A stretch of 64,000 bases of DNA from Methanococcoides orientis (lineage in GTDB: Archaea > Halobacteriota > Methanosarcinia > Methanosarcinales > Methanosarcinaceae): assembly GCF_021184045.1 (NCBI RefSeq), contig NZ_CP073710.1, forward strand, positions 2,118,685-2,182,684. The letters are read 5' to 3'. The notes below the pieces were generated by a model that saw nothing but the letters and a program-made list of their open reading frames with translations, was not told the DNA's origin and did not search any database. Positions 1 to 64,000 of the stretch are shown piece by piece. Position 1 is the first letter of the stretch. Every line of letters starts with the position of its first letter. Both the position numbers and the translations under genes were made by a program.

Positions 1-348
1 GTGATCGGTAAAAGTGGTGCAGTGGTCGATGAGATCGAGAGGATCGTAGGTGTCCACATTGATGTGCGTGAACTTAAAGAGCAAGGTCGCAAGGGCAAGG
101 GTGCGGATAAGAACAGATTCTCCGGAAGTTCCTATCGTCCTACTGTCGAGCACACAAAGAAGCATGTGATCCTGAACGTTCCTGAAATAGCTTCACAGGA
201 TGTCGAGATATATGCAGGTGAAAGTTACCTTTTCACTGCAACAGTTGGTCGCCATGGCGATGTCAAGGTCAGGAGTAATTCTGCAATTGCTCACAGCATA
301 ATGGATGCTGTGGATGATGGGGAACCGATCCTTGTGAAGATCCTGTGA
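1..348 (+). CDS. C-terminal fragment of PIN/KH-domain ATPase (5' end outside window)
   Basis: The reading frame is already open at the window edge, so the GTG at base 1 is probably an internal valine and not a start. The 115 visible residues begin with a KH-type RNA-binding core (IGKSGAVVDEIE, then GVHIDVREL) and continue into a beta-rich tail. This arrangement matches the C-terminus of the archaeal PilT-type ATPase family that has an N-terminal PIN domain, a RecA-like ATPase domain and a C-terminal KH domain. The family is thought to act on RNA, but its substrate is not established. The family assignment rests on this tail alone, since the catalytic domains lie upstream of the window. The gene converges on cbiN, with a palindromic hairpin between them. 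Confidence 0.6.
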   Translation: MIGKSGAVVDEIERIVGVHIDVRELKEQGRKGKGADKNRFSGSSYRPTVEHTKKHVILNVPEIASQDVEIYAGESYLFTATVGRHGDVKVRSNSAIAHSIMDAVDDGEPILVKIL

Positions 349-365
349 TTTACAAAAAAGTTAGG

Positions 366-383
366 GGAGGAAATATTTCCTCC
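366..383. terminator. Palindromic hairpin between convergent genes
   Basis: GGAGGAAATATTTCCTCC is a perfect 18-base palindrome lying between the stop of the PIN/KH ATPase gene and the stop of cbiN on the other strand. It is followed on the plus strand by T-rich sequence. Position and symmetry suggest a bidirectional transcription end; termination itself is inferred. Confidence 0.45.
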
Positions 384-407
384 TTTAAATACCTGTTTTC
401 TAATTTT

Positions 408-716
408 TTAGTTAGATCTGTTTGATTTCAGCACTTTTGCAAGCCCAAAGCTTATGACAAGGATCCCAATGGTGCCTGCTGAAATAGCAAGGATCTCACC
501 GAGTTTGCCCTTTCCTTCAATTGAATAGTCCGGCATAGGGGATTCGATTGCAGGGTCTGCTTCTTCAAGTTCAGCAAATCTTTCTTCATCGATCACACTT
601 TCTGCAGCACTTTCCAGACCATCAGGATCTGAAGATGCAAGGTATGGTGCAAGTACTGATATCAGGAGTGCTATTGCCAGTCCTGCGTACAATAATTTCA
701 TGTTCTGGCTCGTCAC
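408..716 (-). CDS. cbiN: CbiN/NikN-type small subunit of Ni/Co ECF transporter (PDGLE domain)
   Basis: This 102-residue protein has an N-terminal membrane segment (about residues 8-25), an extracytoplasmic loop containing the diagnostic PDGLE motif (residues 31-35) and a second membrane segment near the C-terminus. Two-helix PDGLE proteins are the small accessory subunits of CbiMN/NikMN metal-specificity components of energy-coupling-factor transporters. The start overlaps the stop of cbiM by four bases (ATGA type), so the two are translationally coupled. Sequence alone does not separate nickel from cobalt; the NikR-like palindrome upstream of cbiM favours nickel, which this kind of methanogen needs for coenzyme F430, hydrogenase and CO dehydrogenase. 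Confidence 0.85.
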   Translation of the reverse strand: MTSQNMKLLYAGLAIALLISVLAPYLASSDPDGLESAAESVIDEERFAELEEADPAIESPMPDYSIEGKGKLGEILAISAGTIGILVISFGLAKVLKSNRSN

Positions 717-1369
717 AATAATGCCTCCTTTGAATCTTCTGTGATCTTGCTGTCCACAAGATCAGGACGTGCTTTCGCGATCGCTGCGATTGCAATTGCA
801 GTGATAAGTCCTTCTCCGATGATGCCTATTACAAAGTGGAATGTTCCCATTGCCACCAGCCCTGGTACGAGTGGGAATGTACCTGCGATGCTCATCTCGA
901 TCGCTGTTGCGATAGAGGATATGAAAAGGCCTAACCATGCACCGAAGAATGCTGATACCTTAATGTCAATGTTTTTGCTTCTCAATGCAACGAATGAGTA
1001 GTAACCTACAAAACCTGAGATAACTCCCATGTTCAGGATGTTGGCACCCATTACAGTAATTCCACCGTCAGCGAACACGATACCCTGAACCAGCAGTACA
1101 AGTGTCAGTACAAGTACTCCGGCAAAAGGGCTTCCAAAGATTATTGCTACAAGTGCAGCTCCGACCATATGGCCACTGGTGCCCATTCCAATAGGTATGT
1201 TGAGCGCCTGAATTGCAAATATTCCTGCAGATAATGCTGCAAGTATTGGTATCTTCATATCATCCATATCTTTTCGTGCCCATCTGAAGGACATAAAGAT
1301 AAACGGAAGGGCTATTGCCCAGTAAACAAGTGCCTGGGATAGCGGCATAAACGAATCTGGTATATGCAT
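713..1369 (-). CDS. cbiM: CbiM/NikM substrate-binding membrane component of Ni/Co ECF transporter
   Basis: The 218-residue polytopic membrane protein begins MHIPDSFM, the conserved N-terminus in which the terminal amine and His2 help bind Ni2+ or Co2+. Several hydrophobic helices follow, and a conserved GTSGHMVGAALVA-type segment with a second metal-associated histidine lies around residue 67. Length is typical for CbiM. The GGAGGAAA sequence just before the ATG is a strong ribosome binding site. It is the first gene of the leftward cbiMN pair; the ATPase and T component are encoded divergently 285 bases away. The promoter region carries a palindrome overlapping the expected transcription start, so metal-dependent repression is likely. 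Confidence 0.92.
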   Translation of the reverse strand: MHIPDSFMPLSQALVYWAIALPFIFMSFRWARKDMDDMKIPILAALSAGIFAIQALNIPIGMGTSGHMVGAALVAIIFGSPFAGVLVLTLVLLVQGIVFADGGITVMGANILNMGVISGFVGYYSFVALRSKNIDIKVSAFFGAWLGLFISSIATAIEMSIAGTFPLVPGLVAMGTFHFVIGIIGEGLITAIAIAAIAKARPDLVDSKITEDSKEALL

Positions 1370-1411
1370 TATATTTTCCTCCTTCTTATGAATATCTATA
1401 ATTTTGTATTA

Positions 1412-1467
1412 TTTAGTATTACGTAATTACAAATTGGTATTACTAAAAAAACTGCAATAATATATAT
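1412..1467 (-). promoter_or_regulatory. cbiM promoter with NikR-like palindromic operator
   Basis: TTTAGTATTAC (1412-1422) and GTATTACTAAA (1437-1447) form an 11-base inverted repeat with one mismatch, separated by 14 bases. A TATA-like tract (about 1457-1467) can be read on the minus strand toward cbiM. That would place its transcription start inside the palindrome and the cbiM ATG about 45 bases further on. The GTATTAC half-site and the 14-base spacing resemble, from memory, the operators reported for archaeal NikR. The palindrome is seen directly; assignment to NikR is inference. Confidence 0.5.
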
Positions 1468-1654
1468 AAGTTTAACGGGATTCAAAAGGTCAATGTTTCT
1501 GTAAATCAGCTTTCAGACCTCAAAAGCTTGAAGCTTTTCGTAATGATGTCAATAAACAGAGTGTGAAAATTGTGGCATAATTTATTAATAATAATATATC
1601 TTCTTCCTGTTACTTAGCACCGGTAATGCATGATAAGTAGCAGATGAGATCAAC

Positions 1655-2533
1655 ATGGCTCGTGAAAACCCTATTATCGAATTGAAGAACCTTTCTTACA
1701 AATATTCCAGTAGCGATTCAAAGGCACTTGAGAACATTGATCTGATCATCAATGCAGGTGAGAAGATAGCTATTCTTGGAGCGAATGGTGCAGGCAAGTC
1801 AACACTTTTCAAACATCTTAATGGCATACTGTCACCTTCTTCCGGTGAGGTTGCTATCAAGGGAGATACGATATCTAAGAAGACCATCCGTAAAGCACGG
1901 CAAACGGTCGGTATCGTCTTTCAGAATCCCGATGATCAGGTATTCTCTCCTACTGTGGAGGAAGATGTGGCCTTTGGTCCGATGAACATGGGCCTGCCGG
2001 AAGATGAGGTTGAAGAGAGGATAAGGACCTCACTTGAACTTGTGAATCTGAAAGGGTTTGAAAAACGTGCCCCTCATCATCTAAGTGGTGGCCAGAAAAA
2101 GCTTGTCGCTATTGCAGGAGTGCTTGCTATGCGCCCTGAGGTCGTAGTTCTCGATGAACCTACAGCAGGACTTGATCCAATAAACGCTGCTCAGGTAATG
2201 GATATAATTGACAGGATGAACAGGGATCTCAATATGACCGTTGTTCTTTCAACACATGATGTTGACATCATTCCGGCATTTGCTGACAGGATATGTATCC
2301 TCGATCATGGGAAGATACTGGCAACAGGTACTCCAAAGGAAATATTCAGGGATCACGATCTGATACAGAAAGCCCATCTGCGTATGCCGAGGATCGCAGA
2401 GGTATTTGAGCTTTTGCAGAAAGAGGGCATTGATGCCCAGATCCAGATCGCTCCGACAGATGCAAGGGATGAGATCATCCGTGTACTTGATCAGGGCAGA
2501 ATACAGAACAAAACGCAGACCACACCGGAGTAA
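1655..2533 (+). CDS. cbiO: ATP-binding (A) component of Ni/Co ECF transporter
   Basis: This 292-residue ABC ATPase has Walker A GANGAGKST (residues 42-50), a Q-loop at Q90, signature LSGGQ (143-147), Walker B VVVLDE (163-168) and the switch histidine in STHD. It powers metal uptake by the CbiM/N/Q complex at the cytoplasmic face of the membrane. The C-terminal extension of about 50 residues after the ATPase core is usual for CbiO. A TATA-like tract near 1587-1600 suggests a promoter of its own, divergent from cbiMN. cbiQ follows after five bases, so the two are one transcription unit. Confidence 0.92.
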   Translation: MARENPIIELKNLSYKYSSSDSKALENIDLIINAGEKIAILGANGAGKSTLFKHLNGILSPSSGEVAIKGDTISKKTIRKARQTVGIVFQNPDDQVFSPTVEEDVAFGPMNMGLPEDEVEERIRTSLELVNLKGFEKRAPHHLSGGQKKLVAIAGVLAMRPEVVVLDEPTAGLDPINAAQVMDIIDRMNRDLNMTVVLSTHDVDIIPAFADRICILDHGKILATGTPKEIFRDHDLIQKAHLRMPRIAEVFELLQKEGIDAQIQIAPTDARDEIIRVLDQGRIQNKTQTTPE

Positions 2534-2538
2534 GCCTC

Positions 2539-3351
2539 ATGGGTATAGGATTGACTGAGATCGAAAGGGAATCCTATAAGGACAGCCCTGTTCACAGGCT
2601 GGATGGCCGCATCAAGATAATAGCCTTTATCAGCATCGTCTTTTATGTAGCAGCTCTCCCAAGGCTGGATGATTCGAACTTCATCAAGTTGCTTTTTCTT
2701 GAGAGCTATCTGGTCCTATTGATGATCATCGGGAACTTGAACCTCTTTTACGTAATGGCAAGGATCCTCGCAGTAATTCCATTTGGTTTAGGACTTGCTA
2801 TTTTCCAGCCTTTTATCAGGCAGCCTTTCATCGAAACGTTCACAGTTTACCCGATGTCATTTCCCTTTGGTCTGACCATGACCTACGAAGGTCTGGATTT
2901 TGGCCTGACCCTTATGGCAAGGTTCATTGTATGTGTGACTTCTGTTATTGTATTATCATCTACAATGAAAATGAACGATCTCGTAGTTTCTGCAAGGAGG
3001 CTGGGTGTCCCCAGGGAGTTCACTCTTCTTCTTACAATGATGGTAAGGTATCTCTTTGTGTTCTGGAGCGTTCTCAAAAGGATACGAGTGGCACAAAGAT
3101 CCCGCCTGTTCGATGTATGGAACAAGGATGTCCCCAGAAAGTGGATCCTGGAGCAGATAGGCAACACTATAAGTTCGCTTTTCGTGCAGTCCTATGAACA
3201 GGGTGAAAGAACATATGTTGGAATGCTCTGCAGGGGATATGGGAACGATCACAATAATCTTTATTTCCACAGATCAAAACTTCAGGCAAAGGATGCGATT
3301 TTCGGTATTTTTACCGTTGGATTGATCTTAGCAGTTCATGCGTTTCTATGA
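2539..3351 (+). CDS. cbiQ: Transmembrane (T) component of Ni/Co ECF transporter
   Basis: The 270-residue protein has about five hydrophobic segments and the cytoplasmic coupling region typical of CbiQ/EcfT (SARRLGVPREF, residues 151-161, and a later AQRSRLFD), which contacts the ATPase. It couples ATP hydrolysis by CbiO to the metal-binding CbiM/CbiN unit. The ATG lies five bases after the cbiO stop. With cbiMN on the opposite strand the four genes make a complete transporter set, although the orientation is split rather than a single operon. Confidence 0.9.
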   Translation: MGIGLTEIERESYKDSPVHRLDGRIKIIAFISIVFYVAALPRLDDSNFIKLLFLESYLVLLMIIGNLNLFYVMARILAVIPFGLGLAIFQPFIRQPFIETFTVYPMSFPFGLTMTYEGLDFGLTLMARFIVCVTSVIVLSSTMKMNDLVVSARRLGVPREFTLLLTMMVRYLFVFWSVLKRIRVAQRSRLFDVWNKDVPRKWILEQIGNTISSLFVQSYEQGERTYVGMLCRGYGNDHNNLYFHRSKLQAKDAIFGIFTVGLILAVHAFL

Positions 3352-3441
3352 ATGAAGGGCCATGGAAAAAGCCTGCTATGGATACAAAACCATTATTATA
3401 ATATACATCCTTTACAACTTTATTAAACAGGAGTGATTTTT

Positions 3442-4737
3442 ATGAAGGTATCTATTATTGGATCAGGTTATGTTGGTTCAGTTACAGCTGCGTGTTTTGC
3501 AGAACTTGGACACGAGGTCATCTGCATCGATATTGACGAAAAGAAGGTTCAAATGATCAATGACGGATTTCCTCCGATCTGGGAGGAAGGCCTTGGGGAG
3601 TTGATGAAAAAACATGCGGAGAAGAACCTCATAGCAACATCTGATTATGATTATGCTATACAGAATACGGATGTCTCATTTATCTGTGTGGGTACTCCCT
3701 CCAATGAGCATGGTAATATCGACCTGTCCATTGTAGGTGCTGCCTGCAAGAGCCTTGGAATGGCAATGGCGAAAAAGGATGGTTTCCACATTGTGGTCGT
3801 CAAAAGCACAGTGGTCCCACAAACTACCGAGGATATCGTTCTTCGCTTACTTGAGGAGCATTCAGGCAAGGTTGCAGGCAAGGACTTCGGTGTTGCCATG
3901 AACCCTGAGTTCCTGAGGGAAGGCAAGGCTGTTTATGATTTCATGCATCCCGATAAGATCGTTGTTGGTAGTATTGATGAAAGGACAGGAGCTCTTGTTG
4001 CGGAGCTATATCGCGATCTGGATTGCGAGGTCACAAAAACAACTCCAAGTACTGCTGAGATGATCAAGTATGTGAACAATTCCTTCCTTGCCACAAAGAT
4101 ATCATTCTCCAATGAGGTCGGCAATATCTGCAAGCGTCTGGGGATAGATACGTATGAGGTAATGAATGCTGTAGGTGCGGATTTCCGTATTTCCGAGTAT
4201 TTCCTGAACTCAGGTGCCGGCTTTGGTGGTTCCTGCTTCCCAAAGGATGTGCGTGCACTCATTGGTAAAGCAAAGGAAATCGATTATTATCCATCTCTTC
4301 TTGAATCCGTTATTGAAGTGAACGAGTTGCAGCCGATGCAGATGATAGAGCTTCTTGAAAAACATGCAGGCGATGTAAAAGGTAAAAAAGTGGCTGTCTT
4401 GGGCCTGGCCTTCAAGAACGAAACGGATGATATACGTGAATCACGTTCCATACCTGTTATAAGAAAACTTCTGGAGCTTGGAGCCGATGTGACCGCATAT
4501 GATCCGATGGCAACGGACAATATGAAGGCATTGATCGAAAATATAAGGTACTGTGATAGTGCTGCAGAGGCACTAAAAAGTGCAGTTGCATGCCTGATCA
4601 TGACCGAATGGGGTGAGTTCAGGGAACTCGATTCCGAATTTGCTGGCATGAAGAACAAGTTAGTGATCGATGGAAGGAAGATGATCGATCCTGAAAAGCT
4701 CGAAGAGGATATTGTTTACGAAGGACTTTGTTGGTGA
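3442..4737 (+). CDS. UDP-glucose/UDP-sugar 6-dehydrogenase
   Basis: The 431-residue protein belongs to the NAD-dependent nucleotide-sugar dehydrogenases that oxidise C6 of a UDP-hexose to a uronate for surface polysaccharide or protein glycosylation. Visible are the N-terminal Rossmann motif (GSGYVG, residues 7-12), KSTVVP, the central helix with NNSFLATKISF, and the catalytic GGSCFPKD segment with Cys265. A C-terminal UDP-binding domain begins around residue 310 and contains LGLAFKNETDDIRESR. The ATG at 3442 follows an AGGAGTG ribosome binding site; an in-frame GTG nine bases upstream falls inside that site and was not chosen. Substrate (UDP-Glc versus UDP-ManNAc/GlcNAc) is not certain, although the GFGGSCFPKD form favours UDP-glucose. 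Confidence 0.88.
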   Translation: MKVSIIGSGYVGSVTAACFAELGHEVICIDIDEKKVQMINDGFPPIWEEGLGELMKKHAEKNLIATSDYDYAIQNTDVSFICVGTPSNEHGNIDLSIVGAACKSLGMAMAKKDGFHIVVVKSTVVPQTTEDIVLRLLEEHSGKVAGKDFGVAMNPEFLREGKAVYDFMHPDKIVVGSIDERTGALVAELYRDLDCEVTKTTPSTAEMIKYVNNSFLATKISFSNEVGNICKRLGIDTYEVMNAVGADFRISEYFLNSGAGFGGSCFPKDVRALIGKAKEIDYYPSLLESVIEVNELQPMQMIELLEKHAGDVKGKKVAVLGLAFKNETDDIRESRSIPVIRKLLELGADVTAYDPMATDNMKALIENIRYCDSAAEALKSAVACLIMTEWGEFRELDSEFAGMKNKLVIDGRKMIDPEKLEEDIVYEGLCW

Positions 4738-4742
4738 GTTCT

Positions 4743-5285
4743 ATGAGTGGGGGTACTTCAAAAGAGGACGTCCGTGGGAGGATAGAGTCCTTTGACCAGA
4801 GTGTCAGGAGCCTTGAGAAGCGGCTTCGTGCGGTTGAAAGACGTTTGTCGGTAGAAGTTCCTGCTGAGGATGTTGCAGGTACTGTATTTGAGACACAGCA
4901 ACCGCCGGTTTCCGGGGATGTCCGATCTGCAATTGAGAGCATTGACAAGTTAAAAGTGGAAGTTGAAGAGCTACGGTCACTGGTGGAAGGTTCACTTCGA
5001 GTGGACATTGATAAGCTGTCCGACAAGCTTGAATCATCACTTGCATCGCAGGATGAGAAACTCATGCGCATCGAGGATCGCAACAGGATAACCATCGGCT
5101 CTATCAAGATGCCTGTGGAGCTTTCAGGTATCATGGGGGCGGCACTCCTACTTCTTACAGGAGGGCTGATCTTTGCAGGCAGGTGGGATATTCTCAGGTC
5201 CCCTTACTTTTCACTGGGTCTGGGATTAGCACTCGCTGTTGCCGTTCTCGTCAAGTTCTATGTGGTCAACAGGAAAGCTGATTGA
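4743..5285 (+). CDS. Coiled-coil protein with two C-terminal membrane segments
   Basis: The protein has 180 residues. The first ~115 are charged and heptad-like (for example SLEKRLRAVERRL and IDKLKVEVEELRSLVEG), predicting a coiled coil. Two closely spaced hydrophobic segments follow near the C-terminus (about LSGIMGAALLLLTGGLIFAG and YFSLGLGLALAVAVLVKFYVV). I do not recognise a family. The ATG at 4743 has GGTGAG five bases upstream; TTG and GTG codons at 4728-4734 would overlap the sugar dehydrogenase gene and have no site of their own. It follows that gene after five bases and probably shares its transcript, suggesting an envelope-related role, but that is inference. Confidence 0.7.
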   Translation: MSGGTSKEDVRGRIESFDQSVRSLEKRLRAVERRLSVEVPAEDVAGTVFETQQPPVSGDVRSAIESIDKLKVEVEELRSLVEGSLRVDIDKLSDKLESSLASQDEKLMRIEDRNRITIGSIKMPVELSGIMGAALLLLTGGLIFAGRWDILRSPYFSLGLGLALAVAVLVKFYVVNRKAD

Positions 5286-5352
5286 CCGCTTTTCTGCTTT
5301 CTTGATCGATCGATAGATAGATCAGCTAATTTATCGGGTACTCAAGCACTTT

Positions 5353-5826
5353 TCATCCACGGGTAACTTTCACGAAGTGTTCGTCATTATTTTCAAGATA
5401 GCCATCAGCCATTGTCTTGATGGTTATGTAACCCTCGCGTTTCCCGATCGGAAGCGAGATGTTCATAAGTTGCATCTGTACCTGGCCTGAGCTATCGGTC
5501 AGACCACCGGCAGCAACAGTTCCGGAAGGATCTCTCAGTACAACATTACATCCACCAATGGGCTCTCCGTCAAAATTGGAAACGGTGATCTCAAGAATGC
5601 CTGTGTTTCCGCTCTCTCCTGACAGCGTTATGCTCGTTACATTAGAAGTTGCATACATGGGTCTTGGTGCAGTGGGTGCGTTGACTATGGCTGATACGAT
5701 CACTGCAAAGCCGATCATCCCAATTATCGTCAGGACCACCATGCGTATTGGCAGGCCTATGGCTGCCCTTTCATCCTGAATTATGTTCTTATCTGGCATA
5801 TTTTTAAAAAAGGAATGTGAGGTCAT
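5353..5826 (-). CDS. Type IV pilin-like exported protein with Ig/regulatory-like domain (second of pair)
   Basis: The 157-residue protein has a short charged N-terminus ending in DERA, followed at once by a hydrophobic stretch (about residues 24-48), the layout of archaeal type IV pilins (class III signal peptides). The rest is a beta-sandwich-like segment with ITVSNFDGEPIGGCNVVLRDPSG, typical of carboxypeptidase-regulatory-like or Ig-like modules. Its start overlaps the stop of the upstream paralogue by four bases. The two share the DERA-hydrophobic N-terminus and the 'pattern of G-x-P-x-x-x-A/C-N-x-V-L-R' in the domain, so they look like a tandem duplication. Prepilin peptidase processing is inferred. 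Confidence 0.65.
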   Translation of the reverse strand: MTSHSFFKNMPDKNIIQDERAAIGLPIRMVVLTIIGMIGFAVIVSAIVNAPTAPRPMYATSNVTSITLSGESGNTGILEITVSNFDGEPIGGCNVVLRDPSGTVAAGGLTDSSGQVQMQLMNISLPIGKREGYITIKTMADGYLENNDEHFVKVTRG

Positions 5827-6305
5827 TTTGTCTTGATGACCATCACTGCATCTTTCTTCTCGTAATCGTAGAAACCATCGGCTGCAATTGTAAGGTCCAT
5901 TGTACCTTCGTTCTGGTTAGCACCCATTTCTACCTGTGCAGCGGTTGTAATTAGTGTGGTCTCACCGTTGATGTCAGTGGTATTGCTTGCCACGCCACCA
6001 AGACCTCGCAAGACTGCGTTGGCATTACGGACCGGATTTCCGTCAGGGTCCGTGGCCGTGATCTTGACTATGATGGTCAGCGGGTTCTGTGCGGTTACTG
6101 CATCCACTACAATTGTGTTTCCTGCACCCGGGATAGTTCCCTGAAGGCCTGCTTCATCGATGTTCACAGCCATATTCTTTGTGGGTGGCGGGATAATTGC
6201 TATCAGTGCTGCAAGTGCGACCATTCCGACGACAAGCATAACTACAATATTGATGGGTAGCTCTATCGCTCTTTCATCATTAAAGATTCTTCTCGCGTTT
6301 TTCAT
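5823..6305 (-). CDS. Type IV pilin-like exported protein with Ig/regulatory-like domain (first of pair)
   Basis: This 160-residue protein has the N-terminus KNARRIFNDERA followed by a hydrophobic helix (about residues 16-40), as in archaeal pilins. A beta-rich extracellular domain with GNPVRNANAVLRGLGG and DINGETTL follows, resembling carboxypeptidase-regulatory-like folds. It leads the two-gene leftward unit; AGGTGAT lies upstream of the ATG, and a TATA-like tract on the minus strand is visible around 6359-6370. No pilus ATPase or platform gene is present in the window, so these may be minor pilins or surface proteins assembled by machinery encoded elsewhere. Function beyond export is not known. 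Confidence 0.65.
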   Translation of the reverse strand: MKNARRIFNDERAIELPINIVVMLVVGMVALAALIAIIPPPTKNMAVNIDEAGLQGTIPGAGNTIVVDAVTAQNPLTIIVKITATDPDGNPVRNANAVLRGLGGVASNTTDINGETTLITTAAQVEMGANQNEGTMDLTIAADGFYDYEKKDAVMVIKTK

Positions 6306-6498
6306 TATATCACCTATTGTACCTGTGCCTTTTCAGGAGGTGATGCAAAGGTGAAAATGAGATATAAATATCTCGATTTTTTATAATTGTCTTAATAATT
6401 ATATGGGGTACATTGTATCATTTGATCTCTATGCCTCGTCAGATCACTTCAATACTAAAATAAAAAACGTTTTATAATGTTTAACCCTATCATATGTT

Positions 6499-6618
6499 AT
6501 GGTAATGGTTTATAAATACGAAGAGGATATGATCGAGATATCCACTGATCGCGAAACAATTATCGTCACTTCGGAGGAGGCCCGGGAGTTAGCAAGGCAA
6601 TTGGAACGTTATCTATAA
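6499..6618 (+). CDS. Small conserved-looking protein, 39 residues
   Basis: A short open frame runs from ATG at 6499 to TAA at 6616-6618 and encodes 39 residues. The product is charged, with a predicted beta hairpin (MIEISTDRETIIVTS) followed by an amphipathic helix (EEARELARQLERYL). A TATA-like TTTTATAA (about 6469-6476) lies some 25 bases before the ATG, which fits a leaderless transcript. The 'S-x-x-EA-x-x-L' arrangement recalls the 59-residue product encoded at 61410-61589. No function is recognised; codon pattern and promoter placement are the support for a real gene. Confidence 0.5.
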   Translation: MVMVYKYEEDMIEISTDRETIIVTSEEARELARQLERYL

Positions 6619-6842
6619 TTGATTCTCACCAATAATTTTAGGAAAATGTATTTTCAAAGTGCTCTCCAAGTAATCAATATTTCTAGGGATTTATGTCTGG
6701 TATTCAATCTTTAACATTAGTCGATGCTTTAAAAGTAAAACTAATATTGCATATCGTGATTCTTTTGGAATCCCATCAATAATTATATCATATCTTCCAA
6801 CATCGCGTTAGATTGATGTACCAAAACCGTACTGTACTTCCC

Positions 6843-7451
6843 ATGAAAAAGATAGTGATAATTGATTATGGGCTTGGCAACCTCCGCAGTGTCCAGAAAG
6901 GTCTGGAACATGCAGGTGCGGAAGTGACCATATCAAAGGACCCTGCAGATCTCGAAAGTGCAGATGGTGTCATCCTTCCGGGCGTCGGGGCTTTTTCCGA
7001 TGCGATGAAGAACATCGTTCCTTTCCTTGATGGCATACACAGTTACGTGGCTTCTGGAAAGCCGATCCTTGGTATTTGCTTAGGGCAGCAGATGCTCATG
7101 AGCCATTCAGAAGAAGGCGGGCTCAATGATGGGCTTGATCTTGTTCCCGGCAAGGTTCTCCGCTTCCCACACAGCGAACTGAAGGTCCCACACATGGGCT
7201 GGAACGCTCTTTCCATCGAGCAGGACCATCCTTTCTATGAGGGAATAGAAGATGGTGCATTCGTTTATTTTGTACATTCATATTATGTGGATACTGATGC
7301 TACCCACACTCTCGCTTCATGTGATTATGGTGTGAAGTTCGCAGCATCAGTTGTTAATTCCACAGGCAACGTTATCGGAACACAGTTCCATCCTGAAAAA
7401 AGTGGTGATATCGGCCTGAAGATGCTTGAGAATTTTGTAGGTATGTGCTGA
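6843..7451 (+). CDS. hisH: Imidazole glycerol phosphate synthase, glutaminase subunit
   Basis: HisH hydrolyses glutamine and channels ammonia to HisF, which forms imidazole glycerol phosphate and AICAR in histidine biosynthesis. The 202-residue product begins MKKIVIIDYGLGNLRS, the standard HisH start. It has the class I amidotransferase nucleophile Cys79 in GICLGQQ and the His183/Glu185 pair in QFHPEKSG, so the catalytic triad is complete. In-frame TTG and ATG codons at 6813-6816 would add ten residues absent from the family, so the ATG at 6843 is chosen. The partner hisF lies 32 kb away at 39959, so the two subunits are not co-transcribed. Confidence 0.93.
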   Translation: MKKIVIIDYGLGNLRSVQKGLEHAGAEVTISKDPADLESADGVILPGVGAFSDAMKNIVPFLDGIHSYVASGKPILGICLGQQMLMSHSEEGGLNDGLDLVPGKVLRFPHSELKVPHMGWNALSIEQDHPFYEGIEDGAFVYFVHSYYVDTDATHTLASCDYGVKFAASVVNSTGNVIGTQFHPEKSGDIGLKMLENFVGMC

Positions 7452-7468
7452 TACTCCGGAGTGATCTA

Positions 7469-8791
7469 ATGGATATAGAAGGCTATGCAAGAAAAGGACT
7501 TCGAAAGAATGATCCTGAACTTGAGGACAAACTGACAGAACGTATACTTGAGATAAAGGACACAACCCCTGAACACGCCAGGTCACTTGCAAAAGCAGCT
7601 ATTGTAGAGGCAAAGGCCACACTTAATGTCGAAGGCGATGTGCTGACATCAACTGTCTCCGGTGTGAGCATGGGTGAATTTGGTGTAGGTTCCCGTGGAC
7701 TGGGGGATTTCTACGCACATGAGAAGCTCGCAGAGGTCATTGGAAAGACCAGTGCAGCGGTTGATACATCCCATCTTGACGATTCAGGTGCTATCCTGAA
7801 CGAGACCGGGAATGGGTATATAATTATTACAATTGATGGGATACACTCTCGTCTTAGCGATTTTCCTTTCCTTGCAGGTTTCCACGTGGCCCGTGCATCC
7901 CTGCGTGATGTGTACGTGATGGGTTCCCGTCCTGTGGCGCTCCTGTCCGACATCCACGTTGCCGATGATGGCGATGTTGCCAAGATCTTTGACCACATTG
8001 CGGGAATTACAACGGTGTCCGAACTTACAGGCATCCCTCTTGTAACGGGAAGCACTCTCCGTATCGGCGGCGATATGGATATCGGTGAGCGTATGACCGG
8101 TGGTGTTGGTGCAGTTGGTACGGCCACAGACCTTACAGCCCGCATTCAGACACAGGTTGGAGATGTTATTCTTATGAGCGAGGGTGCAGGCGGTGGGACA
8201 GTTTCCACTGCAGCGCTTTATTACGAGATGCATGATGTGGTTGATGAGACCATCAACATCAAATTCCTCGAAGCATGCGAGGCCCTGATCGCATCCGGTC
8301 TGACAAAGCATGTGCATGCAATGACAGATGTGACCAACGGTGGTATCCGTGGGGATGCAAAAGAGATCTCACGAACTGCAGGTGTCAAGCTTGTCTTCGA
8401 TGAGTCGAAGATGCGTCCGCTTGTCAATCCGAAAGTTCTCGATATGTTGGAAAAGCTGGAGATCGACTACCTTGGCGTATCACTTGATGCATTGCTCGTT
8501 ATCGCTCCAAGGGAATATGCAGACGATATTATGAAGACTGTCAGGGACGCAGGCGTTGAGATCGACATCATCGGAGAAGTTGTCGAAGGCAGCGGTGCAG
8601 AGATAAACATTGATGGAAAAATGTGTGATTTCACCCCGCGCTTCAGGGAATCAGCTTACACCCCTATCAAAAAGATGATCGGAGATACAGAGCCAAGGGA
8701 CTTTGAAGAGATGAAGCTTGCAGTGGATAATGCTGCAAATGAAGCCATTGATAAGAAAAGAAAAGTTATAGAAATGATAAAAGGGAAGTAA
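7469..8791 (+). CDS. AIR-synthase-related (PurM/HypE/SelD superfamily) protein
   Basis: The 440-residue protein has the two-domain PurM superfamily architecture. An N-terminal ATP-binding domain contains DSGAI and a glycine-rich VTGSTLRIGGDMDIGERMTGGVG stretch; a C-terminal domain has the conserved MTDVTNGGIRGD segment, typical of HypE and AIR synthases. An extra helical region of about 75 residues precedes the core. Members phosphorylate or activate carbonyl or carboxyl groups with ATP, but the substrate of this archaeal subgroup is not known to me. The ATG at 7469 is preceded by GGAGTGA. It starts 17 bases after hisH ends, which alone does not prove a histidine-pathway role. I do not assign it as PurM or HypE proper. 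Confidence 0.8.
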   Translation: MDIEGYARKGLRKNDPELEDKLTERILEIKDTTPEHARSLAKAAIVEAKATLNVEGDVLTSTVSGVSMGEFGVGSRGLGDFYAHEKLAEVIGKTSAAVDTSHLDDSGAILNETGNGYIIITIDGIHSRLSDFPFLAGFHVARASLRDVYVMGSRPVALLSDIHVADDGDVAKIFDHIAGITTVSELTGIPLVTGSTLRIGGDMDIGERMTGGVGAVGTATDLTARIQTQVGDVILMSEGAGGGTVSTAALYYEMHDVVDETINIKFLEACEALIASGLTKHVHAMTDVTNGGIRGDAKEISRTAGVKLVFDESKMRPLVNPKVLDMLEKLEIDYLGVSLDALLVIAPREYADDIMKTVRDAGVEIDIIGEVVEGSGAEINIDGKMCDFTPRFRESAYTPIKKMIGDTEPRDFEEMKLAVDNAANEAIDKKRKVIEMIKGK

Positions 8792-8821
8792 TTTTTCACT
8801 TCCCTCAAACACTTCCTTTTA

Positions 8822-10126
8822 TCACTCACTCTTTTTCACAAAGAGGAGCGGTCCTTTTTTGTCGGTGATCATTACAGTATCACCTTCTTCCAGGTCGTCT
8901 TCTGATCTTGCTTTCCAGTATTCACCCTTGTATCTTACAAATCCTTCCGAGTCGGCATCGAACTTATCGATGGCTTCGGCAAGGTCCCCTGTTGGCTCTT
9001 CACCGATAACCGGTTTTCGATGTCTGACCTCCAGCACTTTGTAAAATACGAACACGAACAGCAATCCCATTACTATCGTAGGTGTAACGATCGCAATGAT
9101 CATTGTCTGCTGAACGTCTGCAGGTGTATACCAGCGCGGGAAATCTGTGGGTACCAGGAAAATACTTCCTGCTATCAAACATATCAGTCCCGATATTCCG
9201 AATATACCAACTCCCGGCGCCTGCAATTCGAGAACGAATAGTATCACCCCCAGGATTATCAGGAATATTGCTGCGATATTCACATCAAAACCTGTTCCTA
9301 TAAGTCCCAGCGAGATAGCTACGACACCAAAGATCTCAGCTCCTGCTCCAGGGTTTGAAATTCCGATAACGATACCGTATATTCCAAGCATTATCAGTAG
9401 TGATGATATCACAGGATCTGAGATTATATTCATAAAGCTCAGCCTGAGGTTTGGAACATATGTATCAATGGTAGCACCGCTGGTGTTCAGCTCCTTACCC
9501 TTTATTGTCTCCCCATCCACCTGTTCAAGTAGGTCTTCAACATCTGTGGCAACATATTCGATGACTCCTGTTTCCAGTGCTTCCTCGGCATTGAGGTTGA
9601 GGTTCTCGGTAATGAACTTCTCAGCCGCGGTCTCATTACGTCCGTGCTGATTTGCCTTCTCTTTTGCAAGTGCCACAAGGGCGTTCACTATCTTGTCATC
9701 TTCCACAGGTTCGACCCCTCCTGTGGAAACAGTGACCGGCTGTGCAGAACCAATGACCGTAAAGGGTGCCATTGCAGCAACATCAGTTCCAAGAAGGATC
9801 AGTGTTCCTGCAGACCACGCTTTTGTTCCGCCGGGGTAAACATAGCCTATCACCGGGATCTCTGACTGGTCTATGGCTTCAATGATCCTTAGGGTTTCAT
9901 CGACCCCGCCTCCAGGGGTGTTGAGGGTTATAACAAGTGCTTCATATCCTTCCTGTTCTGCTACCAAAAGTGCATCAACTACAAGGTCATCAGATACCGG
10001 TGTGATCGAATCGGATAGTTCCAGTACTAGAACTTTATCTTCTGCGGAAGCACAGGCAGGGCTCAGCAATAATAATATCAATGCTAAAAATAAAAAAGGA
10101 ATAAGAGGTGATGGCTTTTTCAACAT
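8822..10126 (-). CDS. nfeD: NfeD-family membrane-bound serine protease (ClpP-class)
   Basis: The 434-residue protein has a signal peptide (residues 1-28), a ClpP-like Ser/Lys protease domain, four to five membrane segments (about 225-355) and a C-terminal NfeD OB-fold domain (about 375-430). By alignment with the Pyrococcus PH1510 protease the catalytic pair would be Ser105 in TKAWSAGT and Lys145 in EDDKIVNAL; the substrate-binding glycine motif TPGGG is at 70-74. Such proteases cleave the C-terminus of the partner stomatin and are implicated in membrane quality control. The gene lies 20 bases downstream of the stomatin gene, with AAGGTGAT before its ATG, so the classic stomatin/protease pair is co-transcribed. 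Confidence 0.9.
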   Translation of the reverse strand: MLKKPSPLIPFLFLALILLLLSPACASAEDKVLVLELSDSITPVSDDLVVDALLVAEQEGYEALVITLNTPGGGVDETLRIIEAIDQSEIPVIGYVYPGGTKAWSAGTLILLGTDVAAMAPFTVIGSAQPVTVSTGGVEPVEDDKIVNALVALAKEKANQHGRNETAAEKFITENLNLNAEEALETGVIEYVATDVEDLLEQVDGETIKGKELNTSGATIDTYVPNLRLSFMNIISDPVISSLLIMLGIYGIVIGISNPGAGAEIFGVVAISLGLIGTGFDVNIAAIFLIILGVILFVLELQAPGVGIFGISGLICLIAGSIFLVPTDFPRWYTPADVQQTMIIAIVTPTIVMGLLFVFVFYKVLEVRHRKPVIGEEPTGDLAEAIDKFDADSEGFVRYKGEYWKARSEDDLEEGDTVMITDKKGPLLFVKKSE

Positions 10127-10146
10127 TTTATCACCTTCTTAAGGTT

Positions 10147-10905
10147 TTATTTCTTACCGAATGCGGTGGAAAGTGCAGCGATCTCTCCGATCTCCGTTGA
10201 ACTTGTTACTACTATGAGGTTCTTTTCACGTGCAACTTCGGCAATGGTCTGCAGTTCCCTTAGTTTGAGAGCTACAGGTATGTCCTGGTAGAGCTGTGCA
10301 GCATCTTTCATCTTTTGTGCAGCCATGAACTCACCCTCCGCAAGAATTATGCGTGAACGCTTTTCCCTTTCGGCTTCTGCCTGCTTTGCAATTGCACGAA
10401 GCATGGTATCATCGATGCTCACATCTCTCAGAGTGACTCCCGTGACCTTGATTCCCCATGGGTCTGTGGAAATATCGAGCAACTCCTGTATGTCCTTATT
10501 GATGGTCTCACGTTCTGATAGGAGCTGGTCAAGTTCAATCTGCCCGATAACATCCCTGAGGGTTGTCTGGGAAAGCATGGATGTTGCGAACTTGAAGTTC
10601 TCGACCTCTGTGATTGCAGCATCAGGTTTGAGGACCTTATAGTAAATAACAGCATCAACAGCCACAGTAACATTATCTTTTGTGATGACTGCCTGTTTTG
10701 GAACGTCAATAGTTACAACTCGCAGATCAACCTTCATCACTGTATCGATGATAGGGATGATAAGGAAAAGTCCTGGTCCCTTTACTCCGCTAAGTCGTCC
10801 CAATCTAAAAATAACGACTCGCTCGTATTCTTTGACCATTTTGAGCGCTTGAGTTAAGATGATAACTCCAATTACAAGTATAGGTATTATGTATTCTTCT
10901 ATCAT
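10147..10905 (-). CDS. Stomatin/prohibitin-family (SPFH) membrane protein
   Basis: The 252-residue protein has an N-terminal membrane helix (about residues 4-20) followed by an SPFH/Band 7 domain (YERVVIFRLGRL, VDLRVVTIDVPKQAVITKDNVTV) and a charged helical region (EAEREKRSRIILAEGE) that drives oligomerisation. It ends in a hydrophobic C-terminus of the type cleaved by the partner protease. The ATG at 10903-10905 follows GGGGGAGGT; an upstream TTG would lie within that binding site. It is the first gene of the stomatin-nfeD pair and probably organises a membrane microdomain on which NfeD acts. Confidence 0.92.
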   Translation of the reverse strand: MIEEYIIPILVIGVIILTQALKMVKEYERVVIFRLGRLSGVKGPGLFLIIPIIDTVMKVDLRVVTIDVPKQAVITKDNVTVAVDAVIYYKVLKPDAAITEVENFKFATSMLSQTTLRDVIGQIELDQLLSERETINKDIQELLDISTDPWGIKVTGVTLRDVSIDDTMLRAIAKQAEAEREKRSRIILAEGEFMAAQKMKDAAQLYQDIPVALKLRELQTIAEVAREKNLIVVTSSTEIGEIAALSTAFGKK

Positions 10906-11018
10906 GGTAACCTCCCCCAATTTATATGGAAGAAGTTATCATAAAAAACTATTGCTTGTGGCAGTCTTCGTATAAGCAAAGACATTAAATCTAACATAAA
11001 CAATTAAGACTTGATACA

Positions 11019-13142
11019 ATGAGAGAAGAGTGTACTGAATGTGGAGGAAAAGGATATGAAGTTCTCTCCACTGAGAAATGTCCTGAATGTAAAGGCGCGG
11101 GAAAATCAAAGTCTGTTAACCTCATGAGCCTTTCACAAAAGGACGTGAACAGTTTTTTGAAAGATGGTTCAGTTTGCCCGAAATGCGGTGGAAGCGGGGA
11201 AATTGAAGTAAGAAAAACATGCACGGCATGCAATGGCAAAGGTGCCTTCTATAAATGTGATATATGTGGAAAATCCATTGATGGTCCTATCAATGGAAAG
11301 GAAGCTTGCAGTACCTGTGGTAAGGTGGATATCGTTCATGTGCTGGACAATTCCTGCAATCAGGATGAGCTTGAAGTCGGGAAGATGTACCGTGCTACTG
11401 TGAACAACCTTGCGAACTTCGGTGTTTTCGTAGATCTGAATTCCAACCTTCGCGGTCTGATACACTCGAGCAATCTTAGTACTCCTCTTGAGGCAGGAGC
11501 TACTGTTGTCGTTGAAGTTAAGGAAGTTCGTCGTGATGGCAAGATGGACCTGATCCCAAGGCAGGTCAAGGATTTCAACATCGTGGAAGTTGAAAAGGAA
11601 ATACCTATCAGGAAGTCTATAGAGCTCGATAAGTTCATTGGTAAACTTATCAAGGTAGAGGGTGAGGTCATACAGGTCAAACAGACTGGTGGCCCTACTA
11701 TATTTACAATATCTGATGAGGAAGGTCTCATTTCCTGTGCCGCCTTTGAGCGAGCAGGAGAGCGTGCCTATCCGGAGATCGATGCCGATATGATAATAAC
11801 CGGTACAGGGGAAGTAACATCCCGTGCTGACAGGCTTCAGGTAGAGGTCAAGAGCATGAAACGTCTCACCGGTGCAAAGGAGGAAGCTGTCAAAAAGCGG
11901 ATCGATGAAGTGCTTGACAAAAGAGCGGAACCTTCAGAGATCGAATTCCTTGTAGAAAGCGAGATACTTGAAAAGCTCAGGCCTGCAATGCGCCAGGTGA
12001 CCAAGGAGATCAAGAAGGCTATAATGAGGTCAAAACCTATCCTTCTTCGCCATCATGCTGATGCCGACGGAATGACCGCAGCAGTAGCCATCGAGAGGGC
12101 TATCCTTCCGATGATCAGGGAGATAAACGGACCTGATGCAGAATATCATTATTACAAGCGTGCACCATCCAAAGCACCATTCTACGAAATGCCGGATGTT
12201 ACCAAGGATATATCCTATGCACTCGAAGATGCTGCCAGACATGGGCAGAAACTTCCACTGGTTGTCATGGTGGACAATGGTTCCACAGAAGAGGATGTAC
12301 CAGCCATGAGGCAGGCACAGGTCTATGGCATAGACATGGTTGTCGTAGATCACCATCATCCGGATGAGATCGTTGACCAGTACCTTCTCGGTCATGTGAA
12401 CCCTGCACACGTTGGCGGGGATTTCGGAATGACCGCGGGAATGCTTGCAACAGAAGTTGCACGTATGATCAATCCTGATGTGACGGATGAGATCAAGCAC
12501 CTGCCTGCAATTGCTGCGACAGGGGACCGCTCCGAAGCAGGTGAAGCAGAGGCTTATAAGCAACTGGTTGCTGATAAATATTCTCAGAAAGACCTCAAGG
12601 ACATTGCACTGGCACTTGACTTTGAAGCATACTGGCTCAAATTCAGTAGTGGAAAAGGCATTGTGGATGACCTCATGGATCTTGGTGATAAGACCAGGCA
12701 TAAGAAGATCGTGAACTTGCTCTGTGAACAGGCAAATACCATGATCGATGAGCAGTTGACCGCATGCATGCCTAACGTCAAATCCCAGGACCTGCCAAAC
12801 GGTGCAGTCCTAAACGTCCTGGATGTTGAGAACTATGCACATAAGTTCACTTTCCCTGCACCAGGCAAGACCTCAGGTGAAGTGCATGACCGCATGTGCC
12901 AGAAACTTGAAGGACGTCCGGTCATCACTATCGGATACGGCCCTGATTTTGCTGTGATCCGCTCAAAAGGTGTTCTTATGAACATCCCACAGATGGTACG
13001 CGAGCTTCATGAGGAGATCGTGGGTGCCGGTGTTAACGGTGGCGGACACCTTGTGGTTGGAAGTATCAAGTTCGTAGAAGGGATGCGTTCTGAGGTGCTT
13101 TCCAAACTGGTGGAAAAGATCGGTTCTGTGGGAGTGGAGTGA
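11019..13142 (+). CDS. Archaeal RecJ-like DHH phosphoesterase with DnaJ-type zinc fingers, S1 and OB domains
   Basis: This 707-residue multidomain protein matches the archaea-specific RecJ-like family. Residues 1-110 hold repeated CxxCxGxG zinc-binding motifs as in DnaJ (CTECGGKG, CPECKGAG, CPKCGGSG, CTACNGKG) plus a further CxxC pair. Residues ~118-185 form an S1 RNA-binding domain, ~205-285 an OB nucleic-acid-binding domain, and from ~338 a DHH phosphoesterase core with RHHADADG (344-351) and VVDHHHPDE (442-450). A DHHA1-like end carries GAGVNGGGHLVVGS. The layout implies a nuclease on single-stranded nucleic acid; the biological substrate is unknown. It stands alone, divergent from the stomatin pair. 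Confidence 0.9.
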   Translation: MREECTECGGKGYEVLSTEKCPECKGAGKSKSVNLMSLSQKDVNSFLKDGSVCPKCGGSGEIEVRKTCTACNGKGAFYKCDICGKSIDGPINGKEACSTCGKVDIVHVLDNSCNQDELEVGKMYRATVNNLANFGVFVDLNSNLRGLIHSSNLSTPLEAGATVVVEVKEVRRDGKMDLIPRQVKDFNIVEVEKEIPIRKSIELDKFIGKLIKVEGEVIQVKQTGGPTIFTISDEEGLISCAAFERAGERAYPEIDADMIITGTGEVTSRADRLQVEVKSMKRLTGAKEEAVKKRIDEVLDKRAEPSEIEFLVESEILEKLRPAMRQVTKEIKKAIMRSKPILLRHHADADGMTAAVAIERAILPMIREINGPDAEYHYYKRAPSKAPFYEMPDVTKDISYALEDAARHGQKLPLVVMVDNGSTEEDVPAMRQAQVYGIDMVVVDHHHPDEIVDQYLLGHVNPAHVGGDFGMTAGMLATEVARMINPDVTDEIKHLPAIAATGDRSEAGEAEAYKQLVADKYSQKDLKDIALALDFEAYWLKFSSGKGIVDDLMDLGDKTRHKKIVNLLCEQANTMIDEQLTACMPNVKSQDLPNGAVLNVLDVENYAHKFTFPAPGKTSGEVHDRMCQKLEGRPVITIGYGPDFAVIRSKGVLMNIPQMVRELHEEIVGAGVNGGGHLVVGSIKFVEGMRSEVLSKLVEKIGSVGVE

Positions 13143-13199
13143 AACCTCTCCCTCATTAATTATTTAAAAAAATCTAAAAAACGTTTTTCTAAAGGATCA

Positions 13200-13218
13200 A
13201 AAGGGGATATTCCCCTTT
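13200..13218. terminator. Hairpin between convergent genes
   Basis: AAAGGGGA and TCCCCTTT form an eight-base stem with a TAT loop, reaching the stop codon of gfcR. Just upstream (13166-13188) is an A/T-rich tract with AAAAACGTTTTT. The RecJ-like gene and gfcR converge here, so a shared transcription end is likely, though inferred. Confidence 0.4.
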
Positions 13219-13829
13219 CAGTCCACACGTGTGATACGTACCAGTGAGCTCATTGGTACATTGGCTATTGAATCTGAGTTCATCTTGTCCAGAATTACAG
13301 CTATGGCGACAGGATTTGCATCTACTTCGCGAAGTTGTTCCACCACGTCTGTGATAGTAGCACCCGATGAGACAACATCATCTACGATTATGCAGTTCTT
13401 TCCTCTTACATCGGCGAAGTTCCTGCTAAAGATGCCTCTCTGACGACTCTTTTCTTTCTGGTCATCATAGTCGTGGAAAATACCGAATTCAAGTCCGAGT
13501 TCTTCTGACATTATTGTAGCGATAGGTATTCCGCTAAGCCCGATCCCTATCACGACGTCAGCTAACTGATCGGTCTTCTCAAGTGACTCTGCAACCATAT
13601 CACAGAGTGCCTGTGATACACATTTGAGCCTGAAAGAACTCTGTCCGATGCTGCTCCAGTTCACGGAGATGTCCTTTGGTGCAGGAGCAACGACGTCCTT
13701 CTTTGAACGTGTCAAAAGCCATGTGACGGTTTCCCGGGATACGTTGAGCTCGTTTGCTATCTGGCCTGTGACAAGGCCGTTAGCTTGCAATTCAACTGCT
13801 TTCTGGATCATTTCTTCTATATTGTTCAT
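13218..13829 (-). CDS. gfcR: GfcR-like transcriptional regulator (HTH plus phosphoribosyltransferase domain)
   Basis: The 203-residue protein joins an N-terminal helix-turn-helix ([22 protein letters not shown], about residues 18-39) to a type I phosphoribosyltransferase domain. The latter carries the PRPP-binding loop [15 protein letters not shown] (about 147-161). It is often annotated as an orotate phosphoribosyltransferase-like protein. The fused HTH places it with the archaeal GfcR family, which in haloarchaea activates sugar-metabolism genes and is thought to sense a phosphorylated metabolite. The target genes in methanogens are not known to me. No pyrimidine gene neighbours it, which supports a regulatory rather than enzymatic role. 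Confidence 0.85.
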
Positions 13830-13903
13830 ATTATCCCAGCTTAAATCTCAATTAGAAATATTGTATTCTCTTTCTTTCACCTTGTTATAGGTCATATCTA
13901 CGG

Positions 13904-14383
13904 TTATAGTTTTCTTTTCCTGACCTTTTTCAATGGTGACCCACAAACAGGGCATTCCTCACCTTCATCGAACTTACGCCTGCATGCAGTGCACTTCTTT
14001 CCCCATACAAGGACATCACGTATCTTCTTCTGTGCAATTGGCTTGAATTCAATACCAAGAACTGATGCGACGTTCTGTACAGCATAATCATCTGTTAGCA
14101 GGATAGAGTCCTCTTTGTATTCAAATGCCTTTGCGAGGATATCGATGTCTGTATCCGAAAGCTCCTCGACGTCACGCGTCTCTTTGGCAAGCGAAACCAC
14201 CTTTTTCCTGATGTCAGGGTCAGGCTGTTCCACCCGGGTACCTGTCTCACAGGCGATCTCAAATCGCATAAGGGCTTCCTGACTCTTCATCTCATTCCTG
14301 ACAGTAGGTACTGTTATGAATTCTGAAGGGTTGCCATCATAACCATAGATAAAAACTGCGGAGTCTGTAATATAGAATGTCAT
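13904..14383 (-). CDS. nob1: Nob1-type ribosome maturation endoribonuclease (PIN plus zinc ribbon)
   Basis: The 159-residue protein begins with a PIN-domain strand bearing an acidic residue (YITDSAVFIYG), has further acidic residues in LSDTDIDILAKAFEY and ILLTDDYAVQNVA, and ends with a zinc ribbon CTACRRKF...CPVCGSPL (about residues 130-150). This architecture is that of Nob1, which cleaves the 3' end of pre-16S rRNA during small-subunit maturation. Length and domain order are typical of archaeal Nob1. It is transcribed leftward, 74 bases upstream of gfcR. Confidence 0.9.
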   Translation of the reverse strand: MTFYITDSAVFIYGYDGNPSEFITVPTVRNEMKSQEALMRFEIACETGTRVEQPDPDIRKKVVSLAKETRDVEELSDTDIDILAKAFEYKEDSILLTDDYAVQNVASVLGIEFKPIAQKKIRDVLVWGKKCTACRRKFDEGEECPVCGSPLKKVRKRKL

Positions 14384-14454
14384 ATTTGTTTAGTCCAAGC
14401 CTGTGTTCATATTTTGATATTTCTCATCAGGCTTATAACTATGCATCCTTCCCT

Positions 14455-15819
14455 TCACTGGGAGGATGGCAATATGATGTCGATTCCGGAACTTCTGACC
14501 TCGAATTGCCGGATGCCGGTATCGTGTGCACTTCCACGCATTTTGATAACGGAGATCGTCTTTTCGGTATGTCCTTCTTCTTCTCTAAGGGAAAGGAGGA
14601 CAGATGAATCCATTCCATAGTCATTGAAATCCCGTATCGTTTCGTTCATATCAGTTATTTGTGCAAACATTGATGTGATACCGTTGGACCTGAAGATGTC
14701 TGCAAGGAGCTTGATATGGTCCTTCGCATCAAAAGGAGTCATAAGGTCGCTGAAAACATGGATATCGTCCACAAAAATGCGTTTTATATCCATTTCCTTT
14801 ATCATTGACCGGAGTTTGATGGCATGTTCTCCTGCTTCAAGGTCTGAAGGCTTGGTGTAAAGGACATTGACGAGTCCGGAGGAAATATGGCCACTAATAT
14901 CATGTCCTATAGACCTTGCATTGTTGATCGTCTGTTTATCGGATTCGACAAAGGAAACGATCATGCCTTTTTCACCGGCGTTTGCTCCCTCTGCAATGAA
15001 CTGGGTTCCGATGGTTGTTTTACCGGTGCCACAGCTACCGGATATGAGCATTGTGGAACCTTCGAAAACCCCTCCTTCTGTCATACTGTCAAGCCCGGAA
15101 AGTCCTGTTGAGACGCGGGTGGTCGAATATGGTATATCGGGTTCAGGCAGTTCCTGATTGTGGAGTATCACGCCTTCATCTGTTATTGTAAATGGATGTT
15201 TGCCGGTCCTGTACCCCTGCCCTCTCAGCTTAAGTATCTCAAGGTGGCGCACCCGGCGTTTGTTAACTTCATCATCCGAGAGGTAAATGACACCATCGGA
15301 AACATGGCTAAGGTCGCTTGTCATAAGTTCTTCTTCTGTGAACTCTCCGGTGGCAATTACCAGAGCATCCCATTTTTTCATGCGCAGGAACAGATCATAA
15401 TAGAACCTGCGTTTTGCTTCCTTGTCAAGTGTGCTTCCAATAGCTGTTATCGGGTCAATGACAATTCGATCCGGCTTTATCTTTTCGATGGATTCCTCGA
15501 GGTTCCACATGAACGAATAGATGCCTTTGTCAAGTGTCTCAGTGCCGATAGGTATGTAGTTCATATTGCCGGTGGACAGCAGGGATATATTGTAAAAACT
15601 GAGCTTTGACATGAAGTTGTTGACCATTGCAATAGGTTCGTTCAATGATGTGACATACATGCATACTTCCTTTTTCTCGGAAGCAGTAAAAATAGACTGC
15701 ATTGCAATTGTGGTCTTTCCAGATCCGGCCGGACCTGCGATAAGTATGGCAGAAGGTTTTGGGAATCCACCCTTCAGGATCTTATCAAGTCCCAGTATCT
15801 CCGATCTCATCAGATTCAT
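14455..15819 (-). CDS. Two-domain KaiC-like RecA-fold ATPase
   Basis: The 454-residue protein has two tandem KaiC/RecA ATPase domains. The first has Walker A GPAGSGKT (29-36) with RIVIDPITAIGS as Walker B. The second, from about residue 235, has GSCGTGKT with KRIFVDDIHVFSD. Each retains acidic residues after the second strand (SLNEP and SFVESD), where KaiC uses Glu for catalysis. Archaeal double-domain KaiC-like proteins are ATPases and probably signalling scaffolds, with no clock function established here. A weak AGGTG precedes the ATG. The C-terminal phosphorylation sites of cyanobacterial KaiC are not recognisable, and no kaiB-like gene is nearby. Confidence 0.85.
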   Translation of the reverse strand: MNLMRSEILGLDKILKGGFPKPSAILIAGPAGSGKTTIAMQSIFTASEKKEVCMYVTSLNEPIAMVNNFMSKLSFYNISLLSTGNMNYIPIGTETLDKGIYSFMWNLEESIEKIKPDRIVIDPITAIGSTLDKEAKRRFYYDLFLRMKKWDALVIATGEFTEEELMTSDLSHVSDGVIYLSDDEVNKRRVRHLEILKLRGQGYRTGKHPFTITDEGVILHNQELPEPDIPYSTTRVSTGLSGLDSMTEGGVFEGSTMLISGSCGTGKTTIGTQFIAEGANAGEKGMIVSFVESDKQTINNARSIGHDISGHISSGLVNVLYTKPSDLEAGEHAIKLRSMIKEMDIKRIFVDDIHVFSDLMTPFDAKDHIKLLADIFRSNGITSMFAQITDMNETIRDFNDYGMDSSVLLSLREEEGHTEKTISVIKMRGSAHDTGIRQFEVRSSGIDIILPSSQ

Positions 15820-15935
15820 TATAGCACCTACAATATATTAATAACAATTTCTGTGACTACTGTATTAAAGGTTATGTTACATACATTGTATTTGAACGTG
15901 AAATCTTAATATGGGGCTAGCCATAATAGTGCTCC

Positions 15936-15943
15936 TATTATAT
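15936..15943 (+). promoter_or_regulatory. TATA box of nadE (leaderless)
   Basis: TATTATAT is centred about 25 bases before the ATG at 15965. This spacing puts the transcription start at or next to that ATG and rules against the in-frame ATG and GTG codons further upstream. Confidence 0.5.
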
Positions 15944-15964
15944 CATCAAATGGAACTTGATAGC

Positions 15965-16747
15965 ATGGACATTGAAAATGCGAAGGACATTATTGTGGAT
16001 TTTATCGGGACAAAGCTGGGTGAAGCAGGCATCTCCGGAGCTGTTGTAGGCATCAGCGGTGGCATCGATTCAGCACTGGTGGCATACCTTGCTGTTGAAG
16101 CGCTGGGTGCTGAGAATGTACTGGGCATCCATATGCCGGAGAACGCTACTCCCGGATCCGAAGTAAATGATGCAAAAGAGGTTGCAGAAAGGCTGGGTAT
16201 CGACTTCAAGATCGTTAATATCTCTGACATCCTTGCTACTTACAAGGATACGATGCCTGACATTTCTGAAGCCACAGCTCCTGTTGATGGTAACCTGAAA
16301 GCAAGGATCAGGATGTCTGTACTTTACTACTATGCCAATATGCTTGGCAGTGTCGTCATGGGTACCGGCAACAAGACCGAGATCCTTCTGGGATACTTCA
16401 CAAAATACGGCGATGGCGGTGTTGACCTTGAACCCATTGGTGACCTTTACAAAACCGAGGTCAGGGAAATGTCAGAAATGCTTGATCTGCCTGAAAGCAT
16501 ACTCAACAAGGCACCTTCTGCAGGATTGTGGGAAGGCCAGACCGATGAGGAAGACCTTGGTGTTCCCTACGAGACAATCGACAAGGTCCTTGAACCGATC
16601 CTTGCAGGTGAAGGTCAGGAACGTGTGAGTGCAAGACTTGGAGTTCCCATGAAAGACATAACTTCACTGATGAAGCGCTTAAGGCTCAATATGCATAAAA
16701 GGACAACCCCTCCTATAGCTGATCTCGATGAGCTTCGGGAAGACTGA
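15965..16747 (+). CDS. nadE: NAD+ synthetase
   Basis: NadE amidates nicotinate adenine dinucleotide to NAD+ with ATP, the last step of NAD synthesis. The 260-residue product has the N-type ATP pyrophosphatase P-loop SGGIDSA (31-37), GTGNKTE, and LLGYFTKYGDGGVDLEPIGDLYKTEVR, all standard for the family. There is no glutaminase domain, so it is the ammonia-dependent form or takes ammonia from a partner. The start at 15965 is chosen because a TATA box lies 25 bases upstream and the protein then begins directly with MDIENAKDII. Its stop lies five bases before the convergent tiaS stop. Confidence 0.93.
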   Translation: MDIENAKDIIVDFIGTKLGEAGISGAVVGISGGIDSALVAYLAVEALGAENVLGIHMPENATPGSEVNDAKEVAERLGIDFKIVNISDILATYKDTMPDISEATAPVDGNLKARIRMSVLYYYANMLGSVVMGTGNKTEILLGYFTKYGDGGVDLEPIGDLYKTEVREMSEMLDLPESILNKAPSAGLWEGQTDEEDLGVPYETIDKVLEPILAGEGQERVSARLGVPMKDITSLMKRLRLNMHKRTTPPIADLDELRED

Positions 16748-16751
16748 AATA

Positions 16752-18047
16752 TCATCTTGATGGGAATATCTTCCCTTCTTCTTCCTTTTTTTCTTTCACA
16801 CAGCGTACAAGGGGCATTGCAAGATGCCTGCGTGCGCATGGGGGGACCTCATATGTTCCTGTTTCAAGGTCTCTTTTCACTTCTACACGTTCAGCTGAAT
16901 CCGCAGATGTTCCACACTTCCTGCAACGATAACCCTGCCCTTTGCCTGCGGATTTCATATTCTTGCCACATTCCGGGCACGAAGGGTTAACGGATTTATA
17001 TTTTTCTGCAAGGGATATTATCTTTAATTTTTCGATGTTCAGTGTATTGTTCTTGACACTACCTGAGAAGACAATCCTGTCTCCCGGGATGAACTTACGG
17101 GCAAGTTCCCTGAAGTTCTTGGTAGGCTCATAAGCAGCACAGTCCATCTCGTCTCCTGAATCGTCCCGGATGGAGAATATTGTATGTCCTCCTCTGATGG
17201 TCTCCGGATCGGTTGCCACCGTAACTTCGATGGTGTAGGAGTGGAGGTCCCTGATGTCCGAAATCTTTTCTACAGGTATAAGGTGCAGGTCTGTCCCCTG
17301 GTCTGTCCGGTATACCATGTGTCGTTCCACAGGTTCGGAGCTTATCATCTGTGAGGTTCTTGTGACCACATCGATGCTGTTACCACGGATGCCGAAAAGC
17401 ACAGGGTCTCCTGCATGCGGGATACAGACCACAAGGTCGTTTGCAAAGTCCACAGTATCCCATGTGTCCGGATATGTTTCCAAGTCTGCTTTCCTTACAC
17501 TCTCCTCATCAACTTCCCTTGGTGTTCCCCATGCATTCTTTTCCCTGTATGCAAGGTACTCGTAAGTGTGATCCCAGCCAAGATTTAGCATGGCACCGCA
17601 GGCAGCAAGGGCACCGATAAGCCCCCTTCCATTCTTCAATCCCTTTGATGGAAGGCCAAGTTCTGAAATAAGGTTCTTTGCATCCTCTATTTCCAGTACC
17701 TCCCGTACAGCCTGCATGAAAAAGTTCCCGAGTGCTTCCTTTACCCTTTCCTGTTTTCCTTCGGGGATGAACACGATTCCCGGGTTTGTCATATCGCTTT
17801 GAAGTTCTGCCAGCTCTTCCACTCTTGAGATAACATGTTCCATGACCTTTTCCGGTTCCCTGGTGTCAATTTCAAAGGCTGTAGATGCATTTCCACGAGT
17901 CTTGTAGGGTATTGTCGGATTGAGGCGTATGAGTATCGGGCTGTCTATGATATCACCGTACTCTTTCAGCTCATCCATTAGCATTGCACACAGGTACGTA
18001 GTGCACATTCCCTCTCTGGAATCGGTATCATCTATAGCTATGATCAT
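16752..18047 (-). CDS. tiaS: tRNA(Ile2) 2-agmatinylcytidine synthetase
   Basis: TiaS uses ATP and agmatine to modify C34 of the isoleucine tRNA that reads AUA codons, an essential archaeal reaction. The 431-residue protein begins with the conserved MIIAIDDTDSREGMCTTYL kinase-like motif. It continues through the TiaS-specific catalytic and ferredoxin-like parts, an OB-fold region (about 280-345, ISIRDDSGD...GDRIVFSGSV) and a zinc ribbon (CPECGKNMKSAG...YRCRKCG, about 363-385). Length and domain order match the family. Agmatine supply is explained by the pyruvoyl arginine decarboxylase encoded at 54294. Confidence 0.95.
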   Translation of the reverse strand: MIIAIDDTDSREGMCTTYLCAMLMDELKEYGDIIDSPILIRLNPTIPYKTRGNASTAFEIDTREPEKVMEHVISRVEELAELQSDMTNPGIVFIPEGKQERVKEALGNFFMQAVREVLEIEDAKNLISELGLPSKGLKNGRGLIGALAACGAMLNLGWDHTYEYLAYREKNAWGTPREVDEESVRKADLETYPDTWDTVDFANDLVVCIPHAGDPVLFGIRGNSIDVVTRTSQMISSEPVERHMVYRTDQGTDLHLIPVEKISDIRDLHSYTIEVTVATDPETIRGGHTIFSIRDDSGDEMDCAAYEPTKNFRELARKFIPGDRIVFSGSVKNNTLNIEKLKIISLAEKYKSVNPSCPECGKNMKSAGKGQGYRCRKCGTSADSAERVEVKRDLETGTYEVPPCARRHLAMPLVRCVKEKKEEEGKIFPSR

Positions 18048-18087
18048 GTTCTCTTGTTCCGTGTTCGTTTATATACTAACAAATACC

Positions 18088-18095
18088 TTTATATA
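18088..18095 (+). promoter_or_regulatory. TATA box for the HTH regulator gene
   Basis: TTTATATA lies about 26 bases before the ATG at 18121, which fits a leaderless transcript starting at that codon and decides between it and the upstream in-frame ATG at 18097. Confidence 0.5.
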
Positions 18096-18120
18096 GATGT
18101 GCAATCAATCATTTATCGCA

Positions 18121-19092
18121 ATGACAAAGGATATTCTGATACATCAGATCATTGAAGTATTGGAACGCGCTGATTTCACGGTTTCAAATCGATGTAATAT
18201 CAGGCCTCGGAGCTTCGATCTCGCTGCACGTCAGGATAATACGCTCCTATTCTGTAAGGTCTTATACAACATTGACGGTCTGAACGAAGAGACTGCCCGG
18301 GAGATGATAGCTCTGGCAGAGTATCTTGGTGGTTATCCGATACTTGTGGGTGCAAAGACACGTGACCAGATGCTTGAGGATAGCGTAGTGTATATGAGAT
18401 ACGATATACCTGCGTTGAATGTCCAGACGCTTTATGACTATTTTGTGGAGAGTGTTCCCCCTCTCGTATCCGCAGCACCCGGTGGGCTGTATGTGTCCAT
18501 CGACGGTGATGTGCTGAAGAATGCAAGAATGGACATCTCTATGTCACTGGGAGCGCTTGCTTCCGAGCTTGGAGTATCCCGGCGTACCATCAGTAAATAT
18601 GAAGAAGGGCAAATGGATGCTTCAATTGACATTGTATTGCATCTTGAGGAGATACTTGATGTTGCACTTGCAAAGTCCATTGATATCTTGCGCAGCTTTG
18701 AAAAAGAACTGGAACCTGCAAGTGTCAAGGAAGAAGAACCTGAGAGGGCTACTCCTCCAAATGACAATATCCTGAACCTTATCTATACACTGGGCTATGA
18801 TGTCCTTTCAACGAACCAGGCCCCATTCAAGGCAGTGTCCAAGGATTATTCCAGTACTTTCCTCACAGGTGTTAGCGAGTACAGCAATGCAATGCTAAAG
18901 CGAGCCCACCTCATGAGCAGTATATCGGATGTTATCCAGACACAATCTGTTTTCATTGTGGAAGGTAAGAGCAGGTATGAGTCCGTGGAGAACACAGTTC
19001 TTATTGAGAGGGATGAACTTAATTCATTATCCGATGCAGACGACCTTGAAACCCTTATTAATGAGAGGGCAAGGCACAGAAAGGAAAACTGA
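18121..19092 (+). CDS. Conserved archaeal HTH-type transcriptional regulator
   Basis: The 323-residue protein belongs to a widely conserved euryarchaeal family annotated as putative HTH-type regulators. The first ~110 residues resemble a nuclease-fold-like domain (VSNRCNIRPRSFDLAARQDNTLLFCKVLYNID). A Cro/C1-type helix-turn-helix follows at about 145-170 (LGALASELGVSRRTISKYEEGQ), then a helical C-terminal region. Regulated genes are not known. The start is set by the TATA box 26 bases upstream. It faces away from tiaS and stands before the folate cluster, but a separate promoter for purN (around 19183-19193) argues against co-transcription. Confidence 0.85.
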   Translation: MTKDILIHQIIEVLERADFTVSNRCNIRPRSFDLAARQDNTLLFCKVLYNIDGLNEETAREMIALAEYLGGYPILVGAKTRDQMLEDSVVYMRYDIPALNVQTLYDYFVESVPPLVSAAPGGLYVSIDGDVLKNARMDISMSLGALASELGVSRRTISKYEEGQMDASIDIVLHLEEILDVALAKSIDILRSFEKELEPASVKEEEPERATPPNDNILNLIYTLGYDVLSTNQAPFKAVSKDYSSTFLTGVSEYSNAMLKRAHLMSSISDVIQTQSVFIVEGKSRYESVENTVLIERDELNSLSDADDLETLINERARHRKEN

Positions 19093-19213
19093 TCGGACGC
19101 ACTTTTATTCCATAAGTTGCTTTTTAGTTTTTTTTCTGGAAAAACGTGATCCGGGTATTTCTGCTTATATAATCCCAAAACTCTAATATATAGCAATCTC
19201 GTATGGGTGAGCA

Positions 19214-19822
19214 ATGACTCTCAATATTGCAGTTCTTGTCTCTGGACGCGGTTCGAACCTGCAGTCCATTATTGATAACATTGAAAATGGCTATATTCCG
19301 GATGCTGCCATCAAAGTGGTTGTCAGTGATAAAGGGGATGCCTATGCACTTGAGAGAGCTAAAGATAACGGTATTGATGCGGTATTCGTGGATCCTTCGG
19401 CATTTGGCGGAAAGAAGGGCTATGAGGAAGAGGTTCTTAGGAAGCTTGCAAAATATGATATACAGCTGGTTCTCCTTGCAGGATACATGCGTATCATTGG
19501 CAGGGATGTAATAGAAGCTTATAAGAACCGTATGATGAACATCCATCCCGCACTTTTACCATCCTTCATGGGACTGCATGCACAGAAGCAGGCATTTGAT
19601 TACGGTGTCAAGGTTGCCGGCTGCACAGTGCATTTCGTCGATGAGGGTATGGATACCGGACCAATAATTCTCCAGAGATGTGTTCCCGTGCTTGAGGGGG
19701 ACACCGAGGACACTCTTGCAGACCGCATCCTGGAACAGGAGCATAAGATCTATCCAGAGGCCGTAAAACTGTTCGCAGAGGACAGATTGAAGGTGGATGG
19801 TAGGATCGTATCTATCTTATAA
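19214..19822 (+). CDS. purN: Phosphoribosylglycinamide formyltransferase (folate-dependent)
   Basis: PurN transfers a formyl group from 10-formyltetrahydrofolate to GAR in purine synthesis. The 202-residue protein has the nucleotide-binding start VLVSGRGSNLQSI (8-20), LLAGYMRI, the catalytic MNIHPALLPSF segment with its Asn/His, and HFVDEGMDTGPII with the catalytic Asp. Length is typical. Many archaea lack PurN and use formate-dependent enzymes, so its presence with glyA and folD shows tetrahydrofolate use alongside methanopterin. It heads the five-gene rightward cluster; GGTGA precedes the ATG and a TATA-like tract is near 19185. Confidence 0.95.
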   Translation: MTLNIAVLVSGRGSNLQSIIDNIENGYIPDAAIKVVVSDKGDAYALERAKDNGIDAVFVDPSAFGGKKGYEEEVLRKLAKYDIQLVLLAGYMRIIGRDVIEAYKNRMMNIHPALLPSFMGLHAQKQAFDYGVKVAGCTVHFVDEGMDTGPIILQRCVPVLEGDTEDTLADRILEQEHKIYPEAVKLFAEDRLKVDGRIVSIL

Positions 19823-19868
19823 TCAATTGATCAATTTAAAACGATAGCTATCAAAGGAACGATAAACT

Positions 19869-21113
19869 ATGTCTTATATCTCAGATATCGACCCAGAAAT
19901 TGCCAATGCATTGGAATTGGAGGCAGAGCGCCAGGATTACAAGCTGAACCTTATTGCTTCAGAGAACTACACAAGCCGTGCGGTCATGGAAGCACAGGGC
20001 TGCATTATGACCAACAAGTACGCAGAAGGTTATTCCGGAAAGCGCTATTATGGTGGTTGTGAATTTGTTGATATTGCAGAGACCCTTGCTATCGAGAGAG
20101 CAAAGGAGATCTTTAATGCAGAACATGTGAACGTCCAGCCACATTCCGGCTCAGGCGCAAATATGGCAGTTTACTTCTCTGTGCTTAAGCCAGGCGACAA
20201 GATCATGTCAATGGATCTTTCCCATGGAGGTCACCTCTCCCACGGAAGTCCTGTGAGCTTCTCCGGCCAGCTCTACAACATCGTGCCATATGGTGTTTCC
20301 AAAGAGAACGAGATGCTTGACTACGATGCACTCATGGAGATGGCAAAGGAAGAGAAGCCACAGATGATCGTTGTAGGAGCTTCCGCATACTCCCGAACCA
20401 TTGATTTCAAGCGCTTCAGGGAAATTGCAGATGCTGTTGGGGCATACCTGCTTGCAGATGTCGCACACATTGCAGGTCTCATCGCTGCCGGTGTTCATCC
20501 AAACCCATTCCCACATGCTGACTTTGTGACCACCACCACACACAAGACCCTCCGTGGTCCAAGGGGTGGAATGGTAATGTGCAAGGAAGAGTATGCAAAA
20601 GGTGTCGACAAGGCAGTTTTCCCGGGAATCCAGGGCGGCCCCCTTATGCACATCATCGCTGCAAAGGCAGTTGCATTCAAGGAAGCACAGAGCGAGGCTT
20701 TCAAGAAGGACCAGGAACAGACAATTAAGAATGCAAAGGCACTTTGTGCAGCACTTCAGGAAAGAGGCTTTGATATCGTCTCCGAAGGTACTGACAACCA
20801 CCTCATGCTCCTCAACCTCAACAAGTACGACATCACCGGAAAGGATGCAGAGGTTGTCATGAGCAAGGCAGGTATTGTGATCAACAAGAACACCATCCCA
20901 TTCGAGACCAGAGGTCCATTCATTACAAGCGGACTTAGAGCAGGAACCCCTGCTTCAACAACCCGTGGAATGAAGGAACCTGAGATGATCGAGATCGCTG
21001 ACTTCTTCGAGACCATCCTCAACAACAAGGACAATGATAAAGTTCTTGAAGCAGTCAATGCGGATGCACAGGAACTCTGCAGCCGTTTCCCGATCTACGA
21101 GCACTTGAAATAA
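19869..21113 (+). CDS. glyA: Serine hydroxymethyltransferase
   Basis: GlyA interconverts serine and glycine, loading one-carbon units onto a pterin carrier. The 414-residue PLP enzyme shows [23 protein letters not shown]-like [15 protein letters not shown], the active-site Lys226 in [14 protein letters not shown], and [14 protein letters not shown] near the C-terminus. The length and motifs are of the bacterial/Methanosarcina folate-using form rather than the shorter-motif methanopterin-linked archaeal form. It lies 46 bases after purN and 22 bases before folD, in a transcription unit that suits purine and methyl supply. Confidence 0.96.
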
Positions 21114-21135
21114 ACAAATAAGAAGGTGAACTGCA

Positions 21136-21996
21136 ATGTCTGACGAGGACCAGAACAAGATCATTGATGGAAGAGCTGTTGCAAAGAAAGTGGAAGCTGA
21201 AGTTAAGGAAGGAGTTGAGAAGCTCAAGAGTGAAAAAGGAATCACTCCCGGACTGGCTACCATTCTTGTAGGCGATGACCCTGCATCAAAGATGTATGTG
21301 AGGTTAAAACACAAAGCATGTGACCGCGTAGGCGTTTATGCAGAGGATCACCCGCTTCCTGAGTCCACGACCCAGGAAGAACTTCTTGACCTTATCAGTA
21401 CACTGAACGCAAGGGAGGATATCCATGGTATTCTCCTGCAGCTTCCGCTTCCCGGACATCTCAATGAGCAGGAAGCAATGAACGCCATTGACCCTGCAAA
21501 GGATGCGGACGGTTTCCACCCCTTCAATATGGGTCAGCTTCTCATCGGTATCGAGGAACTTGTTCCATGCACTCCAAAGGGTGTCATCCGTGCACTTGAG
21601 GAATACAATATTGACATACAGGGTAAACATGCAGTGATTGTAGGTCACAGCAATGTGGTCGGAAAGCCAATGGCTGCAATGCTTGTGAACAGGAACGCCA
21701 CTGTTTCTGTGTGCCATGTATTTACTGAGGATACCTCTAAGTTCACGAAAGAAGCAGACATCCTTGTGGTTGCCACGGGTGTGAAGCATCTAATCAAGGA
21801 AGACATGGTGAAGGAAGGCGCTGTGATCTTTGATGTTGGTATCACAGAAGAGAACGGTAAGGTCTACGGAGACGTTGACTTTGAGAACGTCATCAAGAAA
21901 GCTGCTCTGGTTACCCCGGTTCCAGGCGGAGTTGGTCCTGTGACCATTTCCATACTCATGCAGCATGTCCTGATGGCAGCACAGAAGACTGCTTAA
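21136..21996 (+). CDS. folD: Methylene-tetrahydrofolate dehydrogenase/methenyl-THF cyclohydrolase
   Basis: FolD oxidises 5,10-methylene-THF with NAD(P) and hydrolyses the methenyl product to 10-formyl-THF, the substrate of PurN. The 286-residue protein has the catalytic region [11 protein letters not shown] (Tyr54, Lys58), the folate segment [22 protein letters not shown], the nucleotide-binding [14 protein letters not shown] and the C-terminal PGGVGPVT. All family landmarks are present. AAGGTGA stands before the ATG. Its place between glyA and a pterin-binding gene supports a dedicated tetrahydrofolate route. Confidence 0.96.
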
Positions 21997-22068
21997 AGGC
22001 AGTCTCCACTTTTTCTTTTCAATCGTATTATATATAATCGATAAAAACTCATAATCACTGGTTATACA

Positions 22069-23301
22069 ATGGTTGTTGACGTTGACATATGTGGCTTGAA
22101 AATAGGCGATGATCACCCCGTACGCTTAATGGGTGTTATAAACTTAAGCCGTGAATCTTTTTACAAGGGATCTGTGGTGGATACGGATTCCGTTCTTGAT
22201 GTTGCCCAAAAGATGATCGACGATGGAGCCACCATCATCGACCTTGGTGCAAGATCCACCTGGCCGCTGGCCGATCCTATTACTAAACAGGAAGAATGTG
22301 ACCGTCTTTTACCTGCACTTGAACTTCTGAAGGACAACCTGGATGCTGTGATCTCAGTGGACACTGTGTTCTCGGACATTGCGGAGAAGGCGCTGGAAAA
22401 AGGTGCTGACGTTGTCAATGATGTTGCAGGTTTTGCAACAGATGGCGGTATGCTGGATGTGGTTGCAGACCACGGCTGTCCGGCAGTTGTAATGGCAGCG
22501 GGAAAGCTTCCCGGCGATCCGCTGGGAATGGATGCCATCATGCGTTCCCTTGACGACATCCTTGTTCGTTCCGAAGAGCGTGGAATTGATACTGACCAGC
22601 TTATCCTGGACCCTGCCATCGGCAAATGGGTGCCGGAAAAACTTCCTATGTACGACCTTGAGACCATCGACCAGTTCGATCGTCTGAAAGTGTTCGAAAA
22701 ACCACTTCTTGCAGCCATCTCTCGCAAATCGTTCATCGGGGATCTGCTTAACAAGCCTGCAACCGAGCGCCTGTACGGCAGTCTGGCAGCAGCAGCGATC
22801 GTTGTCCAGAAGGGGGCACATATCATTCGTACTCATGACGTGGCAGAGACACTTGATGTGGTACATATCGCAGGCGCCATACGCAGCAGGCAGCCGATAG
22901 TGGAGGAGGACGGCTTCGAGGTCAGTGTGCTGGACATCGCAAATCCCGACGATGCAGCTCTTGCAATGCGAAACATCGGTGTTACCGGTACGGGTTCCAT
23001 TATCATGAAAGGTAAGACAGTGAACCGTGTTCTACGCATCAGCAACATCACCACCACCGAGGCCCTGATCATAAAGCAGGAGATCCTGGCACGTGGCGGG
23101 GATGCCGCGCTTGAACGTGATGCTGTTTCCCATGAGACCGAGAAGACCGATGTCATCGTAATGGGCACATTGCTCCAGGTCAGGAAACTTGCCGATAAGC
23201 TTGAATGCCAGGCAAGGAACCTTCCGCTGATATCAAAGATGATCAAAGAAGCACTGAAACAGGAATCTGATATTGAATACTCCTATATGAGTAAGATCTG
23301 A
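22069..23301 (+). CDS. Dihydropteroate-synthase-family protein with extra C-terminal domain
   Basis: The 410-residue protein has a pterin-binding TIM barrel like FolP: MGVINLSRESFYKG (21-34), IIDLGARST, VISVDTVF, VVNDVAG, DPAIGKW and ISRKSFIG in the expected order. About 125 residues follow the barrel (from about 285), a region absent from bacterial FolP but seen in methanogen homologues. It may condense a pterin with p-aminobenzoate for folate, or with the ribofuranosylaminobenzene precursor of methanopterin; the sequence does not decide. Sitting among purN, glyA, folD and metV, it fits folate synthesis or use. A TATA-like TATATAATCG lies about 40 bases upstream. Confidence 0.82.
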   Translation: MVVDVDICGLKIGDDHPVRLMGVINLSRESFYKGSVVDTDSVLDVAQKMIDDGATIIDLGARSTWPLADPITKQEECDRLLPALELLKDNLDAVISVDTVFSDIAEKALEKGADVVNDVAGFATDGGMLDVVADHGCPAVVMAAGKLPGDPLGMDAIMRSLDDILVRSEERGIDTDQLILDPAIGKWVPEKLPMYDLETIDQFDRLKVFEKPLLAAISRKSFIGDLLNKPATERLYGSLAAAAIVVQKGAHIIRTHDVAETLDVVHIAGAIRSRQPIVEEDGFEVSVLDIANPDDAALAMRNIGVTGTGSIIMKGKTVNRVLRISNITTTEALIIKQEILARGGDAALERDAVSHETEKTDVIVMGTLLQVRKLADKLECQARNLPLISKMIKEALKQESDIEYSYMSKI

Positions 23302-23308
23302 GGAAACC

Positions 23309-23923
23309 ATGATAATCTCATCTTCCAAACCCTTTAGCGAGATCCTTGACATGCTTTCGGACAAGGAGTCCGTCTTTATCGTAGGCTGCAGCGTATGCGC
23401 CGCCAAACAGCATGTTGGAGGAGAACCTGAGGTCGAGGAAATGGCATCTAACCTTAAGGACGCCGGAGTGAACGTGATCGGTGGAATCGTTGCAAAGGCA
23501 GCATGTAGTGTCCGCTCACTTGAATATCTTGAGGAACTTGCACCTAAAATAAAGGATGCCGATGCGGTGCTTGTCATGGCATGTGGAAGTGGTACTTCCA
23601 ACATCGCACGTTTTGTGGACGTGGATGTTTATCCTGCAAATAACACCGAATCCCTGGGTGCTATGACAGGGGATAAGGTCATACACCATTTATGCGCCAT
23701 GTGCGGCCAGTGCACCATCGCCCAGTTCGGTGGCGTCTGTCCCACAGCCCAGTGTCCCAAGGAACTGCTCAATGGTCCCTGCGGTGGTTCCATGGATGGC
23801 AAGTGCGAAGTTGATCCTGAGAAGGATTGTGCCTGGGAACTTATCTACGAACGTCTTGAGAGGATCGGAAGGCTGGATCTGCTGGACGAGGTCCGGGATG
23901 CGAAGGATAGGCTGGTGAAGTAA
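23309..23923 (+). CDS. metV: MetV-like partner of methylene-THF reductase (MTHFR C-terminal zinc/Fe-S domain)
   Basis: The 204-residue protein ends with the MTHFR_C signature: CAMCGQCTIAQFGG, CPTAQCPKELLNGPCGG and CEVDPEKDCAW (about residues 130-182), a cysteine-rich metal-binding domain. The N-terminal half has IVGCSVCAAKQHVGG and other cysteines. In acetogens MetV forms a complex with MetF and is needed for electron input to methylene-THF reduction. The ATG follows the previous stop by seven bases with GAGGAAA, so it belongs to the same unit. Its natural partner, metF, is 6.8 kb away at 30725, beyond an accessory island. Confidence 0.88.
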   Translation: MIISSSKPFSEILDMLSDKESVFIVGCSVCAAKQHVGGEPEVEEMASNLKDAGVNVIGGIVAKAACSVRSLEYLEELAPKIKDADAVLVMACGSGTSNIARFVDVDVYPANNTESLGAMTGDKVIHHLCAMCGQCTIAQFGGVCPTAQCPKELLNGPCGGSMDGKCEVDPEKDCAWELIYERLERIGRLDLLDEVRDAKDRLVK

Positions 23924-23937
23924 GTATTTTATTTTTA

Positions 23938-24024
23938 GTCTGGTACAGGAGAAAGGAAGGGCTGGCACCACCTTCCAGTTCTTTGATACTGGATTATATT
24001 CTGAAATCCCGATCTGCTGATTAA
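23938..24024 (+). pseudogene. 3' remnant of a relative of the small membrane protein gene at 27205
   Basis: Fourteen bases after the metV stop an open frame without a start reads VWYRRKEGLA, then a variable stretch, then SLILDYILKSRSAD and a TAA stop. The last 29 codons of the intact gene at 27205-27555 read VWYRRKEGLA, a variable stretch, then LILDHLLSSRSNDK. The DNA GTCTGGTACAGGAGAAAGGA is shared exactly by both. Nothing upstream of the valine resembles the rest of the gene. This is best read as a truncated copy left at the edge of the accessory region. Its stop overlaps the stop of the leftward winged-helix gene. Confidence 0.75.
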
Positions 24025-24752
24025 CTAGCTAAAATGGCAGGTTCGGATTCCGATATAACTCTTTCCACATCTGCCTTTATTGTCGGACTAATAAAGCATC
24101 TTTTGTATTTCCCATCGTTTTTAATATCTACAAGTCCTTCATTGTTCATGTCACTAATATGCCAGTGCACAGTACTTTTGTCCAGACAAAATTTCTGAGT
24201 TAGGTCCTGATTTGTTATTCCCGGTTCACGAAGAATGGAAATCAAAATGAATTTTCTTGTATCATTTCGAAGGAAGAATGCAATTTTTTGTTCTGTGTCG
24301 GAGTGTTTATAAGAATTCTTAAAAATCATTACCACTCTTCCTTTCCTTACACATTTTACTTTGTTGTAAATCTGAAGCATTTTCAAATGGTATTTGATAG
24401 TACCTCTGTTCAATTTGAGTTGTCTTTCAATGTCGGATATTGTAGTTCCAGGATTAGCTGTTATAAATTCGAGAATTCCATCCCGATTTTGATTTTTGCA
24501 GTTTTCTTTTACTCTTCCGAGCAATAAAGGCAGGAACTTGTAAACAGCTAGCGAGGCACCCAATAACCCGGAGATATAGGCTATTTGAAGGGATAACGGG
24601 ATTTCCCAGAAAGTCAGAGTGGTGGTGGCGCCACCTTTATACATGTCCATGTCAGGATCAGGATCTAAAATAATTTCATACTCGCTTGCAGTGGCTAAAG
24701 CGGAACTGCAAACGAGTATGAACAGTAATAATAGAATCCATAAATTTTTCAT
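24021..24752 (-). CDS. Membrane-anchored regulator with two winged-helix domains
   Basis: The 243-residue protein has an N-terminal signal or membrane helix (about 3-20), a short external acidic segment with DPDPDMDMYKGG, a second hydrophobic helix (about 50-75), then two cytoplasmic winged-helix domains. The first has TTISDIERQLKLNRGTIKYH (about 102-121) and the second has ITNQDLTQKFCLDKSTVHWH (about 178-197). Paired winged helices of the ArsR/MarR type on a membrane anchor are common in Methanosarcina. This suggests a one-component transmembrane regulator that senses outside and binds DNA inside. It follows the exported-protein gene by 17 bases, so the two are probably one operon. Ligand and target are unknown. 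Confidence 0.75.
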   Translation of the reverse strand: MKNLWILLLLFILVCSSALATASEYEIILDPDPDMDMYKGGATTTLTFWEIPLSLQIAYISGLLGASLAVYKFLPLLLGRVKENCKNQNRDGILEFITANPGTTISDIERQLKLNRGTIKYHLKMLQIYNKVKCVRKGRVVMIFKNSYKHSDTEQKIAFFLRNDTRKFILISILREPGITNQDLTQKFCLDKSTVHWHISDMNNEGLVDIKNDGKYKRCFISPTIKADVERVISESEPAILAS

Positions 24753-24769
24753 AACACTGGTAATAATTT

Positions 24770-25192
24770 TCAGATATAATAATCTTCTGTACCTGAAACA
24801 CTATAACCATAAACCTCATGATGCCATGTTCCGATGTCAATTCCATCTGAATTTCTTATCGCAAATTTAATTCTTCCATCGATGACACCATCGGAACTGT
24901 CATAGTATGTTCCGATTAACTGGCCACTCGGAGTGTGCACTTTTAACCTGAGCGAATCGCTTGTATCGCCCCAATTCAGATCAACATATAAAGCAGTTGT
25001 GTAGGAACTGATCGGTACACCATGCCAGTTTGTTTCTCCCTGTGTTATAGTGGTAGTTACCCATCTTGGTGTAATCGTAATGTCTGACTTGACAGGAACG
25101 ATGGTATATCCGTTGTCCTGACTGGCGGTAGCTGCGGCAAAAGATACCGTTATAAGCATTACCATTAGTAGTAATCCAATTTTTCTGATCAT
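24770..25192 (-). CDS. Small exported protein upstream of membrane winged-helix regulator
   Basis: The 140-residue product has a clear signal peptide (MIRKIGLLLMVMLITVSFAA) and a beta-rich mature part with three tryptophans. Its C-terminal half (LRLKVHTPSGQLIGTYYDSS...GTWHHEVYGYSV) resembles the edge of PPC-like secreted domains, though I would not assign one. GGAGGATAT gives a strong ribosome binding site before the ATG. It is the first gene of a two-gene unit with the membrane regulator and may be its external sensor or ligand-binding partner, which is inference. The intergenic region upstream holds a perfect inverted repeat. Confidence 0.7.
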   Translation of the reverse strand: MIRKIGLLLMVMLITVSFAAATASQDNGYTIVPVKSDITITPRWVTTTITQGETNWHGVPISSYTTALYVDLNWGDTSDSLRLKVHTPSGQLIGTYYDSSDGVIDGRIKFAIRNSDGIDIGTWHHEVYGYSVSGTEDYYI

Positions 25193-25248
25193 CTATATCC
25201 TCCGAAATTTTACAATTCATCTTGTAAAAAAACAGGATATAAGTTTTG

Positions 25249-25294
25249 TGTCCATATCATCCAACTGAAAAGGAACAGTTGGATGATATGGACA
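25249..25294. repeat. Perfect 19-bp inverted repeat between divergent genes
   Basis: TGTCCATATCATCCAACTG (25249-25267) is followed, after the eight-base loop AAAAGGAA, by its exact reverse complement (25276-25294). It lies between two divergent TATA-like tracts: AGGATATAAG at 25234-25243 (read leftward toward the exported protein/regulator pair) and TTATATTTATAC starting near 25297. The location just upstream of the leftward TATA box suits an operator for a dimeric regulator; a hairpin role in RNA is the alternative. Confidence 0.7.
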
Positions 25295-25350
25295 GATTAT
25301 ATTTATACAAAGTCAACTCAGGAAAATAAGACATCAAAAAGATGTTTGAT

Positions 25351-25388
25351 GGAGTTCAAATAATCGGTTTCATGTGTATTTGAACTCC
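25351..25388. repeat. 11-bp inverted repeat upstream of secreted-protein promoter
   Basis: GGAGTTCAAAT (25351-25361) and ATTTGAACTCC (25378-25388) are exact reverse complements separated by 16 bases. A TATA-like ACATATTTAAAAC at 25421-25433 follows, about 50 bases before the ATG at 25474, so the repeat sits just upstream of the likely promoter of that gene. An operator is plausible but unproven. Confidence 0.5.
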
Positions 25389-25473
25389 ACGAGCCCTGAG
25401 GCATTGCATTGTTGGTTTTGACATATTTAAAACTTGCTTGTGCCTCTGGAGTAAATTGAATGAGGTAAATAAA

Positions 25474-25986
25474 ATGAAAAGTAAAGGAATTAGAATTTGG
25501 TCACTACTCATGGCTCTCTTGCTTGTGAGCGTGTTGTCTGTATCCGCTGCTAGTGCAAATGAGATTTCCCAGAATGATTTAGAGCTAAAGAATGCAGAAT
25601 CATTAATTACCGACAAAAGTACTGCCTCTGGCTTCGTAATGTTTTCAGATAAATCATCTACAAGATCAGGAGTTACTTATGATTTAGATGTCACCATCAC
25701 TGGAGTTAAATCATCTGGAAGTTACTGGTATAATCTTAATGGTGATTCTACTGCAACAGCATCTGAAAACATTGATTATATTCAGGCATCTGGGACACTC
25801 TTAGGTCCAACACTTACTGCCAACTATGGACCAGTAGGTCGCTACAATGATGATTCAGTAGTTGCATCTGGAACATTAACTGATTACTATTTCTGGCAAA
25901 CAACATATCAAAATCAAGGACATGGAATGTATAGAATAGATGGAGTGAATTATTATCTCGACTCGACAGCATCTATTACGACATAA
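25474..25986 (+). CDS. Exported protein of unknown function
   Basis: The 170-residue product has an N-terminal signal peptide (GIRIWSLLMALLLVSVLSVSAASA, ending about residue 27) and a Ser/Thr/Tyr-rich mature part with alternating beta-like pattern (SGVTYDLDVTITGVKSSGSYWYNL). It has no cysteine, no membrane anchor at the C-terminus and no sorting motif. I do not recognise a family. TGAGGT precedes the ATG, and a TATA-like tract is at 25421-25433. Being divergent from the exported-protein/regulator pair, it is a candidate target of that regulator. Base composition is AT-rich like the rest of the island. Confidence 0.65.
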   Translation: MKSKGIRIWSLLMALLLVSVLSVSAASANEISQNDLELKNAESLITDKSTASGFVMFSDKSSTRSGVTYDLDVTITGVKSSGSYWYNLNGDSTATASENIDYIQASGTLLGPTLTANYGPVGRYNDDSVVASGTLTDYYFWQTTYQNQGHGMYRIDGVNYYLDSTASITT

Positions 25987-26026
25987 AGCCAATTAATAAT
26001 GAATGAAAAAGGAAGGTGTAGAGTAA

Positions 26027-26725
26027 ATGAGTAAAAAGGAATTAGCCATTCTTCCTTTTTTTATTTTTTTTGTAATTACTATTTGTTTATATGGTTGTTT
26101 TGCAAATGAACAATCGAAAGTAAATCTGAATACTACTTCAGCTAAAGAAAGTCTTCTTAATGGGACCAGTATTTACGGTTATGAAACAGCATATGCTGAT
26201 AAAAGTTTGAAAAATATATCATCAATTTCGATGGATGAAAGTCAACCGGAGATCCTAGAAATTGAAAAATTAAAAGTTCCAGGTACAATTGCTATGGCAA
26301 TATCAGAGTCCTATCCTTTCAAAAGAAATGAGGTTTGGAACAAGTCATATATTAGAAAAGGAGATTCTCTTAAAAGCTATGTTTTTCTAGCAAATTATAA
26401 AAATGAATCACATGATTTTTTGATATTTAACTTAGTTAATTACACGCAGAAGCCAAGTTATTTTGGAGAAAATTCATCTACAATTCACCATCTGACGTTG
26501 GAAAAAGATAGTTATATTGTTTTTACATTAGAAACACAACCCTTCGAACAAGTTGGAGAGGAGCTTTTTCAAGTAGCTGTAGTAATCGATCCTTATGAAG
26601 CCGAACCGACTGGCAAATACGGATTTTTGGATACGGGCTATTTATACCTGTCTCCAAAGGTATTGGTAAATGTAACTAAGACAGAGATGGAAACAAACAT
26701 ATTTATGAATGATGTGAGGGTGTAA
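26027..26725 (+). CDS. Putative exported lipoprotein-like protein
   Basis: The 232-residue product has a hydrophobic N-terminus (LAILPFFIFFVITICLYGCFA) with Cys24 at its end, which resembles a lipobox although the preceding LYG is not a perfect match. The mature part has many N-glycosylation-type sequons (NTT, NGT, NIS, NES, NYT, NSS, NVT), as is usual for exported proteins of this group. Residues ~105-205 look like a beta sandwich. GGAAGGTG precedes the ATG. The next gene starts three bases after its stop, implying co-transcription. No family recognised. Confidence 0.6.
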   Translation: MSKKELAILPFFIFFVITICLYGCFANEQSKVNLNTTSAKESLLNGTSIYGYETAYADKSLKNISSISMDESQPEILEIEKLKVPGTIAMAISESYPFKRNEVWNKSYIRKGDSLKSYVFLANYKNESHDFLIFNLVNYTQKPSYFGENSSTIHHLTLEKDSYIVFTLETQPFEQVGEELFQVAVVIDPYEAEPTGKYGFLDTGYLYLSPKVLVNVTKTEMETNIFMNDVRV

Positions 26726-26727
26726 AT

Positions 26728-27021
26728 TTGAACAAGAACACAATCGAATGGGTACTCATCGGAATTATAGTTGTAACAATAATCACAACAGCATTTTATA
26801 TGGGTCAACTATTATGGGGTATAGCTGCAATAGCTATTGTTTTTTGGCTTTTCATGTTATTTGATTGCCTTCAACGAAGCACAGAAAATTTTCCTCGCAC
26901 AGGAGAACATGAGAAATTGATCTGGCTAATCGCCTTAGTTTTCTTGAATTTTATAGGTGCAATACTGTATTACTATATGGTCAAAATACAGGGCAATAGT
27001 CTAAAAAAACCAGAAGAGTAG
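26728..27021 (+). CDS. Small membrane protein with PLDc_N-type domain
   Basis: The 97-residue protein has three hydrophobic segments. The middle-to-end part, with FWLFMLFDCLQR then EKLIWLIALVFLNFIGAILYYYM, matches the pattern of the phospholipase D-nuclease N-terminal (PLDc_N) membrane module. Here it occurs alone without a nuclease domain, which is common for this module. The start is a TTG two bases after the previous stop, with GAGGGTG upstream. It may be a small integral partner of the exported protein encoded before it; function is unknown. Confidence 0.65.
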   Translation: MNKNTIEWVLIGIIVVTIITTAFYMGQLLWGIAAIAIVFWLFMLFDCLQRSTENFPRTGEHEKLIWLIALVFLNFIGAILYYYMVKIQGNSLKKPEE

Positions 27022-27054
27022 ATTTATTAAAAAACACAACGCTACTCTATTAAA

Positions 27055-27134
27055 GAGGATTCCGATAAACCTACATTCGCTTAATTTATGGATTATAAAC
27101 AAGTGCTCAAATTCTAGGTTTAATCGAAATCCTC
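27055..27134. repeat. Imperfect inverted repeat, 18-19 bp arms
   Basis: GAGGATTCCGATAAACCT (27055-27072) and AGGTTTAATCGAAATCCTC (27116-27134) are near-exact reverse complements, with one added base and one mismatch, enclosing 43 bases. They follow the end of the PLDc_N-type gene. They could be a transcript-end structure or the ends of a tiny non-autonomous element; no target duplication was recognised. Confidence 0.45.
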
Positions 27135-27160
27135 AGGAATTTATGATATTGTTTAATTCA

Positions 27161-27189
27161 GTTATTTTGTTTAAGTTCGACAAAATAAC
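27161..27189. repeat. 9-bp inverted repeat next to TATA-like tract
   Basis: GTTATTTTG (27161-27169) and CAAAATAAC (27181-27189) are exact reverse complements with an 11-base spacer. They lie directly upstream of the TATA-like AAATATTTATAA (about 27194-27204). This is where an activator or repressor of the following gene would bind; function inferred. Confidence 0.4.
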
Positions 27190-27204
27190 CATAAAATATT
27201 TATA

Positions 27205-27555
27205 ATGTACTCAATATCAAAAAGAGTAACAAATTGTAAAGAGTTAATGGGCTCAGCCAGTCTTGAAGGAATAACTGAAGTCCCTGTGCATGGAGGTTTC
27301 CATATCGATTACATCCTGAAAGAAGAATTGTGGCGCTCAGTAGCAGTACTCCCTCTCTCTTTTTTGGGGATTTGTGTGCTCGATGAAGCCGGAGTTATTT
27401 CAATCAGCGCTTTATCAATTTTCATTCTGGCTTTCTTTGTAACGTTTGTCCACGTTTCATTCATGGTCTGGTACAGGAGAAAGGAAGGTCTGGCATTCTC
27501 TAACATTACGTTGATACTGGACCATCTGTTAAGTTCAAGGTCAAATGATAAGTGA
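27205..27555 (+). CDS. Small membrane protein of unknown function (intact copy)
   Basis: The product has up to 116 residues with two hydrophobic segments (LWRSVAVLPLSFLGICVLDEAGVI... and SALSIFILAFFVTFVHVSFMVWY) and a charged C-terminus. The ATG at 27205 sits directly on a TATA-like tract, so translation may instead begin at ATG 27247 (102 residues, MGSASLEG). Its last 29 codons have a second, truncated copy at 23938-24024 beside metV. No family is recognised. An inverted repeat immediately upstream may control it. The duplication suggests local rearrangement in the history of the island. Confidence 0.6.
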   Translation: MYSISKRVTNCKELMGSASLEGITEVPVHGGFHIDYILKEELWRSVAVLPLSFLGICVLDEAGVISISALSIFILAFFVTFVHVSFMVWYRRKEGLAFSNITLILDHLLSSRSNDK

Positions 27556-27630
27556 ATTAAAATTCGATTTAAGGTCAATTTGATCTTGCTTTGGGAAAGA
27601 ATGTTTGGATAAGATCCAGGTTCTGATAAA

Positions 27631-28470
27631 ATGTATGAGCTATCTTCTAAAAAATTAATATTCATAACAATAAGCCTGATCCTGGTCATCAGTCTAATAT
27701 CAGCTTTAGTCACTTTGCCTGCAGAACCTTATCACTCAAGCAATGAGTTCAAGTTTTCAGAATTATTTAATACATCTTTTCATAAATATCCGGTTCCTTT
27801 GAGTAGCTACTCTGCTTCAAGTGGCTATATCGATTCAGTCATTGATTCCACATCCCTTCGTATTGATCCTCAAAATGTGATCGGTTTAAGCGAGTTTGGA
27901 GCAGCAAATATTATACTTATCGAATCTGAGGGGAATATTACTGAAATAATCGCTGATGACAGAGCCAATGTTCTGGAAATAAATGCCCTTGAGATGAAAC
28001 CAGTTGGCTCAAGAGAATTTTCTGCTACAGGAAATCTAATGGAGAGCACAGTAATAGAATTATATGAACTTGAAATTCTCTTGCCCGATCCAGATAAATC
28101 CTCCTCTCTCACTGTAAGTGCTCTTGAGATATCCCATGAAAGCTGGGAAGACCAGATTGGTTGCAAAGGGGACAAGAATAAAGATGTTTACATTGAAGGA
28201 CTGTTTTTCATTGATAGTTCCGACAATGTGCTTGTTGTGGGAAATTCAGAGGTACTTACAAATTGCACACTGTTGTCGGTTACTGAAAATAAAGAGCACT
28301 CACAAAGTGGCAAGACTTTTGGAGAATTTTATAATTCAGTTAAGTGGGAAAGTAAAGGTCTGTTCATATGTTCTAAATCCGAACGAGAACCACATATTGT
28401 AGTTGATAAATTTATCACCATCAAAACATGGGTTGCAGAAGATTCATGGCTCATCCTGGGTCTATTCTGA
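27631..28470 (+). CDS. Membrane-anchored surface protein of unknown function
   Basis: The 279-residue product has a single N-terminal membrane anchor (KLIFITISLILVISLISALVTL, about 8-29) and a large outside domain rich in beta structure and acidic residues. Two cysteine pairs are possible (Cys in DQIGCKGDKNKD, LTNCTLL and GLFICSKSE). Sequons such as NTS, NIT and NCT are present. No known domain is recognised. There is no clear ribosome binding site, but a leaderless or short-leader start is plausible. The AT-rich composition matches its neighbours. Confidence 0.6.
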   Translation: MYELSSKKLIFITISLILVISLISALVTLPAEPYHSSNEFKFSELFNTSFHKYPVPLSSYSASSGYIDSVIDSTSLRIDPQNVIGLSEFGAANIILIESEGNITEIIADDRANVLEINALEMKPVGSREFSATGNLMESTVIELYELEILLPDPDKSSSLTVSALEISHESWEDQIGCKGDKNKDVYIEGLFFIDSSDNVLVVGNSEVLTNCTLLSVTENKEHSQSGKTFGEFYNSVKWESKGLFICSKSEREPHIVVDKFITIKTWVAEDSWLILGLF

Positions 28471-28796
28471 ATTGCACATCTTATGGACATGTAATGCTAT
28501 TCTCAGGATGCCCCATTCTTGTTTGAGCATGCTTTTTTGCTAACTAAAGTTGAAAAGAATGTAAAAATTGGGGATTAACGCAAAGGTACCAATAAAGAAC
28601 AATTTGATGAAATGGATATAAAATATTTATACTGCTTGGCACTTAGAACAGAATACGACATTGTAAAGACGTTGTGATATTTGAGAATTCTTGACAGAAC
28701 AGCCAATCCGCATATCAGGGTATAATCTCAGGTTTTACTGTTTACTCCTATGGCTACGTCTTTGTTTCCGGATCAATGGGTTCAAGAGGATATTGC
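28471..28796. other. Intergenic stretch without recognisable gene
   Basis: No open frame with convincing coding character is seen. GAGCATGCTTTTTTGC near 28525-28540 could end transcription of the preceding gene. A TATA-like GGATATAAAATATTTATAC around 28617-28635 could start a transcript with a leader of about 145 bases before the ATG at 28797; no stable long hairpin was recognised in that leader. Confidence 0.4.
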
Positions 28797-29639
28797 ATGA
28801 AACTAAAGCTATTTCTGGGATTACTGTTAGTTATCGGCATGATCGGGTCCGGATTGGCAGTTGAAGAAAATGCAGAACAAAGCAATGAGTCTGTTGAAGG
28901 GCAGTTGCCAGGAAGGGTCCTGACACCGGACGAAGTAATGGAAGTTTTTGGCAATGCTACGTGGGATTTTCAACTACCCGATGAAGCACCGGATGATTGT
29001 ATTGTGCGTTCACATGAAGGCACAGAATATGTGTATATGGTACGCAATTTTTCAGATCCGATTTCGCTAATAGAACTAAATGAAGCAAGGGACGATGTGA
29101 TCAATAGCTATCATGTGAATACGTCGGAGAACGGAGCTTCATATGGTTCTATAATGTATTCAGTACCTCAGGTTCCGGAAGGAGGACGCATTGTAGCGTA
29201 CTGTTTTAGAATTGATGATGAAGGGATAACAAGTCACTATGTGGGAATTGCGGGTGACGAAAGGTCCGTATTAAAGATCCATGAAAAGGCAGAAATATGG
29301 TACAACAATGAAGTTCTGGAGCTGGAAAATGCAGAAGCAATTACAACTGCTGACGATGAACTCATTTCCAATGGCTCAGGCCAGTTCTCATCTGAAAGTT
29401 ATACAATGGATGAGGATAGGCTCGAGATTGCAAATAAGTTGTATGGTACCGACATTACATATGGCGAATACATTAAGCAGGTCTTCCCTGAAACATACAA
29501 GGAATTTCCATCACCTTCTGAAGAAAAACTCTATAATATGGATATGATATGGCCGAAATCTCCCCGAGGAATCAAATTAGTTGTCTGTGTTCTTGTTTTG
29601 GCGTTTTTCATGGAGAAAATTCTGGAGAAACTGGATTGA
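28797..29639 (+). CDS. Exported protein with C-terminal membrane anchor, unknown function
   Basis: The 280-residue product has a signal peptide (LKLFLGLLLVIGMIGSGLAV), an acidic external domain and a hydrophobic C-terminal helix (IKLVVCVLVLAFFMEKILEK), so it should be anchored with its domain outside. The region after the signal contains LTPDEVMEVFGNATWDF, and mid-protein RIVAYCFRIDDEGITSHYVGIAGD. No family is recognised. The ATG at 28797 has AGAGGA upstream; an in-frame ATG 21 bases earlier lacks one and would lengthen the signal peptide unnaturally. Confidence 0.65.
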   Translation: MKLKLFLGLLLVIGMIGSGLAVEENAEQSNESVEGQLPGRVLTPDEVMEVFGNATWDFQLPDEAPDDCIVRSHEGTEYVYMVRNFSDPISLIELNEARDDVINSYHVNTSENGASYGSIMYSVPQVPEGGRIVAYCFRIDDEGITSHYVGIAGDERSVLKIHEKAEIWYNNEVLELENAEAITTADDELISNGSGQFSSESYTMDEDRLEIANKLYGTDITYGEYIKQVFPETYKEFPSPSEEKLYNMDMIWPKSPRGIKLVVCVLVLAFFMEKILEKLD

Positions 29640-29803
29640 TCCGGTTGAAGTAACAGAGCTAAACAGGGAAAATACAATGATTTAAGGCAAAAATTGGTGG
29701 GATTGTAAAGTTTAGGGTTTCAAGGATTGAAGCTTATAAAATTGAAAGAAAGCAAACTTGGATGTGTTTTATAGTGATTTGAAAGACAAGGAAGTGATAG
29801 AAA

Positions 29804-30394
29804 ATGAATAAGCTAATTGGAGTGCTAATTGCGATTATGTTGGTAATGTGTCTTACATCATCTGCAAGCGCAGCAGCTAGTGAGAATGAGACTTTTGTTG
29901 AGGATGCTGCCCAACTAAGACTTGAAGAAACCAAAGAGAGATTGGGGGAAGATGCTGTCCAGGAAATGGAAGATTATCTTGAGTTGCAAAAGAACTTGCC
30001 TGCTGTGGTAAGAGCTATGCCGGGAGGTGGTAGTGCCTTAGCTTATGCTGGAACAAATAATGATAGCAGGGTTGTCTATCTAAACTATATTGATGGCATG
30101 GATCTTTCTGATGAGGAGAAGGTAGAGTATAAGAACAAACTTATTGATGTCTGGGATCGATATCCAGATGATATAATGGTTACTGATTATGCTTTCATGG
30201 CAAAGATGGCTGGTTTGATGGAAGAGGAAGCTAAGAAAGTTAGGGATGAAGCCCATTTCGACGAAGATGGAAATCTTGTGATCATAGTCAATGAAACAAC
30301 ACAGGAAGAACCCGGGACAAACAAGCAAACACCGGGCTTTACCTCAATAATGCTCATTATCGGACTGTTGTTATCGGCAAGGAGTAGAAAGTGA
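29804..30394 (+). CDS. Exported protein with PGF-CTERM sorting signal
   Basis: The 196-residue product has a signal peptide (LIGVLIAIMLVMCLTSSASA) and an acidic helical middle region, and ends TPGFTSIMLIIGLLLSARSRK. That is a PGF motif, a hydrophobic helix and a basic tail, the PGF-CTERM signal processed by archaeosortase. It is thus predicted to be cut and lipid-anchored at the cell surface. AAGGAAGTGAT precedes the ATG, with a TATA-like GCTTATAAAA at about 29730. The domain between the signals is not recognised. It is in the same AT-rich island as the other exported proteins. Confidence 0.72.
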   Translation: MNKLIGVLIAIMLVMCLTSSASAAASENETFVEDAAQLRLEETKERLGEDAVQEMEDYLELQKNLPAVVRAMPGGGSALAYAGTNNDSRVVYLNYIDGMDLSDEEKVEYKNKLIDVWDRYPDDIMVTDYAFMAKMAGLMEEEAKKVRDEAHFDEDGNLVIIVNETTQEEPGTNKQTPGFTSIMLIIGLLLSARSRK

Positions 30395-30480
30395 TGGGTT
30401 TTGTGACAGTATGGAACGAAAAAATATAATTGGATTTATGGACAAAAGAAAAATCATCTATTTCACTCATGGAGAATTGT

Positions 30481-30663
30481 ATGGACCTGAAAACAATGAA
30501 CAAACTTTCACGCATTATTGCCATCATTGCAATTGTTGTTGCTTTCTATAACTTTTATCTTTCGTGGACTAAAGATGAGTCCAGTCCACTCCTTTTCTGG
30601 ACAGTTATAGTTCTTGTCCTTCTCTCCGCGATCATTCATGAGTTCATCAAAAGGAATAGTTGA
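30481..30663 (+). CDS. Small two-helix membrane protein
   Basis: A 60-residue product with two hydrophobic segments (LSRIIAIIAIVVAFYNFYLSW and LLFWTVIVLVLLSAIIHEFI). The ATG at 30481 has GGAG six bases upstream; the frame is open from a TTG at 30430, but that start has no binding site. I do not recognise a family. It is the last gene of the island before metF. Confidence 0.5.
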   Translation: MDLKTMNKLSRIIAIIAIVVAFYNFYLSWTKDESSPLLFWTVIVLVLLSAIIHEFIKRNS

Positions 30664-30724
30664 ACCCTGACCTTCCCCACTGTCGCGATGCATTTAAAAA
30701 CCAAACCTACATATTTACCCCACG

Positions 30725-31606
30725 ATGCTATCAACTTTCAACGATGCGCTCAATTCAGACCGCTTCATTGTGACCGCAGAGGTGGCACCTCCGAAGGGCA
30801 CCGATATCTCAGCGGTACTTGAGGATGCAGACCTTATCAGGGGATGGGTGGATGCTATCAATATCACTGACAACCAGCGTGCGGTAATGCGCATGAGCCC
30901 GGTAGCCGTAGGTAAATTATTGATGGATGCCGGTCATGAGGTGATAGTGCAGTTCACCTGCCGTGATCGCAACCGTCTGGCATTGCAGTCCGACATCTTG
31001 GCGGCATCGGCCCTTGGTATCAGTAATCTTTGCGTGATGACAGGGGATTATCCTACCAAAGGCGACCATGCGGGCGCAAAGCCGGTGTATGATCTTGATT
31101 CTGTACAGCTTCTCTCAGTTATTACTAAAATGATGGATGGATATGACATGGCAGGCAATGAGCTTGCAGGTGCTCCATCATTTACTGTGGGTGCGGTCTC
31201 CAATACGGATGCAGCACGCAGGATGCAGATGATAAAACTTCAGAAGAAGATCGATTCAGGTGCACAGTTCATACAGACACAGGCGGTCTATGATGTGGAA
31301 GGTTTTGTCGAGTTCATGGATTCGTTCTCTCACCCGGATGTGCCGGTAATAGCAGGGATCATCCCGCTGCGTTCAGCAGGAATGGCACGTTTCATGAATG
31401 CCAATATTCCCGGAATAAGGGTTGGTGATGAGATGATATCCCGCATGGAGGATGCCGAATACCCTGTTCAGGAAGGGCTTGAGATATCTGCTGAAAGTAT
31501 CCGAGAGCTCCGGAAGATGTGCAGGGGAGTCCACCTGATGCCTATCGGTGGCAATTCCAATACTCAGAAACTGCTTGAGATGGCAGGAATTACCGCTTTA
31601 CAATAA
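30725..31606 (+). CDS. metF: Methylene-tetrahydrofolate reductase
   Basis: MetF reduces methylene-THF to methyl-THF. The 293-residue TIM-barrel flavoprotein shows TAEVAPPKGTDIS, INITDNQRA, VMTGDYPTKGDHAGAKPVYDLDSVQLL, KIDSGAQFIQTQAVYD and GIIPLRSAGMARFMN, all in family order. The C-terminal cysteine-rich domain is absent and supplied by metV 6.8 kb upstream, as in organisms with a MetF/MetV pair. A TATA-like TTTAAAAACC (30692-30701) lies about 28 bases before the ATG, so transcription starts at or near it and does not depend on the upstream folate cluster. Confidence 0.92.
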   Translation: MLSTFNDALNSDRFIVTAEVAPPKGTDISAVLEDADLIRGWVDAINITDNQRAVMRMSPVAVGKLLMDAGHEVIVQFTCRDRNRLALQSDILAASALGISNLCVMTGDYPTKGDHAGAKPVYDLDSVQLLSVITKMMDGYDMAGNELAGAPSFTVGAVSNTDAARRMQMIKLQKKIDSGAQFIQTQAVYDVEGFVEFMDSFSHPDVPVIAGIIPLRSAGMARFMNANIPGIRVGDEMISRMEDAEYPVQEGLEISAESIRELRKMCRGVHLMPIGGNSNTQKLLEMAGITALQ

Positions 31607-31660
31607 TTTATACTGAATTTATAATTAATTTACAAAAACGACATTTAAGAGTAGAATAAC

Positions 31661-32908
31661 ATGAGATCCACACAGGTAGAATACGCAAAGAACGGCACGC
31701 TGACTCCGGAAATGGAACATGTGGCCAAAGTTGAGTCCATTGATGAGGAAACTGTACTGGCACGGGTTGCTGATGGAAGTCTTGTTGTGATGGTTCGCGA
31801 AGGCTGTCCGCCTGTTGCGATCGGCAAAGGGGCGACCACGAAGATCAACGTTAACCTCGGAACATCTTCAGCAAGCATTGATCCCGAAGCAGAGCTGGAA
31901 AAGGTAAAGATCGCAGAGAAATATGGTGCAGATACCATCACAGACCTTTCAATGGGTGGCGACATCTCTGCCATCAGGAAGATGGTCTTTGACAACACTA
32001 CCCTTCCAATTACCACTGTGCCTGTCTATCAGGCCGTGGTGGAATGCGGCATGAAGGATGTTACGGGGGATGACGTGCTCTCCTATCTCAAAAAGCAGGT
32101 GGATGAAGGGGTAAGCTCTGTTGTTGTCCATTGTGTGGAAAAGCAGATGCTTGAGAAATTAAAAGGCACAGGCCGTATCATGGGAATGGTCTCAAAGGGC
32201 GGTTCCTTTACCAGTGTGCTGATGCTCAAGGATGGCTGCGAGAACCCGTATCTTGAGAACTTCGATGAGGTTCTTTCAATATTGAAAAAGAACGATGTTG
32301 TCCTCTCCCTGGGGAACACCATGCGAAGTGGTTGTGTTCATGACCTTTGTGACAGTCCGCAGATGATGGAGATCAAGACAAATGCAAAGCTTGCAAAGCA
32401 GGCAAATGAAGCAGGTGTACAGGTAATAATCGAAGGCATGGGCGGCCATGTGCAGGCAAATGACATTCCTGAGCACATCAAAGCGCACCGCTCCCTTTCC
32501 GAATTCCCGCTTTTCGTGGCAGGTCCACTGCCAACTGATGTCGGTATGGGATATGACCACATCTCCGGTGCCGTGGGTGCAAGTATCGCCAGCGGCAACG
32601 GTGCAGATTATCTTTGCTACATCACTCCTGCTGAACATCTTTCTCTTCCAACACCTGAACAGGTCAGGGAAGGGCTCATTGCTTTCAGAATCGCAGCGCA
32701 CATTGGTGATTCAATGAAATACGGTCTGGACGAGAGGGACAAGCTCCTTGCTGACAGGCGTGCGAAGTTCGACTGGGACGGGCAGATGGAGCTTGCACTT
32801 GACCCTGATAAGCCAAAGGGAATGTGCCCGCAGACAGGTCCCTGTTCCATGTGCGGTGAATACTGCGCTATCAAGATAATGTCCGATTATTTATCCGGCG
32901 GTGTATGA
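31661..32908 (+). CDS. thiC: Phosphomethylpyrimidine synthase
   Basis: ThiC is a radical-SAM enzyme that converts AIR to the hydroxymethylpyrimidine phosphate of thiamine. The 415-residue protein has GTLTPEMEHVAK, GTSSASIDPEAELEK, the SLGNTMRSGCVHD segment, EGMGGHVQAND, and the C-terminal cluster motif CSMCGEYC (CxxCxxxxC) that binds the 4Fe-4S centre. Length is normal for archaeal ThiC. No TPP riboswitch is apparent in the 54-base gap after metF, with which it may be co-transcribed. Confidence 0.95.
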   Translation: MRSTQVEYAKNGTLTPEMEHVAKVESIDEETVLARVADGSLVVMVREGCPPVAIGKGATTKINVNLGTSSASIDPEAELEKVKIAEKYGADTITDLSMGGDISAIRKMVFDNTTLPITTVPVYQAVVECGMKDVTGDDVLSYLKKQVDEGVSSVVVHCVEKQMLEKLKGTGRIMGMVSKGGSFTSVLMLKDGCENPYLENFDEVLSILKKNDVVLSLGNTMRSGCVHDLCDSPQMMEIKTNAKLAKQANEAGVQVIIEGMGGHVQANDIPEHIKAHRSLSEFPLFVAGPLPTDVGMGYDHISGAVGASIASGNGADYLCYITPAEHLSLPTPEQVREGLIAFRIAAHIGDSMKYGLDERDKLLADRRAKFDWDGQMELALDPDKPKGMCPQTGPCSMCGEYCAIKIMSDYLSGGV

Positions 32909-32909
32909 A

Positions 32910-33686
32910 TTGAGCTTTGACCTTCCTTCTATGCAGATCATTGGTGTACGCACTCCCCTGATCAAGCCCGGCGATGACATTGTGAATATGCTATGTGGAT
33001 CACTCAACGAAAATGAGATCTTCCTGCGAGACGGGGATGTGCTGGTGCTGGCAGAGTCTGCGGTAGCCACAGCAGAAGGAAGAATGGTCGACCTTTCTAC
33101 GGTCATTCCTAGCAAAGAGGCAGAGGAACTTGCAGGCAAGTATTGTGTGGATTCCCGGGAAATGGAACTTGTCCTGTGTGAATGCGATGATATCATCGGT
33201 GGCGTTCCGGGAGCAGCTCTTACTATCACAAAGGGAACCCTTTCCCCGAATGCAGGTATCGATGGCTCCAATGCCCCAGAGGGATATGTTGTCCTTCTGC
33301 CTGAGAACGCACAGAAGAGTGCAGCCAGGATCCGTGCCGGTATGGAGGAGTTCTGCTGCTGCCATCTCGGAGTGATAGTCGGGGACAGCCGTACGCAGCC
33401 CTTGCGCCTTGGGTGCGTGGGTATGGCACTGGGGACATCAGGCATCGTTCCTGTGGAAGATGCAAGAGGCTCAAAAGACCTGTTCGGAAAACCCCTTAAC
33501 ATCACACGCAAGGCGGTCGCGGACAATCTGGTCTCCGCTTCCCAGCTGTTGATGGGTGAAGCAGATGAATGTATTCCGTGCGTCCTGATACGTGGAGCAC
33601 CTGTGAAGATGGTCAAGGGTTCGGAAGAAATGCCTATTTTCACTCCTGAGGAGTGTATGTATTACAGCAATATCAAGCAGAAATAA
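32910..33686 (+). CDS. CofE-family (coenzyme F420-0:L-glutamate ligase-like) protein
   Basis: The protein of about 258 residues matches the F420 gamma-glutamyl ligase fold: IIGVRTPLIKPGDDIV near the start, GDVLVLAESAVATAEGR, NAGIDGSNAPEGYVVLLP, a GVIVGDSRTQPLRLG segment, GRSKDLFGKPL-like GSKDLFGKPLNITRKAVAD and LLMGEADECIP. The DSRTxPLRxG form differs from the DSxGRPWRxG-like form of well-studied CofE, so it may be a paralogue with another substrate. TTG 32910 just after the thiC stop, with GGTG upstream, is one start; GTG 32901 and ATG 32931 are alternatives. It is coupled to thiC, an association whose meaning is not obvious. Confidence 0.72.
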   Translation: MSFDLPSMQIIGVRTPLIKPGDDIVNMLCGSLNENEIFLRDGDVLVLAESAVATAEGRMVDLSTVIPSKEAEELAGKYCVDSREMELVLCECDDIIGGVPGAALTITKGTLSPNAGIDGSNAPEGYVVLLPENAQKSAARIRAGMEEFCCCHLGVIVGDSRTQPLRLGCVGMALGTSGIVPVEDARGSKDLFGKPLNITRKAVADNLVSASQLLMGEADECIPCVLIRGAPVKMVKGSEEMPIFTPEECMYYSNIKQK

Positions 33687-33837
33687 GTCGCTTGGTATTA
33701 ATTCTTTCATATGGGGTATTAATTAATATTCTCTTTATTTGTTGCCGTAGACCAAAATTATTTATAGAATAACAACATGGTTTTGTGTGAAGCATACAAT
33801 ACCCTTTTTACTTTTACAAAACCAAAGGTGATTATCA

Positions 33838-34107
33838 ATGAGCAATGTAGTAGTATTGGACTTTACCGCAACATGGTGCGGACCTTGCCAGATGCAGAAA
33901 CCGATCCTTGAAGAGCTCGAAGGCGAGATGGGCGACAAGGTAGAATTCAAGATGGTGGATGTCGATCAGAACAATGCCCTTGCAGGCAAATACGGTATCA
34001 GTGCAGTTCCAACTCTTATCATTGAGAAGGATGGTGCTGAGGTCAAGCGTTTCACCGGTGTGACAAGTGCCGATGTACTTCGCTCAGAGCTTAACCAGCT
34101 CTTCTGA
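33838..34107 (+). CDS. Thioredoxin
   Basis: An 89-residue thioredoxin fold with active-site WCGPC (Cys14 and Cys17), the cis-proline segment AVPTLI and the usual alternation of strands and helices. It is slightly shorter than bacterial thioredoxin at the N-terminus, as is common for methanogen thioredoxins. It would reduce protein disulfides in the cytoplasm. AAGGTGAT precedes the ATG; a TATA-like AATTATTTATAG is at about 33755-33766. Confidence 0.92.
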   Translation: MSNVVVLDFTATWCGPCQMQKPILEELEGEMGDKVEFKMVDVDQNNALAGKYGISAVPTLIIEKDGAEVKRFTGVTSADVLRSELNQLF

Positions 34108-34225
34108 GCTTTTCCTTTTCCTCCACATATTCATTCCCTCTTTTCCCTTATTTTATTCTTTTTAAGTTCTTCATTCTGACAACATGTAAATACCTTGATA
34201 CATATCCGGTAAACTGAGGTATCAC

Positions 34226-35239
34226 TTGGACAGGCTGATAGATATGGGTGTTCTGGCATGCCGCCAGAAGAATTCGCGAGGAACTTTCAAGCCCCATCTT
34301 GCCGTAAGGTTCAGGTCAGAAGATGGGAAGGTTTGTACTTTTTCAGTTGATTCCACACGTGTCCCGAAAAAACAGCCTCAACCGGATGCTTATCTTATAA
34401 CTCATGCTCATTCTGATCACCACGGGAAATCTGCCATGCTCTCTGAGCTTTCGGTCTGTACTGATAAGACTGCAGTAGCGCTTGAGATCCGGCACGATCG
34501 TAAGTTCAAAGGCAAGGTTGTTGACATGTGCGGGTCCATAGAGGTCAATGGCACAACTGTACGGACATATCCCACAGGGCATACTGCAGGAGCAGTTGCA
34601 TTTTACTGGGTAAATGATGTCGGAACACGCATACTTGTCACAGGGGATGTGAAGGACCCTTCCGCATTGCCAAAATGTGATCTGCTGATCACCGAGGCAA
34701 ATTACGGAGACCATTCCGACCCGTCATGTCACTTCGAGGATGACCTTGAGGGCTTCAGGAGTGCTCTGGATTCCGGTCCCCAGGTTGCCTTTGGAGCATA
34801 CGCTTTTGGTAAGGCACAGCGAGCGGTGGAGCTTTTGCGTGAGATCGGCCATGATGGTCCTATTGCCATGGAAGAAAAATCCCTGATGCTTTCAAACAGG
34901 CTTCTGGACGAACCCGGGGAGCTTGTGGGATTGGGCGAGTTTGATGAAGATGTTGTTTGCATCGTGCCTCCGTGGGACCTGGGTAAGCTGCCCCGTAACA
35001 TGGCCAAATATGTGATGACTGGCAGGCAGGACTATTATTATCCCTCCCTCCAGATAAGTGATCATCTGGACGCGAACGGACTTGTGGATATGGTCGAAAG
35101 GATCGATCCTGAAATGACTCTGGTATATCATCCGGGTGGAGATCGCCCCGGTAAATTTGCATCTCACCTGAACAGTATTGGGAGAGGAGCCGTTTGCCTT
35201 GAGGATGTTGACAACATTCTTGGCAATGACACCCTATAA
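34226..35239 (+). CDS. Metallo-beta-lactamase-fold exonuclease-like protein
   Basis: The 337-residue protein has the metallo-beta-lactamase metal motif THAHSDHHGKSA, a downstream PTGHTAGAV histidine and LVTGDVKD aspartate, then DLLITEANYGD and a final histidine in LVYHPGG. This series resembles the mRNA 3'-end-processing exonuclease branch of the fold, though the beta-CASP signature is weak, so substrate is left open. Translation is likely to begin at TTG 34226, which has GAGGT five bases upstream; the next in-frame ATG is 34244 with no binding site. It stands alone between thioredoxin and a membrane protein gene. Confidence 0.78.
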   Translation: MDRLIDMGVLACRQKNSRGTFKPHLAVRFRSEDGKVCTFSVDSTRVPKKQPQPDAYLITHAHSDHHGKSAMLSELSVCTDKTAVALEIRHDRKFKGKVVDMCGSIEVNGTTVRTYPTGHTAGAVAFYWVNDVGTRILVTGDVKDPSALPKCDLLITEANYGDHSDPSCHFEDDLEGFRSALDSGPQVAFGAYAFGKAQRAVELLREIGHDGPIAMEEKSLMLSNRLLDEPGELVGLGEFDEDVVCIVPPWDLGKLPRNMAKYVMTGRQDYYYPSLQISDHLDANGLVDMVERIDPEMTLVYHPGGDRPGKFASHLNSIGRGAVCLEDVDNILGNDTL

Positions 35240-35347
35240 TTTGTAAATATGTAATTTTCGACGATTTTTGTGCTTCAGGAATAAACGTTTATATAGGTTC
35301 TGATGTTTATAACACCCAATCATATTTATCCCAGGAGAAGAAGCCAA

Positions 35348-35737
35348 TTGAAAAAAGAAAGCAAAAAGAAGTCAGGTGGCACAAAGGATAATGCAGATCA
35401 GTCTGACGCTCCTGTCGTCTCAAAGCCTAAGATTATCAAGGAAAAGACACCTGAGGAACGTAAGGCAGCCCATGTAGAGGGTATAGTCAAGACCGCCATC
35501 GCTGCATTCATTGGTATGATCGCAGGATTTGGTGCCTTCTACAGGTTCGGTGCAGGCACTGAAACTCCCTGGTATGCGGCATTGGTTATCATTGCTGTAC
35601 TGGCATATTATGCGCAGCGTGTTATCTATCCTGCTATCAAGATAGACACGAAGGAGTTCGGTCTCAAGGGCTGGTTCTACGTAGAATTCATCGTAATTGA
35701 CTTCTGTCTTGTGACATGGACGCTGTTGTTGAACTGA
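35348..35737 (+). CDS. Three-helix membrane protein, EMC6-like
   Basis: The 129-residue protein has a basic, hydrophilic N-terminus (about 45 residues) followed by three hydrophobic helices (VKTAIAAFIGMIAGFGAFYRFG, YAALVIIAVLAYYAQRVI and YVEFIVIDFCLVTWTLLL). Size and topology resemble archaeal EMC6-like proteins related to membrane-insertion factors, a tentative match. A TATA-like TTTATATA at 35288-35295 implies transcription from about 35318, downstream of the ATG at 35303. The TTG at 35348 with AGGAG ten bases upstream is therefore the better start. It precedes the ABCE1 gene but has its own promoter. Confidence 0.6.
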   Translation: MKKESKKKSGGTKDNADQSDAPVVSKPKIIKEKTPEERKAAHVEGIVKTAIAAFIGMIAGFGAFYRFGAGTETPWYAALVIIAVLAYYAQRVIYPAIKIDTKEFGLKGWFYVEFIVIDFCLVTWTLLLN

Positions 35738-35851
35738 CACAGCCCATGATCCTGCTTTTTTTGTATTTACACAGCCATTTCAGCTCAGTTCAATTAGTTT
35801 GATTAATTTAATTAATTTATACACTTCATTAAATAACTTCAGTGATGTCCC

Positions 35852-37618
35852 ATGCGAATTGCAATATTGAACAAGGATAGATGCCAGCCAAGGCGATGCA
35901 GCCACGAATGTGAAAAATACTGTCCGAGGGTCAGGACCGGCGATGAGACCATTGTCTTTGGAGACGACGGCAAGGCCATCATCTCCGAGGAACTCTGTGT
36001 AGGTTGCGGTATCTGTATCAACAAATGTCCTTTTGATGCTATTATGATAATCGGTCTGCCTGAAGCATTGACCGAACCGACCCACAGGTATGGTCCCAAT
36101 GGATTTGCCCTGTATGGACTCCCCACGCCTCAGGTAGGTAGGGTTACCGGTATCCTCGGACCTAACGGTATCGGTAAAAGTACCTCCGTGCAGATACTTT
36201 CAGGAGCTGTTGTTCCTAACTTCGGTGGCGATAACAACGACTGGGATAAGGTTCTGGAACACTATTCCGGGACTGCTATGCATGATTATTTCAAGGATGT
36301 CATCGATGGCAAGATCAAGGTATCCCAGAAACCACAGTATGTGGATATGATCCCGAAGGCTTTCAATGGTAAGACCCGTGATCTACTGGAAGGTACTGAT
36401 GAGCGCGGTGTACTGGATGAGCTTGTTGAAAGGCTCGATCTTGCTCCTATAATCAACCGCAATATCGGAGACCTCAGTGGTGGTGAACTGCAGAGAGTTG
36501 CCATTGCAGCCTGTGCCGCAAGGGATGCTGACTTCTACTTCTTTGATGAGATCAGTCCATATCTGGATATTTACCAGCGAATAAACTCTTCAAAGCTTAT
36601 ACAGGAACTTTCAGCCGAAAAGGCAGTTCTTGTTGTGGAGCACGATCTTGCTATACTGGATATGCTTTCGGATGTTGTTCAGGTAGCCTATGGTGTGCCT
36701 GGCGGGTACGGTGTAGTGACCCATCCAAAAGGTGTGCGTGTAGCTATCAATCAGTACCTTAAGGGTTTCCTTCCTGAAGAGAACGTCCGTATCCGTCCGG
36801 ATGCCATTACTTTCGAGGTCCACCCTCCGCGTGTGGAAACAGACATTGCCTCACTTGTGGATTACAGTGCATTCTCCAAGAAATACGGTGATACCTTCTC
36901 ACTGGAGACAGATGCCGGCTCCCTTAAACAGGGAGAAGTTATCGGTATCGTAGGTCCGAATGGTATTGGTAAATCCACCTTTGTCCAGATTCTTGCAGGG
37001 GAGATCGAGCCTGATGAGGGCGAGATGGACATTGATGTTTCCATCTCCTACAAGCCACAGTATATCAAAGGTGAAGACACGATGCAGGTGCAGATGTTCC
37101 TCAGGAGCATTACCCGCAGGTTCGATACAAGTTACTATCAGGCAGAAGTTGTCAAGCCACTCCAGCTTGAACCTCTCTTTGAGAAAATGCTCAATGATCT
37201 CAGTGGTGGTGAGTTGCAGAGGGTGGCCATTGCTGCATGTCTCTCAAGGGATGCTGACCTGTACATCCTTGACGAGCCAAGTGCACACCTTGATGTGGAA
37301 CAGCGTTCCCTTGCCACAAAGGCCATCAAGAGATTTGCTGAGAACAACGGTAAGACCGCTCTGGTTGTAGACCATGACATCTACATGATCGACATGCTCA
37401 GCGAAAGGCTGATCGTATTTGAAGGTGAGCCTGCTGTTTACGGTAAGGCACATCGTCCATCGAGCATGCAGGATGGTATGAACAAGTTCCTTTCAGACCT
37501 TAATATTACATTCAGAAGGGATGAGGATACAGCACGTCCAAGGGTGAACAAACAGGGTTCCCGTCTGGACAGGGAACAGAAAGCACAGGGTGAATATTAC
37601 TACAGGCTGGATGAGTGA
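35852..37618 (+). CDS. abcE1: ABCE1/Rli1 ribosome-recycling ATPase
   Basis: ABCE1 splits ribosomes into subunits after termination. The 588-residue protein has an N-terminal eight-cysteine ferredoxin-like domain (CQPRRCSHECEKYC at about 11-24 and CVGCGICINKCP at about 50-61), then two ABC ATPase domains. Each has Walker A GPNGIGKST, signature LSGGELQR and Walker B (FFDEIS in the first, ILDEPS in the second), with the hinge region between. All landmarks are intact and the length is typical of archaeal members. Confidence 0.97.
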   Translation: MRIAILNKDRCQPRRCSHECEKYCPRVRTGDETIVFGDDGKAIISEELCVGCGICINKCPFDAIMIIGLPEALTEPTHRYGPNGFALYGLPTPQVGRVTGILGPNGIGKSTSVQILSGAVVPNFGGDNNDWDKVLEHYSGTAMHDYFKDVIDGKIKVSQKPQYVDMIPKAFNGKTRDLLEGTDERGVLDELVERLDLAPIINRNIGDLSGGELQRVAIAACAARDADFYFFDEISPYLDIYQRINSSKLIQELSAEKAVLVVEHDLAILDMLSDVVQVAYGVPGGYGVVTHPKGVRVAINQYLKGFLPEENVRIRPDAITFEVHPPRVETDIASLVDYSAFSKKYGDTFSLETDAGSLKQGEVIGIVGPNGIGKSTFVQILAGEIEPDEGEMDIDVSISYKPQYIKGEDTMQVQMFLRSITRRFDTSYYQAEVVKPLQLEPLFEKMLNDLSGGELQRVAIAACLSRDADLYILDEPSAHLDVEQRSLATKAIKRFAENNGKTALVVDHDIYMIDMLSERLIVFEGEPAVYGKAHRPSSMQDGMNKFLSDLNITFRRDEDTARPRVNKQGSRLDREQKAQGEYYYRLDE

Positions 37619-37676
37619 AAGCTCATCCTATTATTTTATTAACCTTTTATTTCAGTCTTTTATTTTCATTAATTTC

Positions 37677-37961
37677 TTATTTTATCGATCTCTTGTTCTT
37701 TGAAAGGTACCACGTAAGGAACTCTGTATAGAGTATGATCCCTATGATACTGGACCAGACGAAAAGCAACAGGTGATAGTTGTTGATGGGAACAAGTCCT
37801 CCGGCAAGCCTTGCATGTTCATATGCCAGAAATGAGTTTGCAGTTTCAGGCATGGCAACAATGGTGACCAAAGGGACTAAAAGCAGGACGATGGCTGCCA
37901 TTAAAGAAGAGTAGTTGACAAGCAGATACAGCACAATAGCGGCGAACAGTGCGAATACCAA
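37677..37961 (-). CDS. Small membrane protein, start uncertain
   Basis: A frame of about 94 residues encodes three hydrophobic segments (VFALFAAIVLYLLVNYSSL, AAIVLLLVPLVTIVA and LLLFVWSSIIGIILYTEFL). I do not recognise a family. The only standard start is a TTG at 37959-37961, which cuts into the first helix. Upstream an AGGAGG (37999-38004, minus strand) is followed in frame only by ATT and other non-standard codons, so the true N-terminus is probably about eight residues longer and begins with an unusual codon. It is a single leftward gene between ABCE1 and the surface protein gene. Confidence 0.5.
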   Translation of the reverse strand: MVFALFAAIVLYLLVNYSSLMAAIVLLLVPLVTIVAMPETANSFLAYEHARLAGGLVPINNYHLLLFVWSSIIGIILYTEFLTWYLSKNKRSIK

Positions 37962-38057
37962 TACTGCTGTGCCTATTCCAACAATGTCCGTTCCAGATCC
38001 TCCTTTAGTTTCTGATAAATTTTATGTTATGCGCTTACTGCAACCTTTTACAGCTAT

Positions 38058-39830
38058 TCAATGCGACCTGCGTATATAAAAATATGCAATAAGCGGGACT
38101 ATGGAAAGAACACCTGCTATCGTGGCAAATGCGGATAACAGGAAGCTGGCATGTCCTCCTCTTGAGAGGGGCTCATACTCGTTTTTGATGTTCTCACTTT
38201 CCATGTTCATTTCAGCTGGTTCAAGTGAGTAAACATAAAGCTTCTCAACGTTCGATCTGAATGTGCCCTGAATATCATCTTCATCGGTGTAGTAAACCAT
38301 TGCAGGTGGCAGGTCTATGATGCCTTCTTCCTGTGCAAGCATCGTATAGGTGAGACGTTTTTTATCTCCTGCTTCAAGTGAGCCTTCCCAGCTTTTCTCT
38401 CCGCTAATAAATTTGAATCCTGCGGGAATGTCATCCGTTAAAGAGACTTCAACATCGATCAAGCCGATATTTGTGATAGTTACTGTTACGTCTACCTCTT
38501 CTCCTATGTAAATATCACTGAGGCTAACATCTTTTTCGATCTCCAGTAATGCTCCTTCAACATCGATGGTCACTGCAGCGCCATCCGATACAACGCCATA
38601 AGTTTCCCCTTGCGAGTACCAGCTTGCAATTGCAGGTTCCAGTTCATATGTCCCGGCGACTGTAGGCAATGCCTTGTATCGTATATTCTCTGATCTTCCG
38701 GCACCAATGAATACTGTCCAGTCCGCTGATTCAATTCTTATGGGCATGAAAGTTGAAGGTATCGGATCATGTATGTTAACTTCATGTCCAATACTTGCAT
38801 TGTTGTAGAGCACCATCTCGACGATGATCTTTCTTTTAGTTTTGTCCTCTTCTGTCAGAAGATTGGTATCAATTGTTTTTTCAATAGAGATGTACGGTTT
38901 CACAATGGTCTGTGCTGTGGTGGAATTTTTGTAGTTGTTTCCCCTGTAGTCATAACCGTCAACGTTCACATCGATCACTATGTTCTCTTTTTCCGGTGTT
39001 TCGGGTAATGTGAGATTGACGGGTATCTTGTGGATCTTCAATGTATCAAGCATTGCAAGCTCGTAGCTTACCGGATCAAGTTGTCCGTCACTGGCAGATG
39101 CAGTGATGGTTAGACCCCTTGCAGGGATCGTTCCTGTGTTCTTCAGGTATATCTCAAAAGAAGCAGGTATGTTCGGGGAATACTGAGCTCCAAGGGCGTT
39201 GATCTCTATTTTGAAGTCCGGTTCGCCAGGCTGGTATGGCTGTAAATTTATCTCCTTTCTGTCCCTGTCGATGTATCTGACCCTTAATAATATGTCATCG
39301 GAATACTTTTTGTAGGCATTTGTTTCGTACTCATCAACATACTTTTTTCCATCAATTGTAACTTCTATTGTGGCAATGGTATCGCTAACATTGAGCAATT
39401 TGATGATGGCATTGTCTACCTGTGCCGTATCTTCGACTGCAAGTTTCCGGCTCTCAGTCGGTATCCATACAAGTTCGTATTCATGAAGGTACAGTTCGAG
39501 AGTAACCTTTGTTCTGTCAATTGAAAGTGTTCTTACCGTGAGGTCCTTGTCATAGACGAACTCATTATTAAGCGAATCATCTGCAAAGAAGCTCTTCTGA
39601 AATTCCCCGTTGACATATAGAAGTAATGTAGCGGAAAAACCGTCTTCCTCTTCATTGATCTCGTGGAGCTTGACGGTGTATTTTTCTGCGGGTGCTCTGT
39701 CTCCTGTTGCAAGATCAAAGACCCCCTGATGCACCCAGATCTCCTCATACTGGAATTCATCTGCAGCGGAGGATATGCCTGTTAAAAAAAGGACTATCAG
39801 GATTGCAAGAGCAATACGCTTTAAATACAT
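38058..39830 (-). CDS. Large exported surface protein with repeated beta domains and C-terminal anchor
   Basis: The 590-residue product starts with a signal peptide (LKRIALAILIVLFLTGISSA), carries several Ig-like/CARDB-like beta domains (for example FEIYLKNTGTIPARGLTI and LEIEKDVSLSDIYIGEEVDVTVTITN, the last typical of DUF11 adhesin repeats), and ends with a membrane helix and RRSH. It should be displayed on the cell surface. A TATA-like CATATTTAAAC on the minus strand (about 39858-39868) lies about 30 bases before ATG 39830. This makes that start preferable to the upstream TTG-type extension, which would place 33 charged residues ahead of the signal peptide. No binding partner can be named. 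Confidence 0.75.
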   Translation of the reverse strand: MYLKRIALAILIVLFLTGISSAADEFQYEEIWVHQGVFDLATGDRAPAEKYTVKLHEINEEEDGFSATLLLYVNGEFQKSFFADDSLNNEFVYDKDLTVRTLSIDRTKVTLELYLHEYELVWIPTESRKLAVEDTAQVDNAIIKLLNVSDTIATIEVTIDGKKYVDEYETNAYKKYSDDILLRVRYIDRDRKEINLQPYQPGEPDFKIEINALGAQYSPNIPASFEIYLKNTGTIPARGLTITASASDGQLDPVSYELAMLDTLKIHKIPVNLTLPETPEKENIVIDVNVDGYDYRGNNYKNSTTAQTIVKPYISIEKTIDTNLLTEEDKTKRKIIVEMVLYNNASIGHEVNIHDPIPSTFMPIRIESADWTVFIGAGRSENIRYKALPTVAGTYELEPAIASWYSQGETYGVVSDGAAVTIDVEGALLEIEKDVSLSDIYIGEEVDVTVTITNIGLIDVEVSLTDDIPAGFKFISGEKSWEGSLEAGDKKRLTYTMLAQEEGIIDLPPAMVYYTDEDDIQGTFRSNVEKLYVYSLEPAEMNMESENIKNEYEPLSRGGHASFLLSAFATIAGVLSIVPLIAYFYIRRSH

Positions 39831-39958
39831 TAGCCGTTTTTTATGTGGCTCATAGCGTTTAAATATGCCGTTCAGAGTGACGATGGTTACAGGTCCTTTT
39901 GAACATATACTCTCATCCTTCAACAACATTTAATTAGAGGACATTCATTACCTAAACT

Positions 39959-40780
39959 ATGCTTACAAAGAGGATTATCCCGTGTCTTGATGTCACCCTT
40001 GATTCAGAAGGTGGCACCGTTGTCAAAGGTGTTGAGTTTGTAGATCTCAAAAAAGCCGGCGATCCTGTGGACCTTGCTAAACGCTATAATGAGCAGGGTG
40101 CGGATGAACTTGTTTTCCTTGACATTACAGCATCCCATGAAGGACGCTCAACAATGATAGATGTGATCGAGCGTACTGCTAACGAGGTCTTCATCCCCCT
40201 GACAGTTGGTGGGGGGATAAATTCTGTTGAGGATGTCAGGCAGATACTGCGTGCAGGTGCAGATAAGGTATCCATCAACACTTCTGCGGTGAAGAACCCT
40301 CAGCTTATCAAAGAGGCTTCTGATATATTTGGTTCCCAGTGTATTGTGACAGCTATCGACTGCAAACGCAATCCGGATGTTGAGAACAATCAGGACAAAA
40401 CAGTTCTCGAGCTTGAGGACGGAACTCCTGTATGGTATGAAGTTGTGATCTATGGTGGTCGCAAACCCACAGGCCTTGATGCTGTCCAGTGGGCGAAGAA
40501 GGTAGAAGAGCTTGGTTCCGGCGAGATCTTGCTGACAAGTATGGACCGCGACGGCACTTATGATGGTTTTGATATCCCGATCACAAGAAAGCTTTCAGAA
40601 GAGCTGGAGATCCCTATCATTGCTTCCGGCGGCGTCGGGAAACCTGAGCACATGTATGGAGGTTTCATTGATGGTAAGGCCGATGCCGGACTTGCTGCCA
40701 GTATCTTCCACTTTGGGGAGTTCACTGTGCGTGATGTGAAAGAAGCACTGAGGAAAAAGGACATACCTGTCAGGCTTTGA
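39959..40780 (+). CDS. hisF: Imidazole glycerol phosphate synthase, cyclase subunit
   Basis: HisF uses ammonia from HisH to convert PRFAR to imidazole glycerol phosphate and AICAR. The 273-residue TIM barrel starts [13 protein letters not shown], has the catalytic Asp in CLDV and the second in AIDCKRNPD (the Asp of the D130 type), plus [43 protein letters not shown] and [13 protein letters not shown]. An insert of about 20 residues after [14 protein letters not shown] is seen in archaeal forms. Its partner hisH is at 6843. Confidence 0.96.
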
Positions 40781-40818
40781 TCGCATTTTATCCTGATAAC
40801 ATTTAAGGAGCTGACAAT

Positions 40819-41106
40819 ATGGAGATATCAGAATTCCAGAAACTGATGTATGACCTGTACGCACACAATGATAAACGCAGAGGAGCTGCTGCCACCACTC
40901 TCTGGCTGGTCGAGGAGATCGGGGAACTGGCAGAGGCAGTTCGCAGGGAGGACATGGAGAACCTGAGGGAAGAGCTTGCAGATTGTTTTGCCTGGATAGG
41001 CGCTCTGGCAAACCTCTTTGATATCAATCTAGAGGAAGCATTCCTGGAAAAGTATCCGCTTGTATGTCCTACATGCGGGAAGAACCCATGCATTTGTACT
41101 GACTGA
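40819..41106 (+). CDS. MazG-family nucleotide pyrophosphohydrolase with cysteine tail
   Basis: A 95-residue MazG-like all-alpha NTP pyrophosphatase with the metal-binding WLVEEIGELAEAV (ExxE) and EELADCFAWI (ExxD) motifs. The C-terminus CPTCGKNPCIC forms a small cysteine cluster likely to bind zinc, a trait of this archaeal subgroup. It would hydrolyse non-canonical or excess nucleoside triphosphates. Starts 38 bases after hisF and may share its transcript; many organisms have a MazG-like HisE beside hisF, but the phosphoribosyl-ATP pyrophosphatase motifs are not clear here, so that role is not claimed. Confidence 0.82.
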   Translation: MEISEFQKLMYDLYAHNDKRRGAAATTLWLVEEIGELAEAVRREDMENLREELADCFAWIGALANLFDINLEEAFLEKYPLVCPTCGKNPCICTD

Positions 41107-41113
41107 TCTTTGA

Positions 41114-41135
41114 GATGGAGTCTTTTGGTTCCATC
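41114..41135. terminator. Hairpin plus T tract after mazG-like gene
   Basis: GATGGA (41114-41119) and TCCATC (41130-41135) pair across a ten-base loop and are followed by CAGTTTTTATTTC. It lies just after the stop of the MazG-like gene, which converges on the metalloprotease gene. A transcript end is likely. Confidence 0.4.
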
Positions 41136-41217
41136 CAGTTTTTATTTCTACGGATTTGTTCAAAAAGTCTCATTATAGCTTAAAGATCTAAAAAATAAAG
41201 AAGATAAAGGAAGAATC

Positions 41218-44200
41218 TCAGTTCTTCCTTTTCCGGAACAGACAGACAAATTCCAAAATAAACACAGATGCGAGCATAGTAAATCCTGGGATACCTTTTG
41301 ATTCACTTGCAGGAAGCTCTTCTCCTGAGGGTTCAGTGCTATTAACAGTACTGAGTTGCTCTTCTGCTGAGGTGGTATTGCCTGTTAAAGCTTCAGAATG
41401 CATGTCCGCTGCAATAGCAAATGGTGAGAATCCGGGGGTTTTCGCCTCAAAGTAAATGTATGCTCCATCTTCATCGACCTTGGTTGTGGAAAGCTGGTTC
41501 CATTCCTCCTCACTATAATGGTATAATGAAATACCGGATACGTCAATACTATTTTCTGAGAGCCATTGCTTACTTACCCTGAAGCCTATTACAGCATCTT
41601 CTATCTTATCATCACCAAATGCAGCATTACCGACCCAGATGTTCATGTTCTGATATACGATGCCCGGAGCCTGTGAATCTACAAGCTTTGAAGTATCTTT
41701 TAAGACCTCAATAAGTGTGCTGATCTGACCTGCATTGTCTACTCCCTTAAACTGAACATAACCGATGTGGCATTTTTCTTCATTGAATTCGTATCTGGAT
41801 AACTTTCCTGCAACCACATTAGAAGCTGCAGCATCTTTCACAAGAATGTTCTCAAAAGCTTCACCGGTAGCACCGCCACCACCACCGCTACTAGTGGATT
41901 TGCTACCAGGGGATTTATTCTCGTCAATATCAGTAATTTTCAACGCAGTTGACACTTCTTCAGACCATGCACCATCGTTATCCTGTACACTGAAGTAAAT
42001 GGTGTGTGTACCGACTGAAAGACTGGACGTGCTGAAATTAGCAGAAGTGTTCAACTGACCGTCAAGACTGGAAGTCCAGTTGTAGGCTACAATTGTACCA
42101 TCTGAATCTGTTCCGGATCCATTGAATATTACTGTCACACCTTCAGGGCTTCCACCCATTGCAATCGAGCCAATTGTTGCAATAGGCGCTACGTTTGGTT
42201 TTACATAGGTGGATTCTGTAAATGGATAAAATCTTAAATTTGAACTATTGTCTGCAATTCTCAATGCAATATTTTCTGTTAGATACAAGCTTTTGCCACT
42301 TGATAAGTATAGATATCCAGATAATTCCATTGTTATCGTTTGGTCATCAACAGAAGAAACGGCTAACCTTCCAAATCTGTCATCCACATTAATTTCTATA
42401 ACTTCTTCAGACAATTGCCAGACACCATCAATAATTATGAAATTGCCTGACTGATTAACCTCATCTACATGGAGCATCAATGTAAGAATATCACTCTCAT
42501 TTAGCATATCCTGCTCGTAATACCATGTCTTATCTGACGTATTTGCATTAATAATTGTGTCATCAACGAACGTACCATTCCTGGTCAACTCGAGCCAGAC
42601 ATTTTCACCATTAACATCGATTTCCTTTGGAGTGACCACATACCCTTCTCCGAGATTTAGTGAATCACCAATTCCGATTATATTAATGCTATTATCATCG
42701 ATTATAAGTTTGGTAAGGATAGATGCATTGGTGATTGGAACATACTCTTCACCCAAAAATCCAATCTTTTCATATGTAAAATCCATTAATGGATCAGATT
42801 CCATCCTGAAGTCGAATTGTGGTTGAATGCCCGGGACTATGGTAGTATTATAGATAAGCTCTCCTATATCAGCATCTAGCATTCTATCCATGTTATCTAC
42901 TCCGTGAACAGTCAGCACTTCGGATGTAGCATTATTATCAAGATCATACCAGAAGCCAGCAAATGAATTTGCATTCCATGTATAAGTTTTATCTGAAGAC
43001 GGTGAATCAATAACTGTTCCACGTACTTCATAGATACCTGATTCAGTTTGCTTCTTCTTTAAGTAGAACCTCAATGAAGGATCGTCTGCAACCTGTAATT
43101 CAAAGTTATCCATTAAATTATTAGTACTGCCGGCATCCAGAACTATATCCTCATCAAGTTCCATTGTGAGTGCAGTATCATTGACAGAAGACACAACCAT
43201 CTGACCGTATTTATCATCTGCATTAATTTCTGTTACCTGGTCAGATATCTGCCAGATATCGTCCAAAATTACACAAGGATCATCCTGCCCATATACTGTA
43301 CTCACATGGATCATCAAGGTAACAACATCCTCCTCACCAGACATGTCCTGCATGCAATACCAGGTCCTGTCTGACGTAGGTTGACTAAAGCTTGCATTAA
43401 TAATAGTGTCATCCACGAACGTCCCATTCTTGGTCAACTCGAGCCAGACCTTTTCACCATCAACATCAATCTGCCTTGGAGTGATTGCATATCCCTCTTG
43501 AAGTTCAAGTAACTGCCCGGTTCTTAAGGTATGCGCATCGTCGTTGTCCGCAAGCAGTTTTGTAAGCTTATCTGGTGTATTATTCAATGGAACATACTCT
43601 TCACCAAATAATATCAACAATGGATACTCACTAGAATAACCCATGAATTCGACTTCTTGGATTGTTGTTGTATAGACAAGACCTCCTTGTCCAATTGTCC
43701 TGTCTGAGACAAATGATCCGCCGTAAATTCTCAAAGTTTCTGTTGATATATTATCATCAATATCATAGTAGAATCCAGGGAAATCTACTGCAGACAGTTC
43801 TAAGAAATCCGTATCTTGTTGACCAATAATATCATCAAGGTCAGTGCCGCTAAACACGGGGCTCCTGAGTTCATGCATTTCTTCAACGATTTGTCCATTT
43901 GAAATTAGATGTTCTGATAATGCATCAAAGAACACTGGGGTATAGATTCCGTGGTTTACATAAAAAGCCTGGATTATCTCGTTGATATGTGGAGTTCCAT
44001 CGCTCAAGTCGCCGTTGTCATCATCGACTATCAATATAGCTTCAAGAAATTCCTGGAAGTTCTGAGGTTCGAGCTTCATGGCTCTGATTATCAGTTCGTC
44101 TGCAAGTTCAGCACCCAGAGCCACCCTCATATCCCACATGGCACCTGATACTATAAGGCCATCATAATGAACCTCTCCCATGATATCAGAAGGATATTTA

Positions 44201-46254
44201 TTGTTGTTATTGAGATTTGTGATGCCTTCTGTGTCACCAACACAGAATTCTTCTGAGTTAATGGGATCATTGTTGATCGTAGACCCAAAATAATCCGCCC
44301 ATCCTTCATTGAGGGCACCCGATTCATCCCTATAAGGCAGATATGTTGTATAGATATGATCGACAACGCAGTGTGTGTACTCATGGTATATAACATCGCT
44401 AAGGATGGCGAAAGACTCATAGTATTCGTTCCCTCCATAGAAATATATGTCCGTCCCATCTGACATTGCATTCCCACTAGATGACCCATACTCCACGGTT
44501 GCAATGGTCTGGTAGTCCATGGAATTTATGTCAAAGGGGCTGCCTTTTGTGAAGTAGTCGTGGATCACATTGACATGGTAGAAAACATTTGACTCCTCTC
44601 TCTTGTCGGATGTATCCATATCAGCCCAGTTCCAGTCATATATTGGTGCGGTCAGATCAAATTCAATGGAGGCATCTTCCTGATCCTCGTTGACAACCTT
44701 CACATAGGGACCACTAAGCTCTGAATATATGGTTGCGTTCTCGCTCAGGTCCGTGATGTTGTAATATCCATTTTTGTCAGTTGTTGTTAAGGGGGAGGAT
44801 AATGTCTCAGCTTGAACACTGAATCCACTTAGGTTCCAGTTCCCATTTAAATCCTCAAGATCATCTGAGAATACCATTCCACTATCACTGGTCACTGTAA
44901 TGTTGTCTGCATAAAATCCGTTTTTAGAAACACCAAGATCAGTATCATACAAGAATCCGATCCATGCCTGTTTCCCATCCCAGTCTGATATGTCTATGGA
45001 TTTATCTGTCCATGAGGTCTGATATCCTGTATAATTTGCAAGATTGGTGAAATTATTTCCATCTTCTGAAATGATCACATATGCATAATCATAATTGTAT
45101 TCAATCTCATACTTTGTGCTGAAATTAAGTTTGGAATTGACTGCACCGGTAAGGTCAATGGGTTCAATTGTTATTGCAGAATTTTCCAGGTAGTCTCCAC
45201 GCCCTGAATAGAGCACCCTCTTCGGATCTCCAATGATTAATGATATTGTCTGGTTCCAGAAAGGCACATCAACTGGATCCTGCGAGGGGTATTCCTGATA
45301 TATCCTTCCTGTTACGTTGCCTTCAATGCTGTATGAAAAGATCTTATCATATTTGTGTAATACATTTCCGGTGGTTGCATCTACAAAATATGTCCATGAT
45401 CTTAAAGGCTCTTTAATGGTAGACAGATCGACCATATACACAAGATGGTACTTATTGGCATCTTCTATCTCCACCGGATAGATTACCAGTGATATGTCCT
45501 TTGTTTTGATAGTTTTTGTCTGTGGGGTGGACTTTCCGGACATTTCACTGAGCGAGGTCGAACTCAATGGTATGGAAGGACCTGTGACCTCGATCCCGAG
45601 ATCATCACTTATTATGGAAAGTGCTTCAGCCTCGGTAATTGTGGGTTTTGTTGGTGCTGTTATGTCCTGAAAATTGTTTGAATCCACAGCTACGACCTTC
45701 CCATCATTAACTGTGATTCCCACTCTTGAGGAGTATACAGGAATTCCCTCATATGACTGCTGATATACGATATTGCTAATTCCGTTCTTTCTTTCATATA
45801 GGGATGTGTCATGATCTTCTTTTACTAACTCGATCTCAGAGGAGGCAAGACCGAATATCTGTTCGTTTTCAACAATGAAGTTCCTGACCAAAGATTCTGT
45901 AATCTGTTCAGTTTGAATAAAAGATGTAGGTGAGAATTGATCATTTTCCTGATCTGATGGAAGAAGTTCTATGCTGCCTCCGATCATTCTATTTGGCAGG
46001 TTTGAGTCTTTGTCTGTTGAAACTAGCCAATTTTCACCGTATTTTGCATTAAATAGTTCTTCCTTGCTGGAAGTAGATTGATCATTTATAAGATAATTAG
46101 TAACGACTTCATCCTGTGAAGTGTATAGTTTATCACCGTCAGTATCGTAATGGTATTGCTGCAGGGTATCAAATTCAGAATTGTTATTTTCATCAGCAAT
46201 TGCATTTGTAGATAATATCACTATAAATAATAATACTAATAATATTTTATTCAT
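41218..46254 (-). CDS. Surface metalloprotease fused to S-layer (DUF1608) repeats, PKD and PGF-CTERM
   Basis: The ~1678-residue exported protein has these parts in order: signal peptide (1-20); FTP/PepSY-like propeptide region (about 110-310); a beta domain (about 350-480); a gluzincin protease domain with HEYTH (624-628, nt 44371-44385) and NEGWADYFG supplying Glu650, as in fungalysin/thermolysin-like enzymes; two tandem Methanosarcinales S-layer repeats of the DUF1608 type (about 817-1068 and 1098-1345, each with GEEYVP, VWLELT and NGTFVDDTIIN); a PKD domain (about 1354-1443); a Gly-rich linker; a PGF-pre-PGF domain (about 1465-1618); and a PGF-CTERM tail (PGFTML, hydrophobic helix, FRKRKN). 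It should be archaeosortase-anchored within or on the S-layer. ATG 46254 fits the TATA-like tract near 46285; a TTG at 46269 is the alternative. Confidence 0.88.
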   Translation of the reverse strand: MNKILLVLLFIVILSTNAIADENNNSEFDTLQQYHYDTDGDKLYTSQDEVVTNYLINDQSTSSKEELFNAKYGENWLVSTDKDSNLPNRMIGGSIELLPSDQENDQFSPTSFIQTEQITESLVRNFIVENEQIFGLASSEIELVKEDHDTSLYERKNGISNIVYQQSYEGIPVYSSRVGITVNDGKVVAVDSNNFQDITAPTKPTITEAEALSIISDDLGIEVTGPSIPLSSTSLSEMSGKSTPQTKTIKTKDISLVIYPVEIEDANKYHLVYMVDLSTIKEPLRSWTYFVDATTGNVLHKYDKIFSYSIEGNVTGRIYQEYPSQDPVDVPFWNQTISLIIGDPKRVLYSGRGDYLENSAITIEPIDLTGAVNSKLNFSTKYEIEYNYDYAYVIISEDGNNFTNLANYTGYQTSWTDKSIDISDWDGKQAWIGFLYDTDLGVSKNGFYADNITVTSDSGMVFSDDLEDLNGNWNLSGFSVQAETLSSPLTTTDKNGYYNITDLSENATIYSELSGPYVKVVNEDQEDASIEFDLTAPIYDWNWADMDTSDKREESNVFYHVNVIHDYFTKGSPFDINSMDYQTIATVEYGSSSGNAMSDGTDIYFYGGNEYYESFAILSDVIYHEYTHCVVDHIYTTYLPYRDESGALNEGWADYFGSTINNDPINSEEFCVGDTEGITNLNNNNKYPSDIMGEVHYDGLIVSGAMWDMRVALGAELADELIIRAMKLEPQNFQEFLEAILIVDDDNGDLSDGTPHINEIIQAFYVNHGIYTPVFFDALSEHLISNGQIVEEMHELRSPVFSGTDLDDIIGQQDTDFLELSAVDFPGFYYDIDDNISTETLRIYGGSFVSDRTIGQGGLVYTTTIQEVEFMGYSSEYPLLILFGEEYVPLNNTPDKLTKLLADNDDAHTLRTGQLLELQEGYAITPRQIDVDGEKVWLELTKNGTFVDDTIINASFSQPTSDRTWYCMQDMSGEEDVVTLMIHVSTVYGQDDPCVILDDIWQISDQVTEINADDKYGQMVVSSVNDTALTMELDEDIVLDAGSTNNLMDNFELQVADDPSLRFYLKKKQTESGIYEVRGTVIDSPSSDKTYTWNANSFAGFWYDLDNNATSEVLTVHGVDNMDRMLDADIGELIYNTTIVPGIQPQFDFRMESDPLMDFTYEKIGFLGEEYVPITNASILTKLIIDDNSINIIGIGDSLNLGEGYVVTPKEIDVNGENVWLELTRNGTFVDDTIINANTSDKTWYYEQDMLNESDILTLMLHVDEVNQSGNFIIIDGVWQLSEEVIEINVDDRFGRLAVSSVDDQTITMELSGYLYLSSGKSLYLTENIALRIADNSSNLRFYPFTESTYVKPNVAPIATIGSIAMGGSPEGVTVIFNGSGTDSDGTIVAYNWTSSLDGQLNTSANFSTSSLSVGTHTIYFSVQDNDGAWSEEVSTALKITDIDENKSPGSKSTSSGGGGGATGEAFENILVKDAAASNVVAGKLSRYEFNEEKCHIGYVQFKGVDNAGQISTLIEVLKDTSKLVDSQAPGIVYQNMNIWVGNAAFGDDKIEDAVIGFRVSKQWLSENSIDVSGISLYHYSEEEWNQLSTTKVDEDGAYIYFEAKTPGFSPFAIAADMHSEALTGNTTSAEEQLSTVNSTEPSGEELPASESKGIPGFTMLASVFILEFVCLFRKRKN

Positions 46255-46518
46255 GTCCTGACATTTCAAGTTATATTATTTAACTATATACATAATTACA
46301 GGGGCATGTTAATTTTTGACAAAGTAGGGGCTTGTTGGATAACCCTTTGAGCATTTATCTGTATTTTTCAGTAATTCCCTGATTCTGCAGAAATTTTTGT
46401 GAATAAATGAGTGAGATTTTCTCACTTTTTCTTCTTTTGCCACGTTGAATCATGCTTATATATGTTCAGCTGTTTGATAGCAATTATATAGGTCACTATT
46501 ATTGGAACTTCATCAGAC

Positions 46519-48972
46519 ATGACTGCTAATACAATGATTAAAAAACCTGAACTTCTGGCTCCTGCAGGCAACTGGGAATCCTTCATAGCTGCTGTGGAAA
46601 ACGGCGCAGATGCTGTCTATCTTGGTGCGAAGACCCTGGGTGCAAGGGCTTATGCCGGCAATTTCACCCTTGAAGAGATACAGGAAGCTATCGATATTGC
46701 ACATCTTCGCGGTGTCAGAGTCTTTGTTACGGTAAATACTTTGGTCAAGGATGAGGAGATCGGAAGAGCTGCAAAAATGCTGTGTTCTCTGAGCGAATAC
46801 GGTGCAGATGCTGTCATTGTCCAGGATATCGGGTTGCTTTCTCTTGCAAAAGAGGTCGTTCCCGAACTTCCGATACATGCAAGCACCCAGATGACCATTC
46901 ATAATAGTGAAGGTGTACGTTTTCTTGAGGATCTCGGTGTCAAAAGGGTTGTGCTTGCAAGGGAAATGTCCCTTGAAGAGATCAAGGCAGTAAAGCAGGC
47001 TAGCAACATCGAGATCGAAACCTTTGTTCATGGAGCACTTTGCATCTCCTATTCAGGCCAATGTCTTCTTAGCAGTATGATCGGAGGCAGGAGCGGTAAT
47101 CGTGGGCATTGTGCCCAGCCCTGCAGGAAGATGTACGAACTGGAAAAGGACGGTGAGCTGATCGATACCGATGGGCCTTATCTATTGAGTCCCAAAGATC
47201 TTAACACAACAGAAATGGTGCCACATCTGATCGAAGCAGGTGTGGATTCCTTCAAGATAGAAGGCAGGATGAAAAGGCCTGAATATGTGGCAGGTGTCGT
47301 GAGCACATACAGGCGTTTGATCGATCGCTACATGGCTGATCCGGATTCGTATTTTGTATCTCCGGAGGAGTCCCTTGTACTTGAACAGCTTTTCAACAGG
47401 GAATTCACTGACGTTTATCTTGAAGGTACATCAAGGACAGGTATGATGAGCCGCGAGCAACCATATAATCGCGGTGTGGTCGCAGGTACTGTTGTGGGCT
47501 ATAACGGCGATGACAGGAGGATCATAGTAGAGCTTTCCACAGAACTGGAATTGGGCGACGGTATCGGTGCTGAAGGGTTGGAAAATGCAGGTGAGAATAT
47601 CACCCGCATTGTCCTGGACGGCAAAGAAGTTGATTCCGCTACAGAAGGCGATGTCGTTGAGATCCCGTTCTTTGAACAGGTTCGTTCCGGGAGTTTTATC
47701 TACAGGACCATGGACCGGTCCTTAATGGACTCACTGAAAAAGACATTCATATCTCCAAAGCCGATTCGAAAAGTGCCTGTGAAGCTCCGGTCAGAGGTCG
47801 CTGCAGGTTCAGTATTGCAGCTGGAAATGGTGGATGCTGATGGCAATGCGGTGTCTGTGGATTCTGATTATGTCGTTGAGGTCGCCCAGAAGAAACCGAC
47901 AACCCAGGAGCAGGTCATCCAGCAGTTCTCAAAACTGGGTAATTCTGTTTTTGAGCCGGTAGGTATGGATGTGACTGTTACTGGAGATGTATTCATCCCC
48001 ATAAGGGCACTTAACGATATCAGGAACATGGCAGTTTCCCAGCTGGAAGCTGCAAGGATAGAAAAAGGGCGACGTAACCCCAAAGGAAGCTGTAATACTC
48101 CTGATGTTGTCTGTGAGGAAGTGCATCCGTATAAGGCCCTGCTGGTTGTAAGTGTAGATGATTCCAGGAGACTTGAGGGTGCTATTGATGGCGGAGCAGA
48201 TGTAATCTATATCGGAGGGGAAGTTTTCAGGGGTCGCGAACCTCTGGACATGAAGGAAGCCTTCGAGAAGTGCAGAAGTGAGGGTCGGAAGATCTATGTG
48301 AACACCCCGAAGATCGTATCGGATGAAGATATGGGGCATGTGCAGGAAACACTCAAATTTGCAAAGGAGCTTGGTTTTGATGGTGCAGTGGTCTCTAACT
48401 ACGGTACATTCAGGCTTGCAAAAGAAGCAGGTATGAATGTGGTCGCTGATAGTCCAATGAATGTGTTCAATATAAATTCATATGCATCCATAAAGCAGCT
48501 TGGTGCAGATTCGGTGGTATTGTCCCCGGAAATGTCATTGTCCCAGGTAGAGGATGTCGCACAATGTGGCTCTGTGGAGTGCATTGTTCACGGAAGGCAG
48601 GAGGTCATGGAATCACGTTACTGTATGCTCGGTGACCTGTTCAGTACAGGGGCTGGCTGTTCCTGTCCGTGCGAGGATGGGGAGTTCGAGCTCTACGATG
48701 AGAAGGAGTATTGTTTCCCGCTTCTCATGGACAACGACTGCAGGATGCATGTGCTGAACTCAAAAGAGCTGTGCATGATCGAGAGCATTGGCAAACTTGT
48801 CAAGGCAGGTGTAGCAGCGGTGAGGATCGAGGCAAGGACCATGGATGCTTCGAAGGTGAAAAAGGTCACACAACGATATCGTGTTGCTCTGGATGGTAAG
48901 AAGAAGGCTGGCAAATGCAAGGACATTACTGATGGCTATACTTCAGGCCATTACATGAGGGGAGTTCTATGA
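46519..48972 (+). CDS. Two-module peptidase U32-family protein
   Basis: The 817-residue protein has the full U32 module at its N-terminus (PELLAPAGNWESFIAAVENGADAVY-type start, HASTQMTIHN, RVVLAREMSL, the cysteine-bearing FVHGALCISYSGQCLLSS and GNRGHCAQPCR motif, SFKIEGRMK). A beta middle part and a second, shorter U32-like TIM module follow from about 540 (ALLVVSVDDSRRLEGAIDGGADVIYIGG), with its own Cys-rich ECIVHGRQEVMESRYC...CSCPC. U32 proteins characterised in bacteria (RlhA, TrhP, UbiU/V) act in RNA or quinone hydroxylation with Fe-S clusters rather than as proteases. The archaeal role is open. A TATA-like tract lies about 30 bases before the ATG. Confidence 0.85.
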   Translation: MTANTMIKKPELLAPAGNWESFIAAVENGADAVYLGAKTLGARAYAGNFTLEEIQEAIDIAHLRGVRVFVTVNTLVKDEEIGRAAKMLCSLSEYGADAVIVQDIGLLSLAKEVVPELPIHASTQMTIHNSEGVRFLEDLGVKRVVLAREMSLEEIKAVKQASNIEIETFVHGALCISYSGQCLLSSMIGGRSGNRGHCAQPCRKMYELEKDGELIDTDGPYLLSPKDLNTTEMVPHLIEAGVDSFKIEGRMKRPEYVAGVVSTYRRLIDRYMADPDSYFVSPEESLVLEQLFNREFTDVYLEGTSRTGMMSREQPYNRGVVAGTVVGYNGDDRRIIVELSTELELGDGIGAEGLENAGENITRIVLDGKEVDSATEGDVVEIPFFEQVRSGSFIYRTMDRSLMDSLKKTFISPKPIRKVPVKLRSEVAAGSVLQLEMVDADGNAVSVDSDYVVEVAQKKPTTQEQVIQQFSKLGNSVFEPVGMDVTVTGDVFIPIRALNDIRNMAVSQLEAARIEKGRRNPKGSCNTPDVVCEEVHPYKALLVVSVDDSRRLEGAIDGGADVIYIGGEVFRGREPLDMKEAFEKCRSEGRKIYVNTPKIVSDEDMGHVQETLKFAKELGFDGAVVSNYGTFRLAKEAGMNVVADSPMNVFNINSYASIKQLGADSVVLSPEMSLSQVEDVAQCGSVECIVHGRQEVMESRYCMLGDLFSTGAGCSCPCEDGEFELYDEKEYCFPLLMDNDCRMHVLNSKELCMIESIGKLVKAGVAAVRIEARTMDASKVKKVTQRYRVALDGKKKAGKCKDITDGYTSGHYMRGVL

Positions 48973-49385
48973 AGATCTTCCTTTCTGGTTCCATTCGTGG
49001 GGGAAGGCAGATGCTTCCCACATACCAGTTCATTTGCGGGTATCTTCGCAATAACGGTCATGAGGTCTTGAGCTGGCATGTAGCTCACGATGGGGTCGAG
49101 GCGACGGAGTCACTCATGAGCGAGAGCCAGATCTACGAACGTGACATGGGTTTTCTAAGGACAAGTGAATGCATGATCGCAGAGGTCAGCCTCGCTTCCA
49201 CAGGCGTTGGTTATGAGGTATGTTCCGCTATCAACAAGGCTATTCCTATTCTCTGTGTCCATAAACCGGATTCTAACGTCTCTGCCATGATACTGGGGAA
49301 TACCAATTGCAACGTTACTGTGAAAGAGTATTCTGGTAATGAGGACCTCGAAGTTATCCTTCGTGAATTCCTTTCATCTTTTTGA
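48969..49385 (+). CDS. DNPH1-like 2'-deoxynucleoside 5'-phosphate N-hydrolase
   Basis: The 138-residue protein begins MKIFLSGSIRGGRQMLPTY, matching the GSIRGGR phosphate-binding start of DNPH1/Rcl in the nucleoside deoxyribosyltransferase superfamily. It continues with YERDMGFLRTSECMIAEVSLASTGVGYEV, which holds the catalytic Glu-type region (AEVS...GVGYE). These enzymes split deoxynucleoside monophosphates to base and deoxyribose phosphate, cleaning the nucleotide pool. The ATG overlaps the U32 gene's stop by four bases, so the two are coupled; a shared pathway is not obvious. Confidence 0.82.
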   Translation: MKIFLSGSIRGGRQMLPTYQFICGYLRNNGHEVLSWHVAHDGVEATESLMSESQIYERDMGFLRTSECMIAEVSLASTGVGYEVCSAINKAIPILCVHKPDSNVSAMILGNTNCNVTVKEYSGNEDLEVILREFLSSF

Positions 49386-49429
49386 AGTAACTGTTAAATA
49401 TCGTTGACATCTATTTTCAATAGATAAAC

Positions 49430-49675
49430 ATGGTAATGGAAATTATAGTAGTACTGGTGGCTATCATAATAGCTCTTCTTCTGTACAAGGTGCTGAAGAC
49501 TGTCAAGAACATGGTAGTGAACACCGTATTGGGTGTGATTCTCCTTCTGATCGCCAACTTTGCACTGGGTCTAAACATTGCTTTTTCATGGGTTGTGATA
49601 CTGGTCTGTGCATTCACAGGAGTGATCGGAGCAGTTCTGATAGTGCTTTTAGCATATCTCGGTATCTTCTTCTGA
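49430..49675 (+). CDS. BofA-family small membrane protein
   Basis: The 81-residue protein has three hydrophobic stretches and the MVVNTVLGVILLLIAN segment followed by GVIGAVLIVLLAYLG, the pattern of the BofA (pro-sigma-K processing inhibitor) family. Archaeal members are common and have no sporulation role; the function is unknown. Its last 27 bases overlap the 3' end of the convergent methyltransferase gene. ATG 49436 (MEII) is an alternative start. Confidence 0.75.
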   Translation: MVMEIIVVLVAIIIALLLYKVLKTVKNMVVNTVLGVILLLIANFALGLNIAFSWVVILVCAFTGVIGAVLIVLLAYLGIFF

Positions 49676-50314
49676 TACCAGCTGGATAGTTCCGTTGACC
49701 ATATGGCGGGTGTGTGACTCGCCCTTGAACTTTTTTTCCGTAATTACATCATTGATGTCCAGCATCCCGAAGTCCCGGAATAGGTGCTCAACTTCTTCTT
49801 TTGTAAAATAGTGGTAGATTATCCCACTCTGGCGTACAAATGTGTGGGGTTCAATGGCATCTCCTCCATATCGCATATCCTTTATCCCGAATACTTCCAG
49901 GAAGATGGTACCTCCAGGTTTCAATACTCGCTTGAATTCTGATACTGCCTTTTCACGCTCATTTTCCAGGAGGTGCTGTAATACTCCGAAACAAACGACT
50001 CCCTCAAAGCTGTTGTCTGCAAAAGGAAGGTCTGTTATTGAGGATACTGCATGGTGTGCTTCACGTTCACGTTTTGCAAGATATTCCCTTGAAGCTTTTA
50101 GTGCTGTGGGAGATACATCGATGCCTGTGCAATCGTAAAAATTAGATAAGGGGAGAAGGTGGCGACCTTTCCCCGAGCCTGCATCAAGGATACGGCATCC
50201 GTCAGGGATGCGGGAGCGGATCGGTTCGATCGGTGCTGCTCCGCCCCATCTGACATGGGCATATTCCCTGTCCCATGCTGAAAAATGAGAGGTGGATGCC
50301 GGTCCTTGTGTCAT
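49649..50314 (-). CDS. SAM-dependent methyltransferase (class I)
   Basis: The 221-residue Rossmann-type methyltransferase has motif I ILDAGSGKGRHLLPL (about 41-55), the acidic residue in DCTGIDVSPTAL, motif II/III-like DLPFADNSFEGVVCFGVLQHL and RVLKPGGTIFLEVFG, all standard for the class. Substrate is unknown. ATG 50312-50314 is chosen because it lies four bases beyond the lysS stop; the frame stays open into lysS but those extra residues look non-native. It is co-transcribed with lysS and its 3' end overlaps the convergent BofA-like gene. Confidence 0.82.
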   Translation of the reverse strand: MTQGPASTSHFSAWDREYAHVRWGGAAPIEPIRSRIPDGCRILDAGSGKGRHLLPLSNFYDCTGIDVSPTALKASREYLAKREREAHHAVSSITDLPFADNSFEGVVCFGVLQHLLENEREKAVSEFKRVLKPGGTIFLEVFGIKDMRYGGDAIEPHTFVRQSGIIYHYFTKEEVEHLFRDFGMLDINDVITEKKFKGESHTRHMVNGTIQLVSEEDTEIC

Positions 50315-50318
50315 GCTC

Positions 50319-51911
50319 TTATGGTCTGTATGTTGATGCTTCACTGAAGCGTTTTGCAAGGAAGTCCTGGTCGATTGAAGACAGGAACCATCCTGCTTTT
50401 GGTCCTGACTGCTGGCCAAGCACTGAGGTGTAGATTGCCTTGAACATCTCCTTAGGATTGATCTCCAGCTCATCTTCGGCTACGCCAAGCTTTTCAACGA
50501 TCTTAAGGTGGAGGTCAGACCCTGCTTCCTTTGAGGAATAGACAAGGTTGTGATAATCCTCACCTGTAAGTTCGCCGCTGGCTTCAATGATCTCAGATAA
50601 TGCTCCGAGGAATGCCTGCTGCACATCAGTGAGCGTTGCGGTCTGCTCAGGAAGTTCATCCTTTACGCTGAACTTTGCGAATGGTGGTGCATACATCTCA
50701 AGCCAGTTGGAGACATTGTTTGTCAGTTCCCTGATACATTTCTCGTTGGTTGTATCGTATCCTGCACGTTCCACGATCTTCATGATCTTCTCAAAGTCAC
50801 CATGTGCTACCTGGGAGATGGTGGTCATGTGCTTGAACGGGATATCCGTGTGGCAGATACCCTTTGCATGGGAGAGCTCCAGCACACGTTTGTCGAGACC
50901 TTCCAGATCATCCTTGGCATTGAGACGCTCGTACTCGTCCACAAGTGTGAGCAGTGGTTGTGCGGGGTCGAACTTGATGTGTTTTTCAGGTTTTGTGCGC
51001 ATGATAAGATAGCGCAGTACCTCAGGCGGTACGACCTTGAGCATATCGGAAATTGAGACGACTACACCGGTGGATGATGACATTGCACCTTTCTGTCCCA
51101 GCATGATCCACTCATAGACGATTGGTTGTGGTGGCTCGTGGTCGAATATCTCGCGAACGATTCTCTTTCCTGTGTCATAGGAACCGCCTCTGGAAGCATG
51201 GTCCTTTCCGAATGGTTCGACTGTAACATTCATCATCTTCCATTTTGCAGGCCAGTCCACACGCCAGGTAAGCTTTCCGCCTCCTGCCATTGGTACTGTT
51301 CCCTTGTGACCACATGAACAATCATATTCAACTGTCTCTGCATCCGCATCGAATCCGGTGACTATGGCTGTGTTGATCTTTCCACATTCCTGGCAGATCG
51401 GGTTGAACGGGCTCCACTCAGGCAGAACATCCTTTCCTGATACTTCCTTGAGGATCTTTGCGATATCATCTCTCTTGATAAGTGCTGTCTTGATGGCCTC
51501 GACGAACCTGCCGCTCTTGTAAAGCTGGTCTGCACGGTAAACCTCCGGGTAGATGCCGAGCTTTTCAAGGCCTTCAAGGAAAGGCTTGAGGAAGTGCTCT
51601 GCATAGTTGTCACATTCACCGCAGGGACATGGGATCTCGGAAATTGGTTTTCCGACATGTTCTGCATAGCTTTCCGGAAGGAAAGGATAGACCTTTCGAA
51701 GCGGGTCGAAGTTGTCAGCCATGTAGATGAATTCGGCCTCAGCGCCTTTTTCCACAAGCGTCCTGTATGCTGCATCTGCGGTAACGACCTCTCTCATGTT
51801 TCCGATATGTATGTGGCCGGAGGGGGTGATCCCTGTGGATATCTTATGCTTTTTCCCATTTTCCAGGGCTTCGTCAGCAACGACCTCTGCCCAGTGTTTG
51901 ATCTCTGCCAT
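50319..51911 (-). CDS. lysS: Lysyl-tRNA synthetase, class I
   Basis: The 530-residue enzyme charges tRNA-Lys and is of the class I type found in many archaea. It has the HIGH-like [14 protein letters not shown] (about 29-42), zinc-type cysteine pairs ([20 protein letters not shown] and CSCGHKG) and the KMSKS-like GAMSSSTG. The anticodon-binding C-terminal helical domain is complete. All segments are in the usual order. A TATA-like tract at 51998-52007 can be read toward it with a leader of about 60 bases. Confidence 0.95.
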
Positions 51912-51995
51912 TGATTATCACCATGTGTATTATCTGATCAGTATAAGTGTTGAAATCTCATGATCTATCTTTGGATCTGAGGAATATCTGCATGT

Positions 51996-52140
51996 TCTCT
52001 TTTATATATAACATGTTTCCTTTTGCCGAAGATCTTGCTGTCACGATGCAGCAACCTGATGTAAAAAAGGATAGTAGACCACCGCAGTGGTCACAATTGT
52101 ATTCGTAGATGATCGGTTTGAACAATTAAGGTTCTGAAAA
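51996..52140. other. Intergenic region with TATA-like tract and two hairpins; possible small RNA
   Basis: CTTTTATATATAAC (51996-52009) is near-symmetric and can serve lysS leftward or a rightward transcript. To its right lie two stems: TTGCTG/CAGCAA (52035-52040 with 52049-52054, 8-base loop) and GACCAC/GTGGTC (52077-52082 with 52087-52092, loop CGCA). A 31-codon frame from ATG 52014 to TAG 52109 also spans them but shows no clear coding pattern. A small RNA is possible; evidence is weak. Confidence 0.3.
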
Positions 52141-52148
52141 GCTGTTCC

Positions 52149-53201
52149 TCATTCTATTATTTCTGTAGGGATCTCTTCCAGGTCGCAGAAGTTCGAAGTA
52201 AAATTGTAAGCTCCTGCATTGATGAACACGATCTCATCACCGATCTTCGGTTCGTCCTTAAGGTACACACGGTACCTGAACAGGTCCATTGAGCATGGCG
52301 TACTGCCCTTGATGACGTAAGGTTTGCCGGCATTGTTTCCAACTTCGCCTTCAACTCTCAGTTTCACAGGTACGAGGATCGCATCCATGTCACTGTTGTA
52401 GACGGAAGCGTTCACAATGATGTTGTTGTCATAGACGCCTGTGATATAGGTGATGAGCTTCCCGGCAGGTGCTGAAATGAACCTTCCCGGCTCTATCATA
52501 AGCTGAATCTCTTTCTCATGAAGCCATTCCCGAAGCTCGGTAAGACGCCTGAAAATTCCTCCGATGACATCGACGTTGGTATTGGCATATTCTGATGGCA
52601 GGCCTCCTCCGATGTTGAGGATGTCGATGGCCTCAAGCGTTTCTTCTGACAGCACATCCTCGATGTCCTGCTGGATCTTCCACTCGTTGACGTTCTGTGT
52701 CTTCCTGTGGAAATGTACTCCAAGCTGTTCGATGTGGGGATCGTCCTTGAGCTGTGCCACCCTTTCGTTGATGACATCGGATGTCATTCCGAAAACGAAA
52801 TACCTCTCGGTCCTCAGGGAATGCTCCTTGAGCTTCAGGCGGAGCAGAAGTGTGATCTTCCAGTCGGTGGGCTCGATGGTCGAGAGCAGGACGTCCAGGT
52901 CGAACTCATTGTCAACTGCAAAGGAGCGAATGCCTCTCTCATAGAGGTCTTCTACGATCTCGGAGGTCCAGCCCTGTGCAAGGAAAAGTACCCTTGACAT
53001 GTCCTTTAAGTGCTTGAGTTCGTTGATCATGTGCACGCTAAGGAACCCGTCGGTGTTCTCCTCGATCATCGGGCTGACCCTTGGGTTTGTCTTAGAGCTG
53101 AAGGCGGGGATGTCCACGACTTCCCGGACCTTTTTGTATTGCTCAAGGACTACTTTTTTTGATAATGTGAATTTTGGTGATGGGACGGTCGGGCTGCTCA
53201 T
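52149..53201 (-). CDS. PLP-dependent fold-III (alanine-racemase-fold) decarboxylase
   Basis: The 350-residue protein is of the ornithine/diaminopimelate/arginine-2 decarboxylase fold. The likely PLP lysine is Lys37 in AFSSKTNPRV; other landmarks are LGVHFHRKTQN, ILNIGGGLPSEY (phosphate loop), MIEPGRFISAPAG, the substrate-proximal CSMDLFRYRV and INAGAYNFTSNF. It is close to carboxynorspermidine/ornithine-type decarboxylases, but the substrate cannot be read off the sequence. The upstream deoxyhypusine-synthase-like gene overlaps its start by four bases, so the two act together, most likely on a polyamine or diamine. Confidence 0.78.
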   Translation of the reverse strand: MSSPTVPSPKFTLSKKVVLEQYKKVREVVDIPAFSSKTNPRVSPMIEENTDGFLSVHMINELKHLKDMSRVLFLAQGWTSEIVEDLYERGIRSFAVDNEFDLDVLLSTIEPTDWKITLLLRLKLKEHSLRTERYFVFGMTSDVINERVAQLKDDPHIEQLGVHFHRKTQNVNEWKIQQDIEDVLSEETLEAIDILNIGGGLPSEYANTNVDVIGGIFRRLTELREWLHEKEIQLMIEPGRFISAPAGKLITYITGVYDNNIIVNASVYNSDMDAILVPVKLRVEGEVGNNAGKPYVIKGSTPCSMDLFRYRVYLKDEPKIGDEIVFINAGAYNFTSNFCDLEEIPTEIIE

Positions 53202-54175
53202 GTGTTCGCTCCTCTGTCCTCATTGTTCCTTTTCAGGCTTTCCAGCAGACCGTCCTCTGCAAGCTCATCAAGTGCATGTATCATGGCAAGCGGGAATGTG
53301 ATGCTCACGTCTCCAATGACCGTGGCGACATCGCTCTCGTCCTTGACCTTCCCCCATGACTTCGCTTCGTTGGTGTTGGCACCGGACATGCTTCCCGAGG
53401 TGCGGTGAGCAGTTGTCATATATACTGCGTATTCGGCACCTCCGTTGAGGAGTGTGCTCAGGATGGCATGGTGTTTTGATATGGATCCGCCCAGTGCGAT
53501 GACACCTTTGCGGTCATCGAAGCTGCTTGCGAACAATATGTTACCGAAGTCCTTGACAACATCTACCATGAAATCAGGATGGTCCTGCTGGAACAGGTAT
53601 AAGTGGAAACCGAATGCACCGTCGGTGATGGCCGGGCAGAATATCGGTACGTCGTTCTTTGCTGCCTGGTAAAGGATGGAATTCTCGTCATCGAGCATCA
53701 GTCCGATCTCACGCAGCATCTCGGAAACCGCCCAGTGCTTTTGTTTTTCGTAAAGTTTCTTGAGGATCCTCTCGATGAGGCTCTCGAAGTTCATGTAGCT
53801 CTCATTTTTGATAAGCAGGTTTCCCACACGGTTAATGCCTTTTTCGTGCAGTTCCACATCATCTGTTTGGAACGATCCAATCTGGAAATCCTCTCCGGTG
53901 GCCTTCATTATGTCCTCTTCAAGACCGCCGACAGTGGTAACGATCACATCGGCAATTCCCAGTTCGATAAGCTGGGCAAAGAACCCTCTCAGGCCTGAGG
54001 TGACCATGTTCGAGGTAAATGTCAGGAATACCTTTGCAGAATCCTTTTTCATCTTAACTATTACTTCGGATGCCCGCTGGAGCTCAACGCTCTGGAATCC
54101 GATGTGTTCGTAGGAATCGACAAGCTCTGACACTCGCATATCCTGTTTCCATTTTAGGTCCTTCACTTTTACCAT
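53198..54175 (-). CDS. Deoxyhypusine-synthase-family protein with altered polyamine site
   Basis: The 325-residue protein has the deoxyhypusine synthase fold and NAD-binding segments (TFTSNMVTSGLRG, TTVGGLEEDI, GGSISKHH, YAVYMTTAHRTSGSMSGANTNEAKSWGK). The residue equal to the human catalytic Lys329 is conserved as Lys276 in SWGK, and Glu270 and Trp274 match Glu323 and Trp327. The two aspartates of the human spermidine site (Asp313, Asp316) correspond to Ser260 and Met263. It is therefore probably a paralogue acting on a different amine or making a different product (homospermidine-type chemistry is one possibility) and not the standard eIF5A modifier. Translationally coupled to the decarboxylase gene. 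Confidence 0.8.
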   Translation of the reverse strand: MVKVKDLKWKQDMRVSELVDSYEHIGFQSVELQRASEVIVKMKKDSAKVFLTFTSNMVTSGLRGFFAQLIELGIADVIVTTVGGLEEDIMKATGEDFQIGSFQTDDVELHEKGINRVGNLLIKNESYMNFESLIERILKKLYEKQKHWAVSEMLREIGLMLDDENSILYQAAKNDVPIFCPAITDGAFGFHLYLFQQDHPDFMVDVVKDFGNILFASSFDDRKGVIALGGSISKHHAILSTLLNGGAEYAVYMTTAHRTSGSMSGANTNEAKSWGKVKDESDVATVIGDVSITFPLAMIHALDELAEDGLLESLKRNNEDRGANT

Positions 54176-54293
54176 TAAAGATCACCGTTAAGTATGGGGG
54201 TGATGGAATCCCGAAATCATATATAAATGTTGGTCTGCTTTCTTGCAGTCTGTCTATCGAAACATATTTATCTTTCTCTTTAATAGGCTCTCT

Positions 54294-54836
54294 ATGATCC
54301 CGAAAAAAGCGTTTGTGGTAAAAGGTACCGGTGTCCATAAGGACAAGCTGGCTTCATTTGAGCTTGCATTAAGGGACGGTGGGATCGAGAAGTTCAATCT
54401 TGTAACGGTTTCGAGCATACTGCCTCCAAACTGTGATGTTGTTTTAAAAGATGAAGGTCTTGCTGATCTCAAGCCCGGTCAGATCGTTTACTGCGTCATG
54501 GCAAAAAACCAGACGGATGAACCAAGACGTCAGATCGCAGCAGCCATCGGGAATGCTGTTCCTGTCAAGAGCAAAGATTACGGTTACATTTCCGAGCATC
54601 ATTCTTTTGGAGAGGATGAGAGGACCGCAGGAATCTATGCCGAAGACCTAGCAGCAACCATGCTTGCTACAACATTGGGAGTTGAGTTCGATGCAGACTC
54701 TGCATGGGAAGAGCGCGAGCAGGTCTATAAGGCAAGTGGTCACATATTTGATACCACTCACTATTGCCAGTGTGCCCAGGGGGATGAAAATGGCTTGTGG
54801 ACTACTGTTGTTGTTGCAATGGTATTTGTGATATGA
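54294..54836 (+). CDS. pdaD: Pyruvoyl-dependent arginine decarboxylase
   Basis: PvlArgDC makes agmatine from arginine. The 180-residue proenzyme has the self-cleavage site VSSILPP, with cleavage expected between Ser40 and Ser41 to give the pyruvoyl group. It also has GQIVYCVMAKNQT, HSFGEDERTAGIYAED and the C-terminal WTTVVVAMV. The start at 54294 fits MIPKKAFVVKG and a TATA-like ACATATTTA about 27 bases upstream. It is divergent from the deoxyhypusine-synthase-like gene; the agmatine is also the substrate of TiaS (16752). Confidence 0.94.
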   Translation: MIPKKAFVVKGTGVHKDKLASFELALRDGGIEKFNLVTVSSILPPNCDVVLKDEGLADLKPGQIVYCVMAKNQTDEPRRQIAAAIGNAVPVKSKDYGYISEHHSFGEDERTAGIYAEDLAATMLATTLGVEFDADSAWEEREQVYKASGHIFDTTHYCQCAQGDENGLWTTVVVAMVFVI

Positions 54837-54860
54837 TGGGGTATGGGATGGTTGTAAAAT

Positions 54861-54899
54861 CCGAATGATTTTCGGCATGCCGAACCAAAATTTATATAT
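54861..54899 (+). promoter_or_regulatory. Promoter of the DtxR regulator gene with three CCGAA/TTCGG half-sites
   Basis: TTCGGCATGCCGAA (54871-54884) is a perfect 14-base palindrome seven bases before the TATA box TTTATATAT (54891-54899). A further CCGAA (54861-54865) makes a second inverted pair with the first TTCGG. Such overlapping dimer sites next to the TATA box of a metal regulator and feoB suggest autoregulation by the iron-bound DtxR protein. The symmetry is direct; the binding protein is inferred. Confidence 0.6.
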
Positions 54900-54946
54900 C
54901 CAAATCATGGATTATAGCCACTCATTACATTATTGTGTGAACGAAA

Positions 54947-55627
54947 ATGACTGCAGATCGCATTGAAGAATATCTTGAAACGATACTCTCACTTAGTAAT
55001 AACGGCGAACTTTCTGTTAAGAATAAAGATATAGCTGATGAGCTTGGCGTATCGCAGGCCGCAGTTTCCGAAATGGTGCAAAAGCTTACCGATGAAGGAG
55101 TAGTTGATCACCAGCCATATCATGGTGTCCGGCTGACCAATGCCGGTCTGTTGCAGGCGAAAAAATTAAAGCGAAAGCATCATGTGATCGAGAAGTTCCT
55201 TTCGGATGTCCTGGAGATCGATCCAGAGGTCTCACATAACGAGTCATGTGGCCTTGAACATGCAGTATCTGACATTGTTGTAGAAAGCATGTGCAGGTTC
55301 ATGGGAAGTAATAACATTGACTGCAATCCCGTTGATGAGGATGAATGCTGCCTTTTCAAAGAGAACTATGTTGCATTGTCCGATCTCAAGGAAGGCGACA
55401 GTGGTACAGTGGTCATGATGACCTTACCTGATTCTTCCAAAGAACGTCTGACATGCCTTGGGCTCATAACCGGGGAAAGTGTGGACGTCAAGCGTAAGCA
55501 GAAGCAGGGCTCGACCTCTATCCTGACACGTGGAACAGAGATAGCTCTTGGAAATGAGATCGCCAAGAAGATCTTTGTACGTCTGGGTTCAAGAAAGAGG
55601 TATCCACGCGGAAGTGGTAGAAATTAA
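54947..55627 (+). CDS. DtxR/IdeR-family metal-dependent regulator with FeoA-like C-terminal domain
   Basis: The 226-residue protein has an N-terminal winged helix (KNKDIADELGVSQAAVSEMVQKL, about 25-47), a dimerisation/metal-binding region with HNESCGLEHAVSD (His/Glu/Cys ligands, about 100-112), and a C-terminal SH3-like FeoA domain (KEGDSGTVVMMTLPD...GLITGESVDV, about 148-215). DtxR proteins repress iron-uptake genes when loaded with Fe2+ or Mn2+. Co-transcription with feoB (14-base overlap) and the palindrome in its promoter point to iron as the metal. Confidence 0.9.
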   Translation: MTADRIEEYLETILSLSNNGELSVKNKDIADELGVSQAAVSEMVQKLTDEGVVDHQPYHGVRLTNAGLLQAKKLKRKHHVIEKFLSDVLEIDPEVSHNESCGLEHAVSDIVVESMCRFMGSNNIDCNPVDEDECCLFKENYVALSDLKEGDSGTVVMMTLPDSSKERLTCLGLITGESVDVKRKQKQGSTSILTRGTEIALGNEIAKKIFVRLGSRKRYPRGSGRN

Positions 55628-57584
55628 ATCCGGTTCTGAGACTGTTACTGAAAGTTCTATTTCTTCCAAATATGATGTTACCATGGCCTTTGTGGGCAAT
55701 CCGAGCGTGGGTAAAAGTGCCTTCTTTTCACGCCTTACAGGCATTGGTGTGGTCGTTGCGAATTATCCGGGAACCACGGTGGAACTTACACATGGAAGTA
55801 TCAATGCAGGTTCCAAGAAAGTGGACGTTGTGGATCTGCCTGGAATATACTCCCTGGGAGCTTCCACGGAAGATGAGAAGGTCTCAAAAAGGTATCTTTT
55901 GAGGGAATATCCTGATGTTATCATCAATGTGGTAGATGCTACCCGGCTTGAAAGGAATCTCTACCTTACATTACAGCTTTTGGAACTGGATATCCCAATG
56001 GTAGTGGCTTTAAACCAGATGGATTCCGCAAAAGAGATGGGTATCGAGATCGACGTTGAGAAGCTTTCAGATTATCTGGGAGTTCCTGTGATCCCAACAG
56101 TTGCTACCAAAGGCCTTGGACTTGATGATGTTGTTCTTTCAGCTCTTGAAGAGGACCTTTCAACTGGGAAAAGACGCAGGGTACATTATGACAATCACAT
56201 CCTTCGTGCCATTGAAAAACTGGATACAGATTTCCCTGAGATCGGTTATGGGATCAAGGTCAGGGCGCTTGAAAGGGATGAAGAGTTCGTTAAACTGAGT
56301 TGCCGTCCCCATGATGGCGACCTTTTGCTTGCTACTTCCGGATCTATTACAGAAGATATCGAAAAAGCTCATGGGATGCAGATATCGGATACCATTGCAC
56401 GCGATCTGTATGGAGAATCAGGATACATTGTTGATCGGGTTACGACGCAGGTCGAGCACAAGATCACGTTCAAGGAAAAGATCGATTCTATCCTGACCTC
56501 TGAGTATGTGGGGATAACCGGTCTTATCATTGCTATTTTAGTTACGTTCTTTGTTGTTTTTACACTGGGTGGTTTCCTTGAGGAGGGGATCGTGTCCCTG
56601 TTCGAAACCTACCTTATCTTCCCTGTTGAGGAGATGCTTACAGGTTCATCTCCTATTTTCAGGAACGTTATTATCTATTCCCTTCTGGGAATTGAGGCCG
56701 GGTTTGCCATCGCAATTCCGTATATTGCAGTGTTCTACATCATCCTCTCATTGTTCGAGGATTCGGGATACCTTACAAGAGCTTCCTTCCTTCTGGATAA
56801 CTGGACCCACAAGGTGGGTCTTCATGGCAGGGCTGTCATTCCATTGATCCTTGGCTTAGGATGCAATGTGCCTGCGATCATGTCCACAAGGGCTCTTAAT
56901 ACCATGCGTGAGAGAAGGATTGCATCGGTACTGATAGCACTGACGCCATGCTCTGCAAGGACCGTGATCATTCTGGGACTTGTAGGAACGTTTGTAGGGT
57001 ACTGGGCAGCAATTTCAATATATGTACTCGAACTTGTGATAATCTTCGGTACTGGCTGGGTCCTTGGCAAAGGGCTTTCAGGTGAAAAGACCGGCTTGAT
57101 AATGGAGATGGCACCATTGCGCAGACCTGACCAGAGGGCTACTTTGCAGAAGACATGGTTGCGTGTACGAGAGTTCGTTTATGTGGCGTTCCCATTGCTG
57201 GTGGCAGGCAGTGCACTGCTTGGACTGCTTGATGCGGTAGGTGTACTTGACATATTCCAGAATGCGGTCGAGCCTGTATCTGTGGGCGTATTTGGATTGC
57301 CTGCATTTGCAGCAACTGCTCTTATCTTTGGTATACTCCGAAAGGAAATGGCATTGCAAATACTGGCGGTGCTTGCTGGTACTGCAAACTTTGCACAGGT
57401 GCTGACCCCGCTGCAGATGTACTCCTTCGCGGTCATAACAACGATCTACATTCCATGTGTTGCAACCATTGCAATACTAAAACATGAACTTGGCTGGAAA
57501 GATACCGGTGTTATCGCAATGTTCACTATTTCCCTGGCACTGCTGGCAGGTTTCCTGATAAATATGGCAGGTATGATGCTTTGA
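55614..57584 (+). CDS. feoB: Ferrous iron transporter FeoB
   Basis: The 656-residue protein has an N-terminal G domain (G1 GNPSVGKS at 28-35, G2-type PGTTVE, G3 DLPGIYSLG, G4 NQMD), a helical guanine-dissociation-like region, and a membrane part with Gate motifs (FGCNVPA-like LGCNVPAIMSTR and TPCSARTVIILGL) and about eight to ten helices. It imports Fe2+ across the cytoplasmic membrane. GTG 55614 overlaps the regulator gene by 14 bases and has CGGAAG-type spacing; ATG 55683 directly before the G1 motif is the alternative. No separate feoA gene is nearby, and a FeoA-like domain is fused to the regulator. Confidence 0.92.
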   Translation: MVEIKSGSETVTESSISSKYDVTMAFVGNPSVGKSAFFSRLTGIGVVVANYPGTTVELTHGSINAGSKKVDVVDLPGIYSLGASTEDEKVSKRYLLREYPDVIINVVDATRLERNLYLTLQLLELDIPMVVALNQMDSAKEMGIEIDVEKLSDYLGVPVIPTVATKGLGLDDVVLSALEEDLSTGKRRRVHYDNHILRAIEKLDTDFPEIGYGIKVRALERDEEFVKLSCRPHDGDLLLATSGSITEDIEKAHGMQISDTIARDLYGESGYIVDRVTTQVEHKITFKEKIDSILTSEYVGITGLIIAILVTFFVVFTLGGFLEEGIVSLFETYLIFPVEEMLTGSSPIFRNVIIYSLLGIEAGFAIAIPYIAVFYIILSLFEDSGYLTRASFLLDNWTHKVGLHGRAVIPLILGLGCNVPAIMSTRALNTMRERRIASVLIALTPCSARTVIILGLVGTFVGYWAAISIYVLELVIIFGTGWVLGKGLSGEKTGLIMEMAPLRRPDQRATLQKTWLRVREFVYVAFPLLVAGSALLGLLDAVGVLDIFQNAVEPVSVGVFGLPAFAATALIFGILRKEMALQILAVLAGTANFAQVLTPLQMYSFAVITTIYIPCVATIAILKHELGWKDTGVIAMFTISLALLAGFLINMAGMML

Positions 57585-57660
57585 AAGGATGTTTTTGTAA
57601 AAATATCCTCAATTTCCTATTTCGGCAGATATTAATAGTACCTAAACAAAGTTTACTATA

Positions 57661-57882
57661 ATGACCCGTATTACAGCTACACCACAAAAGAACTCTATAA
57701 GTGCTCTGATCGATATCTTTGAAATGAGCAATATGCGCGAACCTTTCCTTGATGAGGTAGGTAGCATGCTTGAGGTGATGGGCACCCATGGTTCAATTAC
57801 AGAAGGAGCTGTGGCTTATGAAGATGAAGAGATCTACCATGTTCACACAATGAGCATCATGGCACCTCTGAAGAAAAAATGA
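57661..57882 (+). CDS. Small conserved-looking protein of unknown function
   Basis: A 73-residue product with an amphipathic first half (SALIDIFEMSNMREPFLDEVGSMLEVMG) and a short beta-like end (GAVAYEDEEIYHVHTMSIM). No cysteine, no membrane helix. A TATA-like GATATTAATAG lies about 30 bases before the ATG, consistent with a leaderless transcript. I do not recognise a family; the histidine-bearing end beside feoB might tempt a metal role, but there is no support. Confidence 0.55.
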   Translation: MTRITATPQKNSISALIDIFEMSNMREPFLDEVGSMLEVMGTHGSITEGAVAYEDEEIYHVHTMSIMAPLKKK

Positions 57883-57901
57883 GTTTTGAAAATAATATGG
57901 C

Positions 57902-58687
57902 TTAAATGCTCGAATTTAAGAGTTCTTCAATGTCCATATTGATCTCAGGGGTAGAATCCCTGTAAAAACTGTGGTCACGTATGATATTCCCATCCATTGT
58001 GATGCTATCAAGGTGGCCATACCAATATATTACCATTCCTGTACCATAATCCCTTTCGTAGTACTGGAACTGTTTTTTAAGATAATGGGCATGTTCTCTT
58101 TCATCCCCGAACATTGCTTTGCTCTCGATCCAAAGAATTTCCACATCATCAACGTAGATTGGCTCATCCAGCAGGAAATCCGGGGTCTTTTGCATTCCCA
58201 TTTCCCTCAGGTCCTCTTCAGTGCTGAAACCAAGTTCCTTGTAGTTAAGCCATTTTTCAATAATTTCTTCTCCCATTTGGCCCCGGATAGACTGGGCTTT
58301 ATGTGCTTCAGGGGAAAAGAAATGGTCCTCATTTATCGCTTCGCTTATCTCTCTTGCCAGGCGCTTATCTTCAAGTGAATCGAGATGTTTCAGGACATAC
58401 TTCTTAGAGTAACCAAGCTCCTTGATGATCACTGAAGCCATGAGGGTAGCCGGAACTTCGTTGTCCTTTGCCAGTACAATGATGCTTATGCCTTTGTTCC
58501 ATAAGTAGAGATAGTTCCTGCTCTTGCTCTGGAGATTGTGCATCTTCCTCTTGACCTTAGATACTATCTTTTGATTGAGTATTGCAGCAATAACTCCTGC
58601 AGGCTCATTGAACTTCATCGCCAGATCATCGATGTTTTCCGGTCCATTCACATTTTCATATATCTGGAGATATGTTCGTTTATCCAT
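57902..58687 (-). CDS. TPD-motif nuclease, CDIN1 (C15orf41)-like
   Basis: The 261-residue protein has two helical regions that look like winged-helix/HTH modules in the first 120 residues. A restriction-endonuclease-like core follows, with GQMGEE (136-141), the signature KTPDFLL (167-173) and WIESKA (186-191, ExK). The Thr-Pro-Asp motif defines the TPD family that includes human CDIN1/C15orf41, mutated in congenital dyserythropoietic anaemia type I, and archaeal homologues related to Holliday-junction-resolvase-type nucleases. The DNA glycosylase gene upstream overlaps its start by eight bases, which points to DNA repair. Confidence 0.78.
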   Translation of the reverse strand: MDKRTYLQIYENVNGPENIDDLAMKFNEPAGVIAAILNQKIVSKVKRKMHNLQSKSRNYLYLWNKGISIIVLAKDNEVPATLMASVIIKELGYSKKYVLKHLDSLEDKRLAREISEAINEDHFFSPEAHKAQSIRGQMGEEIIEKWLNYKELGFSTEEDLREMGMQKTPDFLLDEPIYVDDVEILWIESKAMFGDEREHAHYLKKQFQYYERDYGTGMVIYWYGHLDSITMDGNIIRDHSFYRDSTPEINMDIEELLNSSI

Positions 58688-59324
58688 TCTTTACCTCTTT
58701 GTCTTTGAAGGTATGCAAGAGAACACAATCATCACATTGTTTCTTTCCACAGTAGTTCTTGGCATATTCTACTATCAAAGCATGGTATTCCTTGTATAGT
58801 GTTACATCTGATGGAAGTTCTGTCTCGAACAGCTTTTGAAGTTGCATATAGTTGCCTTCGATCCCGATACATTTCATGATGCGGGTGGTGTAGGCATCTA
58901 TAACGAACTTCGGCTTATCTGCAGCATAGAGGACAATACTATCTGCCGTTTCGTTTCCCACACCGTTCAGGGAAAGCATAAGTTCTCTCAGTTCATCCGT
59001 GGGTAACTGGAATATGTTAGCCATTCCTTCTGTAGCAAAGAACTCTGCAATGTCTTTCAGGCGTTTTGCCTTCTGGCGATAGAAACCACAGCATCGAACA
59101 AGCTCTTCAATATGTTCCACATCTGTATTTGCCAGTTTCTCAGGCTCTATGAGGTCGGAACTTTTGAGAGCATCTATTGCTTTCTCAACATTTGTCCATT
59201 TTGTCTGTTGTGTCAGTATTGTTCCGATAACAACCTCAAAAGGCGTGTCAGCCGGCCACCATTGAAGATGCCCGATCATCCCGAGAAGTGTCTCGTAGAT
59301 GTCACTGACCAGTTCGTTTTGCAT
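58680..59324 (-). CDS. HhH-GPD DNA glycosylase, endonuclease III/MagIII-like
   Basis: The 214-residue protein has the HhH-GPD fold with WWPADTPFEVVIGTILTQQTKW, the hairpin LSLNGVGNETADS (118-129) and catalytic Asp143 in FVIDAYTTR. The lyase Lys120 of E. coli Nth aligns with Glu125, as in the monofunctional MagIII 3-methyladenine glycosylases. The Fe-S loop is incomplete, with Cys192, Cys197 and Cys200 but no fourth cysteine. A monofunctional alkyl-base glycosylase is the best reading. A TATA-like tract (59342-59352 on the minus strand) suggests leaderless transcription, and its gene overlaps the nuclease gene by eight bases. Confidence 0.8.
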   Translation of the reverse strand: MQNELVSDIYETLLGMIGHLQWWPADTPFEVVIGTILTQQTKWTNVEKAIDALKSSDLIEPEKLANTDVEHIEELVRCCGFYRQKAKRLKDIAEFFATEGMANIFQLPTDELRELMLSLNGVGNETADSIVLYAADKPKFVIDAYTTRIMKCIGIEGNYMQLQKLFETELPSDVTLYKEYHALIVEYAKNYCGKKQCDDCVLLHTFKDKEVKNG

Positions 59325-59461
59325 CTGGCTTAAAAGATGTTTTCTTATTATATAATATGGGCGTTTGGTTATAAAAATGTTAAAAAGTAGAAAGAAGCTG
59401 AGAGTAAAATAAAATATTTACTTCTCTGCTATACGATGTGAGTTAAAGTTATTCGCAAACT

Positions 59462-59947
59462 TCAATTCCAGAATTCCTTCTCATAATCTTCAGGAAGGTC
59501 ATCAAGATTCATCATTTTGTCAAGTTTGCTTTTTTCTGCATGATCTTCCTTTTCAGAAATATCATTTACTCCCTCATCTGCCTGTTCTGCCACGACGTTT
59601 TCATGTGAGTGGATAACCGTTGTGTGTTCGGTTTCCATCACAATTTCTTCCTCGATCACAGGTTTGAAAGGGATCGTTTCTTCCATTTCAGTTCTGACAA
59701 CTGGCTGTACAGGTTCCCTTTCATATTTCCTTTCCGGGAATGGTTCCGGTTTATATCCAAGGCGCATGCGGGTTTCTTCGGCATAGGTGTCGGACACGAT
59801 GTCTGAATGGTTGCCTTGTTTGTGAGTTGAACTGTATCCGATGGTGCAGTTCTCCTCGCCTGTCCTCCAATCCACATGGAATAGGTGGCAGTTCTTTCCC
59901 TTGCATTCTAATTCGTTGTCCAATGGGCATATTTCGGGTAACACCAT
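59462..59947 (-). CDS. Hydrophilic protein with N-terminal four-cysteine motif
   Basis: The 161-residue product has a cysteine-containing head (CPLDNELECKGKNC...EENC at about 7-34) that could bind zinc or an Fe-S centre. A long acidic, probably disordered tail with alternating Glu/Val/Pro stretches follows. No membrane segment. I do not recognise a named family. It lies 29 bases downstream of the ribose-phosphate pyrophosphokinase gene on the same strand, so co-transcription is likely. Confidence 0.6.
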   Translation of the reverse strand: MVLPEICPLDNELECKGKNCHLFHVDWRTGEENCTIGYSSTHKQGNHSDIVSDTYAEETRMRLGYKPEPFPERKYEREPVQPVVRTEMEETIPFKPVIEEEIVMETEHTTVIHSHENVVAEQADEGVNDISEKEDHAEKSKLDKMMNLDDLPEDYEKEFWN

Positions 59948-59976
59948 GTAAAAACCACTCCGGGTCTGTTGTCTTT

Positions 59977-60825
59977 TTATAATTTCTTCAGGAAATCTGC
60001 AATAAGAGGTGCAACACTGATGTGACTTTGTGCTTTTTCCAGCGTGTCGGTCGCAATGACCTCATGTACGCCTGCATTGTAAAGTCTCAGGACACCGTTT
60101 TTGGTGAGCACCGGGTGTACGCATGCAATGTACACGTCCTTTGCACCCTGGCTACGTAGCAGTTTGATTGATTCTGCCATGGTCCCGCCGGTTGCGATCA
60201 TATCATCGATCAGTATTACATCTCTGCCTGTAACATCGATGTTCTTTGTCTTGATGGTAACCGTATCTCCGGAAAGTCTTGTCTTCTCAAGATAGTCGTA
60301 CTCGATGCCAACATCTTCGGATGCACTTTCTGCAAGTGCAATAGCACCAGCATCAGGGGAAACGATCAAGGGGTTTTCCAGATTAAGTGACCTGATGTAG
60401 TTACCCAGAAGGTGGGATGCATCAAGATCGAAAGAATCGGCACTGAAATGTTCAAGTACGCTCTTTTCGTGAATATTTACGGTGATGACCCTGTCCGCTT
60501 TGATGGTGCGGGCAATGGCACGTGCACTGATGGCTTCTCCGGATTTGAATATCCTGTCCTGTCTGGCGTAGCCCATGTAGGGTATTACCACAGTGATGGT
60601 AGGTGCATCTTCGCATGCATCTATCAACTGCAACAGGGAAATAAGGTCAGAATCAGTGGGCGTGCTCTGGATGATCGTGACATCATCAGTTATGTCTTCA
60701 AGTACTCTTGTGTAAACCTCTCCATCAGGGAAACGGTTGAACTCACAAAGTGACGGTTCCATATTTAGTTCTCTTGCAACCCGTGATGCGAGCAACTGTG
60801 ATGCAGGTCCTGCTATGATTTTCAA
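59977..60825 (-). CDS. prs: Ribose-phosphate pyrophosphokinase
   Basis: This enzyme makes PRPP from ribose 5-phosphate and ATP for nucleotide, histidine and NAD synthesis. The 282-residue protein has the N-terminal FPDGEVYTRV, the flexible-loop region with MGYARQDRIFKSGEAISARA, VSPDAGAIALAE and the PRPP loop VILIDDMIATGGTMAES, all in order. It is of the shorter archaeal form. Translation begins at TTG 60823-60825; GGAGAGG lies about ten bases upstream and no ATG fits. Confidence 0.94.
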   Translation of the reverse strand: MKIIAGPASQLLASRVARELNMEPSLCEFNRFPDGEVYTRVLEDITDDVTIIQSTPTDSDLISLLQLIDACEDAPTITVVIPYMGYARQDRIFKSGEAISARAIARTIKADRVITVNIHEKSVLEHFSADSFDLDASHLLGNYIRSLNLENPLIVSPDAGAIALAESASEDVGIEYDYLEKTRLSGDTVTIKTKNIDVTGRDVILIDDMIATGGTMAESIKLLRSQGAKDVYIACVHPVLTKNGVLRLYNAGVHEVIATDTLEKAQSHISVAPLIADFLKKL

Positions 60826-60912
60826 AGAATGTGCCTCTCCAGTATAATTTTATTGATAGTGATAAAGTGGTATTAACAATAATTCCCCTTTATTACATTG
60901 AACCATTAAAAG

Positions 60913-61392
60913 TCATTGGTTTGTCAGTTGTTCCTTGACCTTCTTGACAACATGTATGTCTTTGATAGCAGTAGAAGGATAGTTCCCTGTATCATCCTTT
61001 TCAGCGGATTTGACCATATCCCATATCGTAAGAAGTGCTATGGAGACTCCGGTGAGAGCTTCCATTTCAACTCCGGTCTTTCCTACAGACCTGACCTCAA
61101 CATTAGCTGTAACGTCCGAATCTCCAATCTCAAATTCCACATCAACTGATGTGATGGGTATCTGATGGCACATGGGTATCATTTCAGGTACTCTCTTTAC
61201 CGCTAATATAGCAGCAGTCCTTGCAGTTGCAAGGACATTTCCCTTTTCAACGGTTCCACTTCTGATACTTTCGATGGTCGGGTCCGTAAGACTGATTCTT
61301 CCGGAAGCCGTTGCATACCTGCTCACAATGTCCTTGTTACTGATGTCGACCATGTATGCACGGTCATCCTTTATATGGCTAAATTCCTGCAT
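60913..61392 (-). CDS. moaC: Cyclic pyranopterin monophosphate synthase
   Basis: MoaC forms cyclic pyranopterin monophosphate in molybdopterin biosynthesis. The 159-residue protein has MVDISNKDIVSRYATASG, AAILAVKRVPEMIPMCHQIPITS, GKTGVEMEALTGVSIALLTIWDMVKS and a C-terminal conserved lysine region, fully matching the family. In methanogens the cofactor serves formylmethanofuran dehydrogenase. GGAGAG precedes the ATG. It is the third gene of a leftward unit after the NAD(P)HX repair gene and a 59-residue frame. Confidence 0.95.
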   Translation of the reverse strand: MQEFSHIKDDRAYMVDISNKDIVSRYATASGRISLTDPTIESIRSGTVEKGNVLATARTAAILAVKRVPEMIPMCHQIPITSVDVEFEIGDSDVTANVEVRSVGKTGVEMEALTGVSIALLTIWDMVKSAEKDDTGNYPSTAIKDIHVVKKVKEQLTNQ

Positions 61393-61409
61393 CTGATACT
61401 TCTCTCCAC

Positions 61410-61589
61410 TTAGTCGATACGCACCTGTTTTCTCTGGTCATAATCTTCGACAGCATCTCCCACCTTTGTGAGTAGATCCTTTGCCTCAGCGATGGAAAGT
61501 TTCACTATTTCCTCGTCCTCTCCATGGCTGACAACTATGCGTACCCTGTTCCTTTCAATATCTACTGTTATATTTCTGCTTTTATCCAT
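61410..61589 (-). CDS. Small protein of 59 residues between nnr and moaC
   Basis: A frame from ATG 61587-61589 to TAA 61410-61412 encodes 59 residues. The product has a beta-hairpin-like start (RNITVDIERNRVRIVVS) and a C-terminal helix (IAEAKDLLTKVGDAVEDYDQ). GGGAGTGG precedes the ATG, it begins 13 bases after the nnr stop and ends 17 bases before moaC, so it reads as a genuine operon member. Function is unknown; the hairpin-then-'S-x-x-EA-x-x-L' layout resembles the 39-residue product at 6499. Confidence 0.65.
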   Translation of the reverse strand: MDKSRNITVDIERNRVRIVVSHGEDEEIVKLSIAEAKDLLTKVGDAVEDYDQRKQVRID

Positions 61590-61602
61590 TTTACCACTCC
61601 CT

Positions 61603-63048
61603 TTATTTCATAACATCTGTAATCCTGTCTATAATATCAGTAGCAATCAGTCCATTACCCTTTTCTTCAAATGCGAGGTCTCCTGCTGCACCATTAATAA
61701 AAGCTGCACAACATGCTGCTTCCATTGGAGAACTTATCGCAAAGAGCGCCCCTGTAATTCCTGCGAGCACATCGCCAGTGCCACCGACCGTCATTCCTGC
61801 ATTACCGGTATTGTTGATGGCAACCCTTTCTCCGTTGCTGATGGTGTCTTCCTTACCTTTAAGAAGTACGGTCAGCCCATTCTCTTTGGAAAATGCCTGC
61901 ACATCATCTGGCCCGTTACCTCCAAGTGATCTGAATTCCCCGGCATGCGGCGTGATGATCATTGTTGTATCTTCGGGAACGGGCAGTTCGATGCCGTAAA
62001 GTCCATCAGCATCCACAACCACTTTCTTACAGAAAGGTATTATCTTTGAGATCGCTGCTTTTGTCCTGTCTGCTCTTCCAAGACCCATTCCAATGACCAC
62101 TACATCATGTGATGTTATCAGTTCGGCTATCTTTTCAACATCCTCTTCACAAAGGATATCTGATGAAAGTTGTCTTACTATTATATTAGGGGAATATGAT
62201 GCAATAGTTTCTGCAACACTGGCAGGAGCAGCTACGGTGACAATATCAGCACCTATTCGCAACGCTGCCATGGCTGCAAGTGCCGGTGCACCGGAATAAG
62301 GTCCGCCTCCAACGATAAGTATCCTGCCGGAATTGCCTTTGTGGCTATCTGCACGGCGCCTTTGAAGGACTTTCAGGTCCCCTGCTCCGACGCATTTTTC
62401 TGCATCTTCACATACTCCGATATTTACGACTTTAACCTCGGAAGTATATTCGCCGGCAAGGGATGTCGTAAGTCCTGTCTTCATTTCATGAAAAGTGAGG
62501 GTAATATCTGCGATCACTGCTTTGTCAATCTCTCCTCCATCGGGGTCAAAGCCTGATGGTACATCAACTGCGATCACCGGTTTACCTGATCCGTTGATCA
62601 GATCGATGATGGTGGATTCTGTTTCTCTCAGTTTTCCGCTGATCCCGGTTCCAAGCAGTGCATCTACAATAATATCGGAATCATCGATCCATCCTGTATT
62701 CTGAAGTTGTGATGCATCTGTGAGTTCAAGGGTCCCTTTAATACTGCAGTGTTTGAGGATATTGAAGTTATGTCTTGCATCATCTGTCCTTATGTGGCTT
62801 GACTGTCCTGCAAGTACGACATAAACCATTATTTTCGGATCTGATGCCAGATGTCTCGCAGCAACGAACGCATCTCCTCCGTTGTTCCCCCTGCCTGCAA
62901 TGAAGAGGACCTTTCCGCTCCCGATCCGCTCCTTTACTTCGCGTGCAATGGCAGCTCCTGCATTTTCCATAAGTTGCAGTCCTTTGAGCCCAAGATATTC
63001 ACAGTTGGCATCGATTGCCTGCATTCGCGAAGATGTTATCGACCTCAT
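61603..63048 (-). CDS. nnr: Bifunctional NAD(P)HX epimerase/dehydratase
   Basis: The 481-residue protein fuses the NnrE-type epimerase (about 1-215; FIAGRGNNGGDAFVAARHL, DALLGTGISGKLR, AVDVPSGFDPDGG) with the NnrD-type ADP/ATP-dependent dehydratase (about 225-481; ILIVGGGPYSGAPALAAMAALRIGADIVTV, VVDADGLYG, TPHAGEFRSLGG, GNAGMTVGGTGDVLAGI). It repairs hydrated NADH and NADPH. Length is typical of fused Nnr. GAGG precedes the ATG, and it opens the leftward unit nnr, small frame, moaC. Confidence 0.95.
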   Translation of the reverse strand: MRSITSSRMQAIDANCEYLGLKGLQLMENAGAAIAREVKERIGSGKVLFIAGRGNNGGDAFVAARHLASDPKIMVYVVLAGQSSHIRTDDARHNFNILKHCSIKGTLELTDASQLQNTGWIDDSDIIVDALLGTGISGKLRETESTIIDLINGSGKPVIAVDVPSGFDPDGGEIDKAVIADITLTFHEMKTGLTTSLAGEYTSEVKVVNIGVCEDAEKCVGAGDLKVLQRRRADSHKGNSGRILIVGGGPYSGAPALAAMAALRIGADIVTVAAPASVAETIASYSPNIIVRQLSSDILCEEDVEKIAELITSHDVVVIGMGLGRADRTKAAISKIIPFCKKVVVDADGLYGIELPVPEDTTMIITPHAGEFRSLGGNGPDDVQAFSKENGLTVLLKGKEDTISNGERVAINNTGNAGMTVGGTGDVLAGITGALFAISSPMEAACCAAFINGAAGDLAFEEKGNGLIATDIIDRITDVMK

Positions 63049-63246
63049 GTTCCTCTATTATTCTTTAGTTTGCATTGTATTTAGATGTATCAATAATGTT
63101 ACTGATCTTGGATGATGTCCGGAATAAGTTCGATGTTGTTCCCGATGACCTTTTATTCCTGTACATTTTTTCACCGAAAGAACCTTAATACTGGATAAAG
63201 AATTATAGCTTACAAGGAGGTATAACAATACCCGCTTTAAAAGAAA

Positions 63247-64000
63247 TGGATGCCCCGGTCAAGAAATGGTTGAATCCAACATATCTGATACTTGGAAGTG
63301 GAAGTATCGGTTTTGCTGTTGCAAAGGAGCTTCGTGAGCTCGATAAAGACCTTATAATTATTGACAGGGACACACAAAAGGTAGAAACACTGCGTGAAGA
63401 GGCATATGAGGCCTTCGCAGGTGATATTTCAGATCCTGATATTTTTCAGCATGTAAATCCAAAGGAACTTTCCGGAATACTTGTTCTGAGTTCTGATAAT
63501 GATGCCAATAAAAAGGCACTTGAAAACATAGCCAGTCTGGAACTGGATGATACTTACTGCGTTGCCAGGGCATCTGATGTCATAAGTATGCAGGAGATGG
63601 ACGGACTTGGTGCAGATCTTGTTGTAATGCCTTCAAGACTGGTTGCAAGATCGGTCGCAAGGTCTCTGGGTCGTGCAGAATCCCTGCGCCGTGGAAACAA
63701 ATTGTCCCAGTGGTTCAAAGGAATTTCCGGCAAAGACCTTGCTATTGTAGTTCATGATAATCCTGATCCGGATGCAATTGCCAGTGCTCTTGCACTGCAA
63801 AAGATCGCGGATTCATTTGATGTGAGATCATCTATTCTGTACCATGGTGAGATAGGCCATCAGGAGAACAAAGCATTCGTAAACCTCCTTGGTATTGACC
63901 TTAACAGGATGGAAGAACACAATATCTCTGAATTTGATGATATTGCAATGGTGGATTGCGCTGTGCCTGGTGCTAATAACATGCTCTCTTCGGGTACGCA
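63247..64000 (+). CDS. TrkA-N/DHH family protein (3' end outside window)
   Basis: The open frame runs off the window. Its 251 visible residues have an N-terminal Rossmann TrkA-N domain (YLILGSGSIGFAVAKEL, IIIDRDTQKV, LVLSSDNDANKKA, about 13-135) and the start of a DHH phosphoesterase domain (VVHDNPDPDAIASALAL, about 169-185; IAMVDCA). This fusion is known in archaea and binds a nucleotide and probably cleaves a phosphodiester; the exact role is open. An AGGAGG (63215-63220) lies 26 bases before the ATG, too far to serve it. Confidence 0.8.

Follow-up and report, generated by a model that had tools for sequence, protein, structure and literature searches.

The locus studied here raises the question of how a methanogenic archaeon could carry a signal from outside the cell to its DNA without a kinase or a response regulator, and which genes would be placed under such control. 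The window, i.e., the whole stretch of DNA that was analysed, comprises 64,000 nucleotides of Methanococcoides orientis (NZ_CP073710.1, positions 2,118,685 to 2,182,684). The original prediction for this locus described a small exported protein coupled to a membrane-bound regulator, here named EXP and REG, with an inverted repeat in front of the pair and a divergent gene for another exported protein. The reading that we favour, with moderate confidence, is that REG works with EXP, its partner on the outside, to control a regulon of secreted proteins, and that a leader RNA would add a further gate at the level of translation. The gene pair consists of:

24021 to 24752, minus strand: REG, membrane-anchored regulator of 243 aa (open reading frame).
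24770 to 25192, minus strand: EXP, exported protein of 140 aa (open reading frame; signal-like helix, then a beta-jelly-roll).

Both open reading frames confirm the coupling that had been described, with REG downstream of EXP after a gap of exactly 17 bases, and this gap, together with the transcript known for MM2440-41 (see below), points to co-transcription in an apparent operon. REG matches the winged helix-turn-helix (wHTH) families HTH_24 and HVO_0163_N in Pfam, and reaches no cut-off in NCBIfam. In its AlphaFold model, two transmembrane helices (aa 2-20 and 53-84) enclose an acidic outer stretch (aa 21-52, low confidence), followed by two confidently modelled wHTH domains (aa 88-145 and 152-221) and a C-terminal helix. 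Pfam and the model support the predicted architecture of an outside part, a membrane helix and a double wHTH. The sequence is rich in K/R after helix 2 and rich in D/E in the stretch before it, and because of this charge pattern the wHTH domains are placed inside and the D/E stretch outside. Cleavage of the N-terminal helix, named in the prediction as an event that would leave no outside sensor, loses its force against this topology, since the stretch between the helices lies outside either way.

Neither EXP nor T3, the product of the divergent gene, matches any family in Pfam, and a profile of EXP gave no significant match among PDB sequences. EXP is modelled as a beta-jelly-roll with moderate model confidence (pLDDT 70). 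Among solved structures it comes closest to jelly-roll domains at the C-terminus of subtilases, namely Tk-SP (E 7e-4), KP-43 and the P domains of furin and Kex2.

The spread of the pair was followed in a family sample of 112 Methanosarcinaceae genomes and a phylum sample of 393 genomes. Within the family, 66 of the 112 genomes contain a REG match and 59 an EXP match, and REG lies directly 3' of EXP on the same strand at 86 of the 101 EXP matches, mostly after gaps of 20-50 nt. The co-occurrence that the prediction proposed as its check is therefore found, and it extends to distant families of the phylum: EXP matches occur in 117 of the 393 genomes, from 36 genera, and at nearly all of the distant EXP loci inspected REG comes after EXP, a signal-peptide gene usually being nearby. 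This distribution bears on the role of EXP, which could also be an effector that is co-transcribed with its own regulator, REG then sensing alone via its outer stretch. We consider this unlikely. The jelly-roll fold does resemble accessory domains of secreted proteases, and some REG paralogues, e.g., G000:465202, have no recognisable EXP alongside; however, no effector gene at the EXP-REG loci comes close to EXP in conservation, and EXP is coupled to REG throughout the phylum, whereas the effector genes swap freely at these loci. EXP is treated below as the outside partner of REG.

A circuit from outside to the DNA without a kinase had been regarded as new, which holds for the present variant but not for the general arrangement, known from ToxR/ToxS and ArnR/ArnR1. 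ToxR/ToxS of Vibrio likewise combine a membrane-bound wHTH regulator with an extracytoplasmic partner and dispense with kinase and response regulator (PMC13042144, PMC7265457). In ToxR, however, the wHTH is N-terminal and cytoplasmic and the periplasmic domain C-terminal (PMC13042144, PMC7265457), whereas REG has the reversed order and two wHTH domains, and no sequence relation between ToxR/ToxS and EXP-REG is shown. ArnR and ArnR1 of Sulfolobus acidocaldarius are archaeal membrane-bound one-component activators of surface-structure genes; ArnR is phosphorylated by ArnC, and the available part of the source describes no exported partner gene (PMC6396743). The HTH of ArnR is in its N-terminal region (PMC13286277), whereas in REG the membrane helices come first.

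The further claim that no system of this form had been described had to be given up, as the MM2440-MM2441 pair of Methanosarcina mazei, a target of sRNA162, is homologous (PMC3510493). In genome G082, a REG homologue (2828626-2829282; E 5.8e-22, 29% over residues 3-215) lies directly downstream of an EXP homologue (2829317-2829598; 57% over residues 46-138, E 7.6e-27). Rfam places sRNA162 at 2827951-2828140 (214.8 bits) and, in agreement with the published arrangement, finds another copy at a distance of 5.4 kb, which identifies the locus as of the M. mazei type. The REG and EXP homologues of G082 correspond to MM2441 and MM2440. According to PMC3510493, MM2440-MM2441 form a bicistronic mRNA with a short 5' UTR, coding for a hypothetical protein and an ArsR-type regulator; the start of MM2441 is masked by sRNA162, which uses its first 65 nt to bind the leader of MM2442, a neighbour of MM2440-41 with an experimentally shown 5' UTR of 184 nt. 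The gene order, the single transcript, the ArsR-like regulator and the MM2442 leader are common to both systems. The difference is that MM2440 is called hypothetical and MM2441 a regulator of methyltransferase genes, the effects linked to it in M. mazei concerning these and not secreted proteins, whereas the window contains no sRNA162 above threshold (33.7 bits against a gathering threshold of 78). The text of PMC3510493 does not use the terms “transmembrane” and “signal peptide”, and the parts consulted describe neither a palindrome nor a multi-copy leader. Relatives of sRNA162 are also present in G076, G098, G100 and G102, so that Methanosarcina has more than the two published M. mazei copies.

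Between the EXP-REG operon and the divergent gene, the following elements were located:

25237 to 25244, minus strand: TATA box of the EXP-REG operon, CTTATATCC (conserved in an alignment of 12 intergenic regions; adjoins the left half-site).
25249 to 25267, minus strand: putative REG half-site for EXP-REG, CAGTTGGATGATATGGACA (inverted repeat, alignment).
25276 to 25294, plus strand: putative REG half-site for the divergent gene, CAGTTGGATGATATGGACA (inverted repeat, alignment).
25300 to 25307, plus strand: TATA box of the divergent gene, TATTTATA (sequence, alignment).

The perfect inverted repeat announced ahead of the pair thus consists of two outward-facing half-sites of 19 bp, each abutting a TATA box. 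The order of TATA box, half-site, spacer, inverted half-site and TATA box recurs upstream of EXP at 12 loci from three genera, and because of this recurrence with a spacer that is almost always 8 nt (once 6), the repeat is not a product of chance; by its pattern, it resembles a conserved operator placed between two divergent promoters. At two loci (L104 and L109), the half-sites are separated by about 100 and about 70 nt and each still abuts its own TATA box, which favours a site in the DNA over an RNA hairpin. A terminator or RNA hairpin was rejected, as the palindrome lies between the divergent TATA boxes and outside both predicted transcripts, and its halves are found singly or far apart. 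A match of the Rfam sRNA162 model over the palindrome (25171-25301) is sub-threshold and probably driven by the hairpin. In more distant families (L250, L251, L247), there are palindromes with related letters and different spacers.

The genome of M. orientis itself contains three exact half-sites and four with one mismatch; when up to three mismatches are allowed, there are 57, as opposed to nine for the reversed pattern. An exact orphan half-site at 1386820 precedes another leader with an exported-protein gene. Given that half-sites also stand alone, a single chain with its two wHTH domains may recognise one asymmetric half-site. The paralogue REG2 has three one-mismatch sites, GATGAAATGG, in its vicinity, which would fit a distinct sequence preference for each REG. 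REG2 (L077, 7191-7940) has no recognisable EXP and is surrounded by the variant half-site CAGTTCGATGAAATGGNCA, with variant sites at 8033, 11335 and 14821 before lipoprotein and membrane genes. The module as a whole is flanked by near-identical stretches, TCTGGTACAGGAGAAAGGAAGG..CTGGCA, at 23939-23990 and 27463-27515, which may be left over from a duplication or an exchange of cassettes.

The position of the half-sites also bears on the sign of regulation. Archaeal activators usually bind upstream of the BRE, and as the half-site lies wholly upstream of it, activation is favoured over repression. Under the opposite assumption, which appears doubtful to us, REG would sit on the palindrome as a repressor and block TFB/TBP at both divergent promoters until an outside signal releases it. 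Many ArsR-like wHTH proteins are repressors, the structural matches of the REG fold include ArsR and MarR repressors, and the half-sites stand directly against BRE/TATA; on the other hand, all aligned copies of the site lie entirely upstream of the BRE, and even single half-sites hold the same phase to the TATA box. REG is therefore regarded here as most likely an activator. The side of the divergent gene carries the following features:

25324 to 25449, plus strand: structured leader RNA (covariance model R1, 106.2 bits).
25330 to 25346, plus strand: leader helix P1, 25330-25335 with 25341-25346 (6 of 6 pairs with two-sided changes).
25350 to 25389, plus strand: leader helix P2, TGGAGTTCAAATA / TATTTGAACTCCA (9 of 9 modelled pairs with two-sided changes; inverted repeat I10).
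25398 to 25446, plus strand: leader helix P3, GAGGCA at 25398-25403 with TGCCTC at 25441-25446 (near-invariant).
25462 to 25465, plus strand: Shine-Dalgarno sequence GAGG of the divergent gene (sequence).
25474 to 25986, plus strand: T3, divergent exported protein of 170 aa (open reading frame, ATG start).
26027 to 26725, plus strand: exported or lipoprotein-like open reading frame of 232 aa after T3 (presumed on the same transcript from its spacing).
26728 to 27021, plus strand: membrane protein of 97 aa with a PLDc_N domain (open reading frame, Pfam).

The divergent gene begins with a leader of about 125 nt, which had been missed in the first reading, and T3 starts at the ATG at 25474, the earlier listed TTG at 25438 falling inside this leader. 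The element was found by aligning intergenic regions, which revealed conserved hairpins ahead of unrelated genes, and was then described by the covariance model R1. This model matches in 67 of the 112 Methanosarcinaceae genomes with up to 25 copies per genome, and also in some distant genomes of the phylum. In an alignment of 140 distinct sequences, 90.7% of the cells pair and two-sided changes occur in 17 of the 23 pairs; the two-sided cells number 369, compared to 117 after shuffling and 22-92 in slid controls. AGGCA and UGCCU hardly vary across the leaders, which is why the core pairs of P3 show no covariation themselves. The leader copies tested against Rfam 15 reached the cut-off of no family. 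The distance from leader to start codon is nearly always 21-31 nt. The leader is thus a covarying structure upstream of a set of genes, as is demanded of a cis-regulatory RNA, and it ranks as a strong candidate for an RNA family new to the archaea.

The TGCCTC strand of P3 can alternatively pair with the Shine-Dalgarno sequence. In free folds of 98 leaders, P3 is mostly formed (96% in the leader of the window) and the Shine-Dalgarno sequence has a mean unpaired fraction of 52%; blocking the 5' strand of P3 lowers this to 6%, because UGCCUC then pairs with GAGG, whereas random blocks give 46%. These calculations make the leader a candidate translational switch, a computed possibility in which the capture might be made by the conserved GCCC that immediately precedes AGGCA. 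Translational riboswitches and other structured leaders share with it a conserved 5' leader and an alternative pairing able to hide the Shine-Dalgarno sequence; here, in contrast, there is no known ligand and no Rfam match, and about 40 unrelated secreted-protein families lie downstream.

A crude signal-peptide test had a background of 42% in neighbouring open reading frames, and a stricter test was used instead. With this test, a signal-peptide gene follows 116 of the 131 leader copies fetched, compared to 3 of 44 open reading frames of the window (p = 9e-24) and 126 of 533 neighbouring ones (p = 7e-44), p values that are indicative only, as the leader copies are related. The mature proteins behind the leaders form the roughly 40 unrelated clusters mentioned above and have a similar signal peptide in common. 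Pfam identifies Peptidase_C39_2 and M12 metallopeptidases among them, and a zinc phospholipase C below the cut-off; others resemble, by eye, trypsin-type proteases and halocin-C8-like peptides. As the products include likely peptidases and bacteriocin-like proteins, a role in nutrient scavenging or antagonism is suggested. The leader-borne genes at L215, L211 and L180 code for cysteine-rich C-termini like that of halocin C8 (by eye).

The divergent gene had been counted as the third part of the module. An exported-protein gene is indeed present, but it is not a fixed component, and its role as a fixed target was rejected because the family differs at nearly every locus. T3 has high-identity relatives in only two other Methanosarcinaceae genomes; in other genera it is 80-93% identical, next to different partners. 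The divergent gene is an interchangeable member of a large leader-bearing family of secreted-protein genes. The 97-aa PLDc_N protein, of which a relative follows a different leader-borne gene (L064, 9452-9742), may have an immunity-like role. Small membrane proteins also follow secreted-protein genes, be these related or different, as immunity proteins would, at L065 (9147-9335) and L073 (11527-11712).

Operator and leader are linked. A half-site with up to three mismatches is present in 63 of about 130 leader promoters, compared to 2 of 2,600 shuffles, and 58 of these 63 sit 29-33 nt before the leader. In a comparison with the best 150 leader matches, the leader is divergently upstream at 29 of the 106 REG loci. 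About half of the leader copies have other promoter elements instead of the half-site, and since other leaders carry a different palindromic element, the leader extends beyond the REG regulon and is not exclusive to it. Leaders without the half-site at L197, L198 and L177 are preceded by a promoter element of a second class, TTAATGAATGTTAATCAG..CTGATGAAAAATTCATC. An upstream “cold box” is common to nine conserved, cold-induced sRNAs of Methanolobus psychrophilus (PMC5378194).

The leader might instead be mainly a target of an antisense sRNA such as sRNA162, or an mRNA stability element, with no trigger of its own. The leader model falls in the 5' UTR region of MM2442 and overlaps there in the genome with sRNA162, the first 65 nt of which bind this leader, another domain masking the start of MM2441 (PMC3510493). 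Against this, sRNA162 is patchy, with above-threshold matches in 16 of the 31 genomes of the M. mazei genus and the sub-threshold score in the window, whereas the leader has its own covarying structure and the wider distribution in the family given above; we rate the antisense or stability role as a minority possibility. It is improbable that leader and signal peptide are chiefly a recombination cassette for unrelated secreted genes with the RNA structure secondary, as the unrelated mature proteins behind one leader and similar signal peptide, and the T3 relatives of 80-93% identity beside different partners, would allow, since the strong strand-specific covariation and near-constant spacing to the start codon indicate that the leader functions in the RNA.

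Regulation of a secretome by EXP-REG, with the leader as a second gate, thus remains the preferred reading. It builds on the observed conservation, architecture, operator pattern, RNA covariation and gene association, and the steps could be as follows. EXP and REG would together make up a transmembrane regulator of two proteins, with neither a kinase nor a response regulator, in which EXP, on the outside, binds the short acidic outer stretch of REG or hands over a signal, and this input would change how the wHTH pair of REG holds the DNA. REG would bind the 19-bp half-site CAGTTSGAYGATNTGGNCA just upstream of BRE/TATA. At its own locus, the two outward half-sites would allow REG to control the EXP-REG operon jointly with the divergent gene for a secreted protein, and single half-sites elsewhere would recruit other secreted-protein genes into the regulon, so that the pair probably switches on many different ones. 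In the leader, P3 would keep the Shine-Dalgarno sequence free, and capture of its 5' strand would let the 3' strand sequester it. We infer the DNA binding, the sign of regulation, the contact between EXP and REG, the signal and the trigger of the leader from these patterns.

To our knowledge, little is known about how methanogens decide what to secrete. The findings connect a membrane regulator present in many families of the phylum to a clear operator and to a large number of secreted proteins. Extended to the whole phylum, which we propose only tentatively, EXP-REG would read the outside and bind modular half-sites, and a new multi-copy class of switchable leaders would gate the translation of dozens of unrelated secreted proteins, which are exchanged while the promoter, leader and signal peptide before them stay constant. 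What looks like an ordinary pair of hypothetical genes would then be part of a wide regulatory system, namely an archaeal arrangement resembling ToxRS but with the order of domains reversed, together with a modular operator and a new candidate RNA family before a large secretome. Genetic methods exist for Methanosarcina, in which the proposed steps can be tested. In M. mazei, the findings would offer a new frame for MM2441 as a membrane regulator of exported proteins and for sRNA162 as an antisense partner of the leader.
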